Assembly: GCF_003390915.1 (NCBI RefSeq)
Contig: NZ_QMEM01000001.1
Span: 682,001 to 746,000, forward strand
Length of the DNA: 64,000 bases
Reading direction: 5' to 3'
DNA from: Lewinella sp. IMCC34183
Lineage (GTDB): Bacteria > Bacteroidota > Bacteroidia > Chitinophagales > Saprospiraceae
The notes beneath the pieces were generated by a model, which saw only the letters and a program-made list of their open reading frames with translations, did no database searches and had not been told where the DNA came from. Each line of letters begins with the position of its first letter. The first letter of the stretch is position 1. Shown here one piece after another: positions 1 through 64,000 of the stretch. The position numbers and the translations under genes are program-made.

Positions 1-3000
1 TGCAACAGGCTACCGGTGACATATGCCTGGTGCTCGATCCGGATCATATTCCCCAGACCGACTTCCTCGATCACATCGTACCGCATTTCCAGGACCCGGA
101 GATCGGCTTCGTACAGACGGTGCAGGCCTACTACAACAAGTTCGACACCTTGGTGGCGAAGGGATCGGCCCAGCAGACCTTCCACTTCTACGGTCCGATG
201 ATGATGACCATGAACAGCTATGGCACGGTCAACGCGATCGGGGCCAACTGTACGTTCCGCCGCGCGGCGCTGGACACCATCGGCGGCCACGCGCCGGGCC
301 TGGCGGAGGACATGCATACCGCCATGCGGCTGTACAGCAAGGGGTGGAAATCGGTCTACGTCCCGCGAATCCTCGCCAAGGGGCTCGTGCCGGCCTCACT
401 CACCGCCTACTTCAAGCAGCAGATCAAGTGGTCGCGGGGCGTCTTCGATCTGCTGGTCAAGGTGTATCCCCGCATCTTTACCCAGCTCACCTGGCGCCAA
501 CGGCTGCACTACGCCCTGATGCCGATCCATTACCTGGCCGGCCTGATTTACCTGATGGGGTTCCTGATACCGGTGCTCTCCCTGGTCATGTCCGACGTGC
601 CGTGGACGGGCAACTTCTTTTACTTCCTGCTCCTGATCGGGCCGGTATTGTTCACCTCATTCATTCTGCGATTCTACATTCAGAAGTGGCTGATCTCGGA
701 CGACGAACGCGGTTTCCACATCGTAGGCGGCATCCTGGAGATACTAACCTGGTGGATTTTTACGCTCGGCTTCGTGTATACGCTGGTGGACAAGAAAGTG
801 CCCTACCTGCCCACGCCCAAGAATGACGACGACGTCACCCACTTTTCGCTGTTACTGCCGAACTTGCTGGTCGGCGTCGTTTCTCTCGCGGCCATCGCCT
901 ACGGCCTTCCCCGCGACTTCACCCCCTTCTCCCTGGCCATGGCCGCCTTTGCGTTACTTAACGCCGCCTTCATGTTCTTCACAATCTACCTGGGATACGG
1001 CTCCACGAACCATTTCGGGGTGATGCGCAGAAAATTGCCGGTCACGGCGCGGTCCATCGGTAGGCGCGCCAAGCGGCAGTTACTATGGAGCCTGGACGCG
1101 ATGACGGTAGCGGTACGTACCGTGGGTCCGCTGCTGCTGCTCGGCGTGCTTGTCGGATCGCTCTTTCTCATGCAACGGTTCAACCGACCCGAATTTTATA
1201 TGCGCTCTGCTCCTCCCCTTTCCACCGGCGTACGCACCGCCCCCCAGTTGGGGATCTTCTACCCGTCGGATAACGGTGGACTTTCCGACCTGGAGGCGGT
1301 CCGGGCCCTCCAGCAAGAGCGGAACGTTTCGACGGACATTGTCTCGGCGTACATACCCTGGAGCGGGGGGGCGGACACGACCGCTACCGCAGTCTACTTA
1401 CGGGCGGTGGTCAACTTGGATGCCACCCCACTAATCACCTGGGAGCCCTGGGTCAGTCACTTTCCGGGGGTGGACAGCCTGCCCGCGCTGTCCCGTGAGG
1501 AAGGCGCTCTGGCGGCCATCGCGGCGGGTCGCTTTGACGCGTATGTCCTGGACTTCGCAACGATGCTAAGCGATCTGGAAGAGCCGGTCTACCTGCGTTT
1601 CGCCCACGAATTTGATAACCCCGACTACCCCTGGTCACCGAGCGGCAACAACCGGCCGGAGGACTTCATTGCTGCCTGGCGGCACGTCCATCGTCTCTTT
1701 CAGCAGGCAGGTGCGACCAATGTCGACTGGGTTTGGAATCCCTGGCGACCGGAGGCGATGACCACCTACTATCCCGGAGCGGAATTCGTGGATTACGTAG
1801 GGCTCACCCTCCTCAACTACGGCCCCGCCGAACGTCCCGCTACCAGTCAGCGGTTCACCGACCTGTACACGCCCTTCGCAAAGGTCCTCGACAGCCTGCC
1901 GACCGAAAATGTGATCCTGGCCGAATTTGCTTCGCTCGGTGATCCACGGCAAAAACAAGAATGGCTGCGCGCCGCTCGTACGGAAGTCCAGACCAAACAC
2001 CCGGAAATCGCGGCCCTGGTGGCGTTTAACAGTTCATACGATACCAACCTGCCGGACAACCACCCCGCCGCGGGACAGACGCTGGACTGGACGCTGGACC
2101 CCGCCCAGTTCTTTTACCCGGGCCAGGAAAGCCGGGGCGCAGGTGATGAGGTCACGGCACCCCGCACCCGCGTGGAGCTGCCGCGCGGCATCGTTCGGGC
2201 CGTCGGATATAAGAAAGCCGAGGGATGGAGGTCCCACCTCTATATCCCTTCCCGCAAAAACCTGGAAGAGGACTTCGGGCGTATGCGCAAGCTGGGCATC
2301 AACGCGATCCGCATCACCTCTCCCGGCATCTACAGCCACAACCTGCTGACCATCGCGCCGGAGTACGACCTGCGGGTGATCTACAACTTCTGGGTTCCGG
2401 ATACGCTGAATTTCCTGCGCGACACGGTAGCCCTGGCTGATCTTCGGCGGGAAATCCTGGAGTCCGTCGCAGATCACCACACCACCCCCGCCCTGCTGAA
2501 CTGGGACTTCAGCAACGACGTGCTGACTGGCCTGTCTGACTACTACCTGCAGCCGGAACTCCACGAGCAGCGCCTCGCCTACCTGCGCTGGCTGACGGAG
2601 CTGATCGGGGACATGCATGACCTTGACCCCGCCCACGCGGTGATGACCACGATCGCAGCCACCGAAAGCGCCGACCCGCTCATCCGACAGTACCGCCTGC
2701 TGGAAACCGGGGGCGACGCGCTCGGACTGTCCGTTCCGCGGGGTACGGGACCGGAACTCGTAGCGCGACTGCTTGCCCGCTACCCGGACGGGCTCGCGCT
2801 GAGCGACATCCGGGCCGGGCAACTCGCTAGGTTGCCCGCAGACGTATTGCCCGACTACCAGGTGCTGACGAACTGGCAGAACGAATGGAAGAAAGAGTCG
2901 GTGACCTTTGACGGACTGCTTGATTTCGAGGGCCGACCTACGGTTGCCTTTACCACCATCGCCCACCGGTGGGACGATACCACGTCGATCCGCGAACTCC

Positions 3001-3305
3001 CCGAACCGGGAGTGATCTTGCCGGCCGTCCTGCCCTACGTCGATGCGTGGTATACGTACCGCGCCGCCGTATTTCTGGACAACGACTGGCGGATGGCGGA
3101 TCAGGCGGCCGTAGCTAACGGCACGTACGAGTGGCGGCTGATCCGCACCGACGGCTACGGAAACGCCACGGCGATGACCCGGGTGGGGACCGGGCCGGTA
3201 CTAAAGTTGCAACTGCCCCCCGACCACCTGCGGTACGAGCTCATGCTTACGCTCGTACAGGACGGATACTCGCGCTCGGTACGCACCACGCTGTTGCCGA
3301 AATAG
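1..3305 (+). CDS. Membrane GT2 (cellulose-synthase-like) glycosyltransferase fused to a GH26-like domain, 5' truncated
   Basis: The reading frame is open from base 3, so the N-terminus lies outside the window. Counting residues from the codon at 30: a GT2 catalytic core with the DxD motif (LDPDH, 2-6), the AED motif (92-94) and a QQxKW motif (130-134) that matches the QxxRW signature of processive beta-glycan synthases. About six hydrophobic helices follow (roughly 165-190, 196-214, 228-253, 272-292, 298-320, 365-384). After the last helix, residues ~405-690 resemble a GH26 beta-mannanase barrel: a His-Glu pair in YLRFAHEF (E527, expected acid/base) and ILAEFA (E632, expected nucleophile). 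A third region (~725-1000) looks like another glycosidase-type barrel, which I cannot name. A membrane synthase with a secreted hydrolase tail would couple polymer synthesis to trimming; substrate is inference. The domain calls are good; the biological role is open. Confidence 0.8.
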   Translation, partial: QQATGDICLVLDPDHIPQTDFLDHIVPHFQDPEIGFVQTVQAYYNKFDTLVAKGSAQQTFHFYGPMMMTMNSYGTVNAIGANCTFRRAALDTIGGHAPGLAEDMHTAMRLYSKGWKSVYVPRILAKGLVPASLTAYFKQQIKWSRGVFDLLVKVYPRIFTQLTWRQRLHYALMPIHYLAGLIYLMGFLIPVLSLVMSDVPWTGNFFYFLLLIGPVLFTSFILRFYIQKWLISDDERGFHIVGGILEILTWWIFTLGFVYTLVDKKVPYLPTPKNDDDVTHFSLLLPNLLVGVVSLAAIAYGLPRDFTPFSLAMAAFALLNAAFMFFTIYLGYGSTNHFGVMRRKLPVTARSIGRRAKRQLLWSLDAMTVAVRTVGPLLLLGVLVGSLFLMQRFNRPEFYMRSAPPLSTGVRTAPQLGIFYPSDNGGLSDLEAVRALQQERNVSTDIVSAYIPWSGGADTTATAVYLRAVVNLDATPLITWEPWVSHFPGVDSLPALSREEGALAAIAAGRFDAYVLDFATMLSDLEEPVYLRFAHEFDNPDYPWSPSGNNRPEDFIAAWRHVHRLFQQAGATNVDWVWNPWRPEAMTTYYPGAEFVDYVGLTLLNYGPAERPATSQRFTDLYTPFAKVLDSLPTENVILAEFASLGDPRQKQEWLRAARTEVQTKHPEIAALVAFNSSYDTNLPDNHPAAGQTLDWTLDPAQFFYPGQESRGAGDEVTAPRTRVELPRGIVRAVGYKKAEGWRSHLYIPSRKNLEEDFGRMRKLGINAIRITSPGIYSHNLLTIAPEYDLRVIYNFWVPDTLNFLRDTVALADLRREILESVADHHTTPALLNWDFSNDVLTGLSDYYLQPELHEQRLAYLRWLTELIGDMHDLDPAHAVMTTIAATESADPLIRQYRLLETGGDALGLSVPRGTGPELVARLLARYPDGLALSDIRAGQLARLPADVLPDYQVLTNWQNEWKKESVTFDGLLDFEGRPTVAFTTIAHRWDDTTSIRELPEPGVILPAVLPYVDAWYTYRAAVFLDNDWRMADQAAVANGTYEWRLIRTDGYGNATAMTRVGTGPVLKLQLPPDHLRYELMLTLVQDGYSRSVRTTLLPK

Positions 3306-3307
3306 AG

Positions 3308-3339
3308 AAGGGACGACCGCCCTGCGGCGATCGTCCCTT
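3308..3339. terminator. Inverted repeat between the glycosyltransferase stop and the tRNAs
   Basis: A 9-bp perfect stem (AAGGGACGA at 3308-3316, TCGTCCCTT at 3331-3339) sits three bases after the stop of the plus-strand gene and just beyond the 3' end of the minus-strand tRNAs. It could end transcription from both sides. There is no long T-tract on either strand, so the terminator call is moderate. Confidence 0.5.
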
Positions 3340-3349
3340 CAATTACTCC

Positions 3350-3427
3350 TGGTCGGGGCACCAGGATTCGAACCTGGGGCCTCCTGCTCCCAAAGCAGGC
3401 ACGCTAACCGGACTGCGCTATGCCCCG
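3350..3427 (-). tRNA. tRNA-Pro (anticodon TGG)
   Basis: Read on the minus strand, the acceptor CGGGGCA (3427-3421) pairs with TGCCCCG (3360-3354), the discriminator is A at 3353 and CCA is encoded at 3352-3350. The anticodon stem is CCTGC/GCAGG around the loop TTTGGGA, which gives anticodon TGG. The T-arm carries GGTTCGAATCC. It lies two bases after tRNA-Ser and is probably cotranscribed with it. Confidence 0.96.
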
Positions 3428-3429
3428 AA

Positions 3430-3519
3430 TGGCGGAGACGGCGGGATTCGAACCCGCGGTACGCTTGCACGTACGCCAATTTAGCAAACTGGTGGTTTCA
3501 GCCACTCACCCACGTCTCC
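3430..3519 (-). tRNA. tRNA-Ser (anticodon GCT)
   Basis: Minus strand. Acceptor GGAGACG pairs with CGTCTCC, discriminator G at 3433, encoded CCA at 3432-3430. The anticodon stem CCAGT/ATTGG closes the loop TTGCTAA, giving GCT. A long variable arm (GCGTACGTGCAAGCGTAC, itself a stem-loop) is as expected for a class II serine tRNA. It is upstream of tRNA-Pro in the same transcript. Confidence 0.96.
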
Positions 3520-3755
3520 GGGTTTGTTGAAACGGCGCGGAATCCGGTAAAAGTTGCCGTGCCGTCGTTGCTAAAGCGACGCAAATGTAAGGAGCCTCAT
3601 CCGCATGGAAAAGAGATCGAGGAAAAAATGTGCGTTCCCATCTCGATCAGGGCGCGAACGCAGGTGCCGGGCCGGACGCCAGGACCGTATTTGCTGGCTT
3701 CTTCCGAGTGACCACGGCACCCGCGGCCGCGCTACGCGTTCCGGCTGCCCCTTGC

Positions 3756-3763
3756 TACCTTTG
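3756..3763 (+). promoter_or_regulatory. Bacteroidota-type -7 box for the aldehyde dehydrogenase
   Basis: TACCTTTG matches the TAnnTTTG consensus used by the primary sigma factor of Bacteroidota. It ends 24 bases before the ATG at 3788, which supports that start over longer in-frame extensions reaching back to 3605. No clear -33 box was identified. Confidence 0.6.
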
Positions 3764-3787
3764 CCTTCCCTAACCGTACCAACGATC

Positions 3788-5308
3788 ATGAACAAGGAAT
3801 TTCTCCAGGAACTCGGCCTCGCCGCCGACAACGATGGCAGCAGTACCGGACAGACCGGCATGCATAATCCCGATGCCCACCTCGAAAGCCGCTCGCCGGT
3901 CGACGGAGAGCTGATCGGGCGGGTAAGCATCACCACCCCCGAACAGTACGAACAGATCGTAAGCCAGGCCGCCGAGGCCTTCAGGCACTGGCGTACCGTA
4001 CCCGCCCCCCGGCGCGGCGAGGTGGTACGGCAGTACGGAGAGGCCCTGCGGAAACACAAGGATGCCCTCGGCCGCCTGGTCAGCTACGAGATGGGAAAAA
4101 GCCTGCAGGAAGGCTGGGGCGAGGTACAGGAGATGATCGACATCTGTGACTTTGCCGTGGGACTGAGCCGGCAGCTGCACGGTTTGACGATGCACTCCGA
4201 GCGCCCCCTCCACCGGATGTACGAGCAGTACCACCCGCTGGGGATCGTGGGCGTGATATCGGCCTTCAACTTCCCGGTGGCCGTCTGGAGCTGGAACACG
4301 ATGCTGGCGCTGGTCTGTGGCGACGTGGTCGTATGGAAACCCAGTGAGAAGACGCCCCTCTGCAGCGTCGCCTGCCAGAACATCTGGGCGCAAGTGGCCG
4401 CCGACAACGATCTGCCCGAAGGCATCAGCAATCTCGTAAACGGCGACTACACCGTCGGCGAATTGATGACTAAGGACACCCGCATCCCGCTGGTATCCGC
4501 CACGGGCTCCACCCGTATGGGCAAGGCCGTCGCCCAGACCGTCGCCGGCCGACTGGGGAAATCGCTGCTCGAGCTTGGTGGCAACAACGCCATCATCATC
4601 ACGCCCTCGGCCGATATGGACCTGGTCCTGACCGGCGCCCTTTTCGGAGCCGTCGGTACCTGCGGACAGCGCTGCACCAGCACCCGCCGCCTCATCATCC
4701 ACGAGAGCCGCTACGACGAGGTGCGCGACAAGCTCGCCGCCGCCTACGGCCAGCTGAAGATCGGCGACCCCCTCGACGAGAAAAACCACGTAGGCCCCCT
4801 CATCGATGCGCAGGCCGTGGAGATGTACGAGAAAGCCATCGCCGCCGTCAAGGAGGAAGGTGGTACCATGGTCGTGGAGGGCGGACGCCTGAACAACCTC
4901 GGCGACTGCTACGTGAAGCCCTGCATCGCGGAAGTGGAGACCAACAGCCAGATCGCGATGGCGGAAACCTTCGCCCCCATCCTTTACCTGATGAAGTACG
5001 GCGACCTCAACGAGGCCATCGAGATCCAGAACAGCGTCCCCCAGGGGCTGAGCTCGGCCATCATGACCACCAACATGCGCGAGAGCGAGCGCTTCCTGAG
5101 CGCCACCGGCAGCGACTGTGGCATTGCCAACGTGAACATCGGCACCAGCGGGGCCGAGATCGGCGGCGCCTTCGGCGGCGAAAAGGAAACCGGCGGCGGT
5201 CGCGAATCGGGCTCGGACGCCTGGAAGGTGTACATGCGCCGGCAGACAAACACCATCAACTACTCTACCGAGCTGCCGCTGGCGCAGGGCATTTCGTTCA
5301 ACCTTTAA
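3788..5308 (+). CDS. ALDH7-family aldehyde dehydrogenase (aminoadipate-semialdehyde / piperideine-6-carboxylate type)
   Basis: A 506-residue NAD-dependent aldehyde dehydrogenase. The catalytic Cys lies in GTCGQRCTSTRR and the general-base Glu in LLELGGNNA. The C-terminal block GAEIGGAFGGEKETGGGRES and the following SDAWKVYMRRQTNTINYS are hallmarks of the antiquitin (ALDH7) family, which oxidises alpha-aminoadipate semialdehyde in lysine breakdown. No other lysine catabolism gene is nearby, so the substrate rests on family membership only. The frame is open back to 3605, but the promoter-like box at 3756 and the good N-terminus MNKEFLQELG at 3788 favour the short form. The next gene starts 12 bases after the stop and may be cotranscribed. 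Confidence 0.92.
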   Translation: MNKEFLQELGLAADNDGSSTGQTGMHNPDAHLESRSPVDGELIGRVSITTPEQYEQIVSQAAEAFRHWRTVPAPRRGEVVRQYGEALRKHKDALGRLVSYEMGKSLQEGWGEVQEMIDICDFAVGLSRQLHGLTMHSERPLHRMYEQYHPLGIVGVISAFNFPVAVWSWNTMLALVCGDVVVWKPSEKTPLCSVACQNIWAQVAADNDLPEGISNLVNGDYTVGELMTKDTRIPLVSATGSTRMGKAVAQTVAGRLGKSLLELGGNNAIIITPSADMDLVLTGALFGAVGTCGQRCTSTRRLIIHESRYDEVRDKLAAAYGQLKIGDPLDEKNHVGPLIDAQAVEMYEKAIAAVKEEGGTMVVEGGRLNNLGDCYVKPCIAEVETNSQIAMAETFAPILYLMKYGDLNEAIEIQNSVPQGLSSAIMTTNMRESERFLSATGSDCGIANVNIGTSGAEIGGAFGGEKETGGGRESGSDAWKVYMRRQTNTINYSTELPLAQGISFNL

Positions 5309-5320
5309 CCCCTCACCCCC

Positions 5321-6349
5321 TTGAAATACCACCTAGTATCCGGCGGCTGTGGCTTCGTAGGCCGTAACATGGTCAAGCGGCTCTACGCCACCACCAGCGA
5401 CACGATCATTTTCGTCGATAACCTGAGCGTGGGTACCCACCCGTCCACCTGGCTCAACGTGCCCGTCACGCGGCAGGACGGTGATCTGGAAGTCTTCGGC
5501 GAGGAGGGACGTCTGCTCTTCCTGCAGCAGGACTTTCGCAAGTTCCTGCGCGACATCATCGACGACGAGGCCTACATCAAGACACACTACGCGCCCAATT
5601 TCGAGCGCTTCAGCGACGTGTTTCACTTTGCCGCCATTGTAGGCGGACGGTCGACGATCGAAGGGGATCCCATGAAGGTGGCCCTGGACCTCAGCATCGA
5701 CGCGGAGTTTTTCTACTGGATCACCCGCCACCGCCCGGATCGCACCCTCTACCCCTCCAGCAGTGCGGCCTACCCTATCGACCTGCAGACGGAAGGCGAC
5801 GCCATCGCCCTCGCCGAGTCCGACATCAACTTCAAGGCCATGGGCGAGCCGGACATGACCTACGGCTGGTCCAAGCTAACGGGCGAGTTCCTGGCCAAAA
5901 CGGCCGCCGAGCACTACGACCTGAGCGTCACTTGCATCCGCCCCTTCTCCGGCTACGGCGAGGACCAGGACCTCTCCTACCCCATCCCGGCCATCGCCAA
6001 CCGCATCGCCAACCGCGAGGACCCGGTCGAGGTATGGGGCACCGGCCGGCAGGGCCGCGACTTTGTCCACATCGACGACGTACTGGACTGCATCTTCTGG
6101 GCTATGGACCGCGTTACCGACGGCTCGGCCATCAACATCGGCCGCGGGGAGCTACTCTCCTTCATCGACATCATCAACACCATGTGCGACATCGAGGGCT
6201 ACGACCCCGAGATCAAGCAGCTCCTCAACAAGCCCGTAGGCGTCTTCAGCCGCTACTCCAATATGGACAAGGTCCACAACATGGGCTGGCGGGCGAGCAT
6301 CTCCGTGCGGGAGGGTATGCGGCGGGTTTTGGAGGCGCAAAAGGGGTAG
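5321..6349 (+). CDS. NAD-dependent epimerase/dehydratase (extended SDR)
   Basis: A 342-residue extended short-chain dehydrogenase acting on a nucleotide sugar. The N-terminal Rossmann motif GGCGFVG and the active-site YGWSK (Y-x3-K) are intact, and GRDFVHIDDV is the usual C-terminal substrate-domain motif. The start is a TTG at 5321: the next ATG, at the M of NMVKRL, would cut off the NAD-binding glycines. It sits between the aldehyde dehydrogenase and a GT4 glycosyltransferase, so a role in making a sugar donor for surface glycans is plausible. The exact reaction (4-epimerase, decarboxylase or dehydratase) cannot be read from the sequence. Confidence 0.88.
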   Translation: MKYHLVSGGCGFVGRNMVKRLYATTSDTIIFVDNLSVGTHPSTWLNVPVTRQDGDLEVFGEEGRLLFLQQDFRKFLRDIIDDEAYIKTHYAPNFERFSDVFHFAAIVGGRSTIEGDPMKVALDLSIDAEFFYWITRHRPDRTLYPSSSAAYPIDLQTEGDAIALAESDINFKAMGEPDMTYGWSKLTGEFLAKTAAEHYDLSVTCIRPFSGYGEDQDLSYPIPAIANRIANREDPVEVWGTGRQGRDFVHIDDVLDCIFWAMDRVTDGSAINIGRGELLSFIDIINTMCDIEGYDPEIKQLLNKPVGVFSRYSNMDKVHNMGWRASISVREGMRRVLEAQKG

Positions 6350-6449
6350 TTGGTGAGTTACTGCGTTACCGCATTACTGCGTTTCGTACGCTTCAACGCG
6401 GTGAATCAGTAACGCAACAACGCAGTAAATCACTAACGCAACAACCAAC
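6349..6449 (+). repeat. Dispersed palindromic intergenic element, copy 1
   Basis: The whole gap between the epimerase stop and the GT4 start is made of slipped copies of ACTGCGTT on the left and its complement AACGCAGT/AACGCA on the right, giving an imperfect long hairpin (for example TTACTGCGTT at 6358-6367 with AACGCAGTAA at 6419-6428). The first 35 bases match, without gaps, 29 of 35 bases of the element starting at 55038; both carry GCATTACTGCGTT at the same offset of 22. Confidence 0.75.
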
Positions 6450-7742
6450 ATGACCATAGTCTGCTTCGGCCCGGGTCCCAAATTCAAAGGAGGCATCTCG
6501 AACTACAATACCTCACTGGCCAAGGCGCTGGACCGACGGGGCGACTGCGAGGTGCACATCGTGAGCTGGACGCAGCAATATCCGGCGATTATCCCGCGGG
6601 AGTTCGTGGACAAGACCAGTAAGGTGGACCTGCTCGAGGGGACCGACATCAAGGTGCAGTACGTCACCAACTACAACAATCCGCTGACCTGGCAGGAGAC
6701 CTACCGGCGGATCGTGGAGCTCAAACCGGACAAGGTGATCTTTCAGTGGGCCATCGCCATCCAGGGGTTGCCCATGGGGTACATCGCCCGCAAACTGCGG
6801 CGCCACCCGGAGATCGAAGTGATCTTCGACCTCCACTTCGTGATCCAGAAGGAGAACAGCAGCCTCGACCGCCGTTTCACCCAGTACGGCATCGCCCCGG
6901 CCGATACGTTCATCGCCCACGCGTACAAAACGGTCGACGAGCTCAAGGAACTCTTTCCCGGCCGCGCGTTCGACGTGACGGAGACCGGTGAGCGCAGTAT
7001 TGCGGAGGGGGCCGGCGGCGGAGCGCAGGTGCAGGGGTCGACCCCGGTGATCAAGTTGTACCACCCGGTGTACGACCTCTTTGCCCCACGGGAAGATTTC
7101 GATGCCACGGCCTTCCGGCGCGAGCACGGGCTGCGGGAACACGTCTTCCTCTTTTTTGGTTTCATCCGCAAGTACAAAGGCCTCCACCACGTGATCCGGG
7201 CCTTCGCCGAGCTGGCGGGCCGGCGGGAAGACGTGAGCCTGATTATCTGCGGAGAGTCCTTTTGGGATACGCTGAAGAGCGACAAGCTCAGTACGAAGCT
7301 GAAGAACGTCACCTTCGGACTGGCCAAGCAGCTATTCCTCAAAAAGGCCGACGACGAACGCGAGTACCGCCCCCTCGAACTGCTCGACGAACTGGGCATC
7401 CGCGACCGGGTCATGGTCAAGAACGAGTTCGTGGCCAATGAGGAAGTGCATAAGTATTTCCAGGCCAGCGATGCGGTGGTACTGTTCTACGAGTATGCCA
7501 CCCCCTCCGGCGTGGAGAGCATCAGCTATAACTTCCAGCTGCCTGCGATAGCTACCCGCGTCGGCCACTTCCCGGAAACTATCACGGACGGCTACAACGG
7601 CTACCTCGCGGCACCCGGCGACGTAGCCGACATGGCCCGCCAGCTCGAGCGGATGATCGAGTCGCCGATCCCCCGCGCGCACGTCTACGAGACCACCAGA
7701 GAAATGAGCTGGGACAATTACGCCGCCGCCATCGTCGGCTAG
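6450..7742 (+). CDS. GT4-family glycosyltransferase
   Basis: A 430-residue GT-B fold glycosyltransferase. The N-terminus MTIVCFGPGPKFKGGISNYN has the acceptor-side glycine loop. The C-terminal half has GFIRKYKGLHHVIRAF (donor-site Rossmann start) and FYEYATPSGVESISYNF, the place where GT4 enzymes carry the E-x7-E donor motif, here in the form SGVES. The family transfers sugars from nucleotide donors onto glycans or lipids at the cytoplasmic membrane. The upstream epimerase suggests a shared surface-polysaccharide role. A short Gly/Ala-rich insertion (around GAGGGAQVQG) is unusual but in frame. Donor and acceptor are not predictable. Confidence 0.85.
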   Translation: MTIVCFGPGPKFKGGISNYNTSLAKALDRRGDCEVHIVSWTQQYPAIIPREFVDKTSKVDLLEGTDIKVQYVTNYNNPLTWQETYRRIVELKPDKVIFQWAIAIQGLPMGYIARKLRRHPEIEVIFDLHFVIQKENSSLDRRFTQYGIAPADTFIAHAYKTVDELKELFPGRAFDVTETGERSIAEGAGGGAQVQGSTPVIKLYHPVYDLFAPREDFDATAFRREHGLREHVFLFFGFIRKYKGLHHVIRAFAELAGRREDVSLIICGESFWDTLKSDKLSTKLKNVTFGLAKQLFLKKADDEREYRPLELLDELGIRDRVMVKNEFVANEEVHKYFQASDAVVLFYEYATPSGVESISYNFQLPAIATRVGHFPETITDGYNGYLAAPGDVADMARQLERMIESPIPRAHVYETTREMSWDNYAAAIVG

Positions 7743-7819
7743 TACAATGCGGCCTCCGACCGCGCAGTAGGATGCGGCCTCCGACCGCGCTAGTAAAATG
7801 CGGTCTCCGACCGCGCCAG
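7741..7819 (-). repeat. Three-unit tandem hairpin repeat (array A)
   Basis: Three units with period 25-26 (ATGCGG at 7747, 7772 and 7798). Read on the minus strand, each unit is GCGCGGTCGGAG(G/A)CCGCAT followed by a TACT word. Each holds a hairpin with a 6-bp stem and a GGA loop; the 7798 unit pairs perfectly (GCGGTC/GACCGC). It fills the gap just before the S41 peptidase stop. It is the same family as the array at 9851, in the opposite orientation. Confidence 0.85.
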
Positions 7820-7820
7820 C

Positions 7821-9737
7821 CTACCGCTTACTACGCAGCAACTCCAGCGCAGCCTCCAGTACCACGTCCCGCTCCGCAAGAAAATCCGCCACGGACGGCT
7901 GCGCCTCCACATCTACCTGCACCCCCGGCCCCACGAACTCCCGCCCGTCCGCGTAGGTATCCCGTTTGGTGCACACGCGGGCCGAGGCCCCGCCCGGCAG
8001 GAAGATGGCCAGGGGCTGCCCCGTACTCCCGAAACTGGCCTCCCCCACGTAGGTGAAGGTGGGTACGGCATCGGCCGCCACCAGGAAATCCTCGGCGGCA
8101 CTGGCCGTCTGGTGGCTCACCAGCACCGCCACCGGCAGATGATATACGGTGTCCGCCGGCGTCAGGGTGTCGGCATCTCCGTAGTACCAGAAGTCGCCGC
8201 GGAAGGTCCGCAGGGCCCGCTGCGTGAAATCGTCGGGGGAGGTGATTCCCTTATCTGCGTAGTACTGTCCCCAGGCCTGAAAGGCGGAGCGGTGCTCCCG
8301 CGTGCGCCAGGCGGAGGTCACCACGGGATCCTGCAGAAAGTGGCGCAGTACGTCGTATCCTACGGAGGAGTTGCCACCGCCGTTGTTTCGCAGGTCGATG
8401 ACCAGAGCGTTGGCCCCTTCAAGCTGCGGGCGGTAGACCTGGAAGGAATCGGCGACCGCCGGGTCAGCGAAGGTGTTCAACTGGAGGTAGCCTACACCAT
8501 CCGCCAGCAACGCAAAGCGGGCGGGCGGCAGCTGCGGGTCGGTCCTGGCCCAGCGGGTGCCCTGCCGGTTCCCCGGACGCTGCAACCGGGTGCGTACGGT
8601 TTCGCCCGCCGGGGTGACTGCGGTGACCTCCACGGTTCCTTCCCGCCCGCGCAGTAGCTCGTTGGTAGCCTGGATGCGACGTACGTGATCGCTGCCCGCC
8701 GACAGGTAGGGGTAGATACTATCCGTCACGAAGGGGTCGATGTCTACTCCCCCAACCGCGGTGATGGTGCTGCCCAGCGGCAGTTCCGCAAGCAAGGATG
8801 AATCGACGTTCTCAACGATGAACTGCCCGTCGACTACCCCGATGCGGACGGGGGGTGCTACCCGCGTCCGGTAGAACGAGCCCGGGGGGTACACGTTGGT
8901 ATGGCCGTCCTGCAGTTGGGCGCAGAGCCGTTGCAAAAGCCGGAAATAGGTGTAGTCGCTGTCCGCTTCCCGCACCAGGGGGAGGTACTCCAGCAGCTTT
9001 GCGTCCCAGTTGAGGTCCGGTACCTGGTCGAAGAAGGCGAAGTTGTACTTGACGTCCGTCCAGAACTGTACCAGGCCGTACACTCGCTCGTCGGCGGTCA
9101 ACTGTCGGTCGGGGTGGGCGGCGTAGACGGTATCGGCGGGGTCTACGCTGACTTGGTACACCTGATCGACCATCGTGGCGAGGCGGGCCAATGCCCTCTC
9201 GTATTGATCCTCCTCTGCGGAGGTAGGTCTCCATTCGAATGCCGGTGGGCTGGCTACCGTAGCAACCTTCACCCCACCCGCTACGATGGTGCTGTCGGTG
9301 TGAAAGACGAACTGCATCGTAAACGCCGTATCGCTTTCCGGGTAATACACGGAGTACGGACTATCGATGCCGGAATAAACGCCCCGCACGTGCCCCCAAA
9401 TACGGCGCAGGTCGGCTGCGGGATCCGTCGGTTTCCAGATGCCGAACCAGGCCTCCCCATTTGGCGCGCGCAGGGAAAGCAGGGAGGTTCCCGACACAGT
9501 GTCCAGGTAGTTATCGCCTATTCGGATGACTCCCGGTACGGCCGACAATTCAAGCTGCGCCAGTCCGGCGATCATTGACTCGTTGGCTTCGGAACCCAGC
9601 GTGGGGAGGTGACCGTACTGACCGATGAAGTTTACCCGGGCGTAGGTCGGCTGCATAGAACCAAACAGGTCATACAACTGGGCAGGTAATTGCCCGGCGA
9701 GCAGGAGGGTAAACCAGGCAAGGAGAGCGTGTTTCAT
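7821..9737 (-). CDS. S41-family (tail-specific/C-terminal processing) peptidase, secreted
   Basis: 638 residues with a cleavable signal peptide (MKHALLAWFTLLLAGQLPAQ). The C-terminal half is the S41 domain: GVGYLQLNTF, LVIDLRNNGGGNSS and VLVSHQTASAAEDFLVA, where the Ser after TA is the expected nucleophile. A PDZ-like segment precedes it (GSTITAVGGVDIDPF). The first ~200 residues are not recognised. The protein probably acts in the periplasm or on the cell surface. A TATCTTGT -7-like box lies at 9768-9761 on the minus strand, 24 bases before the ATG. Both ends of the gene are bordered by hairpin repeat arrays. Confidence 0.88.
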   Translation of the reverse strand: MKHALLAWFTLLLAGQLPAQLYDLFGSMQPTYARVNFIGQYGHLPTLGSEANESMIAGLAQLELSAVPGVIRIGDNYLDTVSGTSLLSLRAPNGEAWFGIWKPTDPAADLRRIWGHVRGVYSGIDSPYSVYYPESDTAFTMQFVFHTDSTIVAGGVKVATVASPPAFEWRPTSAEEDQYERALARLATMVDQVYQVSVDPADTVYAAHPDRQLTADERVYGLVQFWTDVKYNFAFFDQVPDLNWDAKLLEYLPLVREADSDYTYFRLLQRLCAQLQDGHTNVYPPGSFYRTRVAPPVRIGVVDGQFIVENVDSSLLAELPLGSTITAVGGVDIDPFVTDSIYPYLSAGSDHVRRIQATNELLRGREGTVEVTAVTPAGETVRTRLQRPGNRQGTRWARTDPQLPPARFALLADGVGYLQLNTFADPAVADSFQVYRPQLEGANALVIDLRNNGGGNSSVGYDVLRHFLQDPVVTSAWRTREHRSAFQAWGQYYADKGITSPDDFTQRALRTFRGDFWYYGDADTLTPADTVYHLPVAVLVSHQTASAAEDFLVAADAVPTFTYVGEASFGSTGQPLAIFLPGGASARVCTKRDTYADGREFVGPGVQVDVEAQPSVADFLAERDVVLEAALELLRSKR

Positions 9738-9850
9738 GGCGTCTTTCAGGGTGAATGGCTACAAGATAGTCGCCGATTGCCTCCCGCTCCCGGAAGACTT
9801 TCTGGCAGACCCGACGGCGTTGCTTATGCGCTTTTGGAGCGCGTCGTATT

Positions 9851-9999
9851 GCGCTGCCGGAGGCAGCATCGTACTGGCGCTGCCGGAGGCAGCATCGTAC
9901 TGGCGCTGCCGGAGGCAGCATCGTACTGGCGCTGCCGGAGGCAGCATCGTACTGGCGCTGCCGGAGGCAGCATTGTACTGCGCTGGGGCAGGCAGCGTG
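9851..9999 (+). repeat. 26-bp tandem hairpin repeat, five units plus a decayed sixth (array B)
   Basis: Exact 26-base period with unit starts at 9851, 9877, 9903, 9929 and 9955. The unit begins GCGCTGCCGGAGGCAGCATC and ends GTACTG. Each unit has a perfect GCTGCC-GGA-GGCAGC hairpin. A sixth, decayed unit (CGCTGGGGCAGGCAGCG) runs into the stop of the amidohydrolase. The array lies between two minus-strand genes, in the 3' tail of the amidohydrolase transcript and upstream of the peptidase. Confidence 0.95.
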
Positions 10000-11718
10000 T
10001 TACTTGGCCTGGTACTCCCGTTCGCCCCCGACGTAGGTGGCGAGGACCTCGGTGCCCAGGATTTCCTCATCCGCGCAGTCGCGCAGGTTATTGCTGAGGA
10101 TGACGAAGTCCGCCTGCATCCCCGGTGCAAGCGTACCGCGCTCCTTCTCCTGAAAAGCGGCGTAGGCCGGAGCGGCCGTGTAGCTGTGCAGGGCTTCTTC
10201 GCGAGTCATGGCCTGTTCAGGGAAGAAGGTCGCCTTTCCATCGGCCCGCTTCCGGGTGACCGAGGCATAGAACGATTCGATGGGGTTGACGTCCTCTACC
10301 GGCGCGTCGGTACCGTTGGTGACGACGGCCCCGGCGTCGAGCAGGCTGCGCCAGGGATAGGCGCCCTCCCGGGCGCGCTCCGTTCCGAGCCGCGTTTCCG
10401 CGAAGAGGGCGTCGGAGGTGCAGTGGATGCCCTGCATCGAGGCGATCACGCCAAGCTCGGCGAAACGGGGAATATCGGCCGGGTCAATGTGCTGGCTGTG
10501 CTCGATGCGCCAGCGTTTGTCCTGGGTCGTATCCACGTAGCGGGCCATCACGTCCAGGGTTTCCCGGTTGGCCCGGTCGCCGATGGCGTGCACGCAGAGT
10601 TGCATATTGTGGGCCGCGGCCAGCTGGGCGATGCTGTCTACCGTTGCCACCAGCGTGGTATTCTGCCCGGTAAAGCCGGGGTTATCGAAGTAGGGTTCGA
10701 GCAGCCACGCCCCGTAGCTGCCCAGGGCCCCGTCGAGCTCGCTCTTGATGGCGGCGCAGGTGAAGCGGTCGCCGTAGTACGGCAGGCCTTCCATGTGGTC
10801 GGCCATCTCGTCGTAGTCGTGCCGCAGCATGACCCACAGGTTCAGACGCAGGCTGTCCGTATCGTCCAGCTCCTTGTACCAGTCGATCTCGCGGAAGGTG
10901 CTGCCCGCGTCCTGGAAGGACGTGATGCCGTTGCTGAGGGCCTCTTCCTGGGCGGCGCGGATACCGGCGAGCCACTCGTCCTTGCGCTCGACGGGCGACA
11001 TCGTCTGTACGAAGTTCTGGTACGCATCCGCGATCAGGTCCATGGCCCGCTCCTCGAAGACGCCGGTGGGGTCACCGACCTCGTCGCGCAGGATGCGTCC
11101 GCCCCGCGGGTCGGGCGTCTCCCGGCTTACGCCGGCCAGCTCCATGGCCTTGGCGTTGGCGAAGAGCGCATGGCCACTGGCGTGGCGCAGCACCACCGGG
11201 TGGTTGGGGGTGATCTTGCTCAGTTCGTCGTGCAGGGGGTAGCCCCCGATGCTGTGGTCGTGGGGCTGCTCCCACTTTTCCTGGTGCCAGCCGCGGCCGG
11301 TGATCCAGACGCCCTCCGGTGTTTCTTCCGCTCGGTCCTCCACCATGGCGACGATCTCGTCCCAGCTGCGCGACCGCAGGAAGTTGAGGTTGCGCAGGCT
11401 GTTGCCCAGGCCACTGAAGTGGGCGTGCCCCTCGATGAAGCCGGGCATCAGGAAGCGGCCGCCGGCGTCGAGGCGGGTTACGTCGGGGCCAAGGCGATCC
11501 GCCCACTCGGTGGTGTCCTGTCCGAGCGCAAGCAGGGTGCCGTCGTTGCCGACCAGCAGGGCGCTGGCGGGTGCCTTATCGACGCCCGCCCAGACGTCGG
11601 CGTTGTAGACAAGCAGGCGCGCGCCGTTTTCCGTTCCGGCAGACGGCTCCCGTTCACAGGCGACGAACAGGAAACATAGGGCAACGAGGTAGAGCGGAAG
11701 GTGGTGGGTAGCGGGCAT
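10000..11718 (-). CDS. Amidohydrolase (YtcJ-like), predicted lipoprotein
   Basis: 572 residues. The start at 11718 gives a lipoprotein signal (LYLVALCFLFVAC); longer in-frame extensions would run back over the murA start and are rejected. The amidohydrolase metal site is complete: GHAHF (HxH), a central Lys/Glu region (IKSELDGALGSYG), HAIGD, EHSQH and GTDAP. The layout matches the YtcJ/N-substituted formamide deformylase group of metal-dependent hydrolases. The substrate is not predictable. Because it is lipidated, it probably acts in the periplasm or at the outer membrane. The stop abuts the 26-bp repeat array. Confidence 0.88.
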   Translation of the reverse strand: MPATHHLPLYLVALCFLFVACEREPSAGTENGARLLVYNADVWAGVDKAPASALLVGNDGTLLALGQDTTEWADRLGPDVTRLDAGGRFLMPGFIEGHAHFSGLGNSLRNLNFLRSRSWDEIVAMVEDRAEETPEGVWITGRGWHQEKWEQPHDHSIGGYPLHDELSKITPNHPVVLRHASGHALFANAKAMELAGVSRETPDPRGGRILRDEVGDPTGVFEERAMDLIADAYQNFVQTMSPVERKDEWLAGIRAAQEEALSNGITSFQDAGSTFREIDWYKELDDTDSLRLNLWVMLRHDYDEMADHMEGLPYYGDRFTCAAIKSELDGALGSYGAWLLEPYFDNPGFTGQNTTLVATVDSIAQLAAAHNMQLCVHAIGDRANRETLDVMARYVDTTQDKRWRIEHSQHIDPADIPRFAELGVIASMQGIHCTSDALFAETRLGTERAREGAYPWRSLLDAGAVVTNGTDAPVEDVNPIESFYASVTRKRADGKATFFPEQAMTREEALHSYTAAPAYAAFQEKERGTLAPGMQADFVILSNNLRDCADEEILGTEVLATYVGGEREYQAK

Positions 11719-11875
11719 AAATAGGTACGTAAGCCCACAAAGTACGGTATGCCGGGTACGTTGCGGTCCGCGACCGTCGTTGCACCTGCGCTCCGGCGCC
11801 GAACCCTTCCCCCCAGCCGGCCGGGGCACCGTACACCTACTCAGCAATCCATCAACTAAACTTACCTTGCCCCCA

Positions 11876-13192
11876 ATGAACACCAACGGAACCTTTATCG
11901 TCGAAGGCGGCCACCGCCTGTCGGGCGAAATCATCCCCCAGGGGGCCAAAAACGAGGCCCTGCAAATCCTGAGTGCCACCCTCCTGACGGCGGATACCGT
12001 GCGCGTGGAGAACCTGCCGGACATCGAGGACGCGAACAAGATGATCGACCTGATCGCCGGCCTGGGGGCCCGCGTCGACCGCATCGACCGCCACACCGTA
12101 GAAATCACCGCCGCCGAAATCGACCTGGAGTACGTCCTCAGCGCCGACTACGTACGCGACGCCCAGCGCATCCGCGGGTCAGTGATGCTCATCGCTCCCC
12201 TCCTCAACCGCTACGGCCGCGCCAGCCTGCCCAAACCGGGGGGCGACAAGATCGGACGCCGCCGCCTCGACACCCACCTGCTCGGCCTGCAGGCCATGGG
12301 GGCCTCCTTCGATTACGACGACGAGAAGAAAATTTATGCCTTCGAGACCGACGGGCTCAAGGGCACCTTCCTGCACATGGAGGAGATCAGCGTAACGGGT
12401 ACCGCCAACGTACTGATGGCCGCCGTGCTCGCCGAGGGGGAGACCACCATCTACAACGCCGCCTGCGAACCCTACCTGCAGCAGCTTTCGCACATGCTCA
12501 ACCACATGGGCGCCAAGATCAGCGGTATCGGCTCCAATATGCTCCGCGTCCAGGGCGTGAACAGCCTGCAGGGCTGCACCCACCGAATGCTGCCCGACAT
12601 GATCGAGATCGGCAGCTTCATCGGCTTGGCGGCCATCACCCAGAGCGACATCACCATCAAGGACGTACGCCTCGACATGCTCGGCATCATCCCGCGCACC
12701 TTCGAGAAGCTCGGGATTAAACTGGAGTACAACGGCGACGATATCCGCATCCCCCCGCAGGACCACTACGAGGTGCAGAACTTCCTCGACGGCGGCATCC
12801 TCACCATCTACGACGCGCCCTGGCCCGGCTTCACGCCCGACCTGATGAGCATTGCGCTGGTGACGGCCATCCAGGCCCGCGGTTCCGTGCTGTTCCACCA
12901 GAAGATGTTTGAGTCGCGCCTCTTCTTCGTCGACAAGCTGATCGACATGGGGGCCCAGATCATTCTCTGCGATCCCCACCGGGCCACCGTCATCGGTATG
13001 GACCGCCGTACGCCCCTGCGGGGTATCCGGATGACCAGCCCCGACATCCGGGCCGGCGTCAGCCTCCTCATCGCCGCCCTCTCGGCCGAAGGCACCAGCC
13101 GGATCGACAACATTTACCAGATCGACCGCGGCTACCAGAATATCGATACCCGTCTGCAGGCCCTCGGGGCCCAGATCGTCCGCGAGGACTAA
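11876..13192 (+). CDS. murA: UDP-N-acetylglucosamine 1-carboxyvinyltransferase MurA (Asp-type)
   Basis: 438 residues; catalyses the first committed step of peptidoglycan synthesis, moving enolpyruvate from PEP to UDP-GlcNAc in the cytoplasm. The fold signatures are clear (PQGAKNEALQILSATLL, TGTANVLMAAVLAEGET). At the site where E. coli MurA has Cys115 (GGCAIG), this protein reads PGGDKIGRRR, so D124 replaces the Cys. That change is known to make MurA insensitive to fosfomycin. The ATG at 11876 follows a TACCTTGC box (11863-11870), a weak match to TAnnTTTG. DUF4286 follows nine bases after the stop. Confidence 0.96.
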   Translation: MNTNGTFIVEGGHRLSGEIIPQGAKNEALQILSATLLTADTVRVENLPDIEDANKMIDLIAGLGARVDRIDRHTVEITAAEIDLEYVLSADYVRDAQRIRGSVMLIAPLLNRYGRASLPKPGGDKIGRRRLDTHLLGLQAMGASFDYDDEKKIYAFETDGLKGTFLHMEEISVTGTANVLMAAVLAEGETTIYNAACEPYLQQLSHMLNHMGAKISGIGSNMLRVQGVNSLQGCTHRMLPDMIEIGSFIGLAAITQSDITIKDVRLDMLGIIPRTFEKLGIKLEYNGDDIRIPPQDHYEVQNFLDGGILTIYDAPWPGFTPDLMSIALVTAIQARGSVLFHQKMFESRLFFVDKLIDMGAQIILCDPHRATVIGMDRRTPLRGIRMTSPDIRAGVSLLIAALSAEGTSRIDNIYQIDRGYQNIDTRLQALGAQIVRED

Positions 13193-13201
13193 CTTCCCTA
13201 C

Positions 13202-13516
13202 ATGCTGTTGTATAACATAACCAACAAAATCGAACACGCCGTCCACGATGAGTGGGTAAGCTGGATGCGCCAGTCCTACATCCCCCACGTGATGGAAAGC
13301 GGCGTATTCGAGGACTATAAACTGAGCCGCCTGCTGGGCGTAGACGAGTCCGACGGCTTCACCTACGCGCTCCAGTTCACGGTCAGCTCGCGGCCGGCCT
13401 TCGACATCTACCAGGAAAAATTCGCCTACGATCACCAGCAGTTGCACGACCGCAAGTTCAAGGGACAGTTCGTGACTTTCCGGTCGGTGCTCGACGTGGT
13501 GGATCACGGCAGCTAG
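13202..13516 (+). CDS. DUF4286 family protein
   Basis: 104 residues, MLLYNITNKIEHAVHDEWVSW at the N-terminus and an FxIYQEKFAYDHQQLHDRKF block, as in the small Bacteroidota family DUF4286. No function is established. It follows murA by nine bases and is probably in the same transcript. It converges with the amidase gene, whose stop lies seven bases further on. Confidence 0.85.
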   Translation: MLLYNITNKIEHAVHDEWVSWMRQSYIPHVMESGVFEDYKLSRLLGVDESDGFTYALQFTVSSRPAFDIYQEKFAYDHQQLHDRKFKGQFVTFRSVLDVVDHGS

Positions 13517-13523
13517 ATCAGCC

Positions 13524-14795
13524 CTACTCGATCAGGCCCAGGAGCAGCCAGTCGGCCAGCAGCTGCCGGTTCTGGGGGTTGATGATGCGGTGCTGATCGC
13601 TGGCGTTGGCGATATTGGCCAGCTCGATATAGATACTGCTGGGCTTGGTTTCCCGCAGCATGTGCAGGTCGCGCTCGGTGACCGAGCCTTCGTAGCCGCG
13701 GCCGGGCCGGTATTGCTCGTACTTGCCGGCGAAGGTGCGCTGGATGCGCTGCGCCGTCTTCTCCCCCACCAGGTCGCCCTCCCCGTAGTACAGGAACACG
13801 TCAATGCGCTGACCGCGGTGGCGGCTGTCGACGTGAATGGCGATCATGGTCTGGTCGGTAATGCCCTTGGCCAGGTTCTCCTCGTAGAGCGCGTTGACGA
13901 TGTCGGAGCGCTGGAAGAGGCGGGCCTTCTGATTGCGGGGCAGGGAGGCACCGCCCCAGACGGTTTCGTCCTTGTCGGGCTTGAGGTAGTTGTCGTCGCG
14001 GATGCCGTCGTTCTCGTCGCGGACGATCATGTACGGGGTGCCCCCGTGCTCCAGGATGTTGCGGCAGAGGCGGAGGGCGACGTCGTAGGCGTATTCGTCT
14101 TCGGGCAGCTGGTGGTTGCCGCGGCGGCCGACGGCCCCCGGGTCGGGTCCGCCGTGTCCCGAGACGATGTAGAAGATGCGGCCCGCTAGCTCCCGGTCGA
14201 TGAGGGGCACCTCGGCGTACTTGGGGCCGAAGATGCGGAAGGTCCGCGGCCCGGCGAGGGTAACCTGGTCCGGCACCGCGATCGGATCGCGCTCGGCGGC
14301 CCGGTCCTTGAGCCGGTCGATCTCCTCCTGGCTGCCGGCGTTCTCGCCAAGGTTGACGATCTCCGGCTGCAGGGCCGCGGCGACCGAAGCGGAAAAGGAG
14401 CAGTGGTCGATGTGGTACGGCAGGTACAGGACGCGGTCCTTTCGGTAGTCGCGGTCGCGGAGCCCGGCGCTCAAGAGCTGTTCGTTGTACTCCTTGATGG
14501 CCACGGCCCGGTCCCAGTCGTCGTTGCCGGTCGTGGTCCGGATGCTGGTGCCGTCGTAGGTAAAGATCTCCACGGGAAGCGCGTAGCGGTCGCCCACCAT
14601 CAGCTTGCTGTTGCTGGTGAGGCGGTTCAGGCGTTTGAATTCATCGATGTTGCAGCCGTGGGCGACCAGGTCGTAGCGGCGCAGGAGAGAGTAGATCCCG
14701 TCGCCGCGGCGCGCCTCCACGGTCAGCTGCTGAGCGGACAGCACGGGACCGGTCAGCAGGAGAAGGAGGGGAAGCAGGCGAAACGGCAGGGGCAT
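13524..14795 (-). CDS. N-acetylmuramoyl-L-alanine amidase (Amidase_3) with LysM-like N-domain, secreted
   Basis: 423 residues from the ATG at 14795, with a signal peptide (MPLPFRLLPLLLLLTGPVLS, then AQ). Residues ~25-75 (GDGIYSLLRRYDLV...MVGDRYALP) look like a LysM domain. The C-terminal half is a zinc amidase: VSGHGGPDPGA (first His), LPEDEYAYDVA (Glu), IAIHVDSRH (second His) and IYIELANIAN (catalytic Glu). The enzyme would cleave the bond between muramic acid and the peptide during cell separation or wall turnover. It faces murA-DUF4286 tail to tail and shares a divergent promoter region with ccmB. Confidence 0.88.
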   Translation of the reverse strand: MPLPFRLLPLLLLLTGPVLSAQQLTVEARRGDGIYSLLRRYDLVAHGCNIDEFKRLNRLTSNSKLMVGDRYALPVEIFTYDGTSIRTTTGNDDWDRAVAIKEYNEQLLSAGLRDRDYRKDRVLYLPYHIDHCSFSASVAAALQPEIVNLGENAGSQEEIDRLKDRAAERDPIAVPDQVTLAGPRTFRIFGPKYAEVPLIDRELAGRIFYIVSGHGGPDPGAVGRRGNHQLPEDEYAYDVALRLCRNILEHGGTPYMIVRDENDGIRDDNYLKPDKDETVWGGASLPRNQKARLFQRSDIVNALYEENLAKGITDQTMIAIHVDSRHRGQRIDVFLYYGEGDLVGEKTAQRIQRTFAGKYEQYRPGRGYEGSVTERDLHMLRETKPSSIYIELANIANASDQHRIINPQNRQLLADWLLLGLIE

Positions 14796-14848
14796 CAACA
14801 ACGGTTCAGTAAGTATGGCGGGCGAGGGAAAGCGTAAACGCGGCGGGG

Positions 14849-14879
14849 GCAAGATAGCGTGGGGCGCAACGTATCTTTG
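14849..14879. promoter_or_regulatory. Divergent promoters for the amidase and ccmB
   Basis: On the plus strand TATCTTTG (14872-14879) is an exact TAnnTTTG box ending eight bases before the ccmB ATG, so the mRNA would be nearly leaderless. On the minus strand TATCTTGC (14856-14849) is a one- to two-base variant serving the amidase. The two boxes point away from each other and their upstream elements must overlap. Confidence 0.55.
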
Positions 14880-14887
14880 CCCGTCCT

Positions 14888-15550
14888 ATGTCCACGGTAC
14901 GGCAAATTTATGAACTCCTGCGCTGGGAGCTGCGGCTCGAGTGGCGGGACAAGTACGCGCTGGGCAGCATCTTCCTGTACGTAGTGACCACGGTGGTCAT
15001 CGTCTACCTGGCCGTGGGCAACGGGCTCGAAGGCCCGGTATTCAACGCCCTATACTGGGTGATCGTTTTCTTCGGCGCCACCGTGGCGGCGGGGCGCAGC
15101 TTTCTGCGGGAGGGCGGACGGCGCCACTACTATTACTATACCCTGGCCAGCCCGCTGGCGCTGCTCTTCAGCAAACTGCTCTTTAACGCGGCGGTCATCT
15201 GGATGATCGCGGGGCTCACCTTCGTGCTGCTTACCCTGTTCGCTCCGGCGGATGTGGTGACGCGCCCCCTCCCCCTGGTCCTGGGCGTGCTGCTGGGCGG
15301 CGTGGGGCTTTCGGCCATTCTTACCTTCGTATCCGCCATCACGGCGCGGGCGGGCGGCAGCGGTACGCTGATGGCCATCCTCTCCTTCCCGCTGGTCATT
15401 CCCCTGCTGAAGCTGCTGCTCGACACCGGCCTGTACGCCATCGACGCGGGCAGCAACGACCTCTGGCAACCCATCTACCTTACCCTGGCCGTCGACCTGA
15501 TCGCCGTGGCGGTGGGCATCGTGCTGTTCCCCTTCGTGTGGCGCGACTGA
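14888..15550 (+). CDS. ccmB: Heme exporter/ABC transporter membrane protein CcmB
   Basis: 220 residues with six predicted membrane helices. The N-terminus (LLRWELRLEWRDKYALGSIFLY) and the HYYYYTLASPLALLFSK block are typical of Bacteroidota CcmB, the membrane subunit of the cytochrome c maturation ABC system. Its partners (CcmA, CcmC, CcmE) are not in the window. The gene fits the genome's need for c-type hemes in ActA and ActE, encoded 17-26 kb downstream. Confidence 0.85.
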   Translation: MSTVRQIYELLRWELRLEWRDKYALGSIFLYVVTTVVIVYLAVGNGLEGPVFNALYWVIVFFGATVAAGRSFLREGGRRHYYYYTLASPLALLFSKLLFNAAVIWMIAGLTFVLLTLFAPADVVTRPLPLVLGVLLGGVGLSAILTFVSAITARAGGSGTLMAILSFPLVIPLLKLLLDTGLYAIDAGSNDLWQPIYLTLAVDLIAVAVGIVLFPFVWRD

Positions 15551-15614
15551 GCACGTACTACCCGTATCTTTACGTTGTTGTCACGGCAACTGATTTCACC
15601 GACACCTCTCCCCC

Positions 15615-17015
15615 ATGACCCGGCTCAGCGTTTTCGACATATACAAGATCGGCGTAGGGCCTTCCTCGTCCCACACCCTCGGTCCCTGGCGTGCCGCCCA
15701 GGACTTCGTGACCCACCTGGCGGGTGCGCGGGTGCAGAGTATCTCGGTACAACTCTTCGGCTCGTTGGCCAAGACCGGCGTCGGGCACGGTACCGACCTG
15801 GCGGTGGTCCTCGGGCTCCTGGGCCACGATCCCGTTACGGTAGTGACGGCCGATATTCCCCGGCTGATTGAGGAGGTGAAGACGTCCGGTCGCCTTGTGC
15901 TCGGCGCACACTCCGTGCCCTTTTCCTTCCGGGAAGACATCGTATTTCAGCCGACCACCCACCCCGGTCACCCCAATACCCTGATCTTCACGGCCCTGAC
16001 CGAAGCCGGCGAGCTGGTGCGCACTACTTACTTCTCGCTCGGTGGCGGGTTCATCGAGCGCGAGGGGGAGGCCGCGGCGGTGGAGGAGGAGTACGGCTTC
16101 GTTCACGACGTCTCCTCGGGCCGCAAAATGATCGAGTTGTCGGCCCATTCCGGCAAGACGGTCACCCGCCTGCTGTACGAGAACGAGCGCTGCATCCGCT
16201 CCAGCGCGGAGATCCACGCCCGGATCGAGCGCCTGTTTCAGGTGATGCTCAACTGCGTATACCGGGGCTGCCACACCGACGGCGTACTGCCCGGCGGCCT
16301 CAACGTGCGGCGGCGGGCCGCCGCCCTCAACCGCAAGTTGCTGGCCGGCAAGGTATGCCCCGACCGTCAGAGCTGGCTGGCGGCCATCCGGCGGACCACC
16401 CGCGACTTCAGCACCGTCAACCAGTGGATCAGCTGCTTCGCCCTCGCGGTCAACGAGGAGAACGCCGCCCTGGGCCGCGTGGTTACCTCCCCCACCAACG
16501 GCGCCTCGGGCGTGATCCCCGCCGTCCTCCTGTACCATTACCTGTTCGGCAACTTCGGAGAGGACGACCTGCTCCGTTTCTTCCTGAGCAGCGGCCAGAT
16601 CGGCGCGCTCTTCAAGCAGGGGGCAACCATCTCCGCGGCCGTCGGCGGCTGTCAGGCGGAAGTGGGCGTAAGCTCGGCCATGGCCGCGGCGGGGCTGACC
16701 GAGGTGCTGGGGGGGAGTACCAAGCAAGTGCTGCAGGCCGCCGAAATTGCCATGGAGCACCACCTTGGACTCACCTGCGACCCCATCGGGGGGCTGGTGC
16801 AGGTGCCCTGCATCGAGCGCAACGCCATGGGGGCGATGAAGGCAATTACCGCCAGCAACCTCGCCCTGGCGGGCAACGCCAGCGAGGCGGTCGTGCACTT
16901 CGATGCCGTCGTGGCTACGATGTGGGAAACCGCCCAGCACATGCACAGCAAGTACAAGGAGACCGCGGAGGGCGGGCTGGCCGTGCACGTTTCCGTCGCC
17001 CTGCCGGAGTGCTGA
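15615..17015 (+). CDS. sdaA: L-serine ammonia-lyase (iron-sulfur type, single chain)
   Basis: 466 residues; converts L-serine to pyruvate and ammonia using a 4Fe-4S cluster. The beta-domain N-terminus (SVFDIYKIGVGPSSSHT) and the alpha-domain motifs are present in one chain: SPTNGASGVIPAVL, GGCQAEVGVSSAMAAAG, LTCDPIGGLVQVPCIERNAM. Three conserved cysteines in the last two blocks are the expected cluster ligands. A TATCTTTA box (15565-15572), one base off the -7 consensus, precedes the ATG by 42 bases. The stop codon overlaps the first base of a 36-bp palindrome. Confidence 0.95.
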   Translation: MTRLSVFDIYKIGVGPSSSHTLGPWRAAQDFVTHLAGARVQSISVQLFGSLAKTGVGHGTDLAVVLGLLGHDPVTVVTADIPRLIEEVKTSGRLVLGAHSVPFSFREDIVFQPTTHPGHPNTLIFTALTEAGELVRTTYFSLGGGFIEREGEAAAVEEEYGFVHDVSSGRKMIELSAHSGKTVTRLLYENERCIRSSAEIHARIERLFQVMLNCVYRGCHTDGVLPGGLNVRRRAAALNRKLLAGKVCPDRQSWLAAIRRTTRDFSTVNQWISCFALAVNEENAALGRVVTSPTNGASGVIPAVLLYHYLFGNFGEDDLLRFFLSSGQIGALFKQGATISAAVGGCQAEVGVSSAMAAAGLTEVLGGSTKQVLQAAEIAMEHHLGLTCDPIGGLVQVPCIERNAMGAMKAITASNLALAGNASEAVVHFDAVVATMWETAQHMHSKYKETAEGGLAVHVSVALPEC

Positions 17016-17050
17016 AAATTTAGAATGTAAAATTTTACATTCTAAATTTT
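17015..17050. terminator. 36-bp perfect AT-rich palindrome between convergent genes
   Basis: The sequence from AAAATTTAGAATGTAAAA to its exact complement is a perfect 36-base palindrome with no unpaired centre. Its first base is the last base of the serine dehydratase stop and its end overlaps the lptE stop (17051-17049). It ends in TTTT on both strands. A bidirectional terminator is the natural reading. Confidence 0.8.
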
Positions 17051-17555
17051 ACCAGTCGTCAGCAAAGGCCCGGTTGAAGATCTTCTCGTTCAGGTTTTCG
17101 AGGATGAAGGCGATGGCCTCATCCTGCACGCTGGCGAGCGTCTGATTGCCGTCGAAGGGGAACGACTCGGTGAAGTTGCTACGCCAGTTTTCGGCATCGG
17201 GGTCCCGCAGGTTGGTGTACTCAATGGCAACCACCACCGTCAGGCGGTTCTGCTTGGCGAAGGCGGCCGTCTCGTTGCCGGCGCTCGCGCCTTCCGCGGT
17301 CACCTGGAAATCGACCAGCGTACCGCGCAATTCAATGTCCGGATCCTCCTCAGTGACCACAAGGCGCGCCTCATCCCGGACCTTGTCGCGCAGGGATTCC
17401 GTAATGTCGAGGGCCAGCGTAGGCGGGGCACTCAGGGCATTATCCTCGAATACGGGGACAAAGGCCCGCTCCACGCCGGCGGGAATGGATATGCCGCGAA
17501 AGGTGTAGCAGGCCGTTAGGAGAAGGGTGAGGCAGTAAAGGGTCAGCAGACGCAT
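17049..17555 (-). CDS. lptE: LPS-assembly lipoprotein LptE (Bacteroidota type)
   Basis: 168 residues from the ATG at 17555, giving a lipoprotein signal MRLLTLYCLTLLLTAC. An in-frame extension to 17606 would read through the hairpin terminator of the upstream gene and is rejected. The mature part (YTFRGISIPAGVERAFVPVF, then SLRDKVRDEARL and GTLVDFQVT) matches the LptE family that plugs LptD in the outer membrane and helps place LPS. The partner lptD is not in the window. Confidence 0.82.
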   Translation of the reverse strand: MRLLTLYCLTLLLTACYTFRGISIPAGVERAFVPVFEDNALSAPPTLALDITESLRDKVRDEARLVVTEEDPDIELRGTLVDFQVTAEGASAGNETAAFAKQNRLTVVVAIEYTNLRDPDAENWRSNFTESFPFDGNQTLASVQDEAIAFILENLNEKIFNRAFADDW

Positions 17556-17567
17556 GGGAAGGAAACG

Positions 17568-17602
17568 AAAAAATCCCCGCCGGCGTTGCCGCCAGCGGGG
17601 AT
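17568..17602 (-). terminator. Intrinsic terminator after the Crp-type gene
   Basis: On the minus strand a GC-rich hairpin (ATCCCCGC/GCGGGGAT, with an inner GGCGG/CCGCC-type helix) is followed directly by six T's (complement of 17573-17568). It lies about 65 bases after the stop of the regulator at 17669 and 13 bases before the lptE start. Confidence 0.85.
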
Positions 17603-17668
17603 ACAAATTTTTGGGATCATAATGTTTGTTACACGCAAAGGTAGAAGGATTCCCGGGATAGAAAAGTC

Positions 17669-18361
17669 CTAAGCGGCGCTCGCGAGCAACTCGTCCATAT
17701 CGCGTACCAGAATACGGCCGCGGTTGAAGTAGATCAGGTTCTCCTTGCGGAGCTCGTTGAGGACCAGCGTCACCGTCTGCCGGCTGGTGCAGGTGATGTT
17801 GGCGATGTCCTGGTGGGTGAGGCTGTGCTTCAGCAGCATCTCGTACCCCACGCGGCGACCGCGCTCGCTGACGACCTGGTGCAGGAATCCGACGATCCGG
17901 CTGCGGGCATCCTTGAATATGAGGTCCTCCAGCTTGTGCTCGGCGGCCATCATACGCTTGCCGAACAGGTTGAGAATGCGGCGGCTCAGGACGGGGTTAC
18001 CAAAGATGATCCGCTGAAAGTCGGCCACGCGGATGGTGTAGTAATGCACCTCTTCCTTGAGCGACTGGGCCGTCTCGGAGCGGGTGGTCTCACCGACCAG
18101 GGAAAGCTCGCCGAAAACGGCTTCCGGGTGGATGAGTTGCTTGATCACCTCCTTACCCTCGTTGCTGTGGGTACTGATCTTGATCGGGCCCTTGGCCAGC
18201 AGGTAGATGTGCTCGCTGGCTTCACCGGGCTGGTAGATGACGGAGTAGCGGGGCTTTTTCTTAAACTCCATAGCCTCGCTGAGGCGTTTCTTTTCTTCGT
18301 TGCTGAGGCCGTCGAACAGATCGAATTGCTCGAGGAGGTTAATTTTGTTGACAGAATCCAT
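17669..18361 (-). CDS. Crp/Fnr-family transcriptional regulator
   Basis: 230 residues. An N-terminal cyclic-nucleotide-binding-like beta roll (YSVIYQPGEASEHIYLLAKG, then VFGELSLVGE) is followed by a long helix and a C-terminal winged helix (LTHQDIANITCTSRQTVTLVLNEL). There is no N-terminal Fe-S cysteine cluster as in Fnr, so it is closer to Crp. The effector is unknown. It is monocistronic: terminator at 17568-17602 downstream, structured leader at 18380-18431 upstream. Confidence 0.9.
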   Translation of the reverse strand: MDSVNKINLLEQFDLFDGLSNEEKKRLSEAMEFKKKPRYSVIYQPGEASEHIYLLAKGPIKISTHSNEGKEVIKQLIHPEAVFGELSLVGETTRSETAQSLKEEVHYYTIRVADFQRIIFGNPVLSRRILNLFGKRMMAAEHKLEDLIFKDARSRIVGFLHQVVSERGRRVGYEMLLKHSLTHQDIANITCTSRQTVTLVLNELRKENLIYFNRGRILVRDMDELLASAA

Positions 18362-18379
18362 GATTGCACGTTGTGGTTA

Positions 18380-18431
18380 GGACGAAGACCATTTGGTCTC
18401 CCGAGACGCCCGCAGACTTTTGTCTTCGTCC
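18380..18431 (-). other. Structured leader upstream of the Crp-type gene
   Basis: A 10-bp perfect outer stem (GGACGAAGAC at 18380-18389, GTCTTCGTCC at 18422-18431) encloses further small hairpins: ACCATTTGGT (18388-18397), GTCTCCCGAGAC (18396-18407) and AGAC-TTTT-GTCT (18414-18425). Some of these exclude each other. It lies 19-70 bases before the start codon. It could be an RNA switch, an operator or only a stable leader. Confidence 0.4.
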
Positions 18432-18517
18432 GTCTGTCTGTAGGACACGAAACCAGCCGTCCCCCCCTAAGCAAAAAGCATTTTGTTTCGAAAATTTCTT
18501 TCGTCGGGGGGATTGCC

Positions 18518-19066
18518 CTATCCTATCCGGTCCAATGCCACCCGCTGTAACGCCATAATGCTGAGCGCATCGGTGATCCGACCGTCGCGGGTCATCGCTA
18601 TGGCTTCGCGCAGGGGGACGCGGCGCAGTCGGAGGTCTTCGGTGTCTTCGGGCTCCGGGGCTTCCTGCCGCAGGTTGCGCGCGGTATAGACCACCCCCCA
18701 TTCGTCAGTTACGGAATTGCTCAGGTGAAATTCGAAAAGGCGCGTCCACTCCGTTGCGACCAGTCCGGTTTCCTCGCGCAATTCGCGCCGGGCCGTTTCG
18801 AGCGGGTCCGTTCCCACCGGGCATCCACCCTCGGGGATCTCCCAGCTGTAGGCATCGAGGGCGTAGCGGTACTGCCCCACCAGCCAGGTATGATCCGTTT
18901 CGTCAATCGGCACGACTCCCACCGCGTGATTCTTGTAGCGCACGAGGCCGTAAATTCCGTCGTTTCCCGCCGGGTTGATCACTTCGTGGTGCTCCACGCG
19001 GATCCAGGGGTTGTCGTAGCGGACGTCGGTCGACTTGCGGGTCCAGGGATTCGTTTCTTCTGCCAT
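18518..19066 (-). CDS. Nudix hydrolase (ADP-ribose pyrophosphatase-like)
   Basis: 182 residues from the ATG at 19066. The Nudix helix reads LETARRELREETGL, with the REUxEExGU core intact; the earlier Glu of the 23-residue consensus appears replaced by Thr (in GGCPVGTDP). The order (N-terminal beta domain, IPEGG before the box) fits ADP-ribose/nucleoside-diphosphate-sugar pyrophosphatases. The cupin gene ends 24 bases upstream on the same strand, so they are probably cotranscribed. Substrate not certain. Confidence 0.85.
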   Translation of the reverse strand: MAEETNPWTRKSTDVRYDNPWIRVEHHEVINPAGNDGIYGLVRYKNHAVGVVPIDETDHTWLVGQYRYALDAYSWEIPEGGCPVGTDPLETARRELREETGLVATEWTRLFEFHLSNSVTDEWGVVYTARNLRQEAPEPEDTEDLRLRRVPLREAIAMTRDGRITDALSIMALQRVALDRIG

Positions 19067-19089
19067 GGCCCAAAAGTAAGCGCCGGGGG

Positions 19090-19458
19090 CTACAGACGCT
19101 CGTAGTTCCGGACGGTCATGGGGCTGTCTACATCTCCCGTATGCCGGGTGGCAATGGGTTCCAGCAGCAGCAACCATACTTCCTCGTCCGGCGCGGTGCG
19201 GGGCCGGTGGCGGATTCCCCGGGGCACCACGTACAACTCGCCGGGGTGCAGGACCACGGGGTCCCGGTCCTCGAAATCGATGGTGAGCGTCCCCCGTACC
19301 ACGTGAAAGAGCTCGTCTTCTTCGGCGTGGTCGTGCCATACGAAGGTCCCCATTACCTTAGCCAGCTTTACGGCCTGCCCGTTGAGCTCCGCTACCACCT
19401 TGGGCGACCAGTGGTCGTTGAAGCGGGAAAACTTATCCTCGAGGTTGATTACGGACAT
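19090..19458 (-). CDS. Small single-domain cupin
   Basis: 122 residues. The metal-binding cupin motif 1 is clear (WHDHAEEDELFHVVRGTL, with HxH...E...H), and motif 2 follows as HPGELYVVPRGIRHRP. Such proteins bind a metal and are often isomerases or dioxygenases; no activity can be assigned. The start at 19458 is chosen because it gives a normal N-terminus (MSVINLEDKFSRF) and places a TACCTTGG box upstream. It is followed by the Nudix gene after 23 bases. Confidence 0.82.
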   Translation of the reverse strand: MSVINLEDKFSRFNDHWSPKVVAELNGQAVKLAKVMGTFVWHDHAEEDELFHVVRGTLTIDFEDRDPVVLHPGELYVVPRGIRHRPRTAPDEEVWLLLLEPIATRHTGDVDSPMTVRNYERL

Positions 19459-19490
19459 GGCTAACTGGTTTGTTGGGGGCCAAGGTAAGC

Positions 19491-21827
19491 TCACTTGAGG
19501 GTATAGCGCGCGCCCACGAACAGCCGTCGGCCCTGGTTGGGGGCAAACACGTAGGAGGGGTCGAAAGTGAGCGCCTGGGGATTGTCGGCCGTAGGCACTA
19601 CCCCACCCCCGGGCGCGAAGGTCACCTCCTTATCAAAGGGGTCGAAGGCCCGCGCGATACTATTTGCGGGCGGCGTAAAGTTCAGCAGGTTCTTTACTCC
19701 CAGGTACACTTCCGGTCCGGAGTCCCATTGCTTAGTGACCTGCAGGTTCTGCAGGCTGAACCACGGCGACCGGCCCGGCCGCTGATCGAGCTCGCCCAGC
19801 CGGGGCAGCAGCATGGGTCCGTACAGGTTGCCGGTGTAGTCCACCGACCAGCCCCGCGGCAGGGGCTGACTGATCCGCCATACCGCCGAGGCCGTCTCGG
19901 TGAGCAGTTGCCGCCGGCGGCGTCCACCGCTGACGGTATATACGTCCTGTACCGTGAGCCCCAGGTTGGCCGTGGCGCCGGAATTGAGGCTTAGGTCGAT
20001 CGCGAGGCTCCCACCCCGTGACACGGCGTGCCCGTCCAGGTTGGCGTAGATGATCTGGTTGGGATTGGTTTCGTAATCGGGCAGGATGCGGTTACCGAAT
20101 CGGGTATACCACAGGCTACCGTCGAAGCTAATAATGCCCGGACCCCAGTCGAAGATCCGCCGGACGTAATTGACGTTGCCGTTCCACGAGGTTTCGGGGC
20201 GGAGGGCCTCGGCAAAAACCGTCTCCCGGGCCCCGGTCAGCGCAGCGTGGTCCTCGGTGAAGACGTTGGCTACCCGGTAGCCGTTGCCCACGCTCAGGCG
20301 CAGGGTGTGCCCTCCATCGCGACCGGAATACTTGTAGTTCAGGCGGGGCGTCAGGATCATACCGTGGCGATTGTTGTGGTCGAGACGCAGTCCTGTCAGT
20401 AGCGTACTGCGTCGGCTGAGGGTCCACTCATCCTGGGCGAACAGCCCCGGCAGGGAGGTACGCGAGGGAGCGTTCGTCACTTCCCCGGCGGTGGCGGGGG
20501 TATTGTCGTCGTACCAGGTGTAGCGGTAGGCCGCCCCGAGGAGGAGATCGTGGTTGGTCACGTCGGCGGGGCGGTAGGTGAGCTGGCCGAACCCGATGTA
20601 CTGGGAACCCAGATAGATCGTACTCCCGTAGGCGCTGTCGTGGTAGTGCCCCGTCAGGCTGTACCGGAATTCCAGGGGGCGGGGCGTCGCGAAAGCGTAA
20701 GTGCCAAAGGTCTCCCACCGGTGGGTCTGGATGCTCTCTCCGTAGACCTCCTCCCCACCCCGGTATTCCGGGCCGTAGGCCAGTTGACCGCCCCAGCGGT
20801 CCTCGTAGAGGTAGCGTACGGCCACGGTCAGGGCGCGGTGGTCGGGCCGAGTGACGTTCCACTTGGAGAAAACGCTGACGCGGTCCTGCAGGGTGACATC
20901 CGTAAACCCGTCTCGGTTATCGTCGCGGGGATTTCCGTAGTGGAAGACGTTCGCCCCGAGCAGGGCGCGGACGCGGGTGCCGAGGTTTCGGGTAAGGCCG
21001 AGGTCAAGGTTGGTTTCGCCCCAGCCGGTAGTCATGGCATCGGCCGTAACCCGGGGGCCCGTACCGGGACTGCGGGTGATAACGTTGATGAGCCCCCCCA
21101 CCGCCTCGGAGCCGTACAGGGTGGAGGCTGGTCCTTTCACTACCTCGACCCGTTCGACCAGGGCCTGGGGGATACCGCTCAGCCCGTAGACGGACGCCAG
21201 GCCGCTGACGATCGGCATTCCGTCGATCAGGATCATAGTGTAGGGCCCCTCGAGTCCATTGACGTGGATATCTCCCGTGTTGCAGACGTTGCAGTTGAGC
21301 TGGGGGCGGATGCCGTTGACCTGCTGCAGGGACTCGAAGAAGCTCGGCGCGGGATTGGCCGCAAAGTATTCGGCGGTATATACCTCGATCGGTACGGGAC
21401 TGTTGCTGCGGCTCACGGGTTTCATGGATCCGCTCACCACCACTTGATCGAGCAACTCGCCCCGGGCTTGCAGTACCACGGTCAGCGGCTGTTTTGGGGG
21501 CAGGCGCACCGCTTCCTCCACCGGCTGGTACCCGAGGCTGGAAAAGCGCAGGCGGGCAGTATCACCGGACGGTACTTCGATCATAAAGGAACCGTCCGCA
21601 CCGGTGAGGGTACCCCGGTCCGTACCGGTAACCTGCACCGTAGCCGACTCGATCGGGAGGCCCTCCGCCGTTATGACCAGCCCCGTAATCAATTCCTGCG
21701 CCGCCAGGGATGTCCCGAACGGCAACGAACCGAGCAAGGAAAGAACGAGGGCACCCAGCCCCATAGGGGTTGGACTCCCCCACCCCACGGCACCCGCGCG
21801 CCGGCGCGAGTAAGCAATGTAAAACAT
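19491..21827 (-). CDS. TonB-dependent outer-membrane receptor
   Basis: 778 residues (756 from an alternative ATG at 21764 that leaves a compact signal peptide MGLGALVLSLLGSLPFG). After the signal comes a carboxypeptidase-regulatory-like beta domain (ITGLVITAEGLPIESATVQV), then the plug (VKGPASTLYGSEAVGGLINV) and a 22-strand type barrel ending in GRRLFVGARYTLK. The plug has an unusual CNVC pair (LNCNVCNTGDIHVNGLEG). It is divergent from a DtxR-type metal regulator with a shared operator, so uptake of iron, manganese or a metal complex is likely. The ligand is inference. Confidence 0.88.
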   Translation of the reverse strand: MFYIAYSRRRAGAVGWGSPTPMGLGALVLSLLGSLPFGTSLAAQELITGLVITAEGLPIESATVQVTGTDRGTLTGADGSFMIEVPSGDTARLRFSSLGYQPVEEAVRLPPKQPLTVVLQARGELLDQVVVSGSMKPVSRSNSPVPIEVYTAEYFAANPAPSFFESLQQVNGIRPQLNCNVCNTGDIHVNGLEGPYTMILIDGMPIVSGLASVYGLSGIPQALVERVEVVKGPASTLYGSEAVGGLINVITRSPGTGPRVTADAMTTGWGETNLDLGLTRNLGTRVRALLGANVFHYGNPRDDNRDGFTDVTLQDRVSVFSKWNVTRPDHRALTVAVRYLYEDRWGGQLAYGPEYRGGEEVYGESIQTHRWETFGTYAFATPRPLEFRYSLTGHYHDSAYGSTIYLGSQYIGFGQLTYRPADVTNHDLLLGAAYRYTWYDDNTPATAGEVTNAPSRTSLPGLFAQDEWTLSRRSTLLTGLRLDHNNRHGMILTPRLNYKYSGRDGGHTLRLSVGNGYRVANVFTEDHAALTGARETVFAEALRPETSWNGNVNYVRRIFDWGPGIISFDGSLWYTRFGNRILPDYETNPNQIIYANLDGHAVSRGGSLAIDLSLNSGATANLGLTVQDVYTVSGGRRRRQLLTETASAVWRISQPLPRGWSVDYTGNLYGPMLLPRLGELDQRPGRSPWFSLQNLQVTKQWDSGPEVYLGVKNLLNFTPPANSIARAFDPFDKEVTFAPGGGVVPTADNPQALTFDPSYVFAPNQGRRLFVGARYTLK

Positions 21828-21851
21828 AGATCGATCAGTTAACTAATCATT

Positions 21852-21873
21852 AAGTTAGCAAAGACTAACTTTG
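21852..21873. promoter_or_regulatory. DtxR-type operator overlapping the regulator's -7 box
   Basis: AAGTTAG (21852-21858) and CTAACTT (21865-21871) form a 7-bp inverted repeat with a 6-base spacer. The right arm overlaps TAACTTTG (21866-21873), an exact TAnnTTTG box for the plus-strand regulator, ending 30 bases before its ATG. A bound repressor would block both the regulator and the divergent TonB receptor. Confidence 0.65.
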
Positions 21874-21903
21874 TTTACCAAACTTAATTTCTACTTTCGG
21901 TCC

Positions 21904-22590
21904 ATGGCATCACCCACCGTGGAAAACTACCTGAAGGCGATCCTGGCGCTGAGCGGACAGCAGGGAACGGTTACCGTCAGTAACCTGAGCGCAACGCTCG
22001 GGGTCAGCAAGCCGTCGGCCAATAGTATGGTCAAGCGGCTGGACGAGCAGGGACTAGTGATCTACGAACGGTACCGGCCGCTGCGGCTTACCGAGGCGGG
22101 GAGGCGGCAGGCGGCGCTCATCGTACGGAAGCACCGATTGACGGAAATGTATCTGGTAAAGAAGATGGGTTTCGGCTGGGAAGAGGTCCACCCGATCGCC
22201 GAGCAGATCGAGCACATCGACAGTCCGGCCCTCTTCGAGCGGATGGATGAATTACTGGGCTCCCCGCATGCGGATCCCCACGGTTCTCCGATCCCGGACC
22301 GGGAGGGCAATCTACGCGAGCAGGGGGGCGACCGGCTGAGTGACTGCGGGGCGGGTACGGCCGTAAAGCTGGTGGGCCTGGATCACAGTACGCCGGACTT
22401 CCTGACCTACCTCGACTCCAAGCAACTGAAACTCGGGAGCCTGATTACGGTGGAGGAGGTGGAGGCCTTTGACGGAACGGTCACCCTGTCCTACGCGGGC
22501 CGCACGGCGGTCTTGCCGCGCGCGACGGCCGAAAAGCTCTTGGTGGCTAGACAATCTCCTCCTCCCGCTTCCGGTTCTTCCACCAGATAA
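21904..22590 (+). CDS. DtxR/MntR-family metal-dependent transcriptional regulator
   Basis: 228 residues. N-terminal winged helix (TVENYLKAILALSGQQG, NLSATLGVSKPSANSMVKRL), dimer/metal domain (RHRLTEMYLVKKMGFGWEEV, EQIEHI, PHADPHGSPIP) and a C-terminal SH3/FeoA-like domain (~150-220). The family senses Fe(II) or Mn(II) and represses uptake genes. The start at 21904 is chosen because the in-frame ATG-like codon at 21871 lies inside the -7 box. The 3' end overlaps the small gene at 22547 by 44 bases, tail to tail. Confidence 0.9.
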   Translation: MASPTVENYLKAILALSGQQGTVTVSNLSATLGVSKPSANSMVKRLDEQGLVIYERYRPLRLTEAGRRQAALIVRKHRLTEMYLVKKMGFGWEEVHPIAEQIEHIDSPALFERMDELLGSPHADPHGSPIPDREGNLREQGGDRLSDCGAGTAVKLVGLDHSTPDFLTYLDSKQLKLGSLITVEEVEAFDGTVTLSYAGRTAVLPRATAEKLLVARQSPPPASGSSTR

Positions 22591-22786
22591 AGGCGATGGC
22601 GCCCACGAGTACGTAGGGCATACCGAGCAGGTAAAGAATCCCCTGGTTGAGCCCTTGTCCTTCCGTACCCCCGTTAGCCAGATTGCTTTCGGCGGTGGCT
22701 CGACACATAGGGCACTGGGCCAGCAGATCGGTGCCGCCGGCGAGCAGCAGAACCAGGACGAGGCAAATGGGCAGCAGCTTTTTCAT
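22547..22786 (-). CDS. Small exported membrane protein with CPMC motif
   Basis: 79 residues: a signal-like helix (MKKLLPICLVLVLLLAGGTD), then AQCPMCRATAESN, then a second helix (YLLGMPYVLVGAIAFIWW) and a basic tail. Small CPxC proteins of this form accompany oxidase genes in Bacteroidota. The Cys pair faces the periplasm in the predicted topology and could bind copper or act in thiol chemistry, but no function is proven. It ends the SCO-like/DUF420 transcript; the gap to DUF420 is nine bases. Confidence 0.75.
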   Translation of the reverse strand: MKKLLPICLVLVLLLAGGTDLLAQCPMCRATAESNLANGGTEGQGLNQGILYLLGMPYVLVGAIAFIWWKNRKREEEIV

Positions 22787-22795
22787 GATAGCGGA

Positions 22796-23392
22796 TTAGG
22801 GGTAATAGGTACGGAGCATCAGGTAGACAACCGGACCGGTGATGGCTACGTAGAACCACAGCGGCCATACGTACCGGGCCATGCGGCGGTGGAGCATCCA
22901 TTTGCCGGCGATCGCCCGTACTGTAGTTAACAAAATAAAGGGTAAAAGGATGCCGGCGAGCGTGATGTGACTGATCAGGATAACGAGATACCAGGGGCGG
23001 GTACCGCTCACCGCGACCCGTTCGGCGTCGGACAGCACGCCATCGGCATTGGCATCGCCGAAAAGGACTTCGGGAGTGGTGAAGTGGTAGGCAACGTAGC
23101 ACAGCAGAAAAATCACCGACAAGCCAAGTGCCACCGCGTTGGCGTTGCGGTGCCGGACGAATTTTCCCTGCTTAACGAAGTACAGAGAAAACAGCAGGGC
23201 CACGGCGGTAAGGGCGTTCAGGGCAGCGTTGACGGCGGGCAGGAAGCTCACGTCCCAGTCAATGGGAAGACTCACTTCCCGCATCACGAAGACCAGGATG
23301 AGCACAACGGCCGAAAATACGTAGGTAGCCGTCTTGAGCCAGCCTTCGCTTTCCGGATAGGTGGTGAGTTCGGGATGGGGCCGTCCGTTCAT
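22796..23392 (-). CDS. DUF420 membrane protein with an EF-hand-like loop
   Basis: 198 residues with about five membrane helices and the DUF420 block WYLVILISHITLAGILLPF. DUF420 proteins occur in cytochrome oxidase gene clusters and are thought to help assembly (CtaM-like). Residues 113-124, DANADGVLSDAE, fit a calcium-binding EF-hand loop at every ligand position (D1, N3, D5, G6, E12), placed between two helices. The gene starts three bases before the stop of the SCO-like gene region ends, so they are cotranscribed. Confidence 0.85.
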   Translation of the reverse strand: MNGRPHPELTTYPESEGWLKTATYVFSAVVLILVFVMREVSLPIDWDVSFLPAVNAALNALTAVALLFSLYFVKQGKFVRHRNANAVALGLSVIFLLCYVAYHFTTPEVLFGDANADGVLSDAERVAVSGTRPWYLVILISHITLAGILLPFILLTTVRAIAGKWMLHRRMARYVWPLWFYVAITGPVVYLMLRTYYP

Positions 23393-23394
23393 GG

Positions 23395-24039
23395 TTACAG
23401 TTCTTTACCGCGGTCGAGGATGATTTCCTTTTTCTGGGGAAGAGGGATGATGAGAGATACGAGCTGGACCAGGCCGATAGTTTCGTCGCGGCGGGCGAGG
23501 TCGTAGTGCTTAACGATGGTCAGAGAGCTATCGACCAGGGCCACTACCGGCTGGATGCCGGGAGAGTCGTACGTGCCGAGCGGCAGGCGAAAATTCTCGG
23601 CCGTTTGCCCGAACGTCCGCTCGTCGGCGCGGAGAAAGCTGATCATCGGGTCGTCGGGCAGGTTGTAGGTATCGGCGAATGCGTCAGCCGCCCGGCTTGC
23701 AGAATCGGCCAGAACGATGGTGGTGAAGTAGAGATTCGGACTATCCTGGAACTGCTGGTACAGGCTGTCGAGCATGTGGCCGTACAGTCGGGTACCTTCC
23801 TCCTTGGTCGGATCGAGCCACCCCACTACCGTCATTGCCCCACGCAACTGATCCGGCAGCTGTCCCCGAACCGGCGTAAGGCGGTAGAGGTCGGGCATGG
23901 TGCCGTAGTCACCCTGGGTGAGGATCGCGTCCCGACGGTAGTTGGACCCCTGCCGCAGGTACAGGAACGAAATCAGGGGAAACACCACAAGCAATAGCAG
24001 CAGGACGCCCGAGTTCAGGAGTTTCTTCTTACCGGTCAC
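23395..24039 (-). CDS. SCO1/SenC-like protein lacking the copper-binding cysteines
   Basis: 214 residues from a GTG at 24039 (no ATG is available before 24198). One N-terminal membrane anchor (LLNSGVLLLLLVVFPLISFLYL), then a thioredoxin-like domain whose last strands read VVALVDSSLTIVKHYD, the pattern of SCO proteins. The position in the oxidase cluster also fits SCO, the chaperone that loads the CuA site. However, the CxxxCP motif is absent: the corresponding stretch reads VVGWLDPTKEEGT and the mature protein contains no Cys at all. It may be a degenerate SCO with another role. The homology call is moderate. Confidence 0.65.
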   Translation of the reverse strand: MTGKKKLLNSGVLLLLLVVFPLISFLYLRQGSNYRRDAILTQGDYGTMPDLYRLTPVRGQLPDQLRGAMTVVGWLDPTKEEGTRLYGHMLDSLYQQFQDSPNLYFTTIVLADSASRAADAFADTYNLPDDPMISFLRADERTFGQTAENFRLPLGTYDSPGIQPVVALVDSSLTIVKHYDLARRDETIGLVQLVSLIIPLPQKKEIILDRGKEL

Positions 24040-24133
24040 GGAATTTGCTTTGTTAGATAACGCGGGGGAAGCGGCACGGATGCGTGACCTCGGAATTATG
24101 ACGCCCAGGTGAGAAGGCGCCGGCCGGTACGAC

Positions 24134-24166
24134 AAAGGTCCGGGCACGTACCGAGCCCGGACCTTT
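24134..24166 (-). terminator. Terminator between subunit IV and the SCO-like gene
   Basis: A 12-bp perfect stem (AAAGGTCCGGGC at 24134-24145, GCCCGGACCTTT at 24155-24166) with a nine-base loop. It lies in the 152-base gap after the subunit IV stop, so the SCO-DUF420-CPMC genes probably have their own promoter. The run of T's is short on either strand. Confidence 0.7.
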
Positions 24167-24191
24167 GCCGTACTGCAATGACGGTATCCGT

Positions 24192-24608
24192 TTAGCAATC
24201 CAGCTCCAGCCGGAGAACGTCATGGGCCAGGCCGACGTCCCCGCCCTGGGGCACCTGCAGGGAGTTCTTGTACAGTACCTTCTCACGCTTTTCGCGCCAG
24301 GCATCACCTTCATTGAAGAAGGCGATCAGGGCCCAGATGAGCAGCATGGTGGGTAAGAGTACGGTCATGGCGAGGCCCTTGACCTCGTAGCCCATGTGCA
24401 TGAACTCGTAAATGATGAAGTACGCCTTATATACCGAAAGGCCGATGATGGCGAGGGAGGCAACGTAAATGAGCGGACGGATACTTTCCGCGAACTCGGC
24501 AGCCTTGAGCAGCGAGAGAAGAACTTCCGCAACGGTCACCGCCGCGAGCAAACCCAGCCCTTTCCAGACGGCGCTTTTGGACTCTTCGTAACTAAGGTGT
24601 TGTGCCAT
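24192..24608 (-). CDS. Cytochrome c oxidase subunit IV (prokaryotic type)
   Basis: 138 residues with three predicted membrane helices (~17-37, 45-65, 74-95 region) and the AYFIIYEFMHMGYEVK block that marks the short subunit IV of Bacteroidota oxidases. It is a non-catalytic membrane subunit. The start at 24608 gives MAQHLSYEESK. It follows the larger subunit III gene by 73 bases and ends the transcript before the hairpin at 24134-24166. Confidence 0.82.
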   Translation of the reverse strand: MAQHLSYEESKSAVWKGLGLLAAVTVAEVLLSLLKAAEFAESIRPLIYVASLAIIGLSVYKAYFIIYEFMHMGYEVKGLAMTVLLPTMLLIWALIAFFNEGDAWREKREKVLYKNSLQVPQGGDVGLAHDVLRLELDC

Positions 24609-24681
24609 GGGGAGATAATTTAGACCCGCCGGGCGGGAAGGTATGCGATGGATACGGGGCCGGATACGGCCCGGACAGCTA

Positions 24682-25716
24682 TTAGAGGAGGTAGAATACC
24701 AGGAATACGAACACCCATACGAGGTCGACGAAGTGCCAGTACAGGCCAATCTTCTCCACCATCTCGTAGCCGTTCATCCGGGCGACGTAGACGCCACTGC
24801 CGGCATTGATGAGGATGATGAGCAGGAAGATAACGCCAGTGGCCACGTGAAAACCGTGGAAGCCGGTAATGCCGAAGAAGAGGGCACCAAAGGCCGAGGG
24901 GCCGAACTCCTGGGTACGTACTACCAGGTCGCCGGAGAGCTCGTCGGTCACTACGTACTTGCGGTGGATGAAGGGCTTCGAATCCGGATTTACCGTACCG
25001 TCGGCCTGCAGGCCGTCGACCACGTAGCCCGGGTAGTCGCCGGGGGTCGTGGAATAAGAGAAGTGATCCGCGCCTGCGGTGTGCTGGGTGCCGCCGGGAT
25101 CGGCTTCTTCCTCACCGTGGCTTTCACCCGCCACGTGCAGCAGGTAGGTTTCGCCCTCGACTACTTCCTCCTCGGTGGGTTCGCCGGTTTCAGGATCCAG
25201 GTAGAAGCCGTTCTCCGTATAGGTACCGAAGGGGTTGGTGGTGACGGTCATATTTTCCCGCACGATTAGGTTCGTCCATTCCCAGGCCTGGCAACCGAGG
25301 AAGCCCGCACCGCCGATAACGGTAAGCAGCATCCAGAAAACCACGCCGCGCTTGTTTTCGCGGGCGCCTTCCTGAACGGCCCGGACCATGGTACCTGAGC
25401 TGATGATCAGCAGGAATGACATGAAGGTCACGAAGATGAGCGGTGCCTCATTGTTGGGAAACAACTCGTTGATGCCGAACGGCGCGGTGGCAAATACCTT
25501 ATCGGGTACCGGCCAGCTGGGGCTGCTGAATCGCAGGGCGCCGTACGAAATCAGGAATCCGGCGAACGTAAAGGCGTCGGACAGCAGAAAGTACCACATC
25601 ATCAGCTTTCCGTAGGACGTACGGAAAGGCTTGCGGTCGCCGCCCGACCAGTCGTTATTCAGTTCGGGCTTCTGGTCTTCCGCGATGATGATATCCGTAT
25701 CTCTTTCTTCGGTCAT
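24682..25716 (-). CDS. coxC: Cytochrome c oxidase subunit III, long form
   Basis: 344 residues. The subunit III helices are clear (LMMWYFLLSDAFTFAGFL; FGITGFHGFHVATGVIF; IGLYWHFVDLVWVFVFLVFY). Between the helix ending QAWEWTNL and the one starting FGALFFGITG lies a ~110-residue soluble, acidic and His-containing insertion (e.g. HVAGESHGEEEADPGG), far longer than in typical members. Subunit III stabilises the catalytic core. It is the second of two subunit III genes here; gap to the first is 33 bases. Confidence 0.88.
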   Translation of the reverse strand: MTEERDTDIIIAEDQKPELNNDWSGGDRKPFRTSYGKLMMWYFLLSDAFTFAGFLISYGALRFSSPSWPVPDKVFATAPFGINELFPNNEAPLIFVTFMSFLLIISSGTMVRAVQEGARENKRGVVFWMLLTVIGGAGFLGCQAWEWTNLIVRENMTVTTNPFGTYTENGFYLDPETGEPTEEEVVEGETYLLHVAGESHGEEEADPGGTQHTAGADHFSYSTTPGDYPGYVVDGLQADGTVNPDSKPFIHRKYVVTDELSGDLVVRTQEFGPSAFGALFFGITGFHGFHVATGVIFLLIILINAGSGVYVARMNGYEMVEKIGLYWHFVDLVWVFVFLVFYLL

Positions 25717-25749
25717 ATCGGTGTCGTTGATAAAGTATGAGTGGTAAGC

Positions 25750-26349
25750 CTAGCGTTGCAGGCTCAGGAAAACGATAAGGTAGATCCACAGCACGTCTAC
25801 GAAGTGCCAGTAGATGATGGTCAGTTCGAGCCGCAGCTGGCGTGCGGGTGTTCGCCGCAATTTCAGCACGAAAGCAAGAACGAGCGCGACGGCCAGCGCC
25901 GCCAGTCCCCCCACTACGTGCAGGGCATGCAGCCAACTGATCGCGTACACGAAATCACCCGCCGGGTTGATCTTGAGCGGAACGCCCTGTGCGGCCAGTT
26001 CCTCCCACCCCAGGTACTGCATCACGAGGAAGGCAATACCCAAGACGAAGCTCAGCGAGAGCAAAATCTTGTACGCATTTGCGGCCTCCCGTTTGAAGGC
26101 CCCGTATGCAGCGTGCAAAGTTAGGCTACTGACGAGGATGACCAAAGTGTTGACGTAGAAAATGGTTGGGATAGAAAATTCCAACCAGTTTCCCGAGGCG
26201 CGACGTACGATGTACGCGCTGGTCAGGGCAATGAACATCATGACCAGGCTCCCCAGTCCGATGTACATGACCATTTTGAGCGGATGCAGCTTGCTGCGGC
26301 GGGTTACCGCCGCAAGTTGCTGATCCGCGGTTGTTTGTATTGCACTCAT
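25750..26349 (-). CDS. Cytochrome c oxidase subunit III, short form
   Basis: 199 residues, five helices, ending with IIYWHFVDVLWIYLIVFLSL, the conserved last helix of heme-copper oxidase subunit III, and WLHALHVVGGLAAL. This is the short CyoC-like form. Its ATG shares one base with the ctaB stop (TAATG), which implies translational coupling. Having a short and a long subunit III side by side is usual in Bacteroidota oxidase clusters. Confidence 0.88.
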   Translation of the reverse strand: MSAIQTTADQQLAAVTRRSKLHPLKMVMYIGLGSLVMMFIALTSAYIVRRASGNWLEFSIPTIFYVNTLVILVSSLTLHAAYGAFKREAANAYKILLSLSFVLGIAFLVMQYLGWEELAAQGVPLKINPAGDFVYAISWLHALHVVGGLAALAVALVLAFVLKLRRTPARQLRLELTIIYWHFVDVLWIYLIVFLSLQR

Positions 26350-27257
26350 TACATAAAGAATTTACCCGCCCAGTAAGCCGTGAAAACCAGCGGCAGATAG
26401 GCGAAGGAAAAGAACATCATCCGGAGTGCCGTCGACCGCTCCGGGCGACGATAAAATTGTACGGCGTAGTAACAGAAAGCGGCCCCGCAAACGACCACGA
26501 ACCCGGCAGCCCCGGCGGAGGTGATTCCCAGGAGATAGGGAATGACACCCAGCGGAATAAGTGCCGCAGCTGCCAGTACGGCGTCCCGCCCGAGTTGCCG
26601 GGCGTCCACCTCGCCATCACGTTCGGGAACCAGCCGGAATCCCGCCTTGCGGTAATCCCTGGCGCCGAGAAAGCCGATAGCGTAAAAGTGGGGTAACTGC
26701 CAGAAGAACTGCAGGGTGAAAAGGGTAATCCCCAGGGTCGTGATGGATCCCTCCGCCGCAGCACAGCCGATCAGGGCTGGGAGGGCGCCGGGTACGGCAC
26801 CTACCGCTACGGCGACGGGGCCTACCCGCTTCAGCGGAGTGTACACGAAGGCGTAGCTCATCAAAGACACCATACCGAGCACGGCCGTCCAGGGGTTGAA
26901 GAGTGCCAGCAGGGCAATGCCGCCCAGGCTGGAGAAACCGGCAAGCAGGAGTGCTTCGCTGGTGGACATCCGCCCCTCGGCCAGGGGCCGACGGCGGGTC
27001 CGCTCCATCTGCCGGTCGTAATCCTTCTCGAGGATTTCGTTCAGGATATTCGCGGCGGCCGTGGTCAGAAAACCGCCGGCGGTCAGGACCGCGACGGCCC
27101 ACCAGCTCACTCCGGTACCCGAGAGGGCGACCAGGTAGGCCAGCACCGAAGACAGGACAACGGTAATGGAAAGCCGGAACTTCACCAGAGCCGCCAGATC
27201 GGCGAGCCGTGAAGTCTGTTCGGCAACCTCTACCCGACTTGTGGATGATGCTTTCAT
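26349..27257 (-). CDS. ctaB: Protoheme IX farnesyltransferase CtaB
   Basis: 302 residues, UbiA-type membrane prenyltransferase with about eight helices. The two Asp-rich sites are present: NILNEILEKDYDRQMERT (N-x3-D-x3-D type) and the YTPLKR segment before the second site, ARDYRKAG. It converts heme B to heme O, the first step to the heme A needed by CoxA. The gene starts after the coxA terminator and begins a second transcript with both subunit III genes and subunit IV. Confidence 0.95.
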   Translation of the reverse strand: MKASSTSRVEVAEQTSRLADLAALVKFRLSITVVLSSVLAYLVALSGTGVSWWAVAVLTAGGFLTTAAANILNEILEKDYDRQMERTRRRPLAEGRMSTSEALLLAGFSSLGGIALLALFNPWTAVLGMVSLMSYAFVYTPLKRVGPVAVAVGAVPGALPALIGCAAAEGSITTLGITLFTLQFFWQLPHFYAIGFLGARDYRKAGFRLVPERDGEVDARQLGRDAVLAAAALIPLGVIPYLLGITSAGAAGFVVVCGAAFCYYAVQFYRRPERSTALRMMFFSFAYLPLVFTAYWAGKFFM

Positions 27258-27264
27258 GGGGAGT

Positions 27265-27311
27265 AAAAAACAACCCGTAATTCGCGGCGACGGGCCTCAC
27301 GAATTACGGGT
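27265..27311 (-). terminator. Intrinsic terminator between coxA and ctaB
   Basis: On the minus strand a 12-bp perfect stem (ACCCGTAATTCG at 27273-27284 with CGAATTACGGGT at 27300-27311) is followed by TG and then six T's (complement of 27270-27265). It begins 40 bases after the coxA stop and ends just before ctaB, splitting the respiratory block into two transcripts or attenuating read-through. Confidence 0.88.
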
Positions 27312-27351
27312 CGCCAAGGGTACGCGCAAGCGCGCACCGGGTAAGAGTTAA

Positions 27352-29205
27352 TTAGTGGTCGGTCGTTTCGCCTTCCATGGTCGGCTGCATCTGGGAGATG
27401 TTGTCGATACCGTCTTTGCTGTAGTCATAGGCCCAGCGCTGTACGGTAGGAAGCTTGCCCGGCCAGTTGCCGTGGCCCACCTCGATGGGGGTCGTCCACT
27501 CCAGGGTGTTGGCCTGGTAGGGGTTCTTGGTGGTCAGCTTCTTGCCGCGCCAGATGCTCCAGAAGAAGTTGATGACGAACAGCAGCTGGAAACCGAAGGT
27601 CAGGATGGCAGCGATCGTGATGAACTTGTTCATACCATCGAAGTGACCGAAGGTCTGGAAGCTGTCGAAGCTGTAGTAGCGGCGCGGTACGCCGGCCATA
27701 CCGAGGTAGTGCATCGGCCAGAAAACGCAGTACGCACCGATGGTGGTACCCCAGAAGTGGATCTTACCGAGGGTACCGTTCATAAAGCGACCGTACATCT
27801 TGGGGAACCAGTGGTAGATGCCCGCGAACATGCCGAAGAAGGCAGCAACCCCCATCACGATGTGGAAGTGAGCAACTACGAAGTAGGTGTCGTGCAGCTG
27901 GATGTCGAGCGCGGAGTTACCGAGCCAGATACCCGTAAGACCTCCAGAGATGAACATCGATACGAAGCCGATGGCGAACAGGCTGGCGGGATTGTAGCGG
28001 ATGTTACCCCCGTACAGCGTGGCGATCCAGTTAAACACCTTAACCGCGGAGGGAACGGCAATGATCAGGGTGAAGATCACGAAGAAGTTGGCAATGAAGG
28101 GGTTGATGCCCGACATGAACATGTGGTGAGCCCATACGATGAATGCCAGGAAGGCGATCGCAAGGATCGAAAACACCATCGCCTGGTAGCCGAAGATCGG
28201 CTTGCGGCTGTTGACGGCCAATACTTCGGATACGATACCGAAGGCCGGCAGGATGATGATGTACACCTCGGGGTGACCCAGGAACCAGAACAAGTGCTGG
28301 TATAGGATCGGGCTACCGCCTACGTGATCGAGCGCCGCACCACCGATGTAGATATCGGAGAGATAGAAGCTGGTACCGATACCACGATCGAGCATCAGCA
28401 GGAAGAAGGCGGAGGTAAGTACGGGGAAGGAGAGCAGACCGAGAATGGCCGTCACGAAGAAGGCCCAGATCGGCAGCGGCAGGCGCCACATGCTCATTCC
28501 CTTGGTGCGCAGGTTAAGTACCGTGGTGATGTAGTTGATACCCCCCAGCAGCAGGGAGACAACGAGCAGTACCAGCGAGATAGTCCACAGGGTCATACCA
28601 GCACCCGAACCGTCCATGGCCTGGGGAAGGGCCGACAGAGGCGGATACGCTACCCAACCGCCGGCGAAAGGGCCGGTGGACAGGAACAGCGAGGCGAACA
28701 TGATGGTACCGGAAACGAAGAAGAACCAGTAGCTGAGCATGTTCAACAGCGGCGAGGCCATGTCGCGGGCACCAATCATCAGGGGGATCAGCAGGTTGCT
28801 GAATGTACCGGACAGACCGGCGGTAAGCACGAAGAAAACCAGGATGGTGCCGTGCATGGTCACCAGGGCGTAGTAGAAGTCCTGAGCCAGGGTTCCTACT
28901 CCTTCGGCGTTAACGGTAATCCACTTGCCGAGCAGCGGCTGAAGCCACGCAAGGCTCTCCTCGGGGAAGCCGAGCTGCATCCGGAAGATGAGCGACATTA
29001 CGGCACCGATGATGGCCCAGAACATTCCCGTGATCAGGAACTGCTTGGCGATCATCTTGTGATCCATGCTGAAAATGTAGTGAGAGATGAAGTTCGACTG
29101 ATACTTATCCCCGTGGTGGTGCTCGTGGAAGTGATCGTCGTAACCAAATTCCTCAATCAGTGCTTCGTCGCGTTTCAGCGGGGCCGTAATAACTGCTGTA
29201 GCCAT
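27352..29205 (-). CDS. coxA: Cytochrome c oxidase subunit I (A1-type heme-copper oxidase)
   Basis: 617 residues, twelve helices. Contains FWFLGHPEVYIIILPAFG with the CuB His, the proton-channel Glu and the Tyr that crosslinks to it (A1 type); VWAHHMF with two more CuB His; and HDTYFVVAHFHIV with the heme a3 and heme a ligands. The usual HFHYV reads HFHIV here. A His-rich cytoplasmic start (HFHEHHHGDKY, residues ~25-35) precedes helix 1. The enzyme reduces O2 to water and pumps protons. The start codon lies 37 bases after the coxB stop. Confidence 0.97.
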   Translation of the reverse strand: MATAVITAPLKRDEALIEEFGYDDHFHEHHHGDKYQSNFISHYIFSMDHKMIAKQFLITGMFWAIIGAVMSLIFRMQLGFPEESLAWLQPLLGKWITVNAEGVGTLAQDFYYALVTMHGTILVFFVLTAGLSGTFSNLLIPLMIGARDMASPLLNMLSYWFFFVSGTIMFASLFLSTGPFAGGWVAYPPLSALPQAMDGSGAGMTLWTISLVLLVVSLLLGGINYITTVLNLRTKGMSMWRLPLPIWAFFVTAILGLLSFPVLTSAFFLLMLDRGIGTSFYLSDIYIGGAALDHVGGSPILYQHLFWFLGHPEVYIIILPAFGIVSEVLAVNSRKPIFGYQAMVFSILAIAFLAFIVWAHHMFMSGINPFIANFFVIFTLIIAVPSAVKVFNWIATLYGGNIRYNPASLFAIGFVSMFISGGLTGIWLGNSALDIQLHDTYFVVAHFHIVMGVAAFFGMFAGIYHWFPKMYGRFMNGTLGKIHFWGTTIGAYCVFWPMHYLGMAGVPRRYYSFDSFQTFGHFDGMNKFITIAAILTFGFQLLFVINFFWSIWRGKKLTTKNPYQANTLEWTTPIEVGHGNWPGKLPTVQRWAYDYSKDGIDNISQMQPTMEGETTDH

Positions 29206-29241
29206 GGAATTTAGATTGTAGGTATTTCTTTAAAGGATAGC

Positions 29242-30762
29242 TTACTTGGAGGAGAGAGCCGCATTTTCGGGTATGGCGATCTCTCCTTCTGTAATATACA
29301 TTTCGATGCCAGAGTTGCGGGATTCCCCGGGGTTTCCACCCATTGTGGTCATCGGCCGACTGGAACCGTAGCCGCGGCTGCGCAGCCGGTCAGCTTCAAT
29401 GCCGTTTTCAATGAGATAATCCCGTACAGCCTGTGCACGCTGGTCACTGAGGCTGATGTTAGCAGCTTCGTCGGCGGCGTTTCCGGTTTCGTAGCCCATG
29501 AGGACGACACCGGCATTCTCGTTGCGCTCCAGGTAGGAAAGCAGATCGTCTAGCTGGTACTCGGAATCTCCGCCAAGGGTAGCCGTACCTTCCTCGAAGG
29601 TCACGTAATCCAGGGTAAGGTAGTTGTCCTCGTCGCTCGAAGTGCCCATCGCGGTGGATACCGCCTGATTGAAGTCGGTGCGGCGCTGCTTGACGTCGGC
29701 CATGAACATGGGATCGTCCTTGGTGCCCTTTACGCTGGTTTCATAGTACGACTCCTGCTGTGCGTACCAGGTGTCGAAATCATCCTGCTCGAGGATGTTG
29801 ACGGTACGCGCCATGGAATAGTGGCCGATGCCACAGAGCTCGGCGCAGGCCAGTTCGAAATTGCGGGTCTCCCAGAGTTGCTTGCCTTCCGTTTCCGGGT
29901 CGGGCAGCTGGTACTCGGGGTATTCAGAAAGACCCTTCCGCCACTCCTTGGTAGTGGTGCGGGGGGTGAAGACGAAATAGGTGGGCAGGCCGGGAACAGC
30001 GTCCATCTTGACGCGGAACTGGGGCAGGTAGAAATCGTGAAGGACGTCCTGGGCGGTGATCCGCACGCGGACCTTCTGATCGACGGGAAGCGTAACGTCG
30101 TTGATCTGAATATCGTCCCAGCTCTTCGGGTCGGTGTAGTCTACGCCCAGGGGGTTGGCACCCGTGATCAGGCGAAAGTCCTTGCGGCCCAGCAGACCGT
30201 CGGGTCCGGGGTAGCGCATGGCCCAGGCAAACTGGTAGCCGGTGGCCTCGATCTCCATGTAGTTGTCGTCGTCGCCTACGTCGCTCATGATGGTGTTCCA
30301 GGCATCCAGTCCACCGACCACCAGAAAGGTCATTACGATGGCGGGGATACCCGTCCAGACCAGCTCCACCGTATTGTTGTGGCTCAGGTACTGCGCCTTG
30401 TGGCCTTTGCGGCTGCGGAACTTGTAGGCGTAGTAGAACAGGGCAATGTGGGTGAGGATGTAGGCGGAGTAGGTGACGCCGAGCGTCCACTTCATCATGC
30501 TGTCGATTTCGGCACCGTGCTCCGAAGCGGAGGCATTGGGACCGAATCCGAGGATGTAGTTTTTGTAGTAGAGCGCGGAGGCACTGGTGATTACCAGCAG
30601 GGCGATCATGAAGAACATGAGCCCCCGACCGGTAGCGGCCGTGGCTTTTGCTTCCACTTCCTCGCTGCCGCGCAGGCGCTGGGCCAGGTCACGGACCCGG
30701 GCCACCTGCACGATGATGAGCAGGAGGAGCGCAATGCAAAGTAAGACGATCAACGTAGTCAT
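29242..30762 (-). CDS. coxB: Cytochrome c oxidase subunit II with C-terminal OmpA-like domain
   Basis: 506 residues. Hydrophobic segments at about 2-21, 48-67, 93-112 and 133-152, then the cupredoxin domain with the CuA site: H242 in VLHDFYLPQFR and C306/C310/H314/M317 in CAELCGIGHYSM. Instead of ending near 335 (or continuing into a cytochrome c domain), the chain goes on to an OmpA/MotB-like domain at ~378-492: YVTFEEGTATL, VVLMGYETGNAADEAANISL, SDQRAQAVRDYLIENGI, RGYGSSRPM. The peptidoglycan-contact Arg (DQRAQ) is kept, but the GHTD motif reads GYET. The fusion is in one open frame with no stop or base-composition break. It would hold the oxidase against the cell wall, or be a structural relic; this is inference. 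Confidence 0.9.
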   Translation of the reverse strand: MTTLIVLLCIALLLLIIVQVARVRDLAQRLRGSEEVEAKATAATGRGLMFFMIALLVITSASALYYKNYILGFGPNASASEHGAEIDSMMKWTLGVTYSAYILTHIALFYYAYKFRSRKGHKAQYLSHNNTVELVWTGIPAIVMTFLVVGGLDAWNTIMSDVGDDDNYMEIEATGYQFAWAMRYPGPDGLLGRKDFRLITGANPLGVDYTDPKSWDDIQINDVTLPVDQKVRVRITAQDVLHDFYLPQFRVKMDAVPGLPTYFVFTPRTTTKEWRKGLSEYPEYQLPDPETEGKQLWETRNFELACAELCGIGHYSMARTVNILEQDDFDTWYAQQESYYETSVKGTKDDPMFMADVKQRRTDFNQAVSTAMGTSSDEDNYLTLDYVTFEEGTATLGGDSEYQLDDLLSYLERNENAGVVLMGYETGNAADEAANISLSDQRAQAVRDYLIENGIEADRLRSRGYGSSRPMTTMGGNPGESRNSGIEMYITEGEIAIPENAALSSK

Positions 30763-30815
30763 TCCGGTTAATTAGCTTCGTTCGTACCACAGACCGGCGT
30801 TTCCGGCAGCAGCTG

Positions 30816-30880
30816 TAAAGTTAACGAGTGGTAAGATTCTTGGTTACGCCCGAACACACTGTTTAGACTGAGTCTAGACA
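30816..30880 (-). promoter_or_regulatory. Possible coxB promoter with upstream palindrome
   Basis: TAACTTTA (minus strand, 30823-30816) is one base off the -7 consensus and lies 54 bases before the coxB ATG. About 37 bases further upstream is a near-perfect palindrome, TGTTTAGACT at 30860-30869 and AGTCTAGACA at 30871-30880 (one mismatch). The pair suggests a regulated internal promoter between the act and cox genes. Confidence 0.45.
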
Positions 30881-30885
30881 AGTGC

Positions 30886-32529
30886 CTAGGTGTGGTGGTG
30901 GATACTTTCCTCCAGGTAGGGGTCGTGCTTGGGTACCAGGCGGTAACGCGCCAACTGAGAGAGGACGAAGTAGAGGAAGCCACCCAGGAACCCTAGGAAG
31001 ATACCGATTTCCAGCAAGCCGGGAAGGGTGAAGCCCGATTTATAGCCCAGCGTATGCAGTGCTTCGCTGTGCCCACCGGCTACTTCAAGGTGACCCTGCA
31101 TTTCGGTTTCTTCGACGTTCTCCTCCTGGATAAACTTGTTGGGTTCGAAGACATCAGCATCCGTGCGGTCGGCCGCGGTGGCCAGGGCCTGCGTTCCGGT
31201 GCTCCGGGTCTCGGGGGTACCGCCGCGGAATTCGTTCGCTACCGGAATACCGCTGTCCGTCTCCGAGGCATCGAAGTGGACGTTGTCGTTGTCAAACGAG
31301 TCATCGGTACCTGCGGTCTGCTCCAGGTTGTCCCCCTCGCTGACAACCTCCCCCGCCGCAAGGGCGGCGGTCTCGTCGCCGTCGTGGCCTTCGGCGTGCT
31401 GATCGTGTCCCATCACCGCCGTATCCTCACCATGGGCCTCACCCACGCCGTGGCCGCCCTCGTGGGCTTCCATTTCGATCAGCGTCAGGCGGGCACCGGG
31501 CTTGATCATGTTGAAAAAGTCGAGCCAGTGGCCGAAGAAGACCAGGGCCGAGGCAAAGAAAAGGGTACCCATCTTGCGCTTGGTGTCGTTCCGCATCAGG
31601 ATGAGGAAGGGCAGTACGAAGTTGATGCCTAGGTTGGCCCAGAACAGGACGGGATAATTGTCCATCCGCTCCCGGAAGTAGATCGTCTCCTCCCCTACGT
31701 TGGCGTACCAGATGAGCATGAACTGGCTGAACCAGAGGTACGTCCAGAAGATCGAGATCGCGAAGAGGTACTTGCCCAGGTCGTGGAAGTGCTCGGCGTT
31801 GACCCCCGGGTAGTAGCCACGGCTCTTCAGGTAGATAAGCAGCATGATCGTCAGGGCAGTCATGGCTACAAACAGCGAAGCGGAAGCATACCAGGCGAAC
31901 ATCGTGGAGTACCAGTGGCTGTCGATCGACATGATCCACTGCCAGATCAGGGCGGCACTGGTGAAGCCGAAGATCGGAAGGAAGATCGCGGCGTATACCT
32001 TGTACTTGCGGAAGTAGCTGAAGGTACTGTCCTTATCGTCGGCGTCTTCGGCCAGGCTCAGGTTGCGGATCTTGCCGAGCAGGAAGTACCACAGTCCTAC
32101 AAATCCGATGGTTCCGAAGGTGTACCAGTACTTATTGAGGAAAGAAGATTTGTGGGTCAGGATCGCGTCCTCCATCACAGCGGCCTCGTCGTTCCAGTGG
32201 TACAGGTGGTGACTGTGCAGCCAGAGACCTACGATGATCACGCCCATCAGGAAGAGTCCCGGCAGCAGAAAGGAAGAGAAGCTTTCCCACACGCGCTTGA
32301 ACTGGACGAACCAGCCGGCATAGGCGGTCGTAAAGGCGGCCAGCGCAAAACCGGCGATAGCCCCGATGCCCAGGAAGAACACGGTGTTGTGGAGGAAATT
32401 GGTCCAGAACCGCATGTGGTGGCCTTCGCCGCCGTCCACGAAGTAGCTGATGATCAAGCACACCAGGCCCACGCCCATGAGGGCTAGGTTAGTGGTCTTG
32501 GCGCGGGAAGAGAATACAAAGTTCTCCAT
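30886..32529 (-). CDS. actF: Alternative complex III subunit ActF
   Basis: 547 residues; integral membrane, quinol-side subunit of alternative complex III. Ten helices are expected, including IFWTYLWFSQFMLIWYAN, a typical ActF block, and the C-terminus VPKHDPYLEESIHHHT. Residues ~355-490 form a long His/Asp/Glu-rich low-complexity insertion (e.g. HEGGHGVGEAHGEDT and HDQHAEGHDGDE) between the penultimate and last helices. The segment stays in frame and returns to a conserved helix (LPGLLEIGIFLGFLGGF). Last gene of the act set before coxB. Confidence 0.93.
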   Translation of the reverse strand: MENFVFSSRAKTTNLALMGVGLVCLIISYFVDGGEGHHMRFWTNFLHNTVFFLGIGAIAGFALAAFTTAYAGWFVQFKRVWESFSSFLLPGLFLMGVIIVGLWLHSHHLYHWNDEAAVMEDAILTHKSSFLNKYWYTFGTIGFVGLWYFLLGKIRNLSLAEDADDKDSTFSYFRKYKVYAAIFLPIFGFTSAALIWQWIMSIDSHWYSTMFAWYASASLFVAMTALTIMLLIYLKSRGYYPGVNAEHFHDLGKYLFAISIFWTYLWFSQFMLIWYANVGEETIYFRERMDNYPVLFWANLGINFVLPFLILMRNDTKRKMGTLFFASALVFFGHWLDFFNMIKPGARLTLIEMEAHEGGHGVGEAHGEDTAVMGHDQHAEGHDGDETAALAAGEVVSEGDNLEQTAGTDDSFDNDNVHFDASETDSGIPVANEFRGGTPETRSTGTQALATAADRTDADVFEPNKFIQEENVEETEMQGHLEVAGGHSEALHTLGYKSGFTLPGLLEIGIFLGFLGGFLYFVLSQLARYRLVPKHDPYLEESIHHHT

Positions 32530-32579
32530 GGGGAGTATTCGGTTTTGCGGAGCCTGAGCGCCGCCAATGGGAAGTTGCT

Positions 32580-33476
32580 TTATTTCTTGCGGAGCGTGGG
32601 GCTGGTCGTACCCCCCCCGGCGTCGGTCATCAGTTCGCCATCTTCGGCGGCCGGAGCTTGCTGGGCCAGTGGATCGATCTCACCGGAGGGCGTACCTACC
32701 GCGGGATTGAAGGTATTGACCGTCGGGCTGTACTCGGTGCCCGTCTCCTTGGCCTGTAGCGTACGGATGAAGTGGATCACCTGCCAGCGCTCCTCGTAGT
32801 TCATCTTATCGGCGTAGGCCCCCATGACGTTGTAGCCATACATGATGGCGTGGTAGTACCGGCCGTTGGAGGCTTCGAGGAATTCCGGGCGCAGGAAGCT
32901 CGCGGGTGCTGCGGGATATTTCGCCTGGGGGTTCTTGTCGGTATCGTAGATGTAGCCCAGTCCGTCACCGGCCTCGCCGTGGCAGATGGCGCAGAAGATG
33001 CCGTACAGGTTGGCGCCGGTGGCGAGTCCCGCTTCCGTGATGGGGAAGGGGTTGGTGGAGTTGTCGGCCAGGGCGGCTTCCCGTCCTTCCGGCGTGTCGT
33101 CGTAGTAGTACGGGACGTGGCCGTTGGTGGGGATGGCAATGGCGTTCATATGGTCTCCGTCGACGATGCTGCCACGCATGCTTTCGGCCTCGTCGAGGTT
33201 GGTGGGCGGCTGCATGCCGGGCGTGTAGCTGCCGGCGTATCCGCGGGGTACGGTGCCCTCTACGGTGTACTTGGGGTAGGCCAACTCTCCGAGTTTGACG
33301 GTAGACCGGTCATTCCAGGTATTGTAGTAGTAGTAGTTGTACGTGTTCGCCTCCATAGCCACCGAGTGTGCCATATCGGGCATGTACTCGCTGCCGGTGA
33401 ACTCGCCCTCGGCGTCGCTGCAGGCGGTAAGGACCACCGCAAGGCCGAGCGTCAGGATCAGGTTATGCAATTTCAT
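32580..33476 (-). CDS. actE: Alternative complex III subunit ActE, monoheme cytochrome c lipoprotein
   Basis: 298 residues. Lipoprotein signal with LTACS (Cys19) and one heme-binding CAICH motif, followed by the class I cytochrome fold; the distal Met is probably in MYGYNVMGAYADKM. ActE receives electrons from ActA and passes them to the oxidase or a soluble carrier. The last ~50 residues are a Pro/Ala/Gly-rich tail. The gene lies between actF and actD with short gaps. Confidence 0.93.
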   Translation of the reverse strand: MKLHNLILTLGLAVVLTACSDAEGEFTGSEYMPDMAHSVAMEANTYNYYYYNTWNDRSTVKLGELAYPKYTVEGTVPRGYAGSYTPGMQPPTNLDEAESMRGSIVDGDHMNAIAIPTNGHVPYYYDDTPEGREAALADNSTNPFPITEAGLATGANLYGIFCAICHGEAGDGLGYIYDTDKNPQAKYPAAPASFLRPEFLEASNGRYYHAIMYGYNVMGAYADKMNYEERWQVIHFIRTLQAKETGTEYSPTVNTFNPAVGTPSGEIDPLAQQAPAAEDGELMTDAGGGTTSPTLRKK

Positions 33477-33503
33477 GCTGAAGGGTTTAGTGGTAGCGCC
33501 CGA

Positions 33504-34106
33504 TTAGGCCGCTACCGTTTTTTGGTGCACGGTCTCCACGCCGGTACGGCTGAAGTATTCGCGCAGCTGGTCCACTTCCGAACGGCTGCGTTCGGTGACG
33601 TCGAAGGCAATACAGAACTTGTCGTCGGTAATGCGGTCGTGCAGGCGACGCGGCTCGGCGCCGGGGCCCAGGCCGTTGATGATGTAGAACACCGTCACCA
33701 TACCTACCGCCGAAAAGAGGACGGTGAGCTCGAAGGTGATCGGAATGAAGGCCGGTACCGACCAGTACGGCTTACCGCCGAAGATGATCGGCCAGTCGCG
33801 GGTGAAGACCCACGTCATGAAACCGAAGCCAAAGAGACAGCCGATCGTACCGAATACGAAGCCGGCGATGTGCAGGCGGCTTTCCTCAAGTCCCAGCAGG
33901 GGATCCAGGCCGTGGACCGGGAAGGGCGTGTATACGTCGTCGATGTCCAGGTGGTCAGCGTTGGCCGCCTTTACGGCATCCAGGAGTTTCACCTCGTCGT
34001 CGTAAAGTCCGAAGAGGATATCGCGCTGGCCGGCGGATACGAAGTCCTGGTTGGGCTTCACTGCACCCGCGTCCCCGCCGTCTCGTTCTATTCTGATTGT
34101 TGCCAT
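33504..34106 (-). CDS. actD: Alternative complex III subunit ActD (DUF3341)
   Basis: 200 residues, two helices (~78-98 and 120-143) in the usual DUF3341 arrangement: FGLYDDEVKLLDAVKAA in the soluble start, TPFPVHGLDPLLGL before helix 1 and IPITFELTVLFSAVGMV in helix 2. ActD is a membrane accessory subunit with no cofactor. Start and spacing (23 bases after actC stop) fit the operon. Confidence 0.93.
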   Translation of the reverse strand: MATIRIERDGGDAGAVKPNQDFVSAGQRDILFGLYDDEVKLLDAVKAANADHLDIDDVYTPFPVHGLDPLLGLEESRLHIAGFVFGTIGCLFGFGFMTWVFTRDWPIIFGGKPYWSVPAFIPITFELTVLFSAVGMVTVFYIINGLGPGAEPRRLHDRITDDKFCIAFDVTERSRSEVDQLREYFSRTGVETVHQKTVAA

Positions 34107-34128
34107 GGTATAATTCGCGTTAAGCGGC

Positions 34129-35655
34129 TTAGTCTAGGGGTTTGTCGTCTTCTCCGTCGATATCGACCGTTCCGCCGGCCGGGATGTCGTTGACCTCCGG
34201 ACGGGTGGTCTTGCCGTGGGCCGGGGCGGTGCCTCCCTTGACGGGATGGGGCGTGTGGGGGGTACCGGCATGGGCGTGTGCCAGCGCATTGGGACCGATG
34301 TACTGGTCGCCGGCCGTCTTCAGGATACTCTTGATTTCCGCGATGGCGACCACCGGAGCGACCCGGGTGAAGATGAGGAAGAGCGTGAAGAAGAGACCGA
34401 TCGTACCGATGAAGATGCAGATCTCTACCCAGGTAGGCACGTAGTAGCTCCAGCTGGAGGGCAGGTAGTCCCGCGCCAGGGTGGTGGCGATGATGACGAA
34501 GCGCTCGAACCACATACCGATGTTGATGAAGATCGACATGAAGAAGGTCCAGAAGAGGCTGGTGCGCAGGCGGCGGCTCCAGAAAATCTGGGGCGATACC
34601 ACGTTACACAGCATCATGCCGATGTAGCTCCAGTAGTAGGGACCGAGGACGCGGTTGAGGAAGGCGAACTGCTCGTAAATGTAGCCGGAGTACCATGCGA
34701 TAAAGAGCTCGGTGAGGTACGCCACGCCGACGATGGAGCCGGTCAGCAGGATCACCTTGTTCATCGACTCGATGTGTTCAATGGTGATGTAGTCCTCCAG
34801 GTGCAGCACCTTACGGGCGATCAGCATCAGGGTAAGTACCATCGCGAAGCCCGAGAAGATAGCTCCCGCCACGAAGTAGGGAGGGAAGATCGTGGTATGC
34901 CAGCCCGGAATGACCGAGGTAGCAAAGTCAAAGGATACGATGGTGTGTACCGAAAGTACCAGGGGCGTAGCCAGACCGGCCAGAATGAGGGAGAGGCTCT
35001 CCCACCGCTGCCAGTGCTTGGCCGAACCGTTCCAGCCGAAGCTAACGACGCTGTAGATCTTCTTGCGCAGGCCCACGGCGCGGTCGCGGACCGTAGCGAG
35101 GTCAGGAACCAGACCGGCGTACCAGAACAGCAGCGATACCGTGAAGTAGGTCGAGATCGCGAATACGTCCCAGAGCAGCGGGCTGTTGAAGTTCACCCAC
35201 AATGGACCCCGGGTATTGGGGTACGGGAAGATGAAGATCGCCAGCCACAGGCGGCCCATGTGAATGAGCGGGAACTGACCGGCGCACATGACGGCGAAGA
35301 TCGTCATGGCTTCCGCGGCCCGGTTTACGCCCGTCCGCCACTTCTGGCGGAAAAGGAGGAGGATCGCGGAGATCAGCGTTCCGGCGTGACCGATACCGAC
35401 CCACCACACGAAGTTGGTAATGTCCCAACCCCAGTTGATGGTTCGGTTCAGGTTCCAGGAGCCGATACCGATCCAGATCGTCCAGGCCACGCTGAAGGCG
35501 AACAGCCCCAGACATATGACCGAGATGATGAAGGTGACCACCCACGACAGCGAAGGCGCCGTCTCCGTTGGCCGGCAGATGTCCTCCGTGATCTGATGGT
35601 AGGTCTTGTGACCCGTGATCAGCGGCTGGCGAACCGGTGCTATATGTCCACTCAT
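34129..35655 (-). CDS. actC: Alternative complex III subunit ActC (NrfD-like)
   Basis: 508 residues from the ATG at 35655 (a second in-frame ATG lies at 35667). NrfD/PsrC-like membrane protein with ten helices; the quinone-site and channel residues fall in blocks such as WWVGIGHAGTLISAILLLFRQKWRT and MCAGQFPLIHMGRLW. ActC pairs with the Fe-S protein ActB and is a quinol-binding, probably proton-translocating subunit. The last ~50 residues are a His/Pro-rich soluble tail (HAHAGTPHTPHPVKGG, then DIDGEDDKPLD). Confidence 0.94.
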   Translation of the reverse strand: MSGHIAPVRQPLITGHKTYHQITEDICRPTETAPSLSWVVTFIISVICLGLFAFSVAWTIWIGIGSWNLNRTINWGWDITNFVWWVGIGHAGTLISAILLLFRQKWRTGVNRAAEAMTIFAVMCAGQFPLIHMGRLWLAIFIFPYPNTRGPLWVNFNSPLLWDVFAISTYFTVSLLFWYAGLVPDLATVRDRAVGLRKKIYSVVSFGWNGSAKHWQRWESLSLILAGLATPLVLSVHTIVSFDFATSVIPGWHTTIFPPYFVAGAIFSGFAMVLTLMLIARKVLHLEDYITIEHIESMNKVILLTGSIVGVAYLTELFIAWYSGYIYEQFAFLNRVLGPYYWSYIGMMLCNVVSPQIFWSRRLRTSLFWTFFMSIFINIGMWFERFVIIATTLARDYLPSSWSYYVPTWVEICIFIGTIGLFFTLFLIFTRVAPVVAIAEIKSILKTAGDQYIGPNALAHAHAGTPHTPHPVKGGTAPAHGKTTRPEVNDIPAGGTVDIDGEDDKPLD

Positions 35656-35804
35656 AGGGATGTGCAATTTTCGATTTACGGGCTGTTGGTCCGGAAGCCC
35701 CGGCAGCTAAAGCAAATCGGTTCAGTTGTTGTTGCGGGTTCTTAATTTAAATCGAAGAAGCTGACCGTCAGTCCGTTGACCGGGGCCGGCGTGCTTCGTT
35801 CGTA

Positions 35805-38800
35805 TCAGGCTTCGAGCTCGGGGACCGGGTTATGCACGCGGGCGGCGTAAAAGACCGAGGACTGGGTGTTCGTTTCCTCGAGGACGAGGTAGTTCAGCGG
35901 GTTGTCCAGCTTCTGCCGTACGTCTCCGTTGGTGTGGTTGCGGTCACCGAAGGTGATCGCGCCGGTGGGACAGGCGGTCTGGCAGGCCGTGCGTACATCG
36001 GAGTCGCGCAGCGCGCGCTTCTCGATCTTGGCGGTCAGCTTACCGGCCTGCAGGCGCTGGGCACAGAAGCTACACTTCTCGATGACGCCGCGGCTGCGGA
36101 CGGTCACGTCGGGGTTCAGCACCATACGGGTGAGGTTGTCGGCACCGAAGGGCAGTTCCTCGTCGGCGACCTCGGGCTCGTTGCTGCTGAAGAGGTCGGC
36201 CGTAGTGAAGTCGAGCCAGTTGAAGCGCCGCACCTTGTAGGGACAGTTATTGGCGCAGTAGCGGGTACCGATACACCGGTTGTAGATCATCTGGTTGGCC
36301 CCCTCGTCGCTGTGCTGGGTAGCGTTTACCGGACATACGTTCTCGCAGGGTGCGTTGTCGCAGTGCTGGCACATCATAGGCTGGTAAACGGCGCGGGGGT
36401 TTTCCACGTCGCCGTAAAAGTAGCGGTCGATGCGCAGCCACTTCATTTCGTGGTGGCGCCAGACTTCATACTTACCGACGATGGGGACGTTATTCTCCGC
36501 CACACAGGCTACTTCACAGGCGGCACAGCCGATACAAGCGTTGAGGTCCACGTGCATCGCCCACCAGTGACCCTGGCTGTAGATGTCCTTGGCGTACTCC
36601 TCGTAGGGGTACAGCGTCTGCTCGTTCAGGTGCTGAGCTTCGGCGCGGCGCTCGGCGATCTCCTCCCGGAGGGCGGGCAGGTCTTCCATCGTTCCCTGGA
36701 AGATGATCGAGCGATCCGTCAGGCCGCCCTGCATACCCTCGCCGATCTCCATTACGGTAGCTTCGTCGACGTGGAAGGGCTCCAGGTACTCGCGCTGTTC
36801 CTCGGTGAGCTCCCCGGCGATGGTTTCCCGGTCGCTGGTCAGCTTGTTGTAGTAGACCGTACCGTTCTCGTTCTGGGTCGTAAGGCCCATCGTATGGTGG
36901 TACTGCACGCTGGCGAACTCGTGCTCGGTGGCGACGCGGTCGGACACCGTGGCGCTGGTGGCGTAGTACTGGATGTAGCCATCGCCGTCTACGGTCAGCC
37001 AGGGGTATACGTTGACACCGACTCCCTGTCCGATTTCACGACCGGGGTCACCCACCATGCTGCGGCCGTAACCGATGGCGAGTCCTAGGGTTCCGGGCAG
37101 TTGACCGAACTGACGCACGGCCGTAATGGTCGCGGGGTTATCGGCAGCGTCGCCTACCGTAAGCTCGACGATGTCGGCCTTTCCTTTGTATTCCTCTTCG
37201 TTCAGCCCCTTGAAAGCGGTGTAGCGGTTACCCTCCACCCAAGTTACGGGGATGGTCAGGTAGTTGCCCCAGACCGTACGGGTAACGGGGTCGGGCAGCT
37301 CCTGCAGCCAGGGGTTACCGGCGTAGGTGCCGTTGCCGATGTTGACCGTTTCAAAAAAGGTGATCTCGTTTTCGCCGCCGGCTTCGCTGCCGATGCGCCG
37401 TGCGGCATCCGATGCGTCAAAGTCATCTACCGAACGCGCCGTAATGGCCGTACCGGTGGCGGGGGGCTGCTGCGGGGAGCCGTCCTCTTCCATCGTCTCC
37501 GCAGGCGCGGCCGCGGGAGCGGTGGTTCCGCCGTAGCCGAGGCCGAGGTCCTGGATACCACCCGTAGCGTTGCTGTTAAAAACACCGTCGTGGAGGGCAC
37601 TGTCCCAGAAGGCCTGGAAGGAGGCGAACCGCGTCTGGTTGGGGAAAGCGGTTTCCCGCCAGTTATTCATTACGTACTGCATGTACGGCTGGTCGGCGGC
37701 GGCGTCGTATCGCTGGTTCTCACCGGACCAGATCAGCAGGCTTTCGGCCTCCTGCCGCGTACCGAACCGGTTGACGCTGGCAAAAATCGGCACGATAGCG
37801 GGCTGGATCAGGGAGTAGACCCCCTGGATAGCCTCGGCGTCGCCCCAGCTCTCCAGGTAGTGGTTCGTGGGGGTGACGTATTCGCAGTAGGGAGTGGTGT
37901 CGTTGGCCACGCTGCCCATGGAGATCGCGAGGATGCGGCGGAAGCCGGCCCGGATCGGGTCGCCGTCCACTACGCTGGGATCCAGTCCGGGGTCATTCTC
38001 GTCGTTGACGTCGGCCTGTTCGCTGCGGTCGCCGACCTCGTCGGCGTCGAGCGCGGTGCCGTTGCCTACCTGGTTCCAGTTCGGGTCGTTGCGGCGCATC
38101 ACTTCGGTGAAGCGGGCGGCGAAGGGGTTATCGTAGGCGGGGTTGGCACCGTCGAAGACAATGACGGCGTCGACCTGGCCGGCCTCCAGCTCGTCCACGA
38201 AGCGGGCGAGGTCCTGGTCGCTACCCTGCCGCTGGTAACTCCAGCGGTTGGTTTCGATGGTGCTGCCGTAGCTGCCGATCGCGCGGTTGATCGCTATACA
38301 GAGCTGCTGCTCGTAGAGGTTGTTGCTACCGGAGACTACGAGACCGGCACCGTTGGACTGCTGAAGCTCCCGGGCCACGGCGCGAATCTTGGCCGTAACG
38401 GCCGCGTCGAGGTTCGTGGAACCGCCGCCGCTGCCGGTTACCGCCTGGTAGAGGGCGAGCAGCGCCTGACCCTGCTGGCTGGGCTTGACCATGATCCGGT
38501 TGTCAGCGTTGGAGCCGGTGAGGCTCATGTGGCTCTCGACCTGGATGTGGCGCGACATGCGGCCCGTATTGGCGCGGCGGCCGGTGGCGTACTGCCGGGC
38601 GTACTCAACGGGCGAGATCCAGGTACCGAGGAAGTCACAGTTGAAACCGACGATAACGTTGGCGTTATCGAAGCGGTAGTGGGGCACTGCACGGACGCCG
38701 AAGGCGGAATCGTGGGCATCGAGGAGCGCCGAAGAGGACACCGGATCGTACTGGACGAGCACGGTGTTGCCGGGCATCCGGTTCTTGAAGTCGCGGATGG

Positions 38801-39392
38801 AGGCCTTCAGCGAAGGGCTTAGGATGGTATGGGAAACGATACGGATTTCGCGGGCGTCGCGGAGCCGGTCGCCGATCTCGGCGTCGAATTCTTCCCAGCT
38901 GGTGTTGTCGGCGTACTTGCGGGCGCGCTCGACCTGTCCGCCGCGGAGGCGGTAGGGTCCGTCAAAGCGGCTTGTGTCGTACATGGAGAGGACGCTGGCC
39001 TGCGCGCGGGCGCTGGTACCCCCCTCGGTGATGGGGCTCATGGAGTTGCCCTCGATCTTGATGGGACGTCCCTCGCGGGTCTTCACCAGCACGGGAACGT
39101 AGTCGCCGCCCTGTACGAAGGTGGAAGCGAAATAGGTGGCTACGCCGGGCACGATAGTATCGGGCTTGGAGACGTAGGGGATGGCTTTACGGACCGGAAT
39201 ATCACAGCTCGCGATGGTAGCGGCCGTCATGCCGAAGCCGAGGTACTTGAGGAAATCGCGCCGGCTGGCTTCCAGACGGGGGTTCTCAAGCTGCTGCTGC
39301 TGGGCGACTTCGCCGTCGGTGGCCGCCCGGTATTCGGGGGTATCCGCTAACTGGTCGGTTCCTATCCAGACGTTGTTGACTTGCTTCTTCAT
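35805..39392 (-). CDS. actB: Alternative complex III subunit ActB (molybdopterin-enzyme-like plus Fe-S domain)
   Basis: 1,195 residues. A Tat-type signal is set back from the start (ASRRDFLKYLGFGM, ~43-56) and runs to ATIASC, a possible lipid-attachment Cys. The N-terminal two thirds are related to molybdopterin oxidoreductases but in this complex carry no Mo. The C-terminal third has the ferredoxin-like cysteines: CIGCAACEVAC, CQHCDNAPCENVCPV, CIGTRYCANNCPYKVRR and CSFCAQRLQ with CQTACPTGAI, for three 4Fe-4S and one 3Fe-4S clusters by family knowledge. A low-complexity Ala/Pro stretch near residue 630 looks like an inserted linker. Confidence 0.95.
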   Translation of the reverse strand: MKKQVNNVWIGTDQLADTPEYRAATDGEVAQQQQLENPRLEASRRDFLKYLGFGMTAATIASCDIPVRKAIPYVSKPDTIVPGVATYFASTFVQGGDYVPVLVKTREGRPIKIEGNSMSPITEGGTSARAQASVLSMYDTSRFDGPYRLRGGQVERARKYADNTSWEEFDAEIGDRLRDAREIRIVSHTILSPSLKASIRDFKNRMPGNTVLVQYDPVSSSALLDAHDSAFGVRAVPHYRFDNANVIVGFNCDFLGTWISPVEYARQYATGRRANTGRMSRHIQVESHMSLTGSNADNRIMVKPSQQGQALLALYQAVTGSGGGSTNLDAAVTAKIRAVARELQQSNGAGLVVSGSNNLYEQQLCIAINRAIGSYGSTIETNRWSYQRQGSDQDLARFVDELEAGQVDAVIVFDGANPAYDNPFAARFTEVMRRNDPNWNQVGNGTALDADEVGDRSEQADVNDENDPGLDPSVVDGDPIRAGFRRILAISMGSVANDTTPYCEYVTPTNHYLESWGDAEAIQGVYSLIQPAIVPIFASVNRFGTRQEAESLLIWSGENQRYDAAADQPYMQYVMNNWRETAFPNQTRFASFQAFWDSALHDGVFNSNATGGIQDLGLGYGGTTAPAAAPAETMEEDGSPQQPPATGTAITARSVDDFDASDAARRIGSEAGGENEITFFETVNIGNGTYAGNPWLQELPDPVTRTVWGNYLTIPVTWVEGNRYTAFKGLNEEEYKGKADIVELTVGDAADNPATITAVRQFGQLPGTLGLAIGYGRSMVGDPGREIGQGVGVNVYPWLTVDGDGYIQYYATSATVSDRVATEHEFASVQYHHTMGLTTQNENGTVYYNKLTSDRETIAGELTEEQREYLEPFHVDEATVMEIGEGMQGGLTDRSIIFQGTMEDLPALREEIAERRAEAQHLNEQTLYPYEEYAKDIYSQGHWWAMHVDLNACIGCAACEVACVAENNVPIVGKYEVWRHHEMKWLRIDRYFYGDVENPRAVYQPMMCQHCDNAPCENVCPVNATQHSDEGANQMIYNRCIGTRYCANNCPYKVRRFNWLDFTTADLFSSNEPEVADEELPFGADNLTRMVLNPDVTVRSRGVIEKCSFCAQRLQAGKLTAKIEKRALRDSDVRTACQTACPTGAITFGDRNHTNGDVRQKLDNPLNYLVLEETNTQSSVFYAARVHNPVPELEA

Positions 39393-39468
39393 GCAACTTT
39401 GCTTTGGGTGGGGAGGGCTTCCCGCACACCGGGATGCCGCCGGGGGCGGCGATTTTGGAAAGATATTC

Positions 39469-41007
39469 TTAGTAGTGGCAGCGCTGACAGTTCAGGCCTC
39501 CGACGTCCTCTACGGTGACTCCGTCGCGGGTGCCCTCGTCGAGCTCCTCGTGGTAGAGTTTGTATGAATCGTAGTACGGGTTGTCGTTGAACTGTACCTG
39601 CGTTTCGCGGTGGCAGTTGATACACCAGCCCATGCTTAGGGGGCTGTACTGGTACACGACCTCCATCTCCTCTACGGGCCCGTGGCAGTTCTGGCACTTG
39701 AGTTTGCCGACCGTCACGTGCTGAGCATGGTTGAAGTAAGCATGGTCGGGCAGGTTATGGATGCGGTTCCACTCGATGGGGCCGGGAACGCGATCGTCGT
39801 CGGTGTATTCGTTGGTCAGGGCGGCGTAGATACCGTCCCACTGCTCCTCGACCACGTTTTCTACCTCGTCGATGTCGCCGCCTTCGCTGATGTACTTGTC
39901 GGCAATCCACTTGCTGTAGATCCGGCGGGCCTGATCGTTGGTCATCTTGTCGTAGTTCGAGATGTAGGCACCCTCGGTGGGGTCCCAACCTACCGAAGCG
40001 AAGATCTTGGTGATCTCGGCGGTTCCGTACTGGCTACCGTAGTTGATGGCCCGGTGACAGTTCATACAGGTATTGACGGCCGGGATTACCGAGTGCTTGG
40101 AGCGCCGGGCACCGTCGTGGCAGTACTGGCATTCAATCTTGTGGATGCCGGCGTGCGTCTCGTGGCTGAACTTGATGGGCTGCTCGGGCTGGTAGTCCTG
40201 CTGCCGGCCCAAGTCGATGGCGTGGTTGACGGTGGTGTAACCGCCGAAGACGACGAAAGCGAAGATCACGAAGGCGATCATGCCGCGGCTGGTCAGGATC
40301 TGCGCCAGGGTACGCCGCGTGGCGGGGGCCGATCCTTCGGAGGTCTCGACCATGTACTGCAGGTTACTGGTCACGCGGGCCAGGATCAGCGACAGTAGAA
40401 TGAGCGCACCACCAAGAACGACGAACAGCCAAGTGTTGTCGGTTTCTTCTTCCGTACTGACGACGGCGGGGCCGTTCGTGACGCCGGCGGGGTTGTAACT
40501 ACCGGTGTACACGCCGTTGATGTAGGCCAGGAGGTTTTCTACGTCGCTGTCGCTCAGGTTCGTGTAGTTCGACATCTTCGTCGGCTTCCACTGCGACCAT
40601 ACGGCAAGGGCGCGGGCACTTTCGCCCGATCCGATCAGCTTCTGTGAGTTCTGCACCCAGCGGTAGAGGTGCTCGCGGGGCTCACCGGCCCAGCGTTCCT
40701 GTACGCCGCCGAGGGCGGGACCGGTCATGTTGTCCTTCATGCTGGCCGCGTGGCACGATCCACAGATGTTGGCTTTCCACAGGGCGGCACCGAGGGCGGG
40801 GTCGCCCTGGCCGGCGGCAACCGGCGCGGCAGCGGCGGCCGGAGTGGCGGCGGAATCGGCCGCGGCCGTAGCAACGGGATCGCCGTCAGCGACCGAAGCG
40901 GCGGTGGGGGCAGCAGATTGATCCGCCTGGGCCGACAATCCGCCCGCGAGTAGCAGGAAGACGCAGAGCAGCAGAAGCGACGAGAAGGTTTTGGTTAAAT
41001 ATGTCAT
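39469..41007 (-). CDS. actA: Alternative complex III subunit ActA, multiheme cytochrome c
   Basis: 512 residues from the ATG at 41007, which gives a signal peptide (SSLLLLCVFLLLAGGLSAQA); an in-frame extension to 41100 would cross the promoter. Six CxxCH motifs: one in an N-terminal class I domain (82-86), then, after a membrane helix pair (~194-210, 243-258), five in the C-terminal domain (293, 314, 438, 462, 507). The five C-terminal hemes match the pentaheme ActA of known complexes; the N-terminal heme domain is additional. An Ala/Asp-rich linker (30-66) follows the signal. First gene of the act operon. Confidence 0.94.
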   Translation of the reverse strand: MTYLTKTFSSLLLLCVFLLLAGGLSAQADQSAAPTAASVADGDPVATAAADSAATPAAAAAPVAAGQGDPALGAALWKANICGSCHAASMKDNMTGPALGGVQERWAGEPREHLYRWVQNSQKLIGSGESARALAVWSQWKPTKMSNYTNLSDSDVENLLAYINGVYTGSYNPAGVTNGPAVVSTEEETDNTWLFVVLGGALILLSLILARVTSNLQYMVETSEGSAPATRRTLAQILTSRGMIAFVIFAFVVFGGYTTVNHAIDLGRQQDYQPEQPIKFSHETHAGIHKIECQYCHDGARRSKHSVIPAVNTCMNCHRAINYGSQYGTAEITKIFASVGWDPTEGAYISNYDKMTNDQARRIYSKWIADKYISEGGDIDEVENVVEEQWDGIYAALTNEYTDDDRVPGPIEWNRIHNLPDHAYFNHAQHVTVGKLKCQNCHGPVEEMEVVYQYSPLSMGWCINCHRETQVQFNDNPYYDSYKLYHEELDEGTRDGVTVEDVGGLNCQRCHY

Positions 41008-41069
41008 TATACGGTTGACATTTAAGGGATTGCGGGTCGGCCCCATCAAGGGCCTTTCCGCTGGTCGGG

Positions 41070-41077
41070 CAAAGATA
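41070..41077 (-). promoter_or_regulatory. actA: -7 box of the act operon
   Basis: TATCTTTG on the minus strand is an exact TAnnTTTG match, 62 bases before the actA ATG. The 383-base gap 41008-41390 holds this promoter and, further upstream, a TTTCGGG/CCCGAAA inverted repeat (41164-41170, 41180-41186). No convincing gene was seen in the rest of the gap. Confidence 0.7.
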
Positions 41078-41390
41078 CTTTGGTGACAATTCTTGGACAA
41101 ACTTAGGTCAATGGGTATCCCTTATTTAGATTTCGTCTACGCAATTGACCGAAATTTGCTCCGTTTCGGGATGATTTTCCCCGAAATCCGGTTTCGGGCG
41201 GTACACAGCCTTCATGATATGGTACACCGACGGAGCATGGGCAACGCGTGACGGGCCGCCCGAAGCGCAGACTGCTGTTCGTGCCCCGACGACAGACCGT
41301 ACCCGAACACCTACCTGTCCAGCGTATCCCACGCACCGTAGTAGGTCATCCCCTGAAGAAACCCGGAAGTCTCTCCCCCACCCCTTCCCG

Positions 41391-41915
41391 CTACTCCACA
41401 GCGGCCCGAAATGCCTCCGCGAATTCGGTCATCACCCGCTCGGGGGCCCGGGGCAGCGCGTAGCTCCGCGCAAAGGTGGTCAGCACCCGACCGGTAGCCG
41501 GGTCGATCAGCGAGGCAGAAAAGGAGTTTAGCGCCAATGCCTCTCCCGTGCTGGCATACCGCAGCAGGAGATCGCTGGAAGGTTCGTCGTAAAGTTGGCG
41601 TACCACCGGCTCCGTTCCGAGGCGGTAACCGGTCGTGTCTCCCTGGCCGTACGGGAGTCGGGCGGCCGCGACGGTCCCGGTCAGTTCACCGGAGGCCACT
41701 ACCGTGAGCCCGCAACCGGCCAGCGCCTGCTCGACAAAGGACTGGAGCGATTGATCGAAATCGGCGGTCACCACCTTGACCGTAGCGCCGGCCGGCACGG
41801 AAAAAGCAGCCATGCCGGTATCGGGGGCCGTCACGTTGTGAACGGCCAGCGCCGCGAGGCAGGACGTCAGCGACAGGGATACACCAAACAGGGAAACGAG
41901 GAAAAGAGCCTTCAT
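41391..41915 (-). CDS. Predicted lipoprotein of unknown function
   Basis: 174 residues from the ATG at 41915, a lipoprotein signal (MKALFLVSLFGVSLSLTSC). The mature part has one further Cys in EQALAGCGLTVV and a C-terminal helix (PERVMTEFAEAFRAAVE). The sequence ...DFDQSLQSFVEQALAGCG... SLIDPATGRVL looks like a small periplasmic alpha/beta domain, but I do not recognise the family. It lies alone between the act operon promoter and the carboxylesterase terminator. Confidence 0.65.
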   Translation of the reverse strand: MKALFLVSLFGVSLSLTSCLAALAVHNVTAPDTGMAAFSVPAGATVKVVTADFDQSLQSFVEQALAGCGLTVVASGELTGTVAAARLPYGQGDTTGYRLGTEPVVRQLYDEPSSDLLLRYASTGEALALNSFSASLIDPATGRVLTTFARSYALPRAPERVMTEFAEAFRAAVE

Positions 41916-42027
41916 AGCCGGGATTTGCGTAAAGCTACCCGTCATCACTCCTTCCAACCGTTACCACGGCGTTAAAGCCCGCCCCCGTCAGGGATTACTA
42001 GCGGGCTCCGCACCTGCGCTTCCCCGC

Positions 42028-42058
42028 AAAAAAAGTCCCCGGCCGAGGGGCCGGGGAC
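42028..42058 (-). terminator. Strong intrinsic terminator after the carboxylesterases
   Basis: On the minus strand a 10-bp GC stem (GTCCCCGGCC/GGCCGGGGAC; 42058-42049 and 42044-42035) with a four-base loop is followed by seven T's (complement of 42034-42028). It is 35 bases beyond the stop of the carboxylesterase at 42093, a textbook rho-independent form. Confidence 0.93.
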
Positions 42059-42092
42059 GCAGAATGGAATTCATTCAAAAATCGGGAAAACA

Positions 42093-43709
42093 CTATCTGG
42101 CCGCGGAGGAGGTAAACTCGAGTAGGGCCCGGTCGGGATGCTGACGGATTTCGCTCTTAACGTCAAGCATCATCGTGTTACCGTTCTCCCGGGTATACGG
42201 TGGCCAGGTGGGCAGGCCTTCTGCGTTAGGATTGCCCGTGCGGGCGAAATTGATCCATGCCTGGCTGACCCGGTCGGCCAGCGCCTGGGCATCGACCCCA
42301 CCCCCGGTCATCTGGTTGGCACGCTGGATATTGTCAAAGACGAAGGGGATCTCCATGCAGTGCAGGGCCTTATACTTTCCATCCAGTACGGGCGACTGCC
42401 AGGTAAAGAGGTACATGTACACCGGCGCCCCGCCGGAAACCGCCGACTTCAGGTTGGCCTGGTGTACGGCACCGGGGCGGAACATCATGTCTACGTCGAT
42501 GCGGTCACTGGGCCGGGTATCGTCGGGATAGGCCTCGCGGACGGCATCGAGGAAAGCCTCGGCTTTCTGGCCGTACTGGTTATTGAGGTAGGTGTCGATC
42601 TCTTCCTCGCTGGCGTCGCTCAGGCCACTACGCAGGGAGGGCATGAACTCGTTCTTGACCGTACCGATGAGCAGGGGCACGTCCTTGGAGAGGGCGAGTG
42701 CCTCGTCGGACATAAATTGGTACGGAAGCACCTTGCCGTCGACGCTGGGTCCCCAGCTGAGTCCGAAGGCGGGAATGTCCTGGCCTTCGGCGCGCATTTT
42801 GTCGGAGGCTTTTTTCAGGGCACGCTGACCGGCGGCTACCAGGGTGTCGTAGGGAACGTTCTGAATGTCGTCGATACTGGAGGCGTCGAGCCCCAGTTCG
42901 GCTACCGTGGCGGCCCCGATGGCCCGAGTCATTTCTTTGGTAGGCGAAGCGGAGCGGAACGCACCGCTCTGGTTGACGGCCTTGTGGAACAGCCCCTGGG
43001 CCGCGGGCATGGCCATGAGAGTATTGACCTTGGCCCCGCCACCGGACTGTCCGAAGATCATGACGTTGTCGGGATCACCGCCAAAGTTTTCGATGTTGTC
43101 GCGTACCCACTCCAGGGCCAGCTGCATATCGACGATGCTGTTGTTGGCGGAGGTAGCGTACTGCTCACCGTAGGCGCTCAGGTCGAGAAAACCGAGAATA
43201 TTGAGGCGGTGGTTGATGGAGACGACGACCACGTCGCCCTTGCGGGACAGGTTTTCCCCGTAGTAGCTGGGCAGTTCCTGGGAGGAGCCGGCCGCGAAGC
43301 CGCCGCCGTGGATCCAGAAGAGTACCGGGCGCTTTTTGCCGTCGTTGATCTCCGGCGTCCATACGTTCAGGACCAGGCAGTCTTCGTTCGGGTAGCCCCA
43401 ACTGTGGTCGAATACGAATTCGGACTCGTCCTGGACGACGGTCGTCTCATTCATCAGCGGGGAAACCGGCCCCCAGGTCATGGAGCTGCGCACGCCCTCC
43501 CAGGGTTCGGGCTTGGTGGCCGTCTCGAAGCGACCGGCCTGTCCGTAGGGGATGCCCTTGTACGTATATATACCGTCGGACACATACCCGCGGACCTTGC
43601 CGGCTTCGGTATCGGTTACGGCTACGTCCATTCCTGTTTCCAACTGAGCGTGGAGGGCTGCGTGGAAGAACAGTCCTGAGAACAGGAGAAAGTATTTAAG
43701 ATTCTGCAT
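42093..43709 (-). CDS. Type B carboxylesterase, secreted (first of two)
   Basis: 538 residues with a signal peptide (MQNLKYFLLFSGLFFHAALH). Alpha/beta-hydrolase of the para-nitrobenzyl esterase/cholinesterase group: oxyanion hole in FWIHGGGFAAGSS, nucleophile Ser in FGQSGGGAKV, EDCLVLNVW block and the catalytic His in LHCMEIPFVFDN. Natural ester substrate unknown. It lies 36 bases after the second esterase gene and shares its transcript, ending at the strong terminator at 42028-42058. The two esterases are paralogous but clearly diverged. Confidence 0.92.
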   Translation of the reverse strand: MQNLKYFLLFSGLFFHAALHAQLETGMDVAVTDTEAGKVRGYVSDGIYTYKGIPYGQAGRFETATKPEPWEGVRSSMTWGPVSPLMNETTVVQDESEFVFDHSWGYPNEDCLVLNVWTPEINDGKKRPVLFWIHGGGFAAGSSQELPSYYGENLSRKGDVVVVSINHRLNILGFLDLSAYGEQYATSANNSIVDMQLALEWVRDNIENFGGDPDNVMIFGQSGGGAKVNTLMAMPAAQGLFHKAVNQSGAFRSASPTKEMTRAIGAATVAELGLDASSIDDIQNVPYDTLVAAGQRALKKASDKMRAEGQDIPAFGLSWGPSVDGKVLPYQFMSDEALALSKDVPLLIGTVKNEFMPSLRSGLSDASEEEIDTYLNNQYGQKAEAFLDAVREAYPDDTRPSDRIDVDMMFRPGAVHQANLKSAVSGGAPVYMYLFTWQSPVLDGKYKALHCMEIPFVFDNIQRANQMTGGGVDAQALADRVSQAWINFARTGNPNAEGLPTWPPYTRENGNTMMLDVKSEIRQHPDRALLEFTSSAAR

Positions 43710-43745
43710 GACTACTGATTTAGAAGAGTTAAGTCCCGGCCCGGA

Positions 43746-45383
43746 TCAGTCGGCCGAGTAGACGCGGTCCAGAATGGGGAAGCGTGCGTCGTTGTCGGCG
43801 GCCTTACTGCCACTGGTTACGTCGATGTGCATGACAGGCGGAGTTGGATCGCCCGCCTCCGTGGCGGGCCACTGCGGTAGGTCCTTTCCGTTGGGGTCGC
43901 CGGTCTTGATGAAGTTGGCGAAGTAGGCTTTCATGGTCTTGGACACCTGGTAGTCCTCCGCCGTCCAGGCGTAGTCGTCGACGAGGGGGAGGTTGCCGAG
44001 GCAGTATTCTATCTCACTGGCGTGCGGAGCACCGACCGGGCGGGGCGGCGGGGGTGCATCGGCCGAGCGTTCCACGGTGCCCCCGGCGAGGGCGGCTATG
44101 CGGTTCTGGTCGCGCAACTCGGGCCGGATGCGGGTAAAGAGGTAGCGATACACCGGTGCCTTGCCATTCTTTCGCTGCAGGTCAAACCACTTCCAGGTAC
44201 TGTACACGATGAAGCGGTCGGAGGCCAGGTTGGTAGCCGACAGCTCGATCTCCTGCTCCGTACCGGCGGGCATGACGGCCAGCAGTTCCCCCCCGGCCTC
44301 CGGGAAGGCGCGGGTGACCGCCGCGGCGAAATCGCCGGAGGTATAGGGCTGGCCCTGCATCAATGCCCCGCCGGGAATCTCGGCGGAGTTCCAGCCCACC
44401 AGCAGGGGTACCTGCGCCTGCTGCCCGGCGGCGAAGATCTCCGGCAGGGTCGCGGGCAGGAAGTGGCCATCGACCACCAGGGGGAAGCCGAAGCGCCGCG
44501 AATCGACGTAGAGCTGATAGACATCGCGGGTGCTAAGCTCGCGGAGTTCCTGCAGGGAAGTGAACCCGGCGGCGGAGGCGAACTCCCGGCCTACCTGCTC
44601 CGCCTCCGCCAGGGGGACCGGAGCAAGGGTGGGTGCAATACTCGCTCCGCTTTCCCCGATGGCTCCGGCGATCAGGTCGCGCGACAGGGGGCTGGCCATT
44701 TGGGCGCTCACGGAAACGGAGCCCGCAGATTCGCCGGCGATCGTTACCCGGCTGGGATCACCACCGAAGGCGGCGATATTGTCACGGACCCACTGGAGGG
44801 CCATCTGCTGGTCCAGGAGGCCGTAATTACCTGAGCCGCCGTACTCCGCCTCTGCGCTCAGTTCCGGGTGGGCGAAGAAGCCGAAAATGTTGAGGCGGTA
44901 GTTTACGGTCACCGCCACGATGCCCTCCCGGGCCATGCTGCGGCCGTCGTAGCGCGGTTCGGAACCGTCGCCAGCCACAAAGCCGCCCCCGTAAAAGTAG
45001 ACCAGGACCGGCAGGCCGGCAGTGTTGCTTGTGGCGGGCGACCACACATTGAGGTAGAGGCAGTCTTCACTCATCCCGTCCGAGCGGAAGTCCATGTCGC
45101 CGAATACGGCGGGCTGTACCGCGCGGGGGCCAAAGTTTTTAGCCATCCGCACCCCCTCCCACGGTTCCGGGGACCGCGGGGCCCGCCAGCGCAGGTCTCC
45201 CACCGGTGGCGCAGCAAAGGGGATACCCAGGTAGGATTGCACGCCGTCGCGTACATCGTACATGCCCTCCACGGTACCCGAGGTAGTAGTCACCTGGTGC
45301 CCGAAGGCGAAGTTGGAGTCCTGGGCGGAGGCGTAGGGCATGAGAACAGAAAGAAGTACTGAAAGGAGGATGGCTTGCTTCAT
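43746..45383 (-). CDS. Type B carboxylesterase, secreted (second of two)
   Basis: 545 residues from the ATG at 45383, which starts a good signal peptide (MKQAILLSVLLSVLMPYASA). Oxyanion hole VYFYGGGFVAGDGS, nucleophile in IAGESAGSVSVS, SEDCLYLNVWSP block and catalytic His in GAPHASEIEYCLGN. First gene of the esterase pair, divergent from the Nudix-type regulator at 45489, with an inverted repeat between them. Likely controlled by that regulator; substrate unknown. Confidence 0.92.
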   Translation of the reverse strand: MKQAILLSVLLSVLMPYASAQDSNFAFGHQVTTTSGTVEGMYDVRDGVQSYLGIPFAAPPVGDLRWRAPRSPEPWEGVRMAKNFGPRAVQPAVFGDMDFRSDGMSEDCLYLNVWSPATSNTAGLPVLVYFYGGGFVAGDGSEPRYDGRSMAREGIVAVTVNYRLNIFGFFAHPELSAEAEYGGSGNYGLLDQQMALQWVRDNIAAFGGDPSRVTIAGESAGSVSVSAQMASPLSRDLIAGAIGESGASIAPTLAPVPLAEAEQVGREFASAAGFTSLQELRELSTRDVYQLYVDSRRFGFPLVVDGHFLPATLPEIFAAGQQAQVPLLVGWNSAEIPGGALMQGQPYTSGDFAAAVTRAFPEAGGELLAVMPAGTEQEIELSATNLASDRFIVYSTWKWFDLQRKNGKAPVYRYLFTRIRPELRDQNRIAALAGGTVERSADAPPPPRPVGAPHASEIEYCLGNLPLVDDYAWTAEDYQVSKTMKAYFANFIKTGDPNGKDLPQWPATEAGDPTPPVMHIDVTSGSKAADNDARFPILDRVYSAD

Positions 45384-45408
45384 AACATCGGGGGGGTAAG
45401 CACATACT

Positions 45409-45429
45409 ATTGTCTCACCGTGCGACAAT
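45409..45429. promoter_or_regulatory. 21-bp inverted repeat, candidate operator of the Nudix-type regulator
   Basis: ATTGTC (45409-45414) and GACAAT (45424-45429) form a perfect 6-bp inverted repeat with nine bases between. It sits in the 105-base gap between the divergent esterase and regulator genes, 60 bases before the regulator's ATG. Size and place fit an operator of the NrtR/AraR-like group. Confidence 0.6.
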
Positions 45430-45488
45430 GATACAGACTATTTCAATTCCGCGCAATACCTTGGCGTCATAGACGAATCTTTACCCTT

Positions 45489-46211
45489 ATGCACCTTCCG
45501 TCCTCGGCAATCTACCTCCCCCACCTGGCCTACGACTCGGTCGTATTTGGATTTTCCGGGGACAGCCTGCGGATCCTGATCATGGAATACCACAAAACCG
45601 GGTGGTTTGCCCTGCCGGGAGGGTTCGTGCGGCGCGACGAGCACCTCGACACGGCGGTCAAGCGCGGGCTCAAGGAGCGCACCGCGCTGGACAATATCTT
45701 CTTGAGGCAATTCCACACCTTCGGGGCCACTGACCGTTTTGACGCGGCGGCCATGGAGGCGATTATGGTCGCCAACGATATTGATCCAGTGGCCAATAGC
45801 TGGCTGCTCGGGCGCTTCGTTACGGTAGCCTACTATGCACTGATCGACTATAAGAAGGTTACCCTGCAGCCGGACGCACTGTCGGATTCGGTCAACTGGT
45901 ACGCGGTCGGAGAACTGCCGCCGCTGCTGTTCGACCACGAGCACATCGTGCGGGAGGCACTCCGGACCCTTCGCGAAAACCTGGGTAGGAACCTGATGGA
46001 GACGAATTTGCTGCCCCCCCTCTTCACCATGAAGGATCTTCAGTGCGTTTACGAAGCCATATTGGGGGAGCCGCAGCACCGCAGCAGCTTTCAGCGCAAG
46101 ATGCTGGCGTCCGGACTGCTCGAGCGCTGTGAAAAGCTCCTTACGGGGGCGGCGCACAAGGCCCCCTACCTGTACCGCTTCGCTCCGCACCCGCGCTCCG
46201 CCGACGAGTAA
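45489..46211 (+). CDS. Nudix-related transcriptional regulator (NrtR/AraR-like)
   Basis: 240 residues: an N-terminal Nudix fold and a C-terminal winged helix (FTMKDLQCVYEAILGEPQHRSSFQRKML), the NrtR-family architecture. The Nudix box is degenerate (GGFVRRDEHLDTAVKRGLKE in place of REUxEE), as expected for a ligand sensor without hydrolase activity. In Bacteroidota this family mostly controls sugar catabolism. It is divergent from the two esterases. The effector is unknown. Confidence 0.88.
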   Translation: MHLPSSAIYLPHLAYDSVVFGFSGDSLRILIMEYHKTGWFALPGGFVRRDEHLDTAVKRGLKERTALDNIFLRQFHTFGATDRFDAAAMEAIMVANDIDPVANSWLLGRFVTVAYYALIDYKKVTLQPDALSDSVNWYAVGELPPLLFDHEHIVREALRTLRENLGRNLMETNLLPPLFTMKDLQCVYEAILGEPQHRSSFQRKMLASGLLERCEKLLTGAAHKAPYLYRFAPHPRSADE

Positions 46212-46262
46212 CTACACCGGCCGGGGGTGAAACTTTGTGCGTACCCGCCGCTTTACGGCACT

Positions 46263-47324
46263 ATGAACGTCAAGAACCACAACGCCGCCATGCGGTACGG
46301 CCCCTTCGGCACCACCGACTGGCAGGTGTCCCGCATCGCCCTCGGCACCATGACCTTCGGGCAGCAGAATACCGAGGCCGACGGCCACCGGCAGCTCGAT
46401 TACGCGCTCGAGCGGGGCATCAACCTGATCGATACGGCGGAAATGTATTCTGTGCCGCCCCGGCCCGAGACCCAGGGCAGTACGGAGCGCATCATCGGCA
46501 CCTGGATACGGGCCCGCAACAACCGATCGCAGTATTACCTGGCGAGCAAGATCGCGGGGCCCAACCAGATGGCCGAGCACATCCGCCCGGACCTGGGGTA
46601 CGGGAAGAAGCAACTGCGGGAGGCCATCGGCAAGAGCCTGGACCGCCTGCAGACCGACCACCTCGACCTCTACCAGCTGCACTGGCCCGAACGGCGGGCC
46701 AACTTCTTCGGGGTGCGGGGCGTGCAGGAACTCGACGCCTGGGAGGATAACTTCCAGGAGATGCTGGAAGGCCTGCGCGACCTGCAGTCGGAAGGCCTCA
46801 TCCGCCACTGGGGCATGAGCAACGAGACTCCCTGGGGGCTCATGCACGCCCTGCGTACGGCGGAGCGGTACGACCTCCCGGCCCCGGTAAGCATACAGAA
46901 TCCCTACAGTCTGCTGGCGCGGGGATTCGAGAACGGTCTGGCAGAAATTTGTCTCCGGGAGTCCGTGGCCGGCTTCCACTACTCCCCGCTGGCCATGGGT
47001 CGCCTGAGCGGCAAGTACCTGAACGGAACGGCCGACGTTGGTAGCCGGCTCAACCAGTTTACCCACTACACCCGGTACAACGGTGCGAACAGCCTCGCGG
47101 CCACGGAGGCCTACGCGGCGGTGGCCCAAAAGCACGGCCTGAATATGGCCCAGATGGCCCTGGCCTTCGTGACCGACCGCCCCTTCACCCAGAGCAACAT
47201 CATCGGGGCCACCACCCTGGATCAGCTGCAGGATAACCTCGACAGCATCGACGTTCACCTATCGGAAGCCGTCCTCGCCGACCTGGAGGCCGTACACGAA
47301 CGGTACCCCAACCCGGCGGTCTGA
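46263..47324 (+). CDS. tas: Aldo/keto reductase, Tas-like
   Basis: 353 residues, NADPH-dependent (alpha/beta)8 barrel. Catalytic Asp and Tyr in NLIDTAEMYSVPPRPETQGS, Lys in YLASKIAGP and His in DLYQLHWPER; the PPRPETQGSTE insertion is typical of the Tas/YajO group. An in-frame GTG at 46227 exists, but an AAACTTTG box overlaps it, so 46263 is preferred (46290 is also possible). Physiological substrate unknown. The gene follows the regulator by 51 bases. Confidence 0.88.
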   Translation: MNVKNHNAAMRYGPFGTTDWQVSRIALGTMTFGQQNTEADGHRQLDYALERGINLIDTAEMYSVPPRPETQGSTERIIGTWIRARNNRSQYYLASKIAGPNQMAEHIRPDLGYGKKQLREAIGKSLDRLQTDHLDLYQLHWPERRANFFGVRGVQELDAWEDNFQEMLEGLRDLQSEGLIRHWGMSNETPWGLMHALRTAERYDLPAPVSIQNPYSLLARGFENGLAEICLRESVAGFHYSPLAMGRLSGKYLNGTADVGSRLNQFTHYTRYNGANSLAATEAYAAVAQKHGLNMAQMALAFVTDRPFTQSNIIGATTLDQLQDNLDSIDVHLSEAVLADLEAVHERYPNPAV

Positions 47325-47455
47325 CCCCGCTTTCCCCCCCCCGGGCCGGAGATACTACAGCCGGGCCCGCCGCGTTAGTGGCTCACGGCCCCCTCCCGGG
47401 TGGCTCTCAGTTTCATTTCGTTAGTTTCGCGACCTATTAAGCACCACCTACCTTT

Positions 47456-48922
47456 ATGCAATTACCCGTTGAGCGCAAACCATTGCGCATGTATGGCGAT
47501 TCAAGCCGCGTGATCGGTCGCTTCTTCTGGGCCGGCAAAGACCGCGCGTACCAGTTGATCGACCGGGTCATCGACCTCGACGACCAAGAAACGCACGACA
47601 CGCTGATGCGCACCCTGCGCGACTTCGCCCGCCGCCACCGCAACACCATCGGCATTTACCGGCGCCACCTCAACGCGGCCCTCGAACGGGTCCCGGAACA
47701 ACGGGAAAAGGTGATGATGCTCAGCGAGGAAAAGCAGGCCCTCATCGGTGCCTACTTCACCCACGAATACAGCATTGAGTCAGCGGCGTTCTTTAACCCC
47801 TCCGTAGTGCCGGCCCTCGACCAGACCGGTCTGCAGCGGGGACAGATGCGCATCGTCATGAGCATGCGTGCCGTGGGCGAAGGGCACACCAGCTCGGTGG
47901 TATTCCGCAACATCATTCTTGATCAGAACAACGACCCCCTCGCCGAGCCTACCAACCCCTTCGTAGGATTGGCCGAGCGCATCTACTACTCCCAGTACAC
48001 CAAGGAAAACTTCAACGAGCTCGCCCACCAGCGCGACGACGTCGACGAAGCGATGTACGAGCGCCTCGTGGGAGACCTGCCGGAGAACTTCAACCACCGC
48101 GAGCTATACGAGCGGTACTGGAGCCTGTGGAACGGGTACCCTACCGACAGCGAGGAACGCGACCAGCTGAACCACCTCATGACCGTAGCCGACCGGTACT
48201 ACGAGCTGCACTTCAGCCTGGATACCGACATCAGCGAACGGGTACTCTACCCGATGATCGACTTTGAGATGAAGGGTATGGAGGACGCTCGCTTCCTGCA
48301 GTTCGTCCACGAAGACGGGTCTACCGTCTACTACGGCACCTATACGGCCTACAACGGTAAGCAGATCCGGCCGATGATCATCGAGACCCAGGACTTCTAC
48401 AGCTTCACGATCCGGCCCGTTTACGGCGACGCGGCCGTGAACAAGAACCACGCGATCTTCCCCCGCAAGATCAACGGTTCCTACTACGTGCTCTGCCGCA
48501 TCGACGGCATCAACAACTACATCATCAAGAGTGACCGGCTGCAGGTCTGGGACGACGCCATCAAATTGTCGGAGCCCAAGTACCCCTGGCAGCTGTACCA
48601 GATCGGTAACTGCGGAGCCCCTCTGGAAACCGACAAGGGCTGGCTCGTAATTACCCACGGCGTAGGTCCGATGCGCCGGTACTGCCTCGGGGCCATGCTC
48701 CTCGACCTCGATGACCCTACCAAGGTGATCGGTCAGTTGCGCGAACCGCTCATCAGCCCGATGGACGACGAGCGCGAAGGGTACGTTCCCAACGTGGTCT
48801 ATAGCTGCGGCAGCATCATTCACAACGGGGAAGTATTCATTCCGTACGGCATCAGCGACGAGGCGGCCCGCTTCGCGACGGTGCGCCTCGATACCCTGCT
48901 GGAGGCCCTGCTGGCGGACTGA
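47456..48922 (+). CDS. GH130-family glycoside phosphorylase/hydrolase
   Basis: 488 residues, five-bladed beta-propeller of the GH130 family, which acts on beta-mannosides (mannosyl-glucose, mannosyl-GlcNAc or beta-1,2-mannobiose), mostly by phosphorolysis. Family blocks: KGMEDARFLQF, GNCGAPLETDKGWLVITHG, YVPNVVYSCG. The long N-terminal helix region (~20-115) fits the longer GH130 subgroup. No signal peptide, so it works in the cytoplasm. Its TGA abuts the TGA of the convergent GT4 gene in a single TGATCA. Exact substrate unknown. Confidence 0.88.
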   Translation: MQLPVERKPLRMYGDSSRVIGRFFWAGKDRAYQLIDRVIDLDDQETHDTLMRTLRDFARRHRNTIGIYRRHLNAALERVPEQREKVMMLSEEKQALIGAYFTHEYSIESAAFFNPSVVPALDQTGLQRGQMRIVMSMRAVGEGHTSSVVFRNIILDQNNDPLAEPTNPFVGLAERIYYSQYTKENFNELAHQRDDVDEAMYERLVGDLPENFNHRELYERYWSLWNGYPTDSEERDQLNHLMTVADRYYELHFSLDTDISERVLYPMIDFEMKGMEDARFLQFVHEDGSTVYYGTYTAYNGKQIRPMIIETQDFYSFTIRPVYGDAAVNKNHAIFPRKINGSYYVLCRIDGINNYIIKSDRLQVWDDAIKLSEPKYPWQLYQIGNCGAPLETDKGWLVITHGVGPMRRYCLGAMLLDLDDPTKVIGQLREPLISPMDDEREGYVPNVVYSCGSIIHNGEVFIPYGISDEAARFATVRLDTLLEALLAD

Positions 48923-49939
48923 TCAGGCCACGCCGGCCAGTACCTTGCGGTAGACTTCGATATAGCTGGCGACCATGCGCTCCACGCTGAACCGGTCGCG
49001 GGCGATCTCGGCCGTCAGGAAGCGGTCGATGCGGCTCAGGTCGGCCACGCTGTCGGCCGCCTCCTCGACGGTGTCCACCAGAAAGCCCGTGCGCCCGTGG
49101 TCGATCAGTTCCGGCATTGATCCCAGCGCAAAGGCGATGACCGGTGTGCCGGTCATCATGCTCTCGGCTACGCTCAGCCCGAACGGTTCGGCGAAGCTGA
49201 TGGGGTGCAGCAGGGCCGCCGCGCCGCCCAGGAGGCGGTCGCGTTGCGCGGGACCTACGTTGCCTAGGTAGCGCACGTTCTCTCCGTCGACGTGGGGAGC
49301 CACCTGCTCCTCGTAATACGCACGGTCCTGTACCAGGCCGGCTATCCACAGGGGGCGCCGTGCCCGCCGGGCGATGGCGATGGCCTCGGCCGCTCCCTTC
49401 TCCGGATGAATACGGCCGAAGTAGAGCAGGTAATCCCCGGCGACCTCGCGGAAGGTGAATTGCTTACGATCCACCCCGTTATAGACGGTTGCGACGTACT
49501 TCAGGCGTTCGCTGCGGTTCGCGTCGCTGATGGAGACGTAGTGATTGTCGGCGTTGAATCTTTCGTAAACCGGGAGTATGCGCTCGCTGCTGAAGCCATG
49601 TACGGTGGTCACCATCGGCGGGGCGATCAGCTGACTGAAACCGAGCGGCATAAAATCGAACTGGTTGTGTACGAGATCGAAGTCCCCCGCGGCCCCCATC
49701 ACCTGACTGATGTGCAGGTATTCGAGCACCTTGGGATCCTGTCCCTCCCGTTCGGCGTAGCCCGCCGCGACCGTAGCCACATGAGTGCCCGCGGTGCGGC
49801 TCGTGCCGGTGGAGAAGAGGGTGACATCGATGCCCCGGGCAACGAGCCCTTCGGTCAGGTGGCTGGTAACCTGCTCCCACGGGCCGTACGCCGCGGGCGG
49901 CGTAGCCCAGGCGATGGGGGCAAGCATGGCGACCCGCAC
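48923..49939 (-). CDS. GT4-family glycosyltransferase
   Basis: 338 residues. GT-B fold with WEQVTSHLTEGLVARG at the N-terminal side, YFGRIHPEKGAAEAI in the donor domain and the E-x7-E motif in FAEPFGLSVAESMMTG. The start is a GTG that shares one base with the stop of the next upstream gene (TAGTG), so the two are translationally coupled. With the GH130 gene facing it, a role in making or remodelling a beta-mannosyl compound is possible. Confidence 0.88.
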   Translation of the reverse strand: MRVAMLAPIAWATPPAAYGPWEQVTSHLTEGLVARGIDVTLFSTGTSRTAGTHVATVAAGYAEREGQDPKVLEYLHISQVMGAAGDFDLVHNQFDFMPLGFSQLIAPPMVTTVHGFSSERILPVYERFNADNHYVSISDANRSERLKYVATVYNGVDRKQFTFREVAGDYLLYFGRIHPEKGAAEAIAIARRARRPLWIAGLVQDRAYYEEQVAPHVDGENVRYLGNVGPAQRDRLLGGAAALLHPISFAEPFGLSVAESMMTGTPVIAFALGSMPELIDHGRTGFLVDTVEEAADSVADLSRIDRFLTAEIARDRFSVERMVASYIEVYRKVLAGVA

Positions 49940-52293
49940 TACTCCGTCACGGATTCGGTCGGCGCGTCACTCGATATGCCGGAGCGCACCTCGGGCATGG
50001 CAAAACCATTCAGCAACCGGCGTAGGGCCGATTCGGAATCTTCTTCCTCGTCCCCTTCGCACCTTCCCGCGGGCCGGTCGCGGCAAAAGTTTTCGACTTC
50101 CACGCGGCTGATGAGGTAGGCCAGCAGGCTTTCGGCGCCCTGATTATGGTTGGCACCGCCCGACATCAGTCCATCGTAGCATCCCCCGGTTTCTGGGTTA
50201 TACATGGTAGCCTTCACTTCGTTCTGGCCCGTAAACCAGCCGAAGGTCACGTAGAGGTTGTCACAGTGCGGCTGCAGTCCCTGGTGGCGGCAGGCTTCGC
50301 TGAAGAGCAGCACCTTGCACATCACGTCGATGGGCTGCTGGTCGTAGTGGGGCCGCTCCTGTTCCCGGAGGAAGGGTTGCTCACAGCCGATCGGACAGAG
50401 GATACCGTCGATGATGGTCTGTGAGGCCAGGAAGTTGGTGGAGTCCACGGCGGCCTGCCGGATGGCTTCCTTGCTGATGTGGCGCAGGGCGCGGAACATC
50501 GCCAGCGGCAGGATACCGTTACAGTAGGTGAGGTAGTTCTCGAACCAGTCCCACCCTTCCCGGCGGCTGTCGCCGTAGTGGTCCAGCAGGCGGTTACAGA
50601 GGCGGTCCAGCAGGTTGAGCATTGCCTCGTCCGAGGGCTTGTGGTCCAGGTAGTAGGTCAGGGACAGGACCCCGTAGGCCACCGTACGCGGGCTGCGCAT
50701 CTCGTCGAGGTGGCCGATGGCGCGGATGAAAATTTCTTCCAGCAGCGGCCGCTGGTCGGGCCGCGGCGGATGCGCCAGGCAGTAGCTGACGCCCCACAGG
50801 GCGCGGCCGTAGCTGTCTTCGGAGCCCTGGTCCTCGAGGAACCTACGCTCGTAGGACATGAAGTTGCGGAACGTACCGCTTTCCTTCTGGGCGTGATAGA
50901 TGTAACTGAGATAGGTATCGGAGAGCGCGAGCAGGCGATCCCGGTCGCCCATGCCACGTTGTAGCAGCATACCGACCAGCAGCAGGGCACGCCCGTTGTC
51001 GTCGAGACAGTAGCCTTCCCTGCGGGCCGGGACGGCGTACTTAGCGTGCTGCAGAATACCGCAATCGTCGGTCAGGCGGTAGAGGTGGTCCAGCTTGAGT
51101 TCCGGCAGGTCGGTGACCGGCACGCCGGAACTGCGGTAGCTCTTGTAGGATACCCGGGCGCGGCCGAATACCTGGAGGTATTCCTTGCCGATGCGCGGCC
51201 AGAGCAGCGACTGCCCGTAGGCGGCGGCCCGCTGTCGCATATCGCGCAGGGCGGCGTCGTCGCCGAACAACTCGAGGATAGTACGCGACAGGGCAGGACT
51301 GTCGTGGAAGGGAAACAGCCGTCCCCTACCCTCCTGCAGCAGCTCACTGGCGTGCCAGAAGGGCGTACTTACGATGCCCGCGCCGGCACCTACGGCGTAG
51401 GCCAGGGTACCGCTGGTGATCTGGGCTTCGTTGGGATAGGGTACGACGTAGATGTCGGTGGCCCGCAAGCAGTCGAACAGTTCCTGCTCGGAAGCGAAGC
51501 GGCTGATCATCTGCAGGTTATCGCCCACTCCGAGCTCCCGCGCGAGATCCTGGAGGTAATTGCGGTACTCTTCACCGTTGTCGCGCACGACGTGCGGGTG
51601 GGTCTTGCCCAGTACCACGTAGAGCGTATTGGGATATTCTTTGACGATCGCCGGAAGGGCGCGGATGGAGGTTTCGATGCCCTTGCCACGTCCCAGCAGA
51701 CCAAAGGTGAAAAGGACGCGCCGATCGGTCCAGCCGAGGCGTTCGCGCAGGACGTCGCGGTCGTCGGACTGAATCACCGGAACCCCGTGCTCGATCACCT
51801 GGATCTTTTCGGAGGATACGCTGAAGACTTCCTGGAGCAGGCGGGAGGCCAACTGCGTCATGACCACCACGGCCTGCGCGCGGTCGGCAATGCGGGTGAG
51901 TACGTTGCGCTGTCCGAAACTGGGCTCCTTAAGTACCGTATGGAACGTTACGATCAGGGGGATGCGCAGTTTGTCCAGCAGGTGCATCACGTAGGCTCCG
52001 TCGTCGCCGCCGAAAATGCCGTATTCGTGCTGGAGCACCAGCAGGTCAAAGTCGTTATCGTTCAGGTAATCCGCCGTATCCCGGTAGTCTTTGGCTACCT
52101 GAGGCCGGATCCGGCGGGTGACCTCGACCGGGTAATCGTGATTGTCGCTGGGATCCTCCATGGCAATGATCTCCGCGTACTCCTCGATGGCGGTAGCCTT
52201 GAGGTTACTCAGGATGGCGCGGGCCAGGCTGTTCGTAAAGGTGCCTATGCCACAGGCTTTCGGCGGATAATTTCCCAGGAATGCAATCTTCAT
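49939..52293 (-). CDS. GT4 glycosyltransferase fused to an (alpha/alpha)6-type C-terminal domain
   Basis: 784 residues. Residues 1-385 form a GT4 enzyme: FLGNYPPKACGIGTFTNSLA, VLQHEYGIFGGDDG, TFGLLGRGKGIETSI and a donor pocket where the E-x7-E motif is replaced (VPYPNEAQITSGTLAYAVGA). Residues ~410-740 are helical, with ARREGYCLDDNGRALLLVGM and WDWFENYLTYCNGILPLAMF, resembling (alpha/alpha)6 glycosidase-type domains. The tail is acidic (CEGDEEEDSESA). Soluble, cytoplasmic. The pairing with a GT4 and a GH130 recurs in other bacteria to my knowledge, but the product is not established. Confidence 0.85.
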   Translation of the reverse strand: MKIAFLGNYPPKACGIGTFTNSLARAILSNLKATAIEEYAEIIAMEDPSDNHDYPVEVTRRIRPQVAKDYRDTADYLNDNDFDLLVLQHEYGIFGGDDGAYVMHLLDKLRIPLIVTFHTVLKEPSFGQRNVLTRIADRAQAVVVMTQLASRLLQEVFSVSSEKIQVIEHGVPVIQSDDRDVLRERLGWTDRRVLFTFGLLGRGKGIETSIRALPAIVKEYPNTLYVVLGKTHPHVVRDNGEEYRNYLQDLARELGVGDNLQMISRFASEQELFDCLRATDIYVVPYPNEAQITSGTLAYAVGAGAGIVSTPFWHASELLQEGRGRLFPFHDSPALSRTILELFGDDAALRDMRQRAAAYGQSLLWPRIGKEYLQVFGRARVSYKSYRSSGVPVTDLPELKLDHLYRLTDDCGILQHAKYAVPARREGYCLDDNGRALLLVGMLLQRGMGDRDRLLALSDTYLSYIYHAQKESGTFRNFMSYERRFLEDQGSEDSYGRALWGVSYCLAHPPRPDQRPLLEEIFIRAIGHLDEMRSPRTVAYGVLSLTYYLDHKPSDEAMLNLLDRLCNRLLDHYGDSRREGWDWFENYLTYCNGILPLAMFRALRHISKEAIRQAAVDSTNFLASQTIIDGILCPIGCEQPFLREQERPHYDQQPIDVMCKVLLFSEACRHQGLQPHCDNLYVTFGWFTGQNEVKATMYNPETGGCYDGLMSGGANHNQGAESLLAYLISRVEVENFCRDRPAGRCEGDEEEDSESALRRLLNGFAMPEVRSGISSDAPTESVTE

Positions 52294-52501
52294 CGGCGCG
52301 TGGTGGAGTTAAGTAGGGACGGAGAAATCCGCCTATTTTTAACTGTTTTTCTGACGGTCAAGTTCGTTTTTAAGCGCCCCTGGGGGGCCGTTAGATCCGA
52401 TTGCGGCCGCAGGCCCTTATTTCACTCACTTCTGTCATTTCAGAAAATCCGGGCCGTTACCGGGCGGCGGGGCGCGGGTGCGGGGGGCGGCGCGGGTTTG
52501 C

Positions 52502-52509
52502 TATCTTTG
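52502..52509 (+). promoter_or_regulatory. parB: -7 box of parB
   Basis: TATCTTTG, an exact consensus match ending 22 bases before the parB ATG. It rules out the in-frame upstream extension to 52478. The rest of the gap 52294-52501 shows a T-rich stretch but no feature I can name. Confidence 0.7.
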
Positions 52510-52531
52510 CGGGCAAACCCGACCCTGCCCT

Positions 52532-53443
52532 ATGGCCAAAAAACTGAAGCGAGGAAAACCCAGCAGCAGCGACCTGAAAAACGGACTAAGTGCCCTGTTC
52601 CCCGGCCAGCGGCTCGACCGGGCCAGCGAGGAGGAAACCATCAAGACGCTCAGCCGCAACTTCGCGATGTTGCCCGTCGACAAGATTTCGGCCAACCCGG
52701 ATCAGCCCCGACAGGAGTTTGAAAAGGAGGCGCTTAAGGAACTGGCCGACAGCATTCGCGTGCACGGCATCATCCAGCCGATGACCGTTCGCCATATGGG
52801 CGACGGTACCTACCAGATCATCAGCGGCGAGCGCCGCTACCGCGCCAGCCAGCTGGCCGGACTGCGGGAGGTACCCGCCTTTATCCGCACGGCCAACGAC
52901 CAGACGCTGCTGGAAATGGCCCTCATCGAGAACATCCAGCGGGAAGACCTCAACCCCATGGAAGTGGCCTACTCCTACCTCCGCCTGCAGGAGGAGTTCG
53001 ACCTCACCCAGGAGCAACTCGCCGCCCGGGTAGGCAAGAAACGCTCCACGATAACCAACTACCTCACGATCCTGAGTACCTCCAACCGGGTGCGGCAGGC
53101 CATCAAGGACCGCAAGATTAGCATCGGCGCGGCCAAGACCTTCTCCGGTATTAAGGACATCGGCCAGCAGGAGACCTTCCTCGACGATATCCTCTCCCAC
53201 CCCAACTGGTCGGTACGCGACATCGAGCGCGAAAGCCGCGTGTACAAGAATAAGAACAAGGTGACTAAAGGCGCTCCGCCCTCCAACGACGAGGCCCGTC
53301 GCGTGGAGCAGGCCTTCGCCGAGTTCTTCGGCACCAAAAAAGTAAAGGTCAAGGTCGACAACCGGGAGGGCCGCTCGGGCACTATCACCCTGCGCTTCGA
53401 AAGCAAGGAGCAGCTGGACCAGTTTTACAAGGCCGTGGAGTAG
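52532..53443 (+). CDS. parB: Chromosome-partitioning protein ParB
   Basis: 303 residues. The CTP-binding ParB core has ANPDQPRQEFEKEALKEL and ISGERRYRASQLAG (the GERRxRA box), then NIQREDLNPMEVAYSY and the HTH (LTQEQLAARVGKKRSTITNYL) that binds parS. The C-terminus is the dimer domain. parA is not next to it. DUF5683 follows after 43 bases, the order usual in Bacteroidota. No parS-like sequence was searched for beyond the window. Confidence 0.96.
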   Translation: MAKKLKRGKPSSSDLKNGLSALFPGQRLDRASEEETIKTLSRNFAMLPVDKISANPDQPRQEFEKEALKELADSIRVHGIIQPMTVRHMGDGTYQIISGERRYRASQLAGLREVPAFIRTANDQTLLEMALIENIQREDLNPMEVAYSYLRLQEEFDLTQEQLAARVGKKRSTITNYLTILSTSNRVRQAIKDRKISIGAAKTFSGIKDIGQQETFLDDILSHPNWSVRDIERESRVYKNKNKVTKGAPPSNDEARRVEQAFAEFFGTKKVKVKVDNREGRSGTITLRFESKEQLDQFYKAVE

Positions 53444-53486
53444 CCGGCAGGCAACCAATCCCGCACGTCCGGCATCACTTGCCCGT

Positions 53487-54149
53487 ATGTCTTCTACTTC
53501 CTTAATCCGCTCCTGCCTGCTGGCCTTCCTCCTGCTCGCTGCCCTGGCACCCGCGGCCGCGCAGACCGAACCCGTCCGCGATACCCTGCCGGGGGGCGAC
53601 GAGATTCGTACCCTCCGGGAGATCAACCGCGAGCCCAAGCAGGCCCTGCTCTGGTCCATCATTCCCGGCGGCGGGCAGGTGTACAATCGGGCCTGGTGGA
53701 AGGTACCCCTGGTCTACGGCGGCCTCCTCGGCATCGTAGCGGTGGCCGACTACAACCAGACGCTCTTCTCCCGCTACGTCACGGCCCTGGAGGAGCGCTG
53801 CCTCGGCAACGGCCGCATCATTATCATTCCCAACGCGGCCTGCACCCCTACCCCCAACGAGCCTTCACTGGCCGCCGTGCCCACCGAGGCCCTGATCCGG
53901 GCCCGCAACAGCGTGAACCGCAACCGGCAGACCGCCTACATCTTCGTGATCGCCGGCTACGTACTGCAGGCGGTGGAGGCCTTTACCGACGCCCACCTGC
54001 AAAATTTCGATATCAGTGACGACCTGAGCCTGCACCTGGGGCCCGTTAGCGGTCCCGACACCGGTACGGGGGCGGGGCTCACGGTACCGCTGGGCAGCGG
54101 TCGGCGGCTACAGCTGCAGGAGGCTGCCGTTAGTCGGATGTCCCGTTGA
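53487..54149 (+). CDS. DUF5683 membrane protein
   Basis: 220 residues with a signal peptide (LLAFLLLAALAPAAAQ), the KQALLWSIIPGGGQVYNRAWWKVPLVYGG block that defines DUF5683, and two further helices. It is a constant neighbour of parB in Bacteroidota; function unknown. The last 20 bases overlap the convergent hemC gene. Confidence 0.88.
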   Translation: MSSTSLIRSCLLAFLLLAALAPAAAQTEPVRDTLPGGDEIRTLREINREPKQALLWSIIPGGGQVYNRAWWKVPLVYGGLLGIVAVADYNQTLFSRYVTALEERCLGNGRIIIIPNAACTPTPNEPSLAAVPTEALIRARNSVNRNRQTAYIFVIAGYVLQAVEAFTDAHLQNFDISDDLSLHLGPVSGPDTGTGAGLTVPLGSGRRLQLQEAAVSRMSR

Positions 54150-55029
54150 GCAGCTGTGACACGACCTCCTCCGGCAGGCCCGCCCGCGTGGAGCGGCTCA
54201 CCTGCACCCGTCGCAGGGGGGCAGCGGCATCGGGAGCGTAGGCCGCCCAGACGTGGTAGTTGCCCAGCTGGTCCTTCTCGCAGTATACGCCCAGGGGCAT
54301 GGAACAGCCTCCCTCCATCAGGTTGAGGACGGTGCGCTCCACGTTGGTGCACTCCCCGACCACCGGGTGGTGCAGCAGGGATAGTTTCTTGCGCATCTCG
54401 ATATCGTCCTCGCGGGTCTGCACGGCCATGACGCCCTGCCCGGGGGCGGGCACGAATTCCCGCGGACTGGGCCGAATGACTTCCAGCTCACTCAGGTCAA
54501 GCTCCAGTCGCTCGAGCCCGGCGGCGGCCAGCACCACGGCGTCCAGTTCACCGCTTAGCGCCTTCTTCATACGGGTGGGCACGTTGCCGCGGATATCGAC
54601 CGGCACCAGGCCGGGGTGCAGGTCGCGCAGTACGGCCTTGCGCCGGTTGCTGCTGGTACCGATGGTGGCCCCTTCCCCGAGCCAGAGGGGCTGTCCCTTC
54701 ACCACCCGGTCCTTGTGAATGAGCACCACGTCCTCCACCGAAGCCCGGTAGCTAAGCGCGGCCAGCACCAGCCCTTCCGGCTGATTGGTGGGCAAATCCT
54801 TGAGGCTATGCACGGCACAGTCGACGCGGCCCTCCAGCAGCGCGTCCTCGATCTCCTTGGTGAAGAAGCCCTTACCCTCCAGCTTGTCGAAGCCGAGGTG
54901 CTGTACGCGGTCGCCCTGGGTCTTGATGACTTCCAGTTCGCTCTCGATGCCGTGCTTGCGGAGTTCCGCCTGTACGAAATGGGCCTGCCAGAGGGCCAGG
55001 CGGGAGCCGCGGGTGCCGATTCGGATCAT
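54130..55029 (-). CDS. hemC: Hydroxymethylbilane synthase (porphobilinogen deaminase)
   Basis: 299 residues; joins four porphobilinogens into hydroxymethylbilane in heme synthesis. Substrate-site Asp in AVHSLKDLPT and the dipyrromethane-cofactor Cys in MEGGCSMPLGVYC. N-terminus MIRIGTRGSRLALWQA is complete. It is downstream of asnS on the same strand, with a palindromic element in the gap. Convergent 20-base overlap with DUF5683. Confidence 0.97.
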   Translation of the reverse strand: MIRIGTRGSRLALWQAHFVQAELRKHGIESELEVIKTQGDRVQHLGFDKLEGKGFFTKEIEDALLEGRVDCAVHSLKDLPTNQPEGLVLAALSYRASVEDVVLIHKDRVVKGQPLWLGEGATIGTSSNRRKAVLRDLHPGLVPVDIRGNVPTRMKKALSGELDAVVLAAAGLERLELDLSELEVIRPSPREFVPAPGQGVMAVQTREDDIEMRKKLSLLHHPVVGECTNVERTVLNLMEGGCSMPLGVYCEKDQLGNYHVWAAYAPDAAAPLRRVQVSRSTRAGLPEEVVSQLLNGTSD

Positions 55030-55037
55030 TTCTTATG

Positions 55038-55125
55038 GTTGGTGAATTGCTGAGTTGGTGCATTACTGCGTTGCGCGCATGTCCTGCGCGCAACGCAGCA
55101 ACTCAGTAATTCAGTAATTCAGTGA
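55038..55125 (+). repeat. Dispersed palindromic intergenic element, copy 2
   Basis: Fills the asnS-hemC gap. A perfect 14-bp stem (CTGCGTTGCGCGCA at 55066-55079, TGCGCGCAACGCAG at 55085-55098) with a five-base loop, flanked by GAGTTG/CAACTC and by three tandem 8-9-mers of CAGTAATT type. Its first 35 bases align without gaps to the element at 6349 (29 of 35 identical). Confidence 0.8.
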
Positions 55126-56559
<1,434 letters not shown>

Positions 56560-56580
56560 GGGGGCGATAAGTTAAGCGCG

Positions 56581-56588
56581 CAAAGGTA
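56581..56588 (-). promoter_or_regulatory. asnS: -7 box of asnS
   Basis: TACCTTTG on the minus strand is an exact TAnnTTTG match at the usual distance from the asnS start. It lies in the 44-base gap after the endonuclease III gene, so asnS has its own promoter. Confidence 0.65.
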
Positions 56589-56603
56589 GTACATCCCTGC
56601 GGG

Positions 56604-57284
56604 CTACGTCTTCTGCGGAAAGTCACAAAGCTCCCGGATCACGCAGCGGTCGCAGGCCGGATGGCGGTAGAAGCACACCCGCTGCCCGTGGCGCATGAAT
56701 CCCTGGTGGGAGTCGTAGACGCGCAGTCCGTCCCACTCCTCCGGCAGGTACGCCTGAAGGATCTGTGAGGCTTTCTCGATGCTCGCCTTCGGCGGCACGA
56801 TACCGCTGCGCTGCGCCACGCGCTGGTGGTGGGTATCGACCACGAGGGCCGGCATACGCAGGCGACTGAAGCTCAGCACGGCGGCGCTCGTCTTTGCTCC
56901 CACCCCGGGGATCTCTTCCAGCCAGTCGCGGGCTTCCCGCACGGACAGGTCGGCCAGGAATTCCAGGTCCAGCTTGCCGCCCCGTCGCTCGCGCACCTGC
57001 CGCAGGGCCTCCTGGATGCGGGGGGCCTTCACCTCCGGGTAGGTGACCGCCGCGATGGCCGACTGTACCTGCTCCGTCGGGGCGTCGATCACTTCCTCCC
57101 AGGTGGGTAGCGTCTCGGTCAGCTTCAGGAAGGCGCTGCGGGTCACGGGGTTCTTCGTCCGGTGGGACAGCAGGCTGCCCACCAATTCGCTCACCGGATC
57201 GCGGTAGCCGAAGGGCTCGAAGGGCGCGCCGTATTCGCGGCAGAGGATCTCGTCGATGGTCAGGGCGCGTTCGCGTAGGGTCAT
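56604..57284 (-). CDS. Endonuclease III-like DNA glycosylase
   Basis: 226 residues. Helix-hairpin-helix LEEIPGVGAKTSAAVLSFS with the catalytic Lys, then VVDTHHQRV with the catalytic Asp, and a C-terminal 4Fe-4S cluster with exactly the Nth spacing (C-x6-C-x2-C-x5-C in CFYRHPACDRCVIRELC). The N-terminal region (SHRTKNPVTRSAFLKL) differs from the usual SAQTTD of Nth, so it is a related subgroup. Removes oxidised bases in base excision repair. Confidence 0.88.
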   Translation of the reverse strand: MTLRERALTIDEILCREYGAPFEPFGYRDPVSELVGSLLSHRTKNPVTRSAFLKLTETLPTWEEVIDAPTEQVQSAIAAVTYPEVKAPRIQEALRQVRERRGGKLDLEFLADLSVREARDWLEEIPGVGAKTSAAVLSFSRLRMPALVVDTHHQRVAQRSGIVPPKASIEKASQILQAYLPEEWDGLRVYDSHQGFMRHGQRVCFYRHPACDRCVIRELCDFPQKT

Positions 57285-57361
57285 GGTGGTGGATGTCGCG
57301 CGGGGGGTGCGGGGTTCCGCCGCCCCGTGCTTTGTTGGGGTTTGCGCGCTAACTTTCCGCC

Positions 57362-58111
57362 TTGGAAACCCTCTGGCTGTTCATGGCCTTCTTCGTTGTC
57401 GCCCTGCTCTACGCCTCCGCCGGATTCGGGGGCGGCAGCAGCTACCTGGCGGTACTGGCGCTGGCGGGCCTGCCGGCGGGGATCATCCGGCCCATAGCGC
57501 TGATTTGCAACCTCGTCGTGACCGGTGGGGGGAGTTACGCCTTCGCCCGGGCGGGTGTCACGCCCTGGCGGCGCGCCCTGCCCCTGGTTGCCGCTAGCAT
57601 GCCGGCCGCCTTCCTGGGGGGGCGACAGGCACTTCCCCGCGAGCAGTACCTTCTGTTGCTTGGCGGCCTGCTGCTGCTGGCGGGGATACTTATGGTTTTC
57701 CGACCGGCTCCGCGGGACACGGCTCGTGCGGGTGGCGCGGCCGCGGGTGCGGTGGCCGTCGGTATCGGGGGCGTGGTCGGGTTCGTATCCGGGGTGTTAG
57801 GCATCGGCGGGGGCATCTTCCTATCCCCCATCCTGTTCCTCACGCGGTGGGCCCACGCGCGGGCCATCGCGGCGACCACGAGTCTGTTCATCGTGCTCAA
57901 TTCCGCCGCCGGACTGGCCGGTCAGTTCAGCGTGGGGATCGATCTCGACCTTTCGCTCACCGCCGTCCTGGTGCTGGCGGTGCTGGTCGGCGGCTGGCTG
58001 GGGACCCGGCTGACGCTGGAACGCTTCCCTCCCCACGTCATCCAAAAAGTAGCCGCGGCGCTCATCCTTTTGGTAGGCCTCAGGTTAGTATGGACAAACT
58101 GGCCCACCTGA
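57362..58111 (+). CDS. TauE/SafE-family (TSUP) membrane permease
   Basis: 249 residues, about eight helices in two halves, each with a Gly-rich turn (YASAGFGGGSSYLAVLAL and SGVLGIGGGIFLSPILFL). The family exports sulfite, sulfoacetate or similar anions. The start is uncertain: TTG at 57362 gives the normal family N-terminus (METLWLFMAFF), ATG at 57383 is the alternative and sits better behind a TAACTTTC box (57350-57357). moaD begins five bases after the stop, so a sulfur/molybdopterin link is possible. Confidence 0.85.
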   Translation: METLWLFMAFFVVALLYASAGFGGGSSYLAVLALAGLPAGIIRPIALICNLVVTGGGSYAFARAGVTPWRRALPLVAASMPAAFLGGRQALPREQYLLLLGGLLLLAGILMVFRPAPRDTARAGGAAAGAVAVGIGGVVGFVSGVLGIGGGIFLSPILFLTRWAHARAIAATTSLFIVLNSAAGLAGQFSVGIDLDLSLTAVLVLAVLVGGWLGTRLTLERFPPHVIQKVAAALILLVGLRLVWTNWPT

Positions 58112-58116
58112 CGCCT

Positions 58117-58353
58117 ATGAAGATTCTCTGCTTCGGGGTCGCCCGCGAGATCGCCGGGGGCTCCCACCTTTTCCTGGACGACGTAGCCGGCGGCACCGTC
58201 GCTTCCCTCCGCGAGCGCCTGCTGCGCGACTACCCGGCCTTCGGCGAACTGGTCAGCTTCGCCGTTGCCCGCAACGAGGAATACGCTGAGGACACCGATA
58301 TCGTAGAGGCCGGCGACGAAGTCGTCATCATTCCCCCCGTTGCCGGTGGCTGA
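58117..58353 (+). CDS. moaD: Molybdopterin synthase small subunit MoaD
   Basis: 78 residues, beta-grasp sulfur carrier ending in the obligatory Gly-Gly (IPPVAGG). The ATG at 58117 follows the permease stop by five bases; longer in-frame forms overlap that gene and are rejected. MoaD carries the thiocarboxylate that MoaE uses to make the dithiolene of molybdopterin. It overlaps moaE by eight bases. Confidence 0.92.
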   Translation: MKILCFGVAREIAGGSHLFLDDVAGGTVASLRERLLRDYPAFGELVSFAVARNEEYAEDTDIVEAGDEVVIIPPVAGG

Positions 58354-58780
58354 TCGGGATCCACACATCGACGTCGTGCTCAGCGGTGAGCCGCTCTCCC
58401 TGGACGATTGCCAGTCGTTCGTCGCCCACCCTTCCTGCGGCGGGCTCTGTTTCTTCGTGGGCACCATCCGCGACCTCAACCTCGGTGAGACCGTTACCCA
58501 CCTCGAATTCGAGGCCTACGCTCCCATGGCCGTGCGCGAGATGCGCAAGATCGCCGTCGCCGCCCGCGAGCGTTTCGGACTCCACGCCGTCTCCCTCCAC
58601 CACCGGACGGGCGACCTGGCCATCGGCGATACCGCCGTCATCGTCGCCGTCAGCAGCAAGCACCGCAAACCCGCTTTCGAGGGATGTGAATTCGTCATCG
58701 ATGAACTAAAGAAGACCGTCCCGATCTGGAAGCGAGAGTTTCGGGCGGACGGTACGCACTGGCTTAATGCTAGACCGTAG
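58346..58780 (+). CDS. moaE: Molybdopterin synthase catalytic subunit MoaE
   Basis: 144 residues from a GTG at 58346 (a TTG two codons earlier is possible). MoaE blocks: CGGLCFFVGTIRD, LEFEAYAPMAVREM, HRTGDLAIGD, and the active-site lysines in DELKKTVPIWKREF. With MoaD it converts cyclic pyranopterin monophosphate to molybdopterin. The rest of the moa/mog genes are not in the window. Short overlap with moaD implies coupled translation. Confidence 0.93.
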   Translation: MADRDPHIDVVLSGEPLSLDDCQSFVAHPSCGGLCFFVGTIRDLNLGETVTHLEFEAYAPMAVREMRKIAVAARERFGLHAVSLHHRTGDLAIGDTAVIVAVSSKHRKPAFEGCEFVIDELKKTVPIWKREFRADGTHWLNARP

Positions 58781-58861
58781 GTAGCGGGTAGTGGTTAGCG
58801 TGTAGTGGCTAGCAGGTAGCCGGGCACTATACGCTACCTGCTACCTGATGCTAAATAGCGG
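58776..58861. repeat. Intergenic hairpin made of short slipped repeats
   Basis: AGCAGGTAGC (58811-58820) and GCTACCTGCT (58833-58842) form a 10-bp perfect stem. The left flank consists of repeated GTAG(C/T)GG-like words and the right flank of their complements. Same style as the elements at 6349 and 55038, but unrelated in sequence. It may terminate the moaE transcript. The remaining bases to the DUF892 gene show no clear feature. Confidence 0.6.
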
Positions 58862-58963
58862 TACACGCCTGGGGTTAATCGGGCACGGGGAGGGACGAAA
58901 CCGAACATGGGCACTACCACGAGGTTGCATTTATAACTAAATGACAATCAATACATCAGAACT

Positions 58964-59446
58964 ATGAAAAACTTACAAGAACTACTCGAGCATCAATTGC
59001 GGGACCTGTACTCCGCGGAAGGGCAGTACGCCGAGATCCTCCCGAAAATGATCGAGGCCGCTTCGGACGACAAGCTCAAAAAGATGTTCACCGACCACCT
59101 GAATCAGACCAAGTCCCAGCAGGACCGCGTCCGCCAACTTCTGGAAGACATCAACGTCAAGCCCGGTGGCGTGAAGTGCAAAGCCATGGAGGGACTCGTG
59201 AAGGAATGCGTAGAGATGATCGGAGAGGATGCCACCCCCGCCGTTATGGACGCGGGACTCATCGCCGACGCCCAGCGCTGTGAGCACTATGAGATTTCCG
59301 GATACGGTACGGCGACCAAGTACGCCATGACCCTCGGACACGATAAGATGGTAAAAGTACTCGACGCCATTCTCGATGAGGAATCCAGGTTCAACGAGGA
59401 ACTGAACGATCTGGCCATCCAGGAGATCAACAAGAAGGCGGTCTAG
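58964..59446 (+). CDS. DUF892 (YciF-like) ferritin-fold protein
   Basis: 160 residues, four-helix ferritin-like bundle. Metal-ligand-type residues appear as ELLEHQLRDLYSAEGQ (E-x6-Y), DHLNQTKSQQDR, DAQRCEHYEISGYGT (E/H pair) and DEESRFNEELNDL. YciE/YciF proteins are linked to stress response; metal binding is likely but the reaction is unknown. Single gene, with its own terminator at 59544-59574. Confidence 0.9.
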   Translation: MKNLQELLEHQLRDLYSAEGQYAEILPKMIEAASDDKLKKMFTDHLNQTKSQQDRVRQLLEDINVKPGGVKCKAMEGLVKECVEMIGEDATPAVMDAGLIADAQRCEHYEISGYGTATKYAMTLGHDKMVKVLDAILDEESRFNEELNDLAIQEINKKAV

Positions 59447-59543
59447 CAACGTTGCTTGTAACCATGCCCCCTGCGAGCCTGTAGGGTGACTCAGGGTCAT
59501 TGGGTTCGCAAGCGACACAATCCCCCTGCAGGATTAGCCAATT

Positions 59544-59574
59544 AAAAAGGCGCGGTGCTTCACCGCGCCTTTTT
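59544..59574. terminator. Bidirectional intrinsic terminator
   Basis: AAAAAGGCGCGGTG (59544-59557), loop CTT, CACCGCGCCTTTTT (59561-59574): a 14-bp stem with T-runs on both strands. It ends the DUF892 transcript and could also stop transcripts from the HxlR gene. The stretch 59575-59758 between it and the HxlR stop shows no gene or repeat that I can support. Confidence 0.93.
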
Positions 59575-59758
59575 ATTTTTCCCGACTGTCTGGGGGGCAG
59601 TGCATGTTTTTTCAGGCAAGTAGGACAACCGGATATGTTGAAACAACACCCGCACCGCTAACCGCCGGCGAGTCCTTTTGCTGCGGTGGTTGTGGAGGTA
59701 GGCCAGCTCGTAATTTACCGATGTTAAGTAGCGTTGAAACGCAGCTTCACGGCCTGCC

Positions 59759-60127
59759 CTACTTGTCCTCCCTCAATTCTTCCTTGTGCCTGCCCCCCCA
59801 GGCCGCCAGCTGATCCCAGAGCGGGATCAACTCACAGGCTAACGGCGTGAGCCGGTAATCGACCCGCGGGGGAACCTCAGCGTAGACCGTGCGGACGACC
59901 AGTTGATCACGTTCAAGTTCGCGGAGCTGGGCAGTGAGCATCCGGTCGGAGATGCCGTCGATTTCGCGCTTCAGTTCGCCGAAGCGGAGGATACGGCGCT
60001 TGAGGCGGCAGAGGATGATCATCTTCCAGCGGCCGCCGATCTTACCGATGGCGTAGACGGAGTCGCACTCCCGGACCATCCACCGCTCGTTCTCCGCATT
60101 GGTACTGTTAGCCTTGCGCGTATCCAT
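59759..60127 (-). CDS. HxlR-family transcriptional regulator
   Basis: 122 residues, winged helix: IGKIGGRWKMIILCRL, RFGELKREIDGISDRMLTAQ, LRELERDQLV and EVPPRVDYRLTPL, all typical of HxlR. A Cys near the N-terminus (RECDSVYAI) is in the place where redox-sensing members such as HypR and YodB have their reactive Cys. Divergent from an alpha/beta hydrolase with a strong inverted repeat between them, so it is likely an autoregulated repressor of that gene. Confidence 0.92.
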   Translation of the reverse strand: MDTRKANSTNAENERWMVRECDSVYAIGKIGGRWKMIILCRLKRRILRFGELKREIDGISDRMLTAQLRELERDQLVVRTVYAEVPPRVDYRLTPLACELIPLWDQLAAWGGRHKEELREDK

Positions 60128-60137
60128 TACTTACTTT

Positions 60138-60178
60138 TTTGTACGTACCGTACAAATTTGTAGGTACGTACAAAGATA
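60138..60178. promoter_or_regulatory. HxlR operator overlapping its own -7 box
   Basis: TTTGTACGTACC (60138-60149) and GGTACGTACAAA (60163-60174) are perfect 12-base inverted arms around a 13-base centre that itself contains the palindrome TACAAATTTGTA (60151-60162). The right arm overlaps TATCTTTG on the minus strand (60178-60171), the exact -7 box of the HxlR gene. Confidence 0.8.
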
Positions 60179-60220
60179 GGGGTAGCTGCTGCAATTTGCG
60201 ACATCATCAAATTACCCGCT

Positions 60221-61195
60221 ATGCAAGCGCTTTCCTTTCCTGTTGTACGCGACTTCGGTTCGGTCCACGAGGTGCCCGAACTACCTAACGGATTCCTCGA
60301 TGTATTTGAGAGTTACCGCATCCCGGTGGGCGACGTATCCCTGCACGCCGTGATCGGGGGCGAGGGCCCTCCCCTGCTGCTGCTGACCGGCTGGCCGCAG
60401 AATTGGTACGCCTGGCGCGACATGATGCTGCCCCTGGCCAAGCACTATACCCTAATCGTGCCCGACCCGCGGGGACTCGGCCTCTCCGACAAGCCCGCCA
60501 CCGGCTATGATACCGGCACCCTGGGCGGCGATCTGTTTGCCCTGATGACCGCCCTAGACCACGAGCACTTTGCCATGGTCGGCCACGACTGCGGCATGTG
60601 GGTCGGCTACGCCATGGCGGCCGATCAGCCCCAACGCATCCTGCGTATCGCCCTCGGAGAAGCGATCATCCCCGGAGTTGCAGACTCGCCCCCGCTCATA
60701 CCGGATGATCGAAAGATCAGCGACTTCCTCTGGCACAACAACTTCTGCCGCGCGCGCGGGATCAATGAGGAGATGGTCGCAGGGCGGGAAGAGATCTTCT
60801 TCGGCTACCAGTTTACCAAGATCGACACCCCCCACCCCCTGCCGGAATACGCCCGGAACTTCTTTATCGAATTGCTGAAGCGTGACCGCAACGCCCTGCG
60901 GGCCAGCTTCGAATACTACCGCGCCATCGACGACGATCTGCCGCAAAATTACGCACGGAAAAAGACCAAACTCCCCATGCCGGTACTGGGGTTCGCCGGG
61001 GCGCTCGCCTGTGGCGAGCTGGTGGAAGAACAGCTCCGCCGGGTAGCCACCGATGTACAGTGCACGATCATACCCGACTGCGGCCACTTCATACCCGAGG
61101 AATGTCCGGAGGACCTGCTGGCCGTGCTAAAGCCCTTTTTTGAGCCCTATCGGTTGAAAAACACCCCCATCCAAGGTGGCTTGGCAAGAACCTAG
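60221..61195 (+). CDS. Alpha/beta hydrolase (epoxide hydrolase/dehalogenase-like)
   Basis: 324 residues. The nucleophile elbow is GHDCGM, with Asp as nucleophile, as in epoxide hydrolases and haloalkane dehalogenases; the oxyanion segment is LTGWPQNWYAW, and the catalytic His is in DCGHFIPEE. No signal peptide. DPRGLGLSDKP is the usual strand-4 turn. Divergent from the HxlR regulator and probably repressed by it, which suggests a role in handling a reactive or toxic compound. The actual substrate is unknown. Confidence 0.88.
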   Translation: MQALSFPVVRDFGSVHEVPELPNGFLDVFESYRIPVGDVSLHAVIGGEGPPLLLLTGWPQNWYAWRDMMLPLAKHYTLIVPDPRGLGLSDKPATGYDTGTLGGDLFALMTALDHEHFAMVGHDCGMWVGYAMAADQPQRILRIALGEAIIPGVADSPPLIPDDRKISDFLWHNNFCRARGINEEMVAGREEIFFGYQFTKIDTPHPLPEYARNFFIELLKRDRNALRASFEYYRAIDDDLPQNYARKKTKLPMPVLGFAGALACGELVEEQLRRVATDVQCTIIPDCGHFIPEECPEDLLAVLKPFFEPYRLKNTPIQGGLART

Positions 61196-61248
61196 GTACT
61201 CCCCCCCCTTTGTACAATTCGCTTTATAGATTTTTACAACTCATTCTG

Positions 61249-61281
61249 GGGTCCGCATGCTGCATCGTGCGGACCCTTTTT
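61249..61281 (+). terminator. Intrinsic terminator after the hydrolase
   Basis: GGGTCCGCA (61249-61257) pairs with TGCGGACCC (61268-61276) and is followed by five T's. It lies 54 bases after the hydrolase stop. The bases from here to the DUF808 stop at 61407 show nothing further. Confidence 0.88.
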
Positions 61282-61406
61282 AGGGCTTACGGTCAAGCAT
61301 CTGAGTTCTTGCTTCGTGTTATGGATTCACCTGAGTAAATGCCAGGGTAGTAGGAAGGATTACCGTTTGGCGTTCACGATCTGACGTTCCCGGACCGTAG
61401 ATTTCC

Positions 61407-62321
61407 TCAGATCGCCCTGCGCACCAGTACCACTATCTTCTCGATGATGAACCCCAACAGCAGGCCGCCCAGTGCGCAGACGGTCACCTTGGCGAGCCAG
61501 CCCAGCACTGGGAGATGGGAGAGGGCCTCTACCATATCGTCCAGCGCATGACCGAGGAAGGGAATACCGTGGGCGATGATCTCGGCTCCCACCCACAGCA
61601 TGGCGGCCGTACCGACGTAGCCCAGTATTTTGAGGAAGCTAGGCATTACCTTCACGATGCCCCGTCCGAGTGACCTGATGCTTTCCTGTTTACCGGTCTT
61701 AGCTAGGTGTACGCCAATGTCGTCCGCCTTAACGATGAGCCCCACGAATCCGTAAACGGCCAGCGTGATAAACACCGCCACGGCCAGCATCACTACGATC
61801 TGGTTTACTAGGTCCTGGCCAGCCACCGTGCTATAGGTGATGGCGACGATTTCGGCGGAAAGGATCATGTCCGTGCGGACGGCGCTCTTCACGCGTTCCG
61901 CCTCAAGTTCCTCGGGGGTGACGACTTTTGCCTCCGCCGGGTCGTCGGTGTCCCCCTCGTGGTGGGTGACGAACATACCGTGGACCTTTTCGTAACCCTC
62001 GAAACACAGGTAAGCGCCGCCCAGCATAAGGATCGGCGTGATGGCCCAGGGGGCGAAGAAGCCCAGCAACAGTGCCGCCGGACTCAGGATGAATACCTTG
62101 TTAATCAGTGATTTCTTGGCGATCTGCCAGATGATGGACAGCTCCCGGGAGGGATCCAGTCCCACTACGTACTTGGGCGTTACCGCCGTATCGTCAATGA
62201 CGATGCCTGACACCTTTCCCGTGGTCTTCGAAACCTGGGCTGGTACGTCGTCTAGGCTGGCGGCACTGGCCTTAACCAGCGCCGAAACGTCGTCGAGTAA
62301 TGCGAGAAGTCCTGTGGCCAT
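61407..62321 (-). CDS. DUF808 (YedI-like) inner-membrane protein
   Basis: 304 residues, start MATGLLALLDDVSALVKASA, the family hallmark, then DDTAVTPKYVVGLDPSRELSIIW and about six helices (e.g. ILSPAALLLGFFAPWAITPILM). A central acidic loop (HHEGDTDDPAEAK) separates helices. DUF808 proteins are widespread but of unknown function. Single gene. Confidence 0.92.
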   Translation of the reverse strand: MATGLLALLDDVSALVKASAASLDDVPAQVSKTTGKVSGIVIDDTAVTPKYVVGLDPSRELSIIWQIAKKSLINKVFILSPAALLLGFFAPWAITPILMLGGAYLCFEGYEKVHGMFVTHHEGDTDDPAEAKVVTPEELEAERVKSAVRTDMILSAEIVAITYSTVAGQDLVNQIVVMLAVAVFITLAVYGFVGLIVKADDIGVHLAKTGKQESIRSLGRGIVKVMPSFLKILGYVGTAAMLWVGAEIIAHGIPFLGHALDDMVEALSHLPVLGWLAKVTVCALGGLLLGFIIEKIVVLVRRAI

Positions 62322-62449
62322 AGGGGTATGCGTATTCGGACCGGGTTCTGTTCGTGCGCCGGCGGGTCAAAAGTAGTCAGGCAACGTCGAAACGGGGATA
62401 GAAGATCGCCTCGCCGGCCTTGGCGGACGGCCGCCCACCGCCATATCCC

Positions 62450-62926
62450 TTACTCCAAAGCCTCAAATGCTGCGCCGCAGTAATAAGATGCCTTCAAGGG
62501 TCCGAGCACCTGAGCGATGTGCAGTTTATAGAATAATGGGAATCCGATACCTCCCAGTTTTCCCTTAACGTAGTACGTTTTCCAGCAGAAGTCACCCACA
62601 TTCCAGAGACGGTCCTCCGAATTTATGATGCATGGATAGTACGTGGTCAATGATTCAGTAAGCACCCTTTTTCTCAGGTGCCACTTCCCGCCGTAGTTGA
62701 CCTTTACGTAATAGCCGATGAAGTGCAGCCAGTGCAGGAAGAGGTCGTCGGAGTTGCCCTTCCACTTCATCACCCTCAGGGTAATCTTCTCCGCGGTATC
62801 GTAAGAAAGGTCCTCCACCTCGCCTAGATCCAGCAGCGTGTACAGATAAGCGAGCTTCCGCTCCGGCTCCCGGGGCAAATCGGTAAAAAAATCCAGGGAG
62901 GTATCCATGACGGTCTTGGCAATCAT
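62450..62926 (-). CDS. Unknown protein, second gene of an overlapping pair
   Basis: 158 residues from the ATG at 62926 (MIAKTVMDTSLDFFTDLPRE), whose A is the last base of the upstream gene's stop (TGATG). Aromatic-rich and probably soluble: DDLFLHWLHFIGYYVKVNYG, WNVGDFCWKTYYVKGKLGG. Contains four Cys. I do not recognise the family. The reading frame stays open upstream of 62926, and LLERFDDPFEYLSV just before the ATG is also protein-like, so the pair might be one gene with a one-base frameshift near 62970. Confidence 0.6.
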   Translation of the reverse strand: MIAKTVMDTSLDFFTDLPREPERKLAYLYTLLDLGEVEDLSYDTAEKITLRVMKWKGNSDDLFLHWLHFIGYYVKVNYGGKWHLRKRVLTESLTTYYPCIINSEDRLWNVGDFCWKTYYVKGKLGGIGFPLFYKLHIAQVLGPLKASYYCGAAFEALE

Positions 62927-63201
62927 CACGCTAAGGTATTCGAACGGATCGTCGAATCGTTCAAGTAGCGGGGAACGACTCGCTCCGCGGTCGTAATGAC
63001 CTCGTTGATGGCTTGAACGACGCCGTTTACCGCCTGGATCTCCGCCCGCACGACCCTCGCTTCGCCACTCGCCGGCAGCACGGTCCGGATCAATCCGTCC
63101 TGGTTGACGATGGGGAGAGACTCGCCCCCAAGGATTTTTACCTCGGTGCTTCCCTCGGGAATATCTGCGGCGAGATAGACGGACGGCCGGTGGCGGACCA
63201 T
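62926..63201 (-). CDS. Unknown small protein, first gene of an overlapping pair
   Basis: 91 residues (MVRHRPSVYLAADIPEGSTE at the start, then GGESLPIVNQDGLIRTVLPA and a helical end AEIQAVNGVVQAINEVITTA). No signal or membrane segment. The frame is open further upstream (RPSNRLLGITKDM precedes the ATG), so the true start may be earlier. It ends in TGATG, coupling to the next gene, or is the N-terminal half of a frameshifted gene. No family recognised. Confidence 0.5.
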   Translation of the reverse strand: MVRHRPSVYLAADIPEGSTEVKILGGESLPIVNQDGLIRTVLPASGEARVVRAEIQAVNGVVQAINEVITTAERVVPRYLNDSTIRSNTLA

Positions 63202-63588
63202 GTCTTTCGTAATGCCAAGTAGACGGTTTGAAGGCCTTCCCCTCCGTACCGGATGACCCCACTTTTCGCCTTGATTCCCACGCCTCTACGACCTCGAATT
63301 ACCGTTCTCAGTTCCCGAAACTGCGCACTCGAGCAACAGTCGTCTCGCCCACAGGCCTAAATCTTGAGTGACCACACGGGGGTTCACGCGTTGCGCTCAC
63401 TTAGCACTACTGTCTATTAAAACCTACCGAGAGGTGGAAGGGCAACCAGCCACGAATGGGGGTGTTTGATGCTGAAGCGGTCTACAGTTTGGCAACAACG
63501 CTGTCCGACCCATGTCAAATACGAATGCCTGAAATTCTTGAAGCAGGTTCTCGTGGCGTATAACTTTAGGCCAGTACGTCTTATAGAA
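63202..63588. other. Intergenic region with no firm gene
   Basis: About 390 bases between the minus-strand unknown pair and the plus-strand Crp-type gene. It holds a TAACTTTA box (63561-63568) that probably drives the Crp-type gene, and a 35-codon plus-strand frame (63456-63563) discussed among the findings. No RNA gene, repeat or insertion was recognised. Confidence 0.5.
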
Positions 63589-64000
63589 ATGAAGAGTCAT
63601 CCGCTAAGAAGGCAAATAGAAGAAATCGTCAAGCTCAGCGATGACGAGTTCGTGTTTGTGCTAGAGCATTTCCGGCCGAAAACTTTCAAGAAGCACCAGA
63701 TCGTGCTGCACGAAGGGGATTACGCCCACTTCGACTACTTCGTGGTGGAGGGACTGATGCGGGTGTCCAGACTTGATCTCGACGGCAAGGATCACATTCT
63801 CCAGTTTGGAATGGAAAACTGGTGGATCACGGATGCGGAGGCTTTCCACCGCAAAAGCAAATCGACCCTTATTGTGGACTGCCTCGAGGACACCAAAGCG
63901 CTGGCACTCAGCTTGGAAAACAAGGAGAAATTGAGCAGGGAGCTTTTTAAGATGCAATCCTTCTTTCTCAAAAAGACAACGAACGGGTATATCGCCTTAC
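63589..64000 (+). CDS. Crp/Fnr-family regulator, 3' end outside the window
   Basis: The frame is open from the ATG at 63589 to the window end (137 codons). The visible part is a cyclic-nucleotide-binding-like beta roll: HQIVLHEGDYAHFDYFVVEG, then RVSRLDLDGKDHILQFGMEN and WWITDAEAFHRKSKSTL. In Bacteroidota homologues a winged helix follows. Ligand residues of true Crp (cAMP) are not evident. A TAACTTTA box at 63561-63568 precedes it by 21 bases. Confidence 0.82.
   Translation, partial: MKSHPLRRQIEEIVKLSDDEFVFVLEHFRPKTFKKHQIVLHEGDYAHFDYFVVEGLMRVSRLDLDGKDHILQFGMENWWITDAEAFHRKSKSTLIVDCLEDTKALALSLENKEKLSRELFKMQSFFLKKTTNGYIAL

Follow-up and report, generated by a model that had tools for sequence, protein, structure and literature searches.

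The coxB locus and its operon

The window (the whole stretch of 64,000 nucleotides of DNA that was analysed) carries an operon in which the order was read as actA-actF, coxB, coxA, ctaB, coxC. The genes actB, actC, actF and coxC were named from their operon place, following the order in relatives. The following genes were located:

39469..41100, minus strand: actA, with six CxxCH motifs in all and a cytochrome c domain at the N-terminus (Pfam and motifs read)
35805..39392, minus strand: actB (operon place alone)
34129..35667, minus strand: actC (operon place alone)
33504..34106, minus strand: actD (Pfam PF11821, E 3.9e-54)
32580..33476, minus strand: actE, cytochrome c (Pfam)
30886..32529, minus strand: actF, directly upstream of coxB (operon place; no Pfam match)
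29242..30762, minus strand: coxB, cytochrome c oxidase subunit II with a C-terminal OmpA domain, 506 amino acids (frame and Pfam)
27352..29205, minus strand: coxA, subunit I (Pfam PF00115, E 1.1e-139)
26349..27257, minus strand: ctaB-like haem prenyltransferase of the UbiA family (Pfam PF01040)

Embedded in an act operon and adjoined by actF and coxA, the window gene is an aa3-type subunit II encoded together with alternative complex III (ACIII). The same neighbours recur among the 80 named loci, which score highest among 569 relatives searched with the fused query and give no measure of fusion frequency: actF was present in 79 of the 80 and coxA likewise in 79. Bacteroidota-type labels are attached to 79 of these loci; the Thermoanaerobaculia label of the exception, L109, is probably a binning error. 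Operon, CuA ligands and a six-haem ActA partner are shared with the subunit II of the aa3 oxidase that accompanies ACIII in Bacteroidota of the Flavobacterium johnsoniae type, from which the window protein differs by its C-terminal OmpA domain.

Domain architecture of the subunit II

The coxB frame starts with ATG at 30762 and runs on the minus strand down to 29242, comprising 506 codons with no internal stop. Along it we distinguished:

30319..30537, minus strand: COX2 transmembrane hairpin, residues 76-148 (Pfam PF02790, E 7.9e-9)
29986..30252, minus strand: periplasmic cupredoxin (CuA) domain, residues 171-259, given as the extent of the profile match (Pfam PF00116, E 1.5e-11)
29812..29847, minus strand: CuA ligand stretch C306-A-E308-L-C310...H314...M317 (sequence)
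29611..29742, minus strand: linker, residues 341-384, predicted to be helical at 353-373 (models, length in relatives)
29314..29601, minus strand: OmpA domain, residues 388-483 (Pfam PF00691 and predicted fold)

The CuA ligands H242, C306, E308, C310, H314 and M317 are all present and are invariant in 56 aligned fused rows; the first-pass annotation had named C306, C310, H314 and M317 correctly. With hairpin, cupredoxin domain and ligands in place, the window protein is a haem-copper oxidase subunit II. To the NCBIfam equivalog for CoxB (TIGR02866) it scores 133.4 bits, below the cut-off of 147.7, which marks it as related, and the narrow label is not claimed. Ahead of the usual hairpin two extra N-terminal helices are predicted (model residues 2-65, window 30565-30759), both of which contain hydrophobic stretches.

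Residues 388-483 match the Pfam OmpA profile with E 6.4e-16 and 58.9 bits against a cut-off of 27.2, and a whole-genome OmpA search recovered the same place at 63 bits, again free of stops. The earlier reading of an OmpA/MotB-like tail in the same uninterrupted frame, for which comparison with PF00691 had been proposed, thus agrees with a significant match. Judged by this curated cut-off and by the predicted alpha/beta fold, the tail belongs to the OmpA family. A cytochrome c was not found at the C-terminus of coxB: no Cys follows residue 310 and no Pfam cytochrome c profile matches. By sequence, the protein does not count as a caa3 subunit II, which is recognized by a CxxCH cytochrome c domain at this end. 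The caa3 subunit II (PDB 2yev, of which chain 2yev_B was matched) is likewise extended by a domain at its C-terminus, in 2yev_B a fused cytochrome; the domain added in the window protein is instead of a wall-binding family and has no haem motif.

Structure prediction, which had also been proposed, gave an OmpA-like fold. The model of the entire protein (56 rows; mean pLDDT 76.7, pTM 0.60) contains the CuA core, the helix at 353-373 and, beyond residue 381, an OmpA-like fold, with pLDDT below 50 at 242-252, 306-316 and 473-482; in Foldseek it matched subunit II chains as well as OmpA domains. The OmpA domain modelled by itself (53 rows) reached pLDDT 83.2 and pTM 0.79. Its best matches are Capnocytophaga OmpA structures (5wtp_C, Z 14.0, rmsd 2.6, 115 residues aligned), it superimposes on 3td5_A, a complex with a diaminopimelate (DAP) peptide, with Z 11.8 and rmsd 2.6 over 108 residues, and the YfiB-YfiR and TolB-Pal complexes are also among its fold matches. 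The alignment to the MotB-like 3khn_B (model residues 17-154) takes in the linker helix. In the models and in relatives the linker measures about 40-50 residues and is partly helical, its length having been counted in the 73 proteins out of 123 that were caught by the pattern. Both predicted folds, subunit II and OmpA, are supported by these models.

Distribution of the fusion among relatives

We took a census of the window's own family, Saprospiraceae, identified via named relatives. Among 298 family genomes 30 gave no match at 1e-40 and 268 did; a gene was called fused if the match extended to query residue 458 or beyond, i.e. at least 458. On this rule 199 of the 268 genomes with the gene have the architecture of the window protein, far more than chance would give, 61 are unfused and 8 undecided. 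A comparison with coxB of other Saprospiria had been suggested in the first-pass annotation. The subsets differ (fused/unfused/undecided): 146/3/0 in a subset of 149 genomes, 4/31/3 in one of 38, 25/14/1 in one of 40 and 18/13/4 in one of 35, while the remaining 6 genomes, seen in the order sample, are all fused. All figures are those after a check of contig ends at 40 census loci. In this check G354 was scored fused, its OmpA part being present in a third, broken frame, G268 and G173 were scored unfused as they reach a stop without OmpA, and G413, G361, G419 and G374 were scored undecided as their sequence runs off the contig end. The coxB of G354 (L256) is split over three broken frames, while its downstream OmpA part is intact; this may reflect real decay or assembly errors.

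Wider samples, which overlap with each other and with the census, place the fusion largely within the family. Of the 149 genomes in the order sample 147 gave a match, and the fusion is present in all 19 Saprospiraceae genomes and, outside the family, in three genomes of one genus (G024, G037 and G073, the match in G073 being cut by a contig end), with no further case among the matches listed. The class sample comprised 345 genomes, of which 287 gave a match, and no listed match outside the family extends past residue 386. In a profile search of the phylum sample (345 genomes, 220 with a match) both domains were covered, among the matches listed, only in the 6 family genomes. Two fused proteins of named organisms, Portibacter marinus (L055) and Lewinella cohaerens DSM 23179 (L116), are identical to the family proteins L009 and L036, respectively. 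We regard the subunit II with an OmpA tail as a real and new variant of subunit II.

In unfused relatives CoxB stops shortly after the CuA core or has other tails without an OmpA profile match. The tails of unfused family members (L170-L178) are often long and charged, helix-like or repetitive, with LEA-like repeats in L172 and a His- and Glu-rich stretch in L173. Genomes of another family in the order sample (f14, e.g. L162) have an insertion inside the CuA domain, between query residues ~208-213 and 214. Long frames in the class relatives L150-L159, L166, L168 and L169 were considered as other C-terminal fusions and rejected, as the extra length lies ahead of the match and just 4-32 residues follow it; in these loci the frame stays open for ~87-196 putatively coding residues before the conserved CoxB start.

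The peptidoglycan-binding motif is kept in relatives and changed in the window

We read the motif in the 106 distinct proteins encoded by 126 fused loci, a set that takes in part of the 199 fused genomes. The Asp of GHTD together with the NRR motif is kept in 105 of the 106, the sole exception being the window protein, and the Arg of LSxxR is kept in all 106 (103 by pattern, 3 from the motifs read). A few fused proteins have variants of GHTD that retain the Asp, namely GYTD, GHSD, SHTD, AHTD and VHTD. In Acinetobacter OmpA, Asp271 and Arg286 are reported to bind diaminopimelate (PMC12108004); their equivalence to the coxB residues is an alignment by motif. In the window two parts of the motif are changed:

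29437..29496, minus strand: first motif part, residues 423-442, GYETG...LSDQR in place of GHTD...LSxxR in relatives (alignment with relatives)
29308..29316, minus strand: second motif part, residues 483-485, NSG in place of NRR in relatives (alignment with relatives)

The Asp of GHTD is lost (Gly427) and Arg442, the Arg of LSxxR, is retained. A residue, Glu425, is inserted beside the lost Asp; the changes are separate substitutions plus one inserted codon and not a frameshift. The first-pass annotation had rightly noted GYET for GHTD, and the replacement of NRR by NSG comes in addition. Predicted fold and LSxxR Arg are shared by the window domain with MotB, Pal and OmpA domains (PF00691), and GHTD and NRR by its relatives; unlike those domains, the coxB domain is attached to a respiratory enzyme, and the window copy is without Asp and NRR.

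Of 14 other OmpA places in the window genome 12 were read (L210 and L216 were left out). The Asp is present in nine (L209, L211-L214, L217, L218, L220 and L221) and absent in three (L215, L219 and L222). The genome therefore uses canonical OmpA domains, yet coxB is not its sole one lacking the Asp. That the wall chemistry is unusual and made the coxB motif change is not supported, though these other places give a mixed control.

Divergence rate of the window's domain

Branch lengths (changes per site) were determined for 13 sequences with the tree kept fixed and L002 as sister, and were used rather than dN/dS because synonymous sites are saturated. For the OmpA domain the terminal branch of the window protein is 0.777 compared to 0.144 for the sister, i.e. 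about five times as long, and for the linker 0.480 compared to 0.131, whereas in the CuA part the values of 0.135 and 0.100 differ by just 1.35 times. Identity of the OmpA domain to L003 is 43% for the window protein and 59% for the sister. The length of the OmpA branch alone proves nothing since L007 (0.779) and L096 (0.602) have long branches too with the motif intact, the CuA part of L007 being likewise long (0.367). What is odd about the window protein is the contrast of its OmpA branch with that of the sister and with its own CuA part. Relaxed constraint on the domain is the simplest reading and a changed function is possible. Some constraint may remain, as the dN of 0.47 lies below the saturated dS.

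Gain and loss of the domain

In a tree computed quickly from 78 CuA parts fused and unfused proteins are mixed, with 7 state changes in 64 family rows, 2 of them forced by well-supported branches. The motif filter dropped the outgroup rows L135, L141 and L145 and the outgroup does not form one side of a branch; gain and loss of the OmpA domain cannot be told apart on this tree. In a tree of 42 OmpA domains a single clade of all 25 coxB tails has p-AU 0.39 and is neither shown nor rejected. The CoxB end of L160 (G003), from the genus outside the family that also has fused forms, resembles the last part of the OmpA domain of relatives with the middle missing, as though a deletion had removed the domain. 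A linker shared by fused and unfused family members was weighed as evidence of loss, but a similar stretch occurs in the outgroup protein L027.

Proposed function and alternative explanations

We consider it fairly probable that in most Saprospiraceae the ACIII-aa3 complex is anchored to the cell wall by the OmpA domain, and that this grip is weakened or lost in the window species. The linker of ~50 residues would lead from the end of the CuA domain to an OmpA/MotB-type domain placed in the periplasm, and by usual dimensions it would be long enough to reach the wall. There the domain would bind the diaminopimelate of peptidoglycan non-covalently, which would tether the complex. A haem would not be needed at the C-terminus of subunit II because ActA would bring its own sixth haem to CuA. 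For F. johnsoniae, six haems are reported in ActA, of which the sixth sits in a mobile N-terminal domain and is proposed as the electron donor to the aa3 oxidase (PMC8552683).

The first-pass annotation had suggested such a tether for the window protein itself, while suspecting altered or lost binding. At the level of the family the tether gains from the canonical motif in 105 of 106 proteins; in the window species it is doubtful, and the suspicion appears justified. There the frame of the domain is open and the domain is predicted to fold, but since the Asp and NRR are lost and the domain has diverged fast, the tether is probably weak or gone. With its own site changed, the window domain illustrates the proposed function least well of all. 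The domain is also dispensable at least in the lineages of the 61 family genomes that do without it.

Other explanations have to be weighed against the tether. That an assembly or frame error merely joined two genes is so improbable as to be negligible: nothing in the window speaks for it, and the broken frames of G354 show that such errors do occur in the set, but the same fusion is found in 199 genome assemblies including those of named isolates, and this recurrence rules out a joining of genes. It is unlikely that the window domain still binds peptidoglycan through a rebuilt site in which Arg442 is kept and the inserted Glu425 supplies the acid. The retained Arg and predicted fold, a frame with neither stop nor frameshift and the acidic residue gained beside the site would all be in line with it; what argues against it is the loss of the Asp and of both NRR arginines, for which the other 105 distinct fused proteins offer no parallel, together with the OmpA branch, five times as long as in the sister.

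We give equally little credence to a role of the domain in assembly or in contacts with ActA, ActE or a partner in the outer membrane, its motif being kept for the fold or another ligand. OmpA-like domains can indeed dock on proteins, as in the YfiB-YfiR and TolB-Pal complexes, and the operon place is stable, but neither the DAP-binding set kept in 105 of 106 distinct proteins nor the 61 family genomes whose subunit II lacks the domain would be expected. The chance is small, finally, that the fusion has little function and is tolerated as a passenger, acquired on one or a few occasions and often dropped. Its absence from 61 family genomes, the genus outside the family with fused forms next to a seemingly cut-out copy (L160) and the degenerate window copy would be explained in this way, whereas a ligand motif kept in 105 of 106 proteins is hardly expected of a useless domain.

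Respiratory complexes are usually pictured as diffusing freely in the membrane. It is conceivable, and to us only somewhat doubtful, that the catalytic subunit itself bolts the complex through which Saprospiraceae respire to the wall, which would fix the position of ACIII-aa3 and perhaps its spacing. By analogy, the wall would then position the complex as it does in flagellar motor stators, and lineages like the window species, which seemingly release the wall by a change of the binding site, would be a natural experiment. A wall-binding domain on an oxidase, kept across most of a family, would make the fixation of a respiratory complex directly testable, with natural controls at hand: 199 genomes with the domain, 61 without it and one spoilt binding site among the 106 proteins read.

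A parallel in a photosystem

Our literature search, from which most subscription papers were beyond reach, found no subunit II-OmpA fusion and no wall link of the complex among the papers listed. The nearest parallel that could be confirmed is PsaB of Gloeobacter violaceus (PDB 7F4V), like the window CoxB a core protein of membrane electron transfer with an OmpA-like C-terminus; its residues 765-848 match the window OmpA domain with E 5e-7. PsaB belongs to a photosystem and not to an oxidase, and the fusion is presumably a separate one. In the structure paper residues 3-727 of PsaB are modelled, and the words 'peptidoglycan' and 'OmpA' are absent from its main text (PMC9000952). The OmpA-like stretch at 765-848 is left unmodelled in the published structure (PMC9000952).
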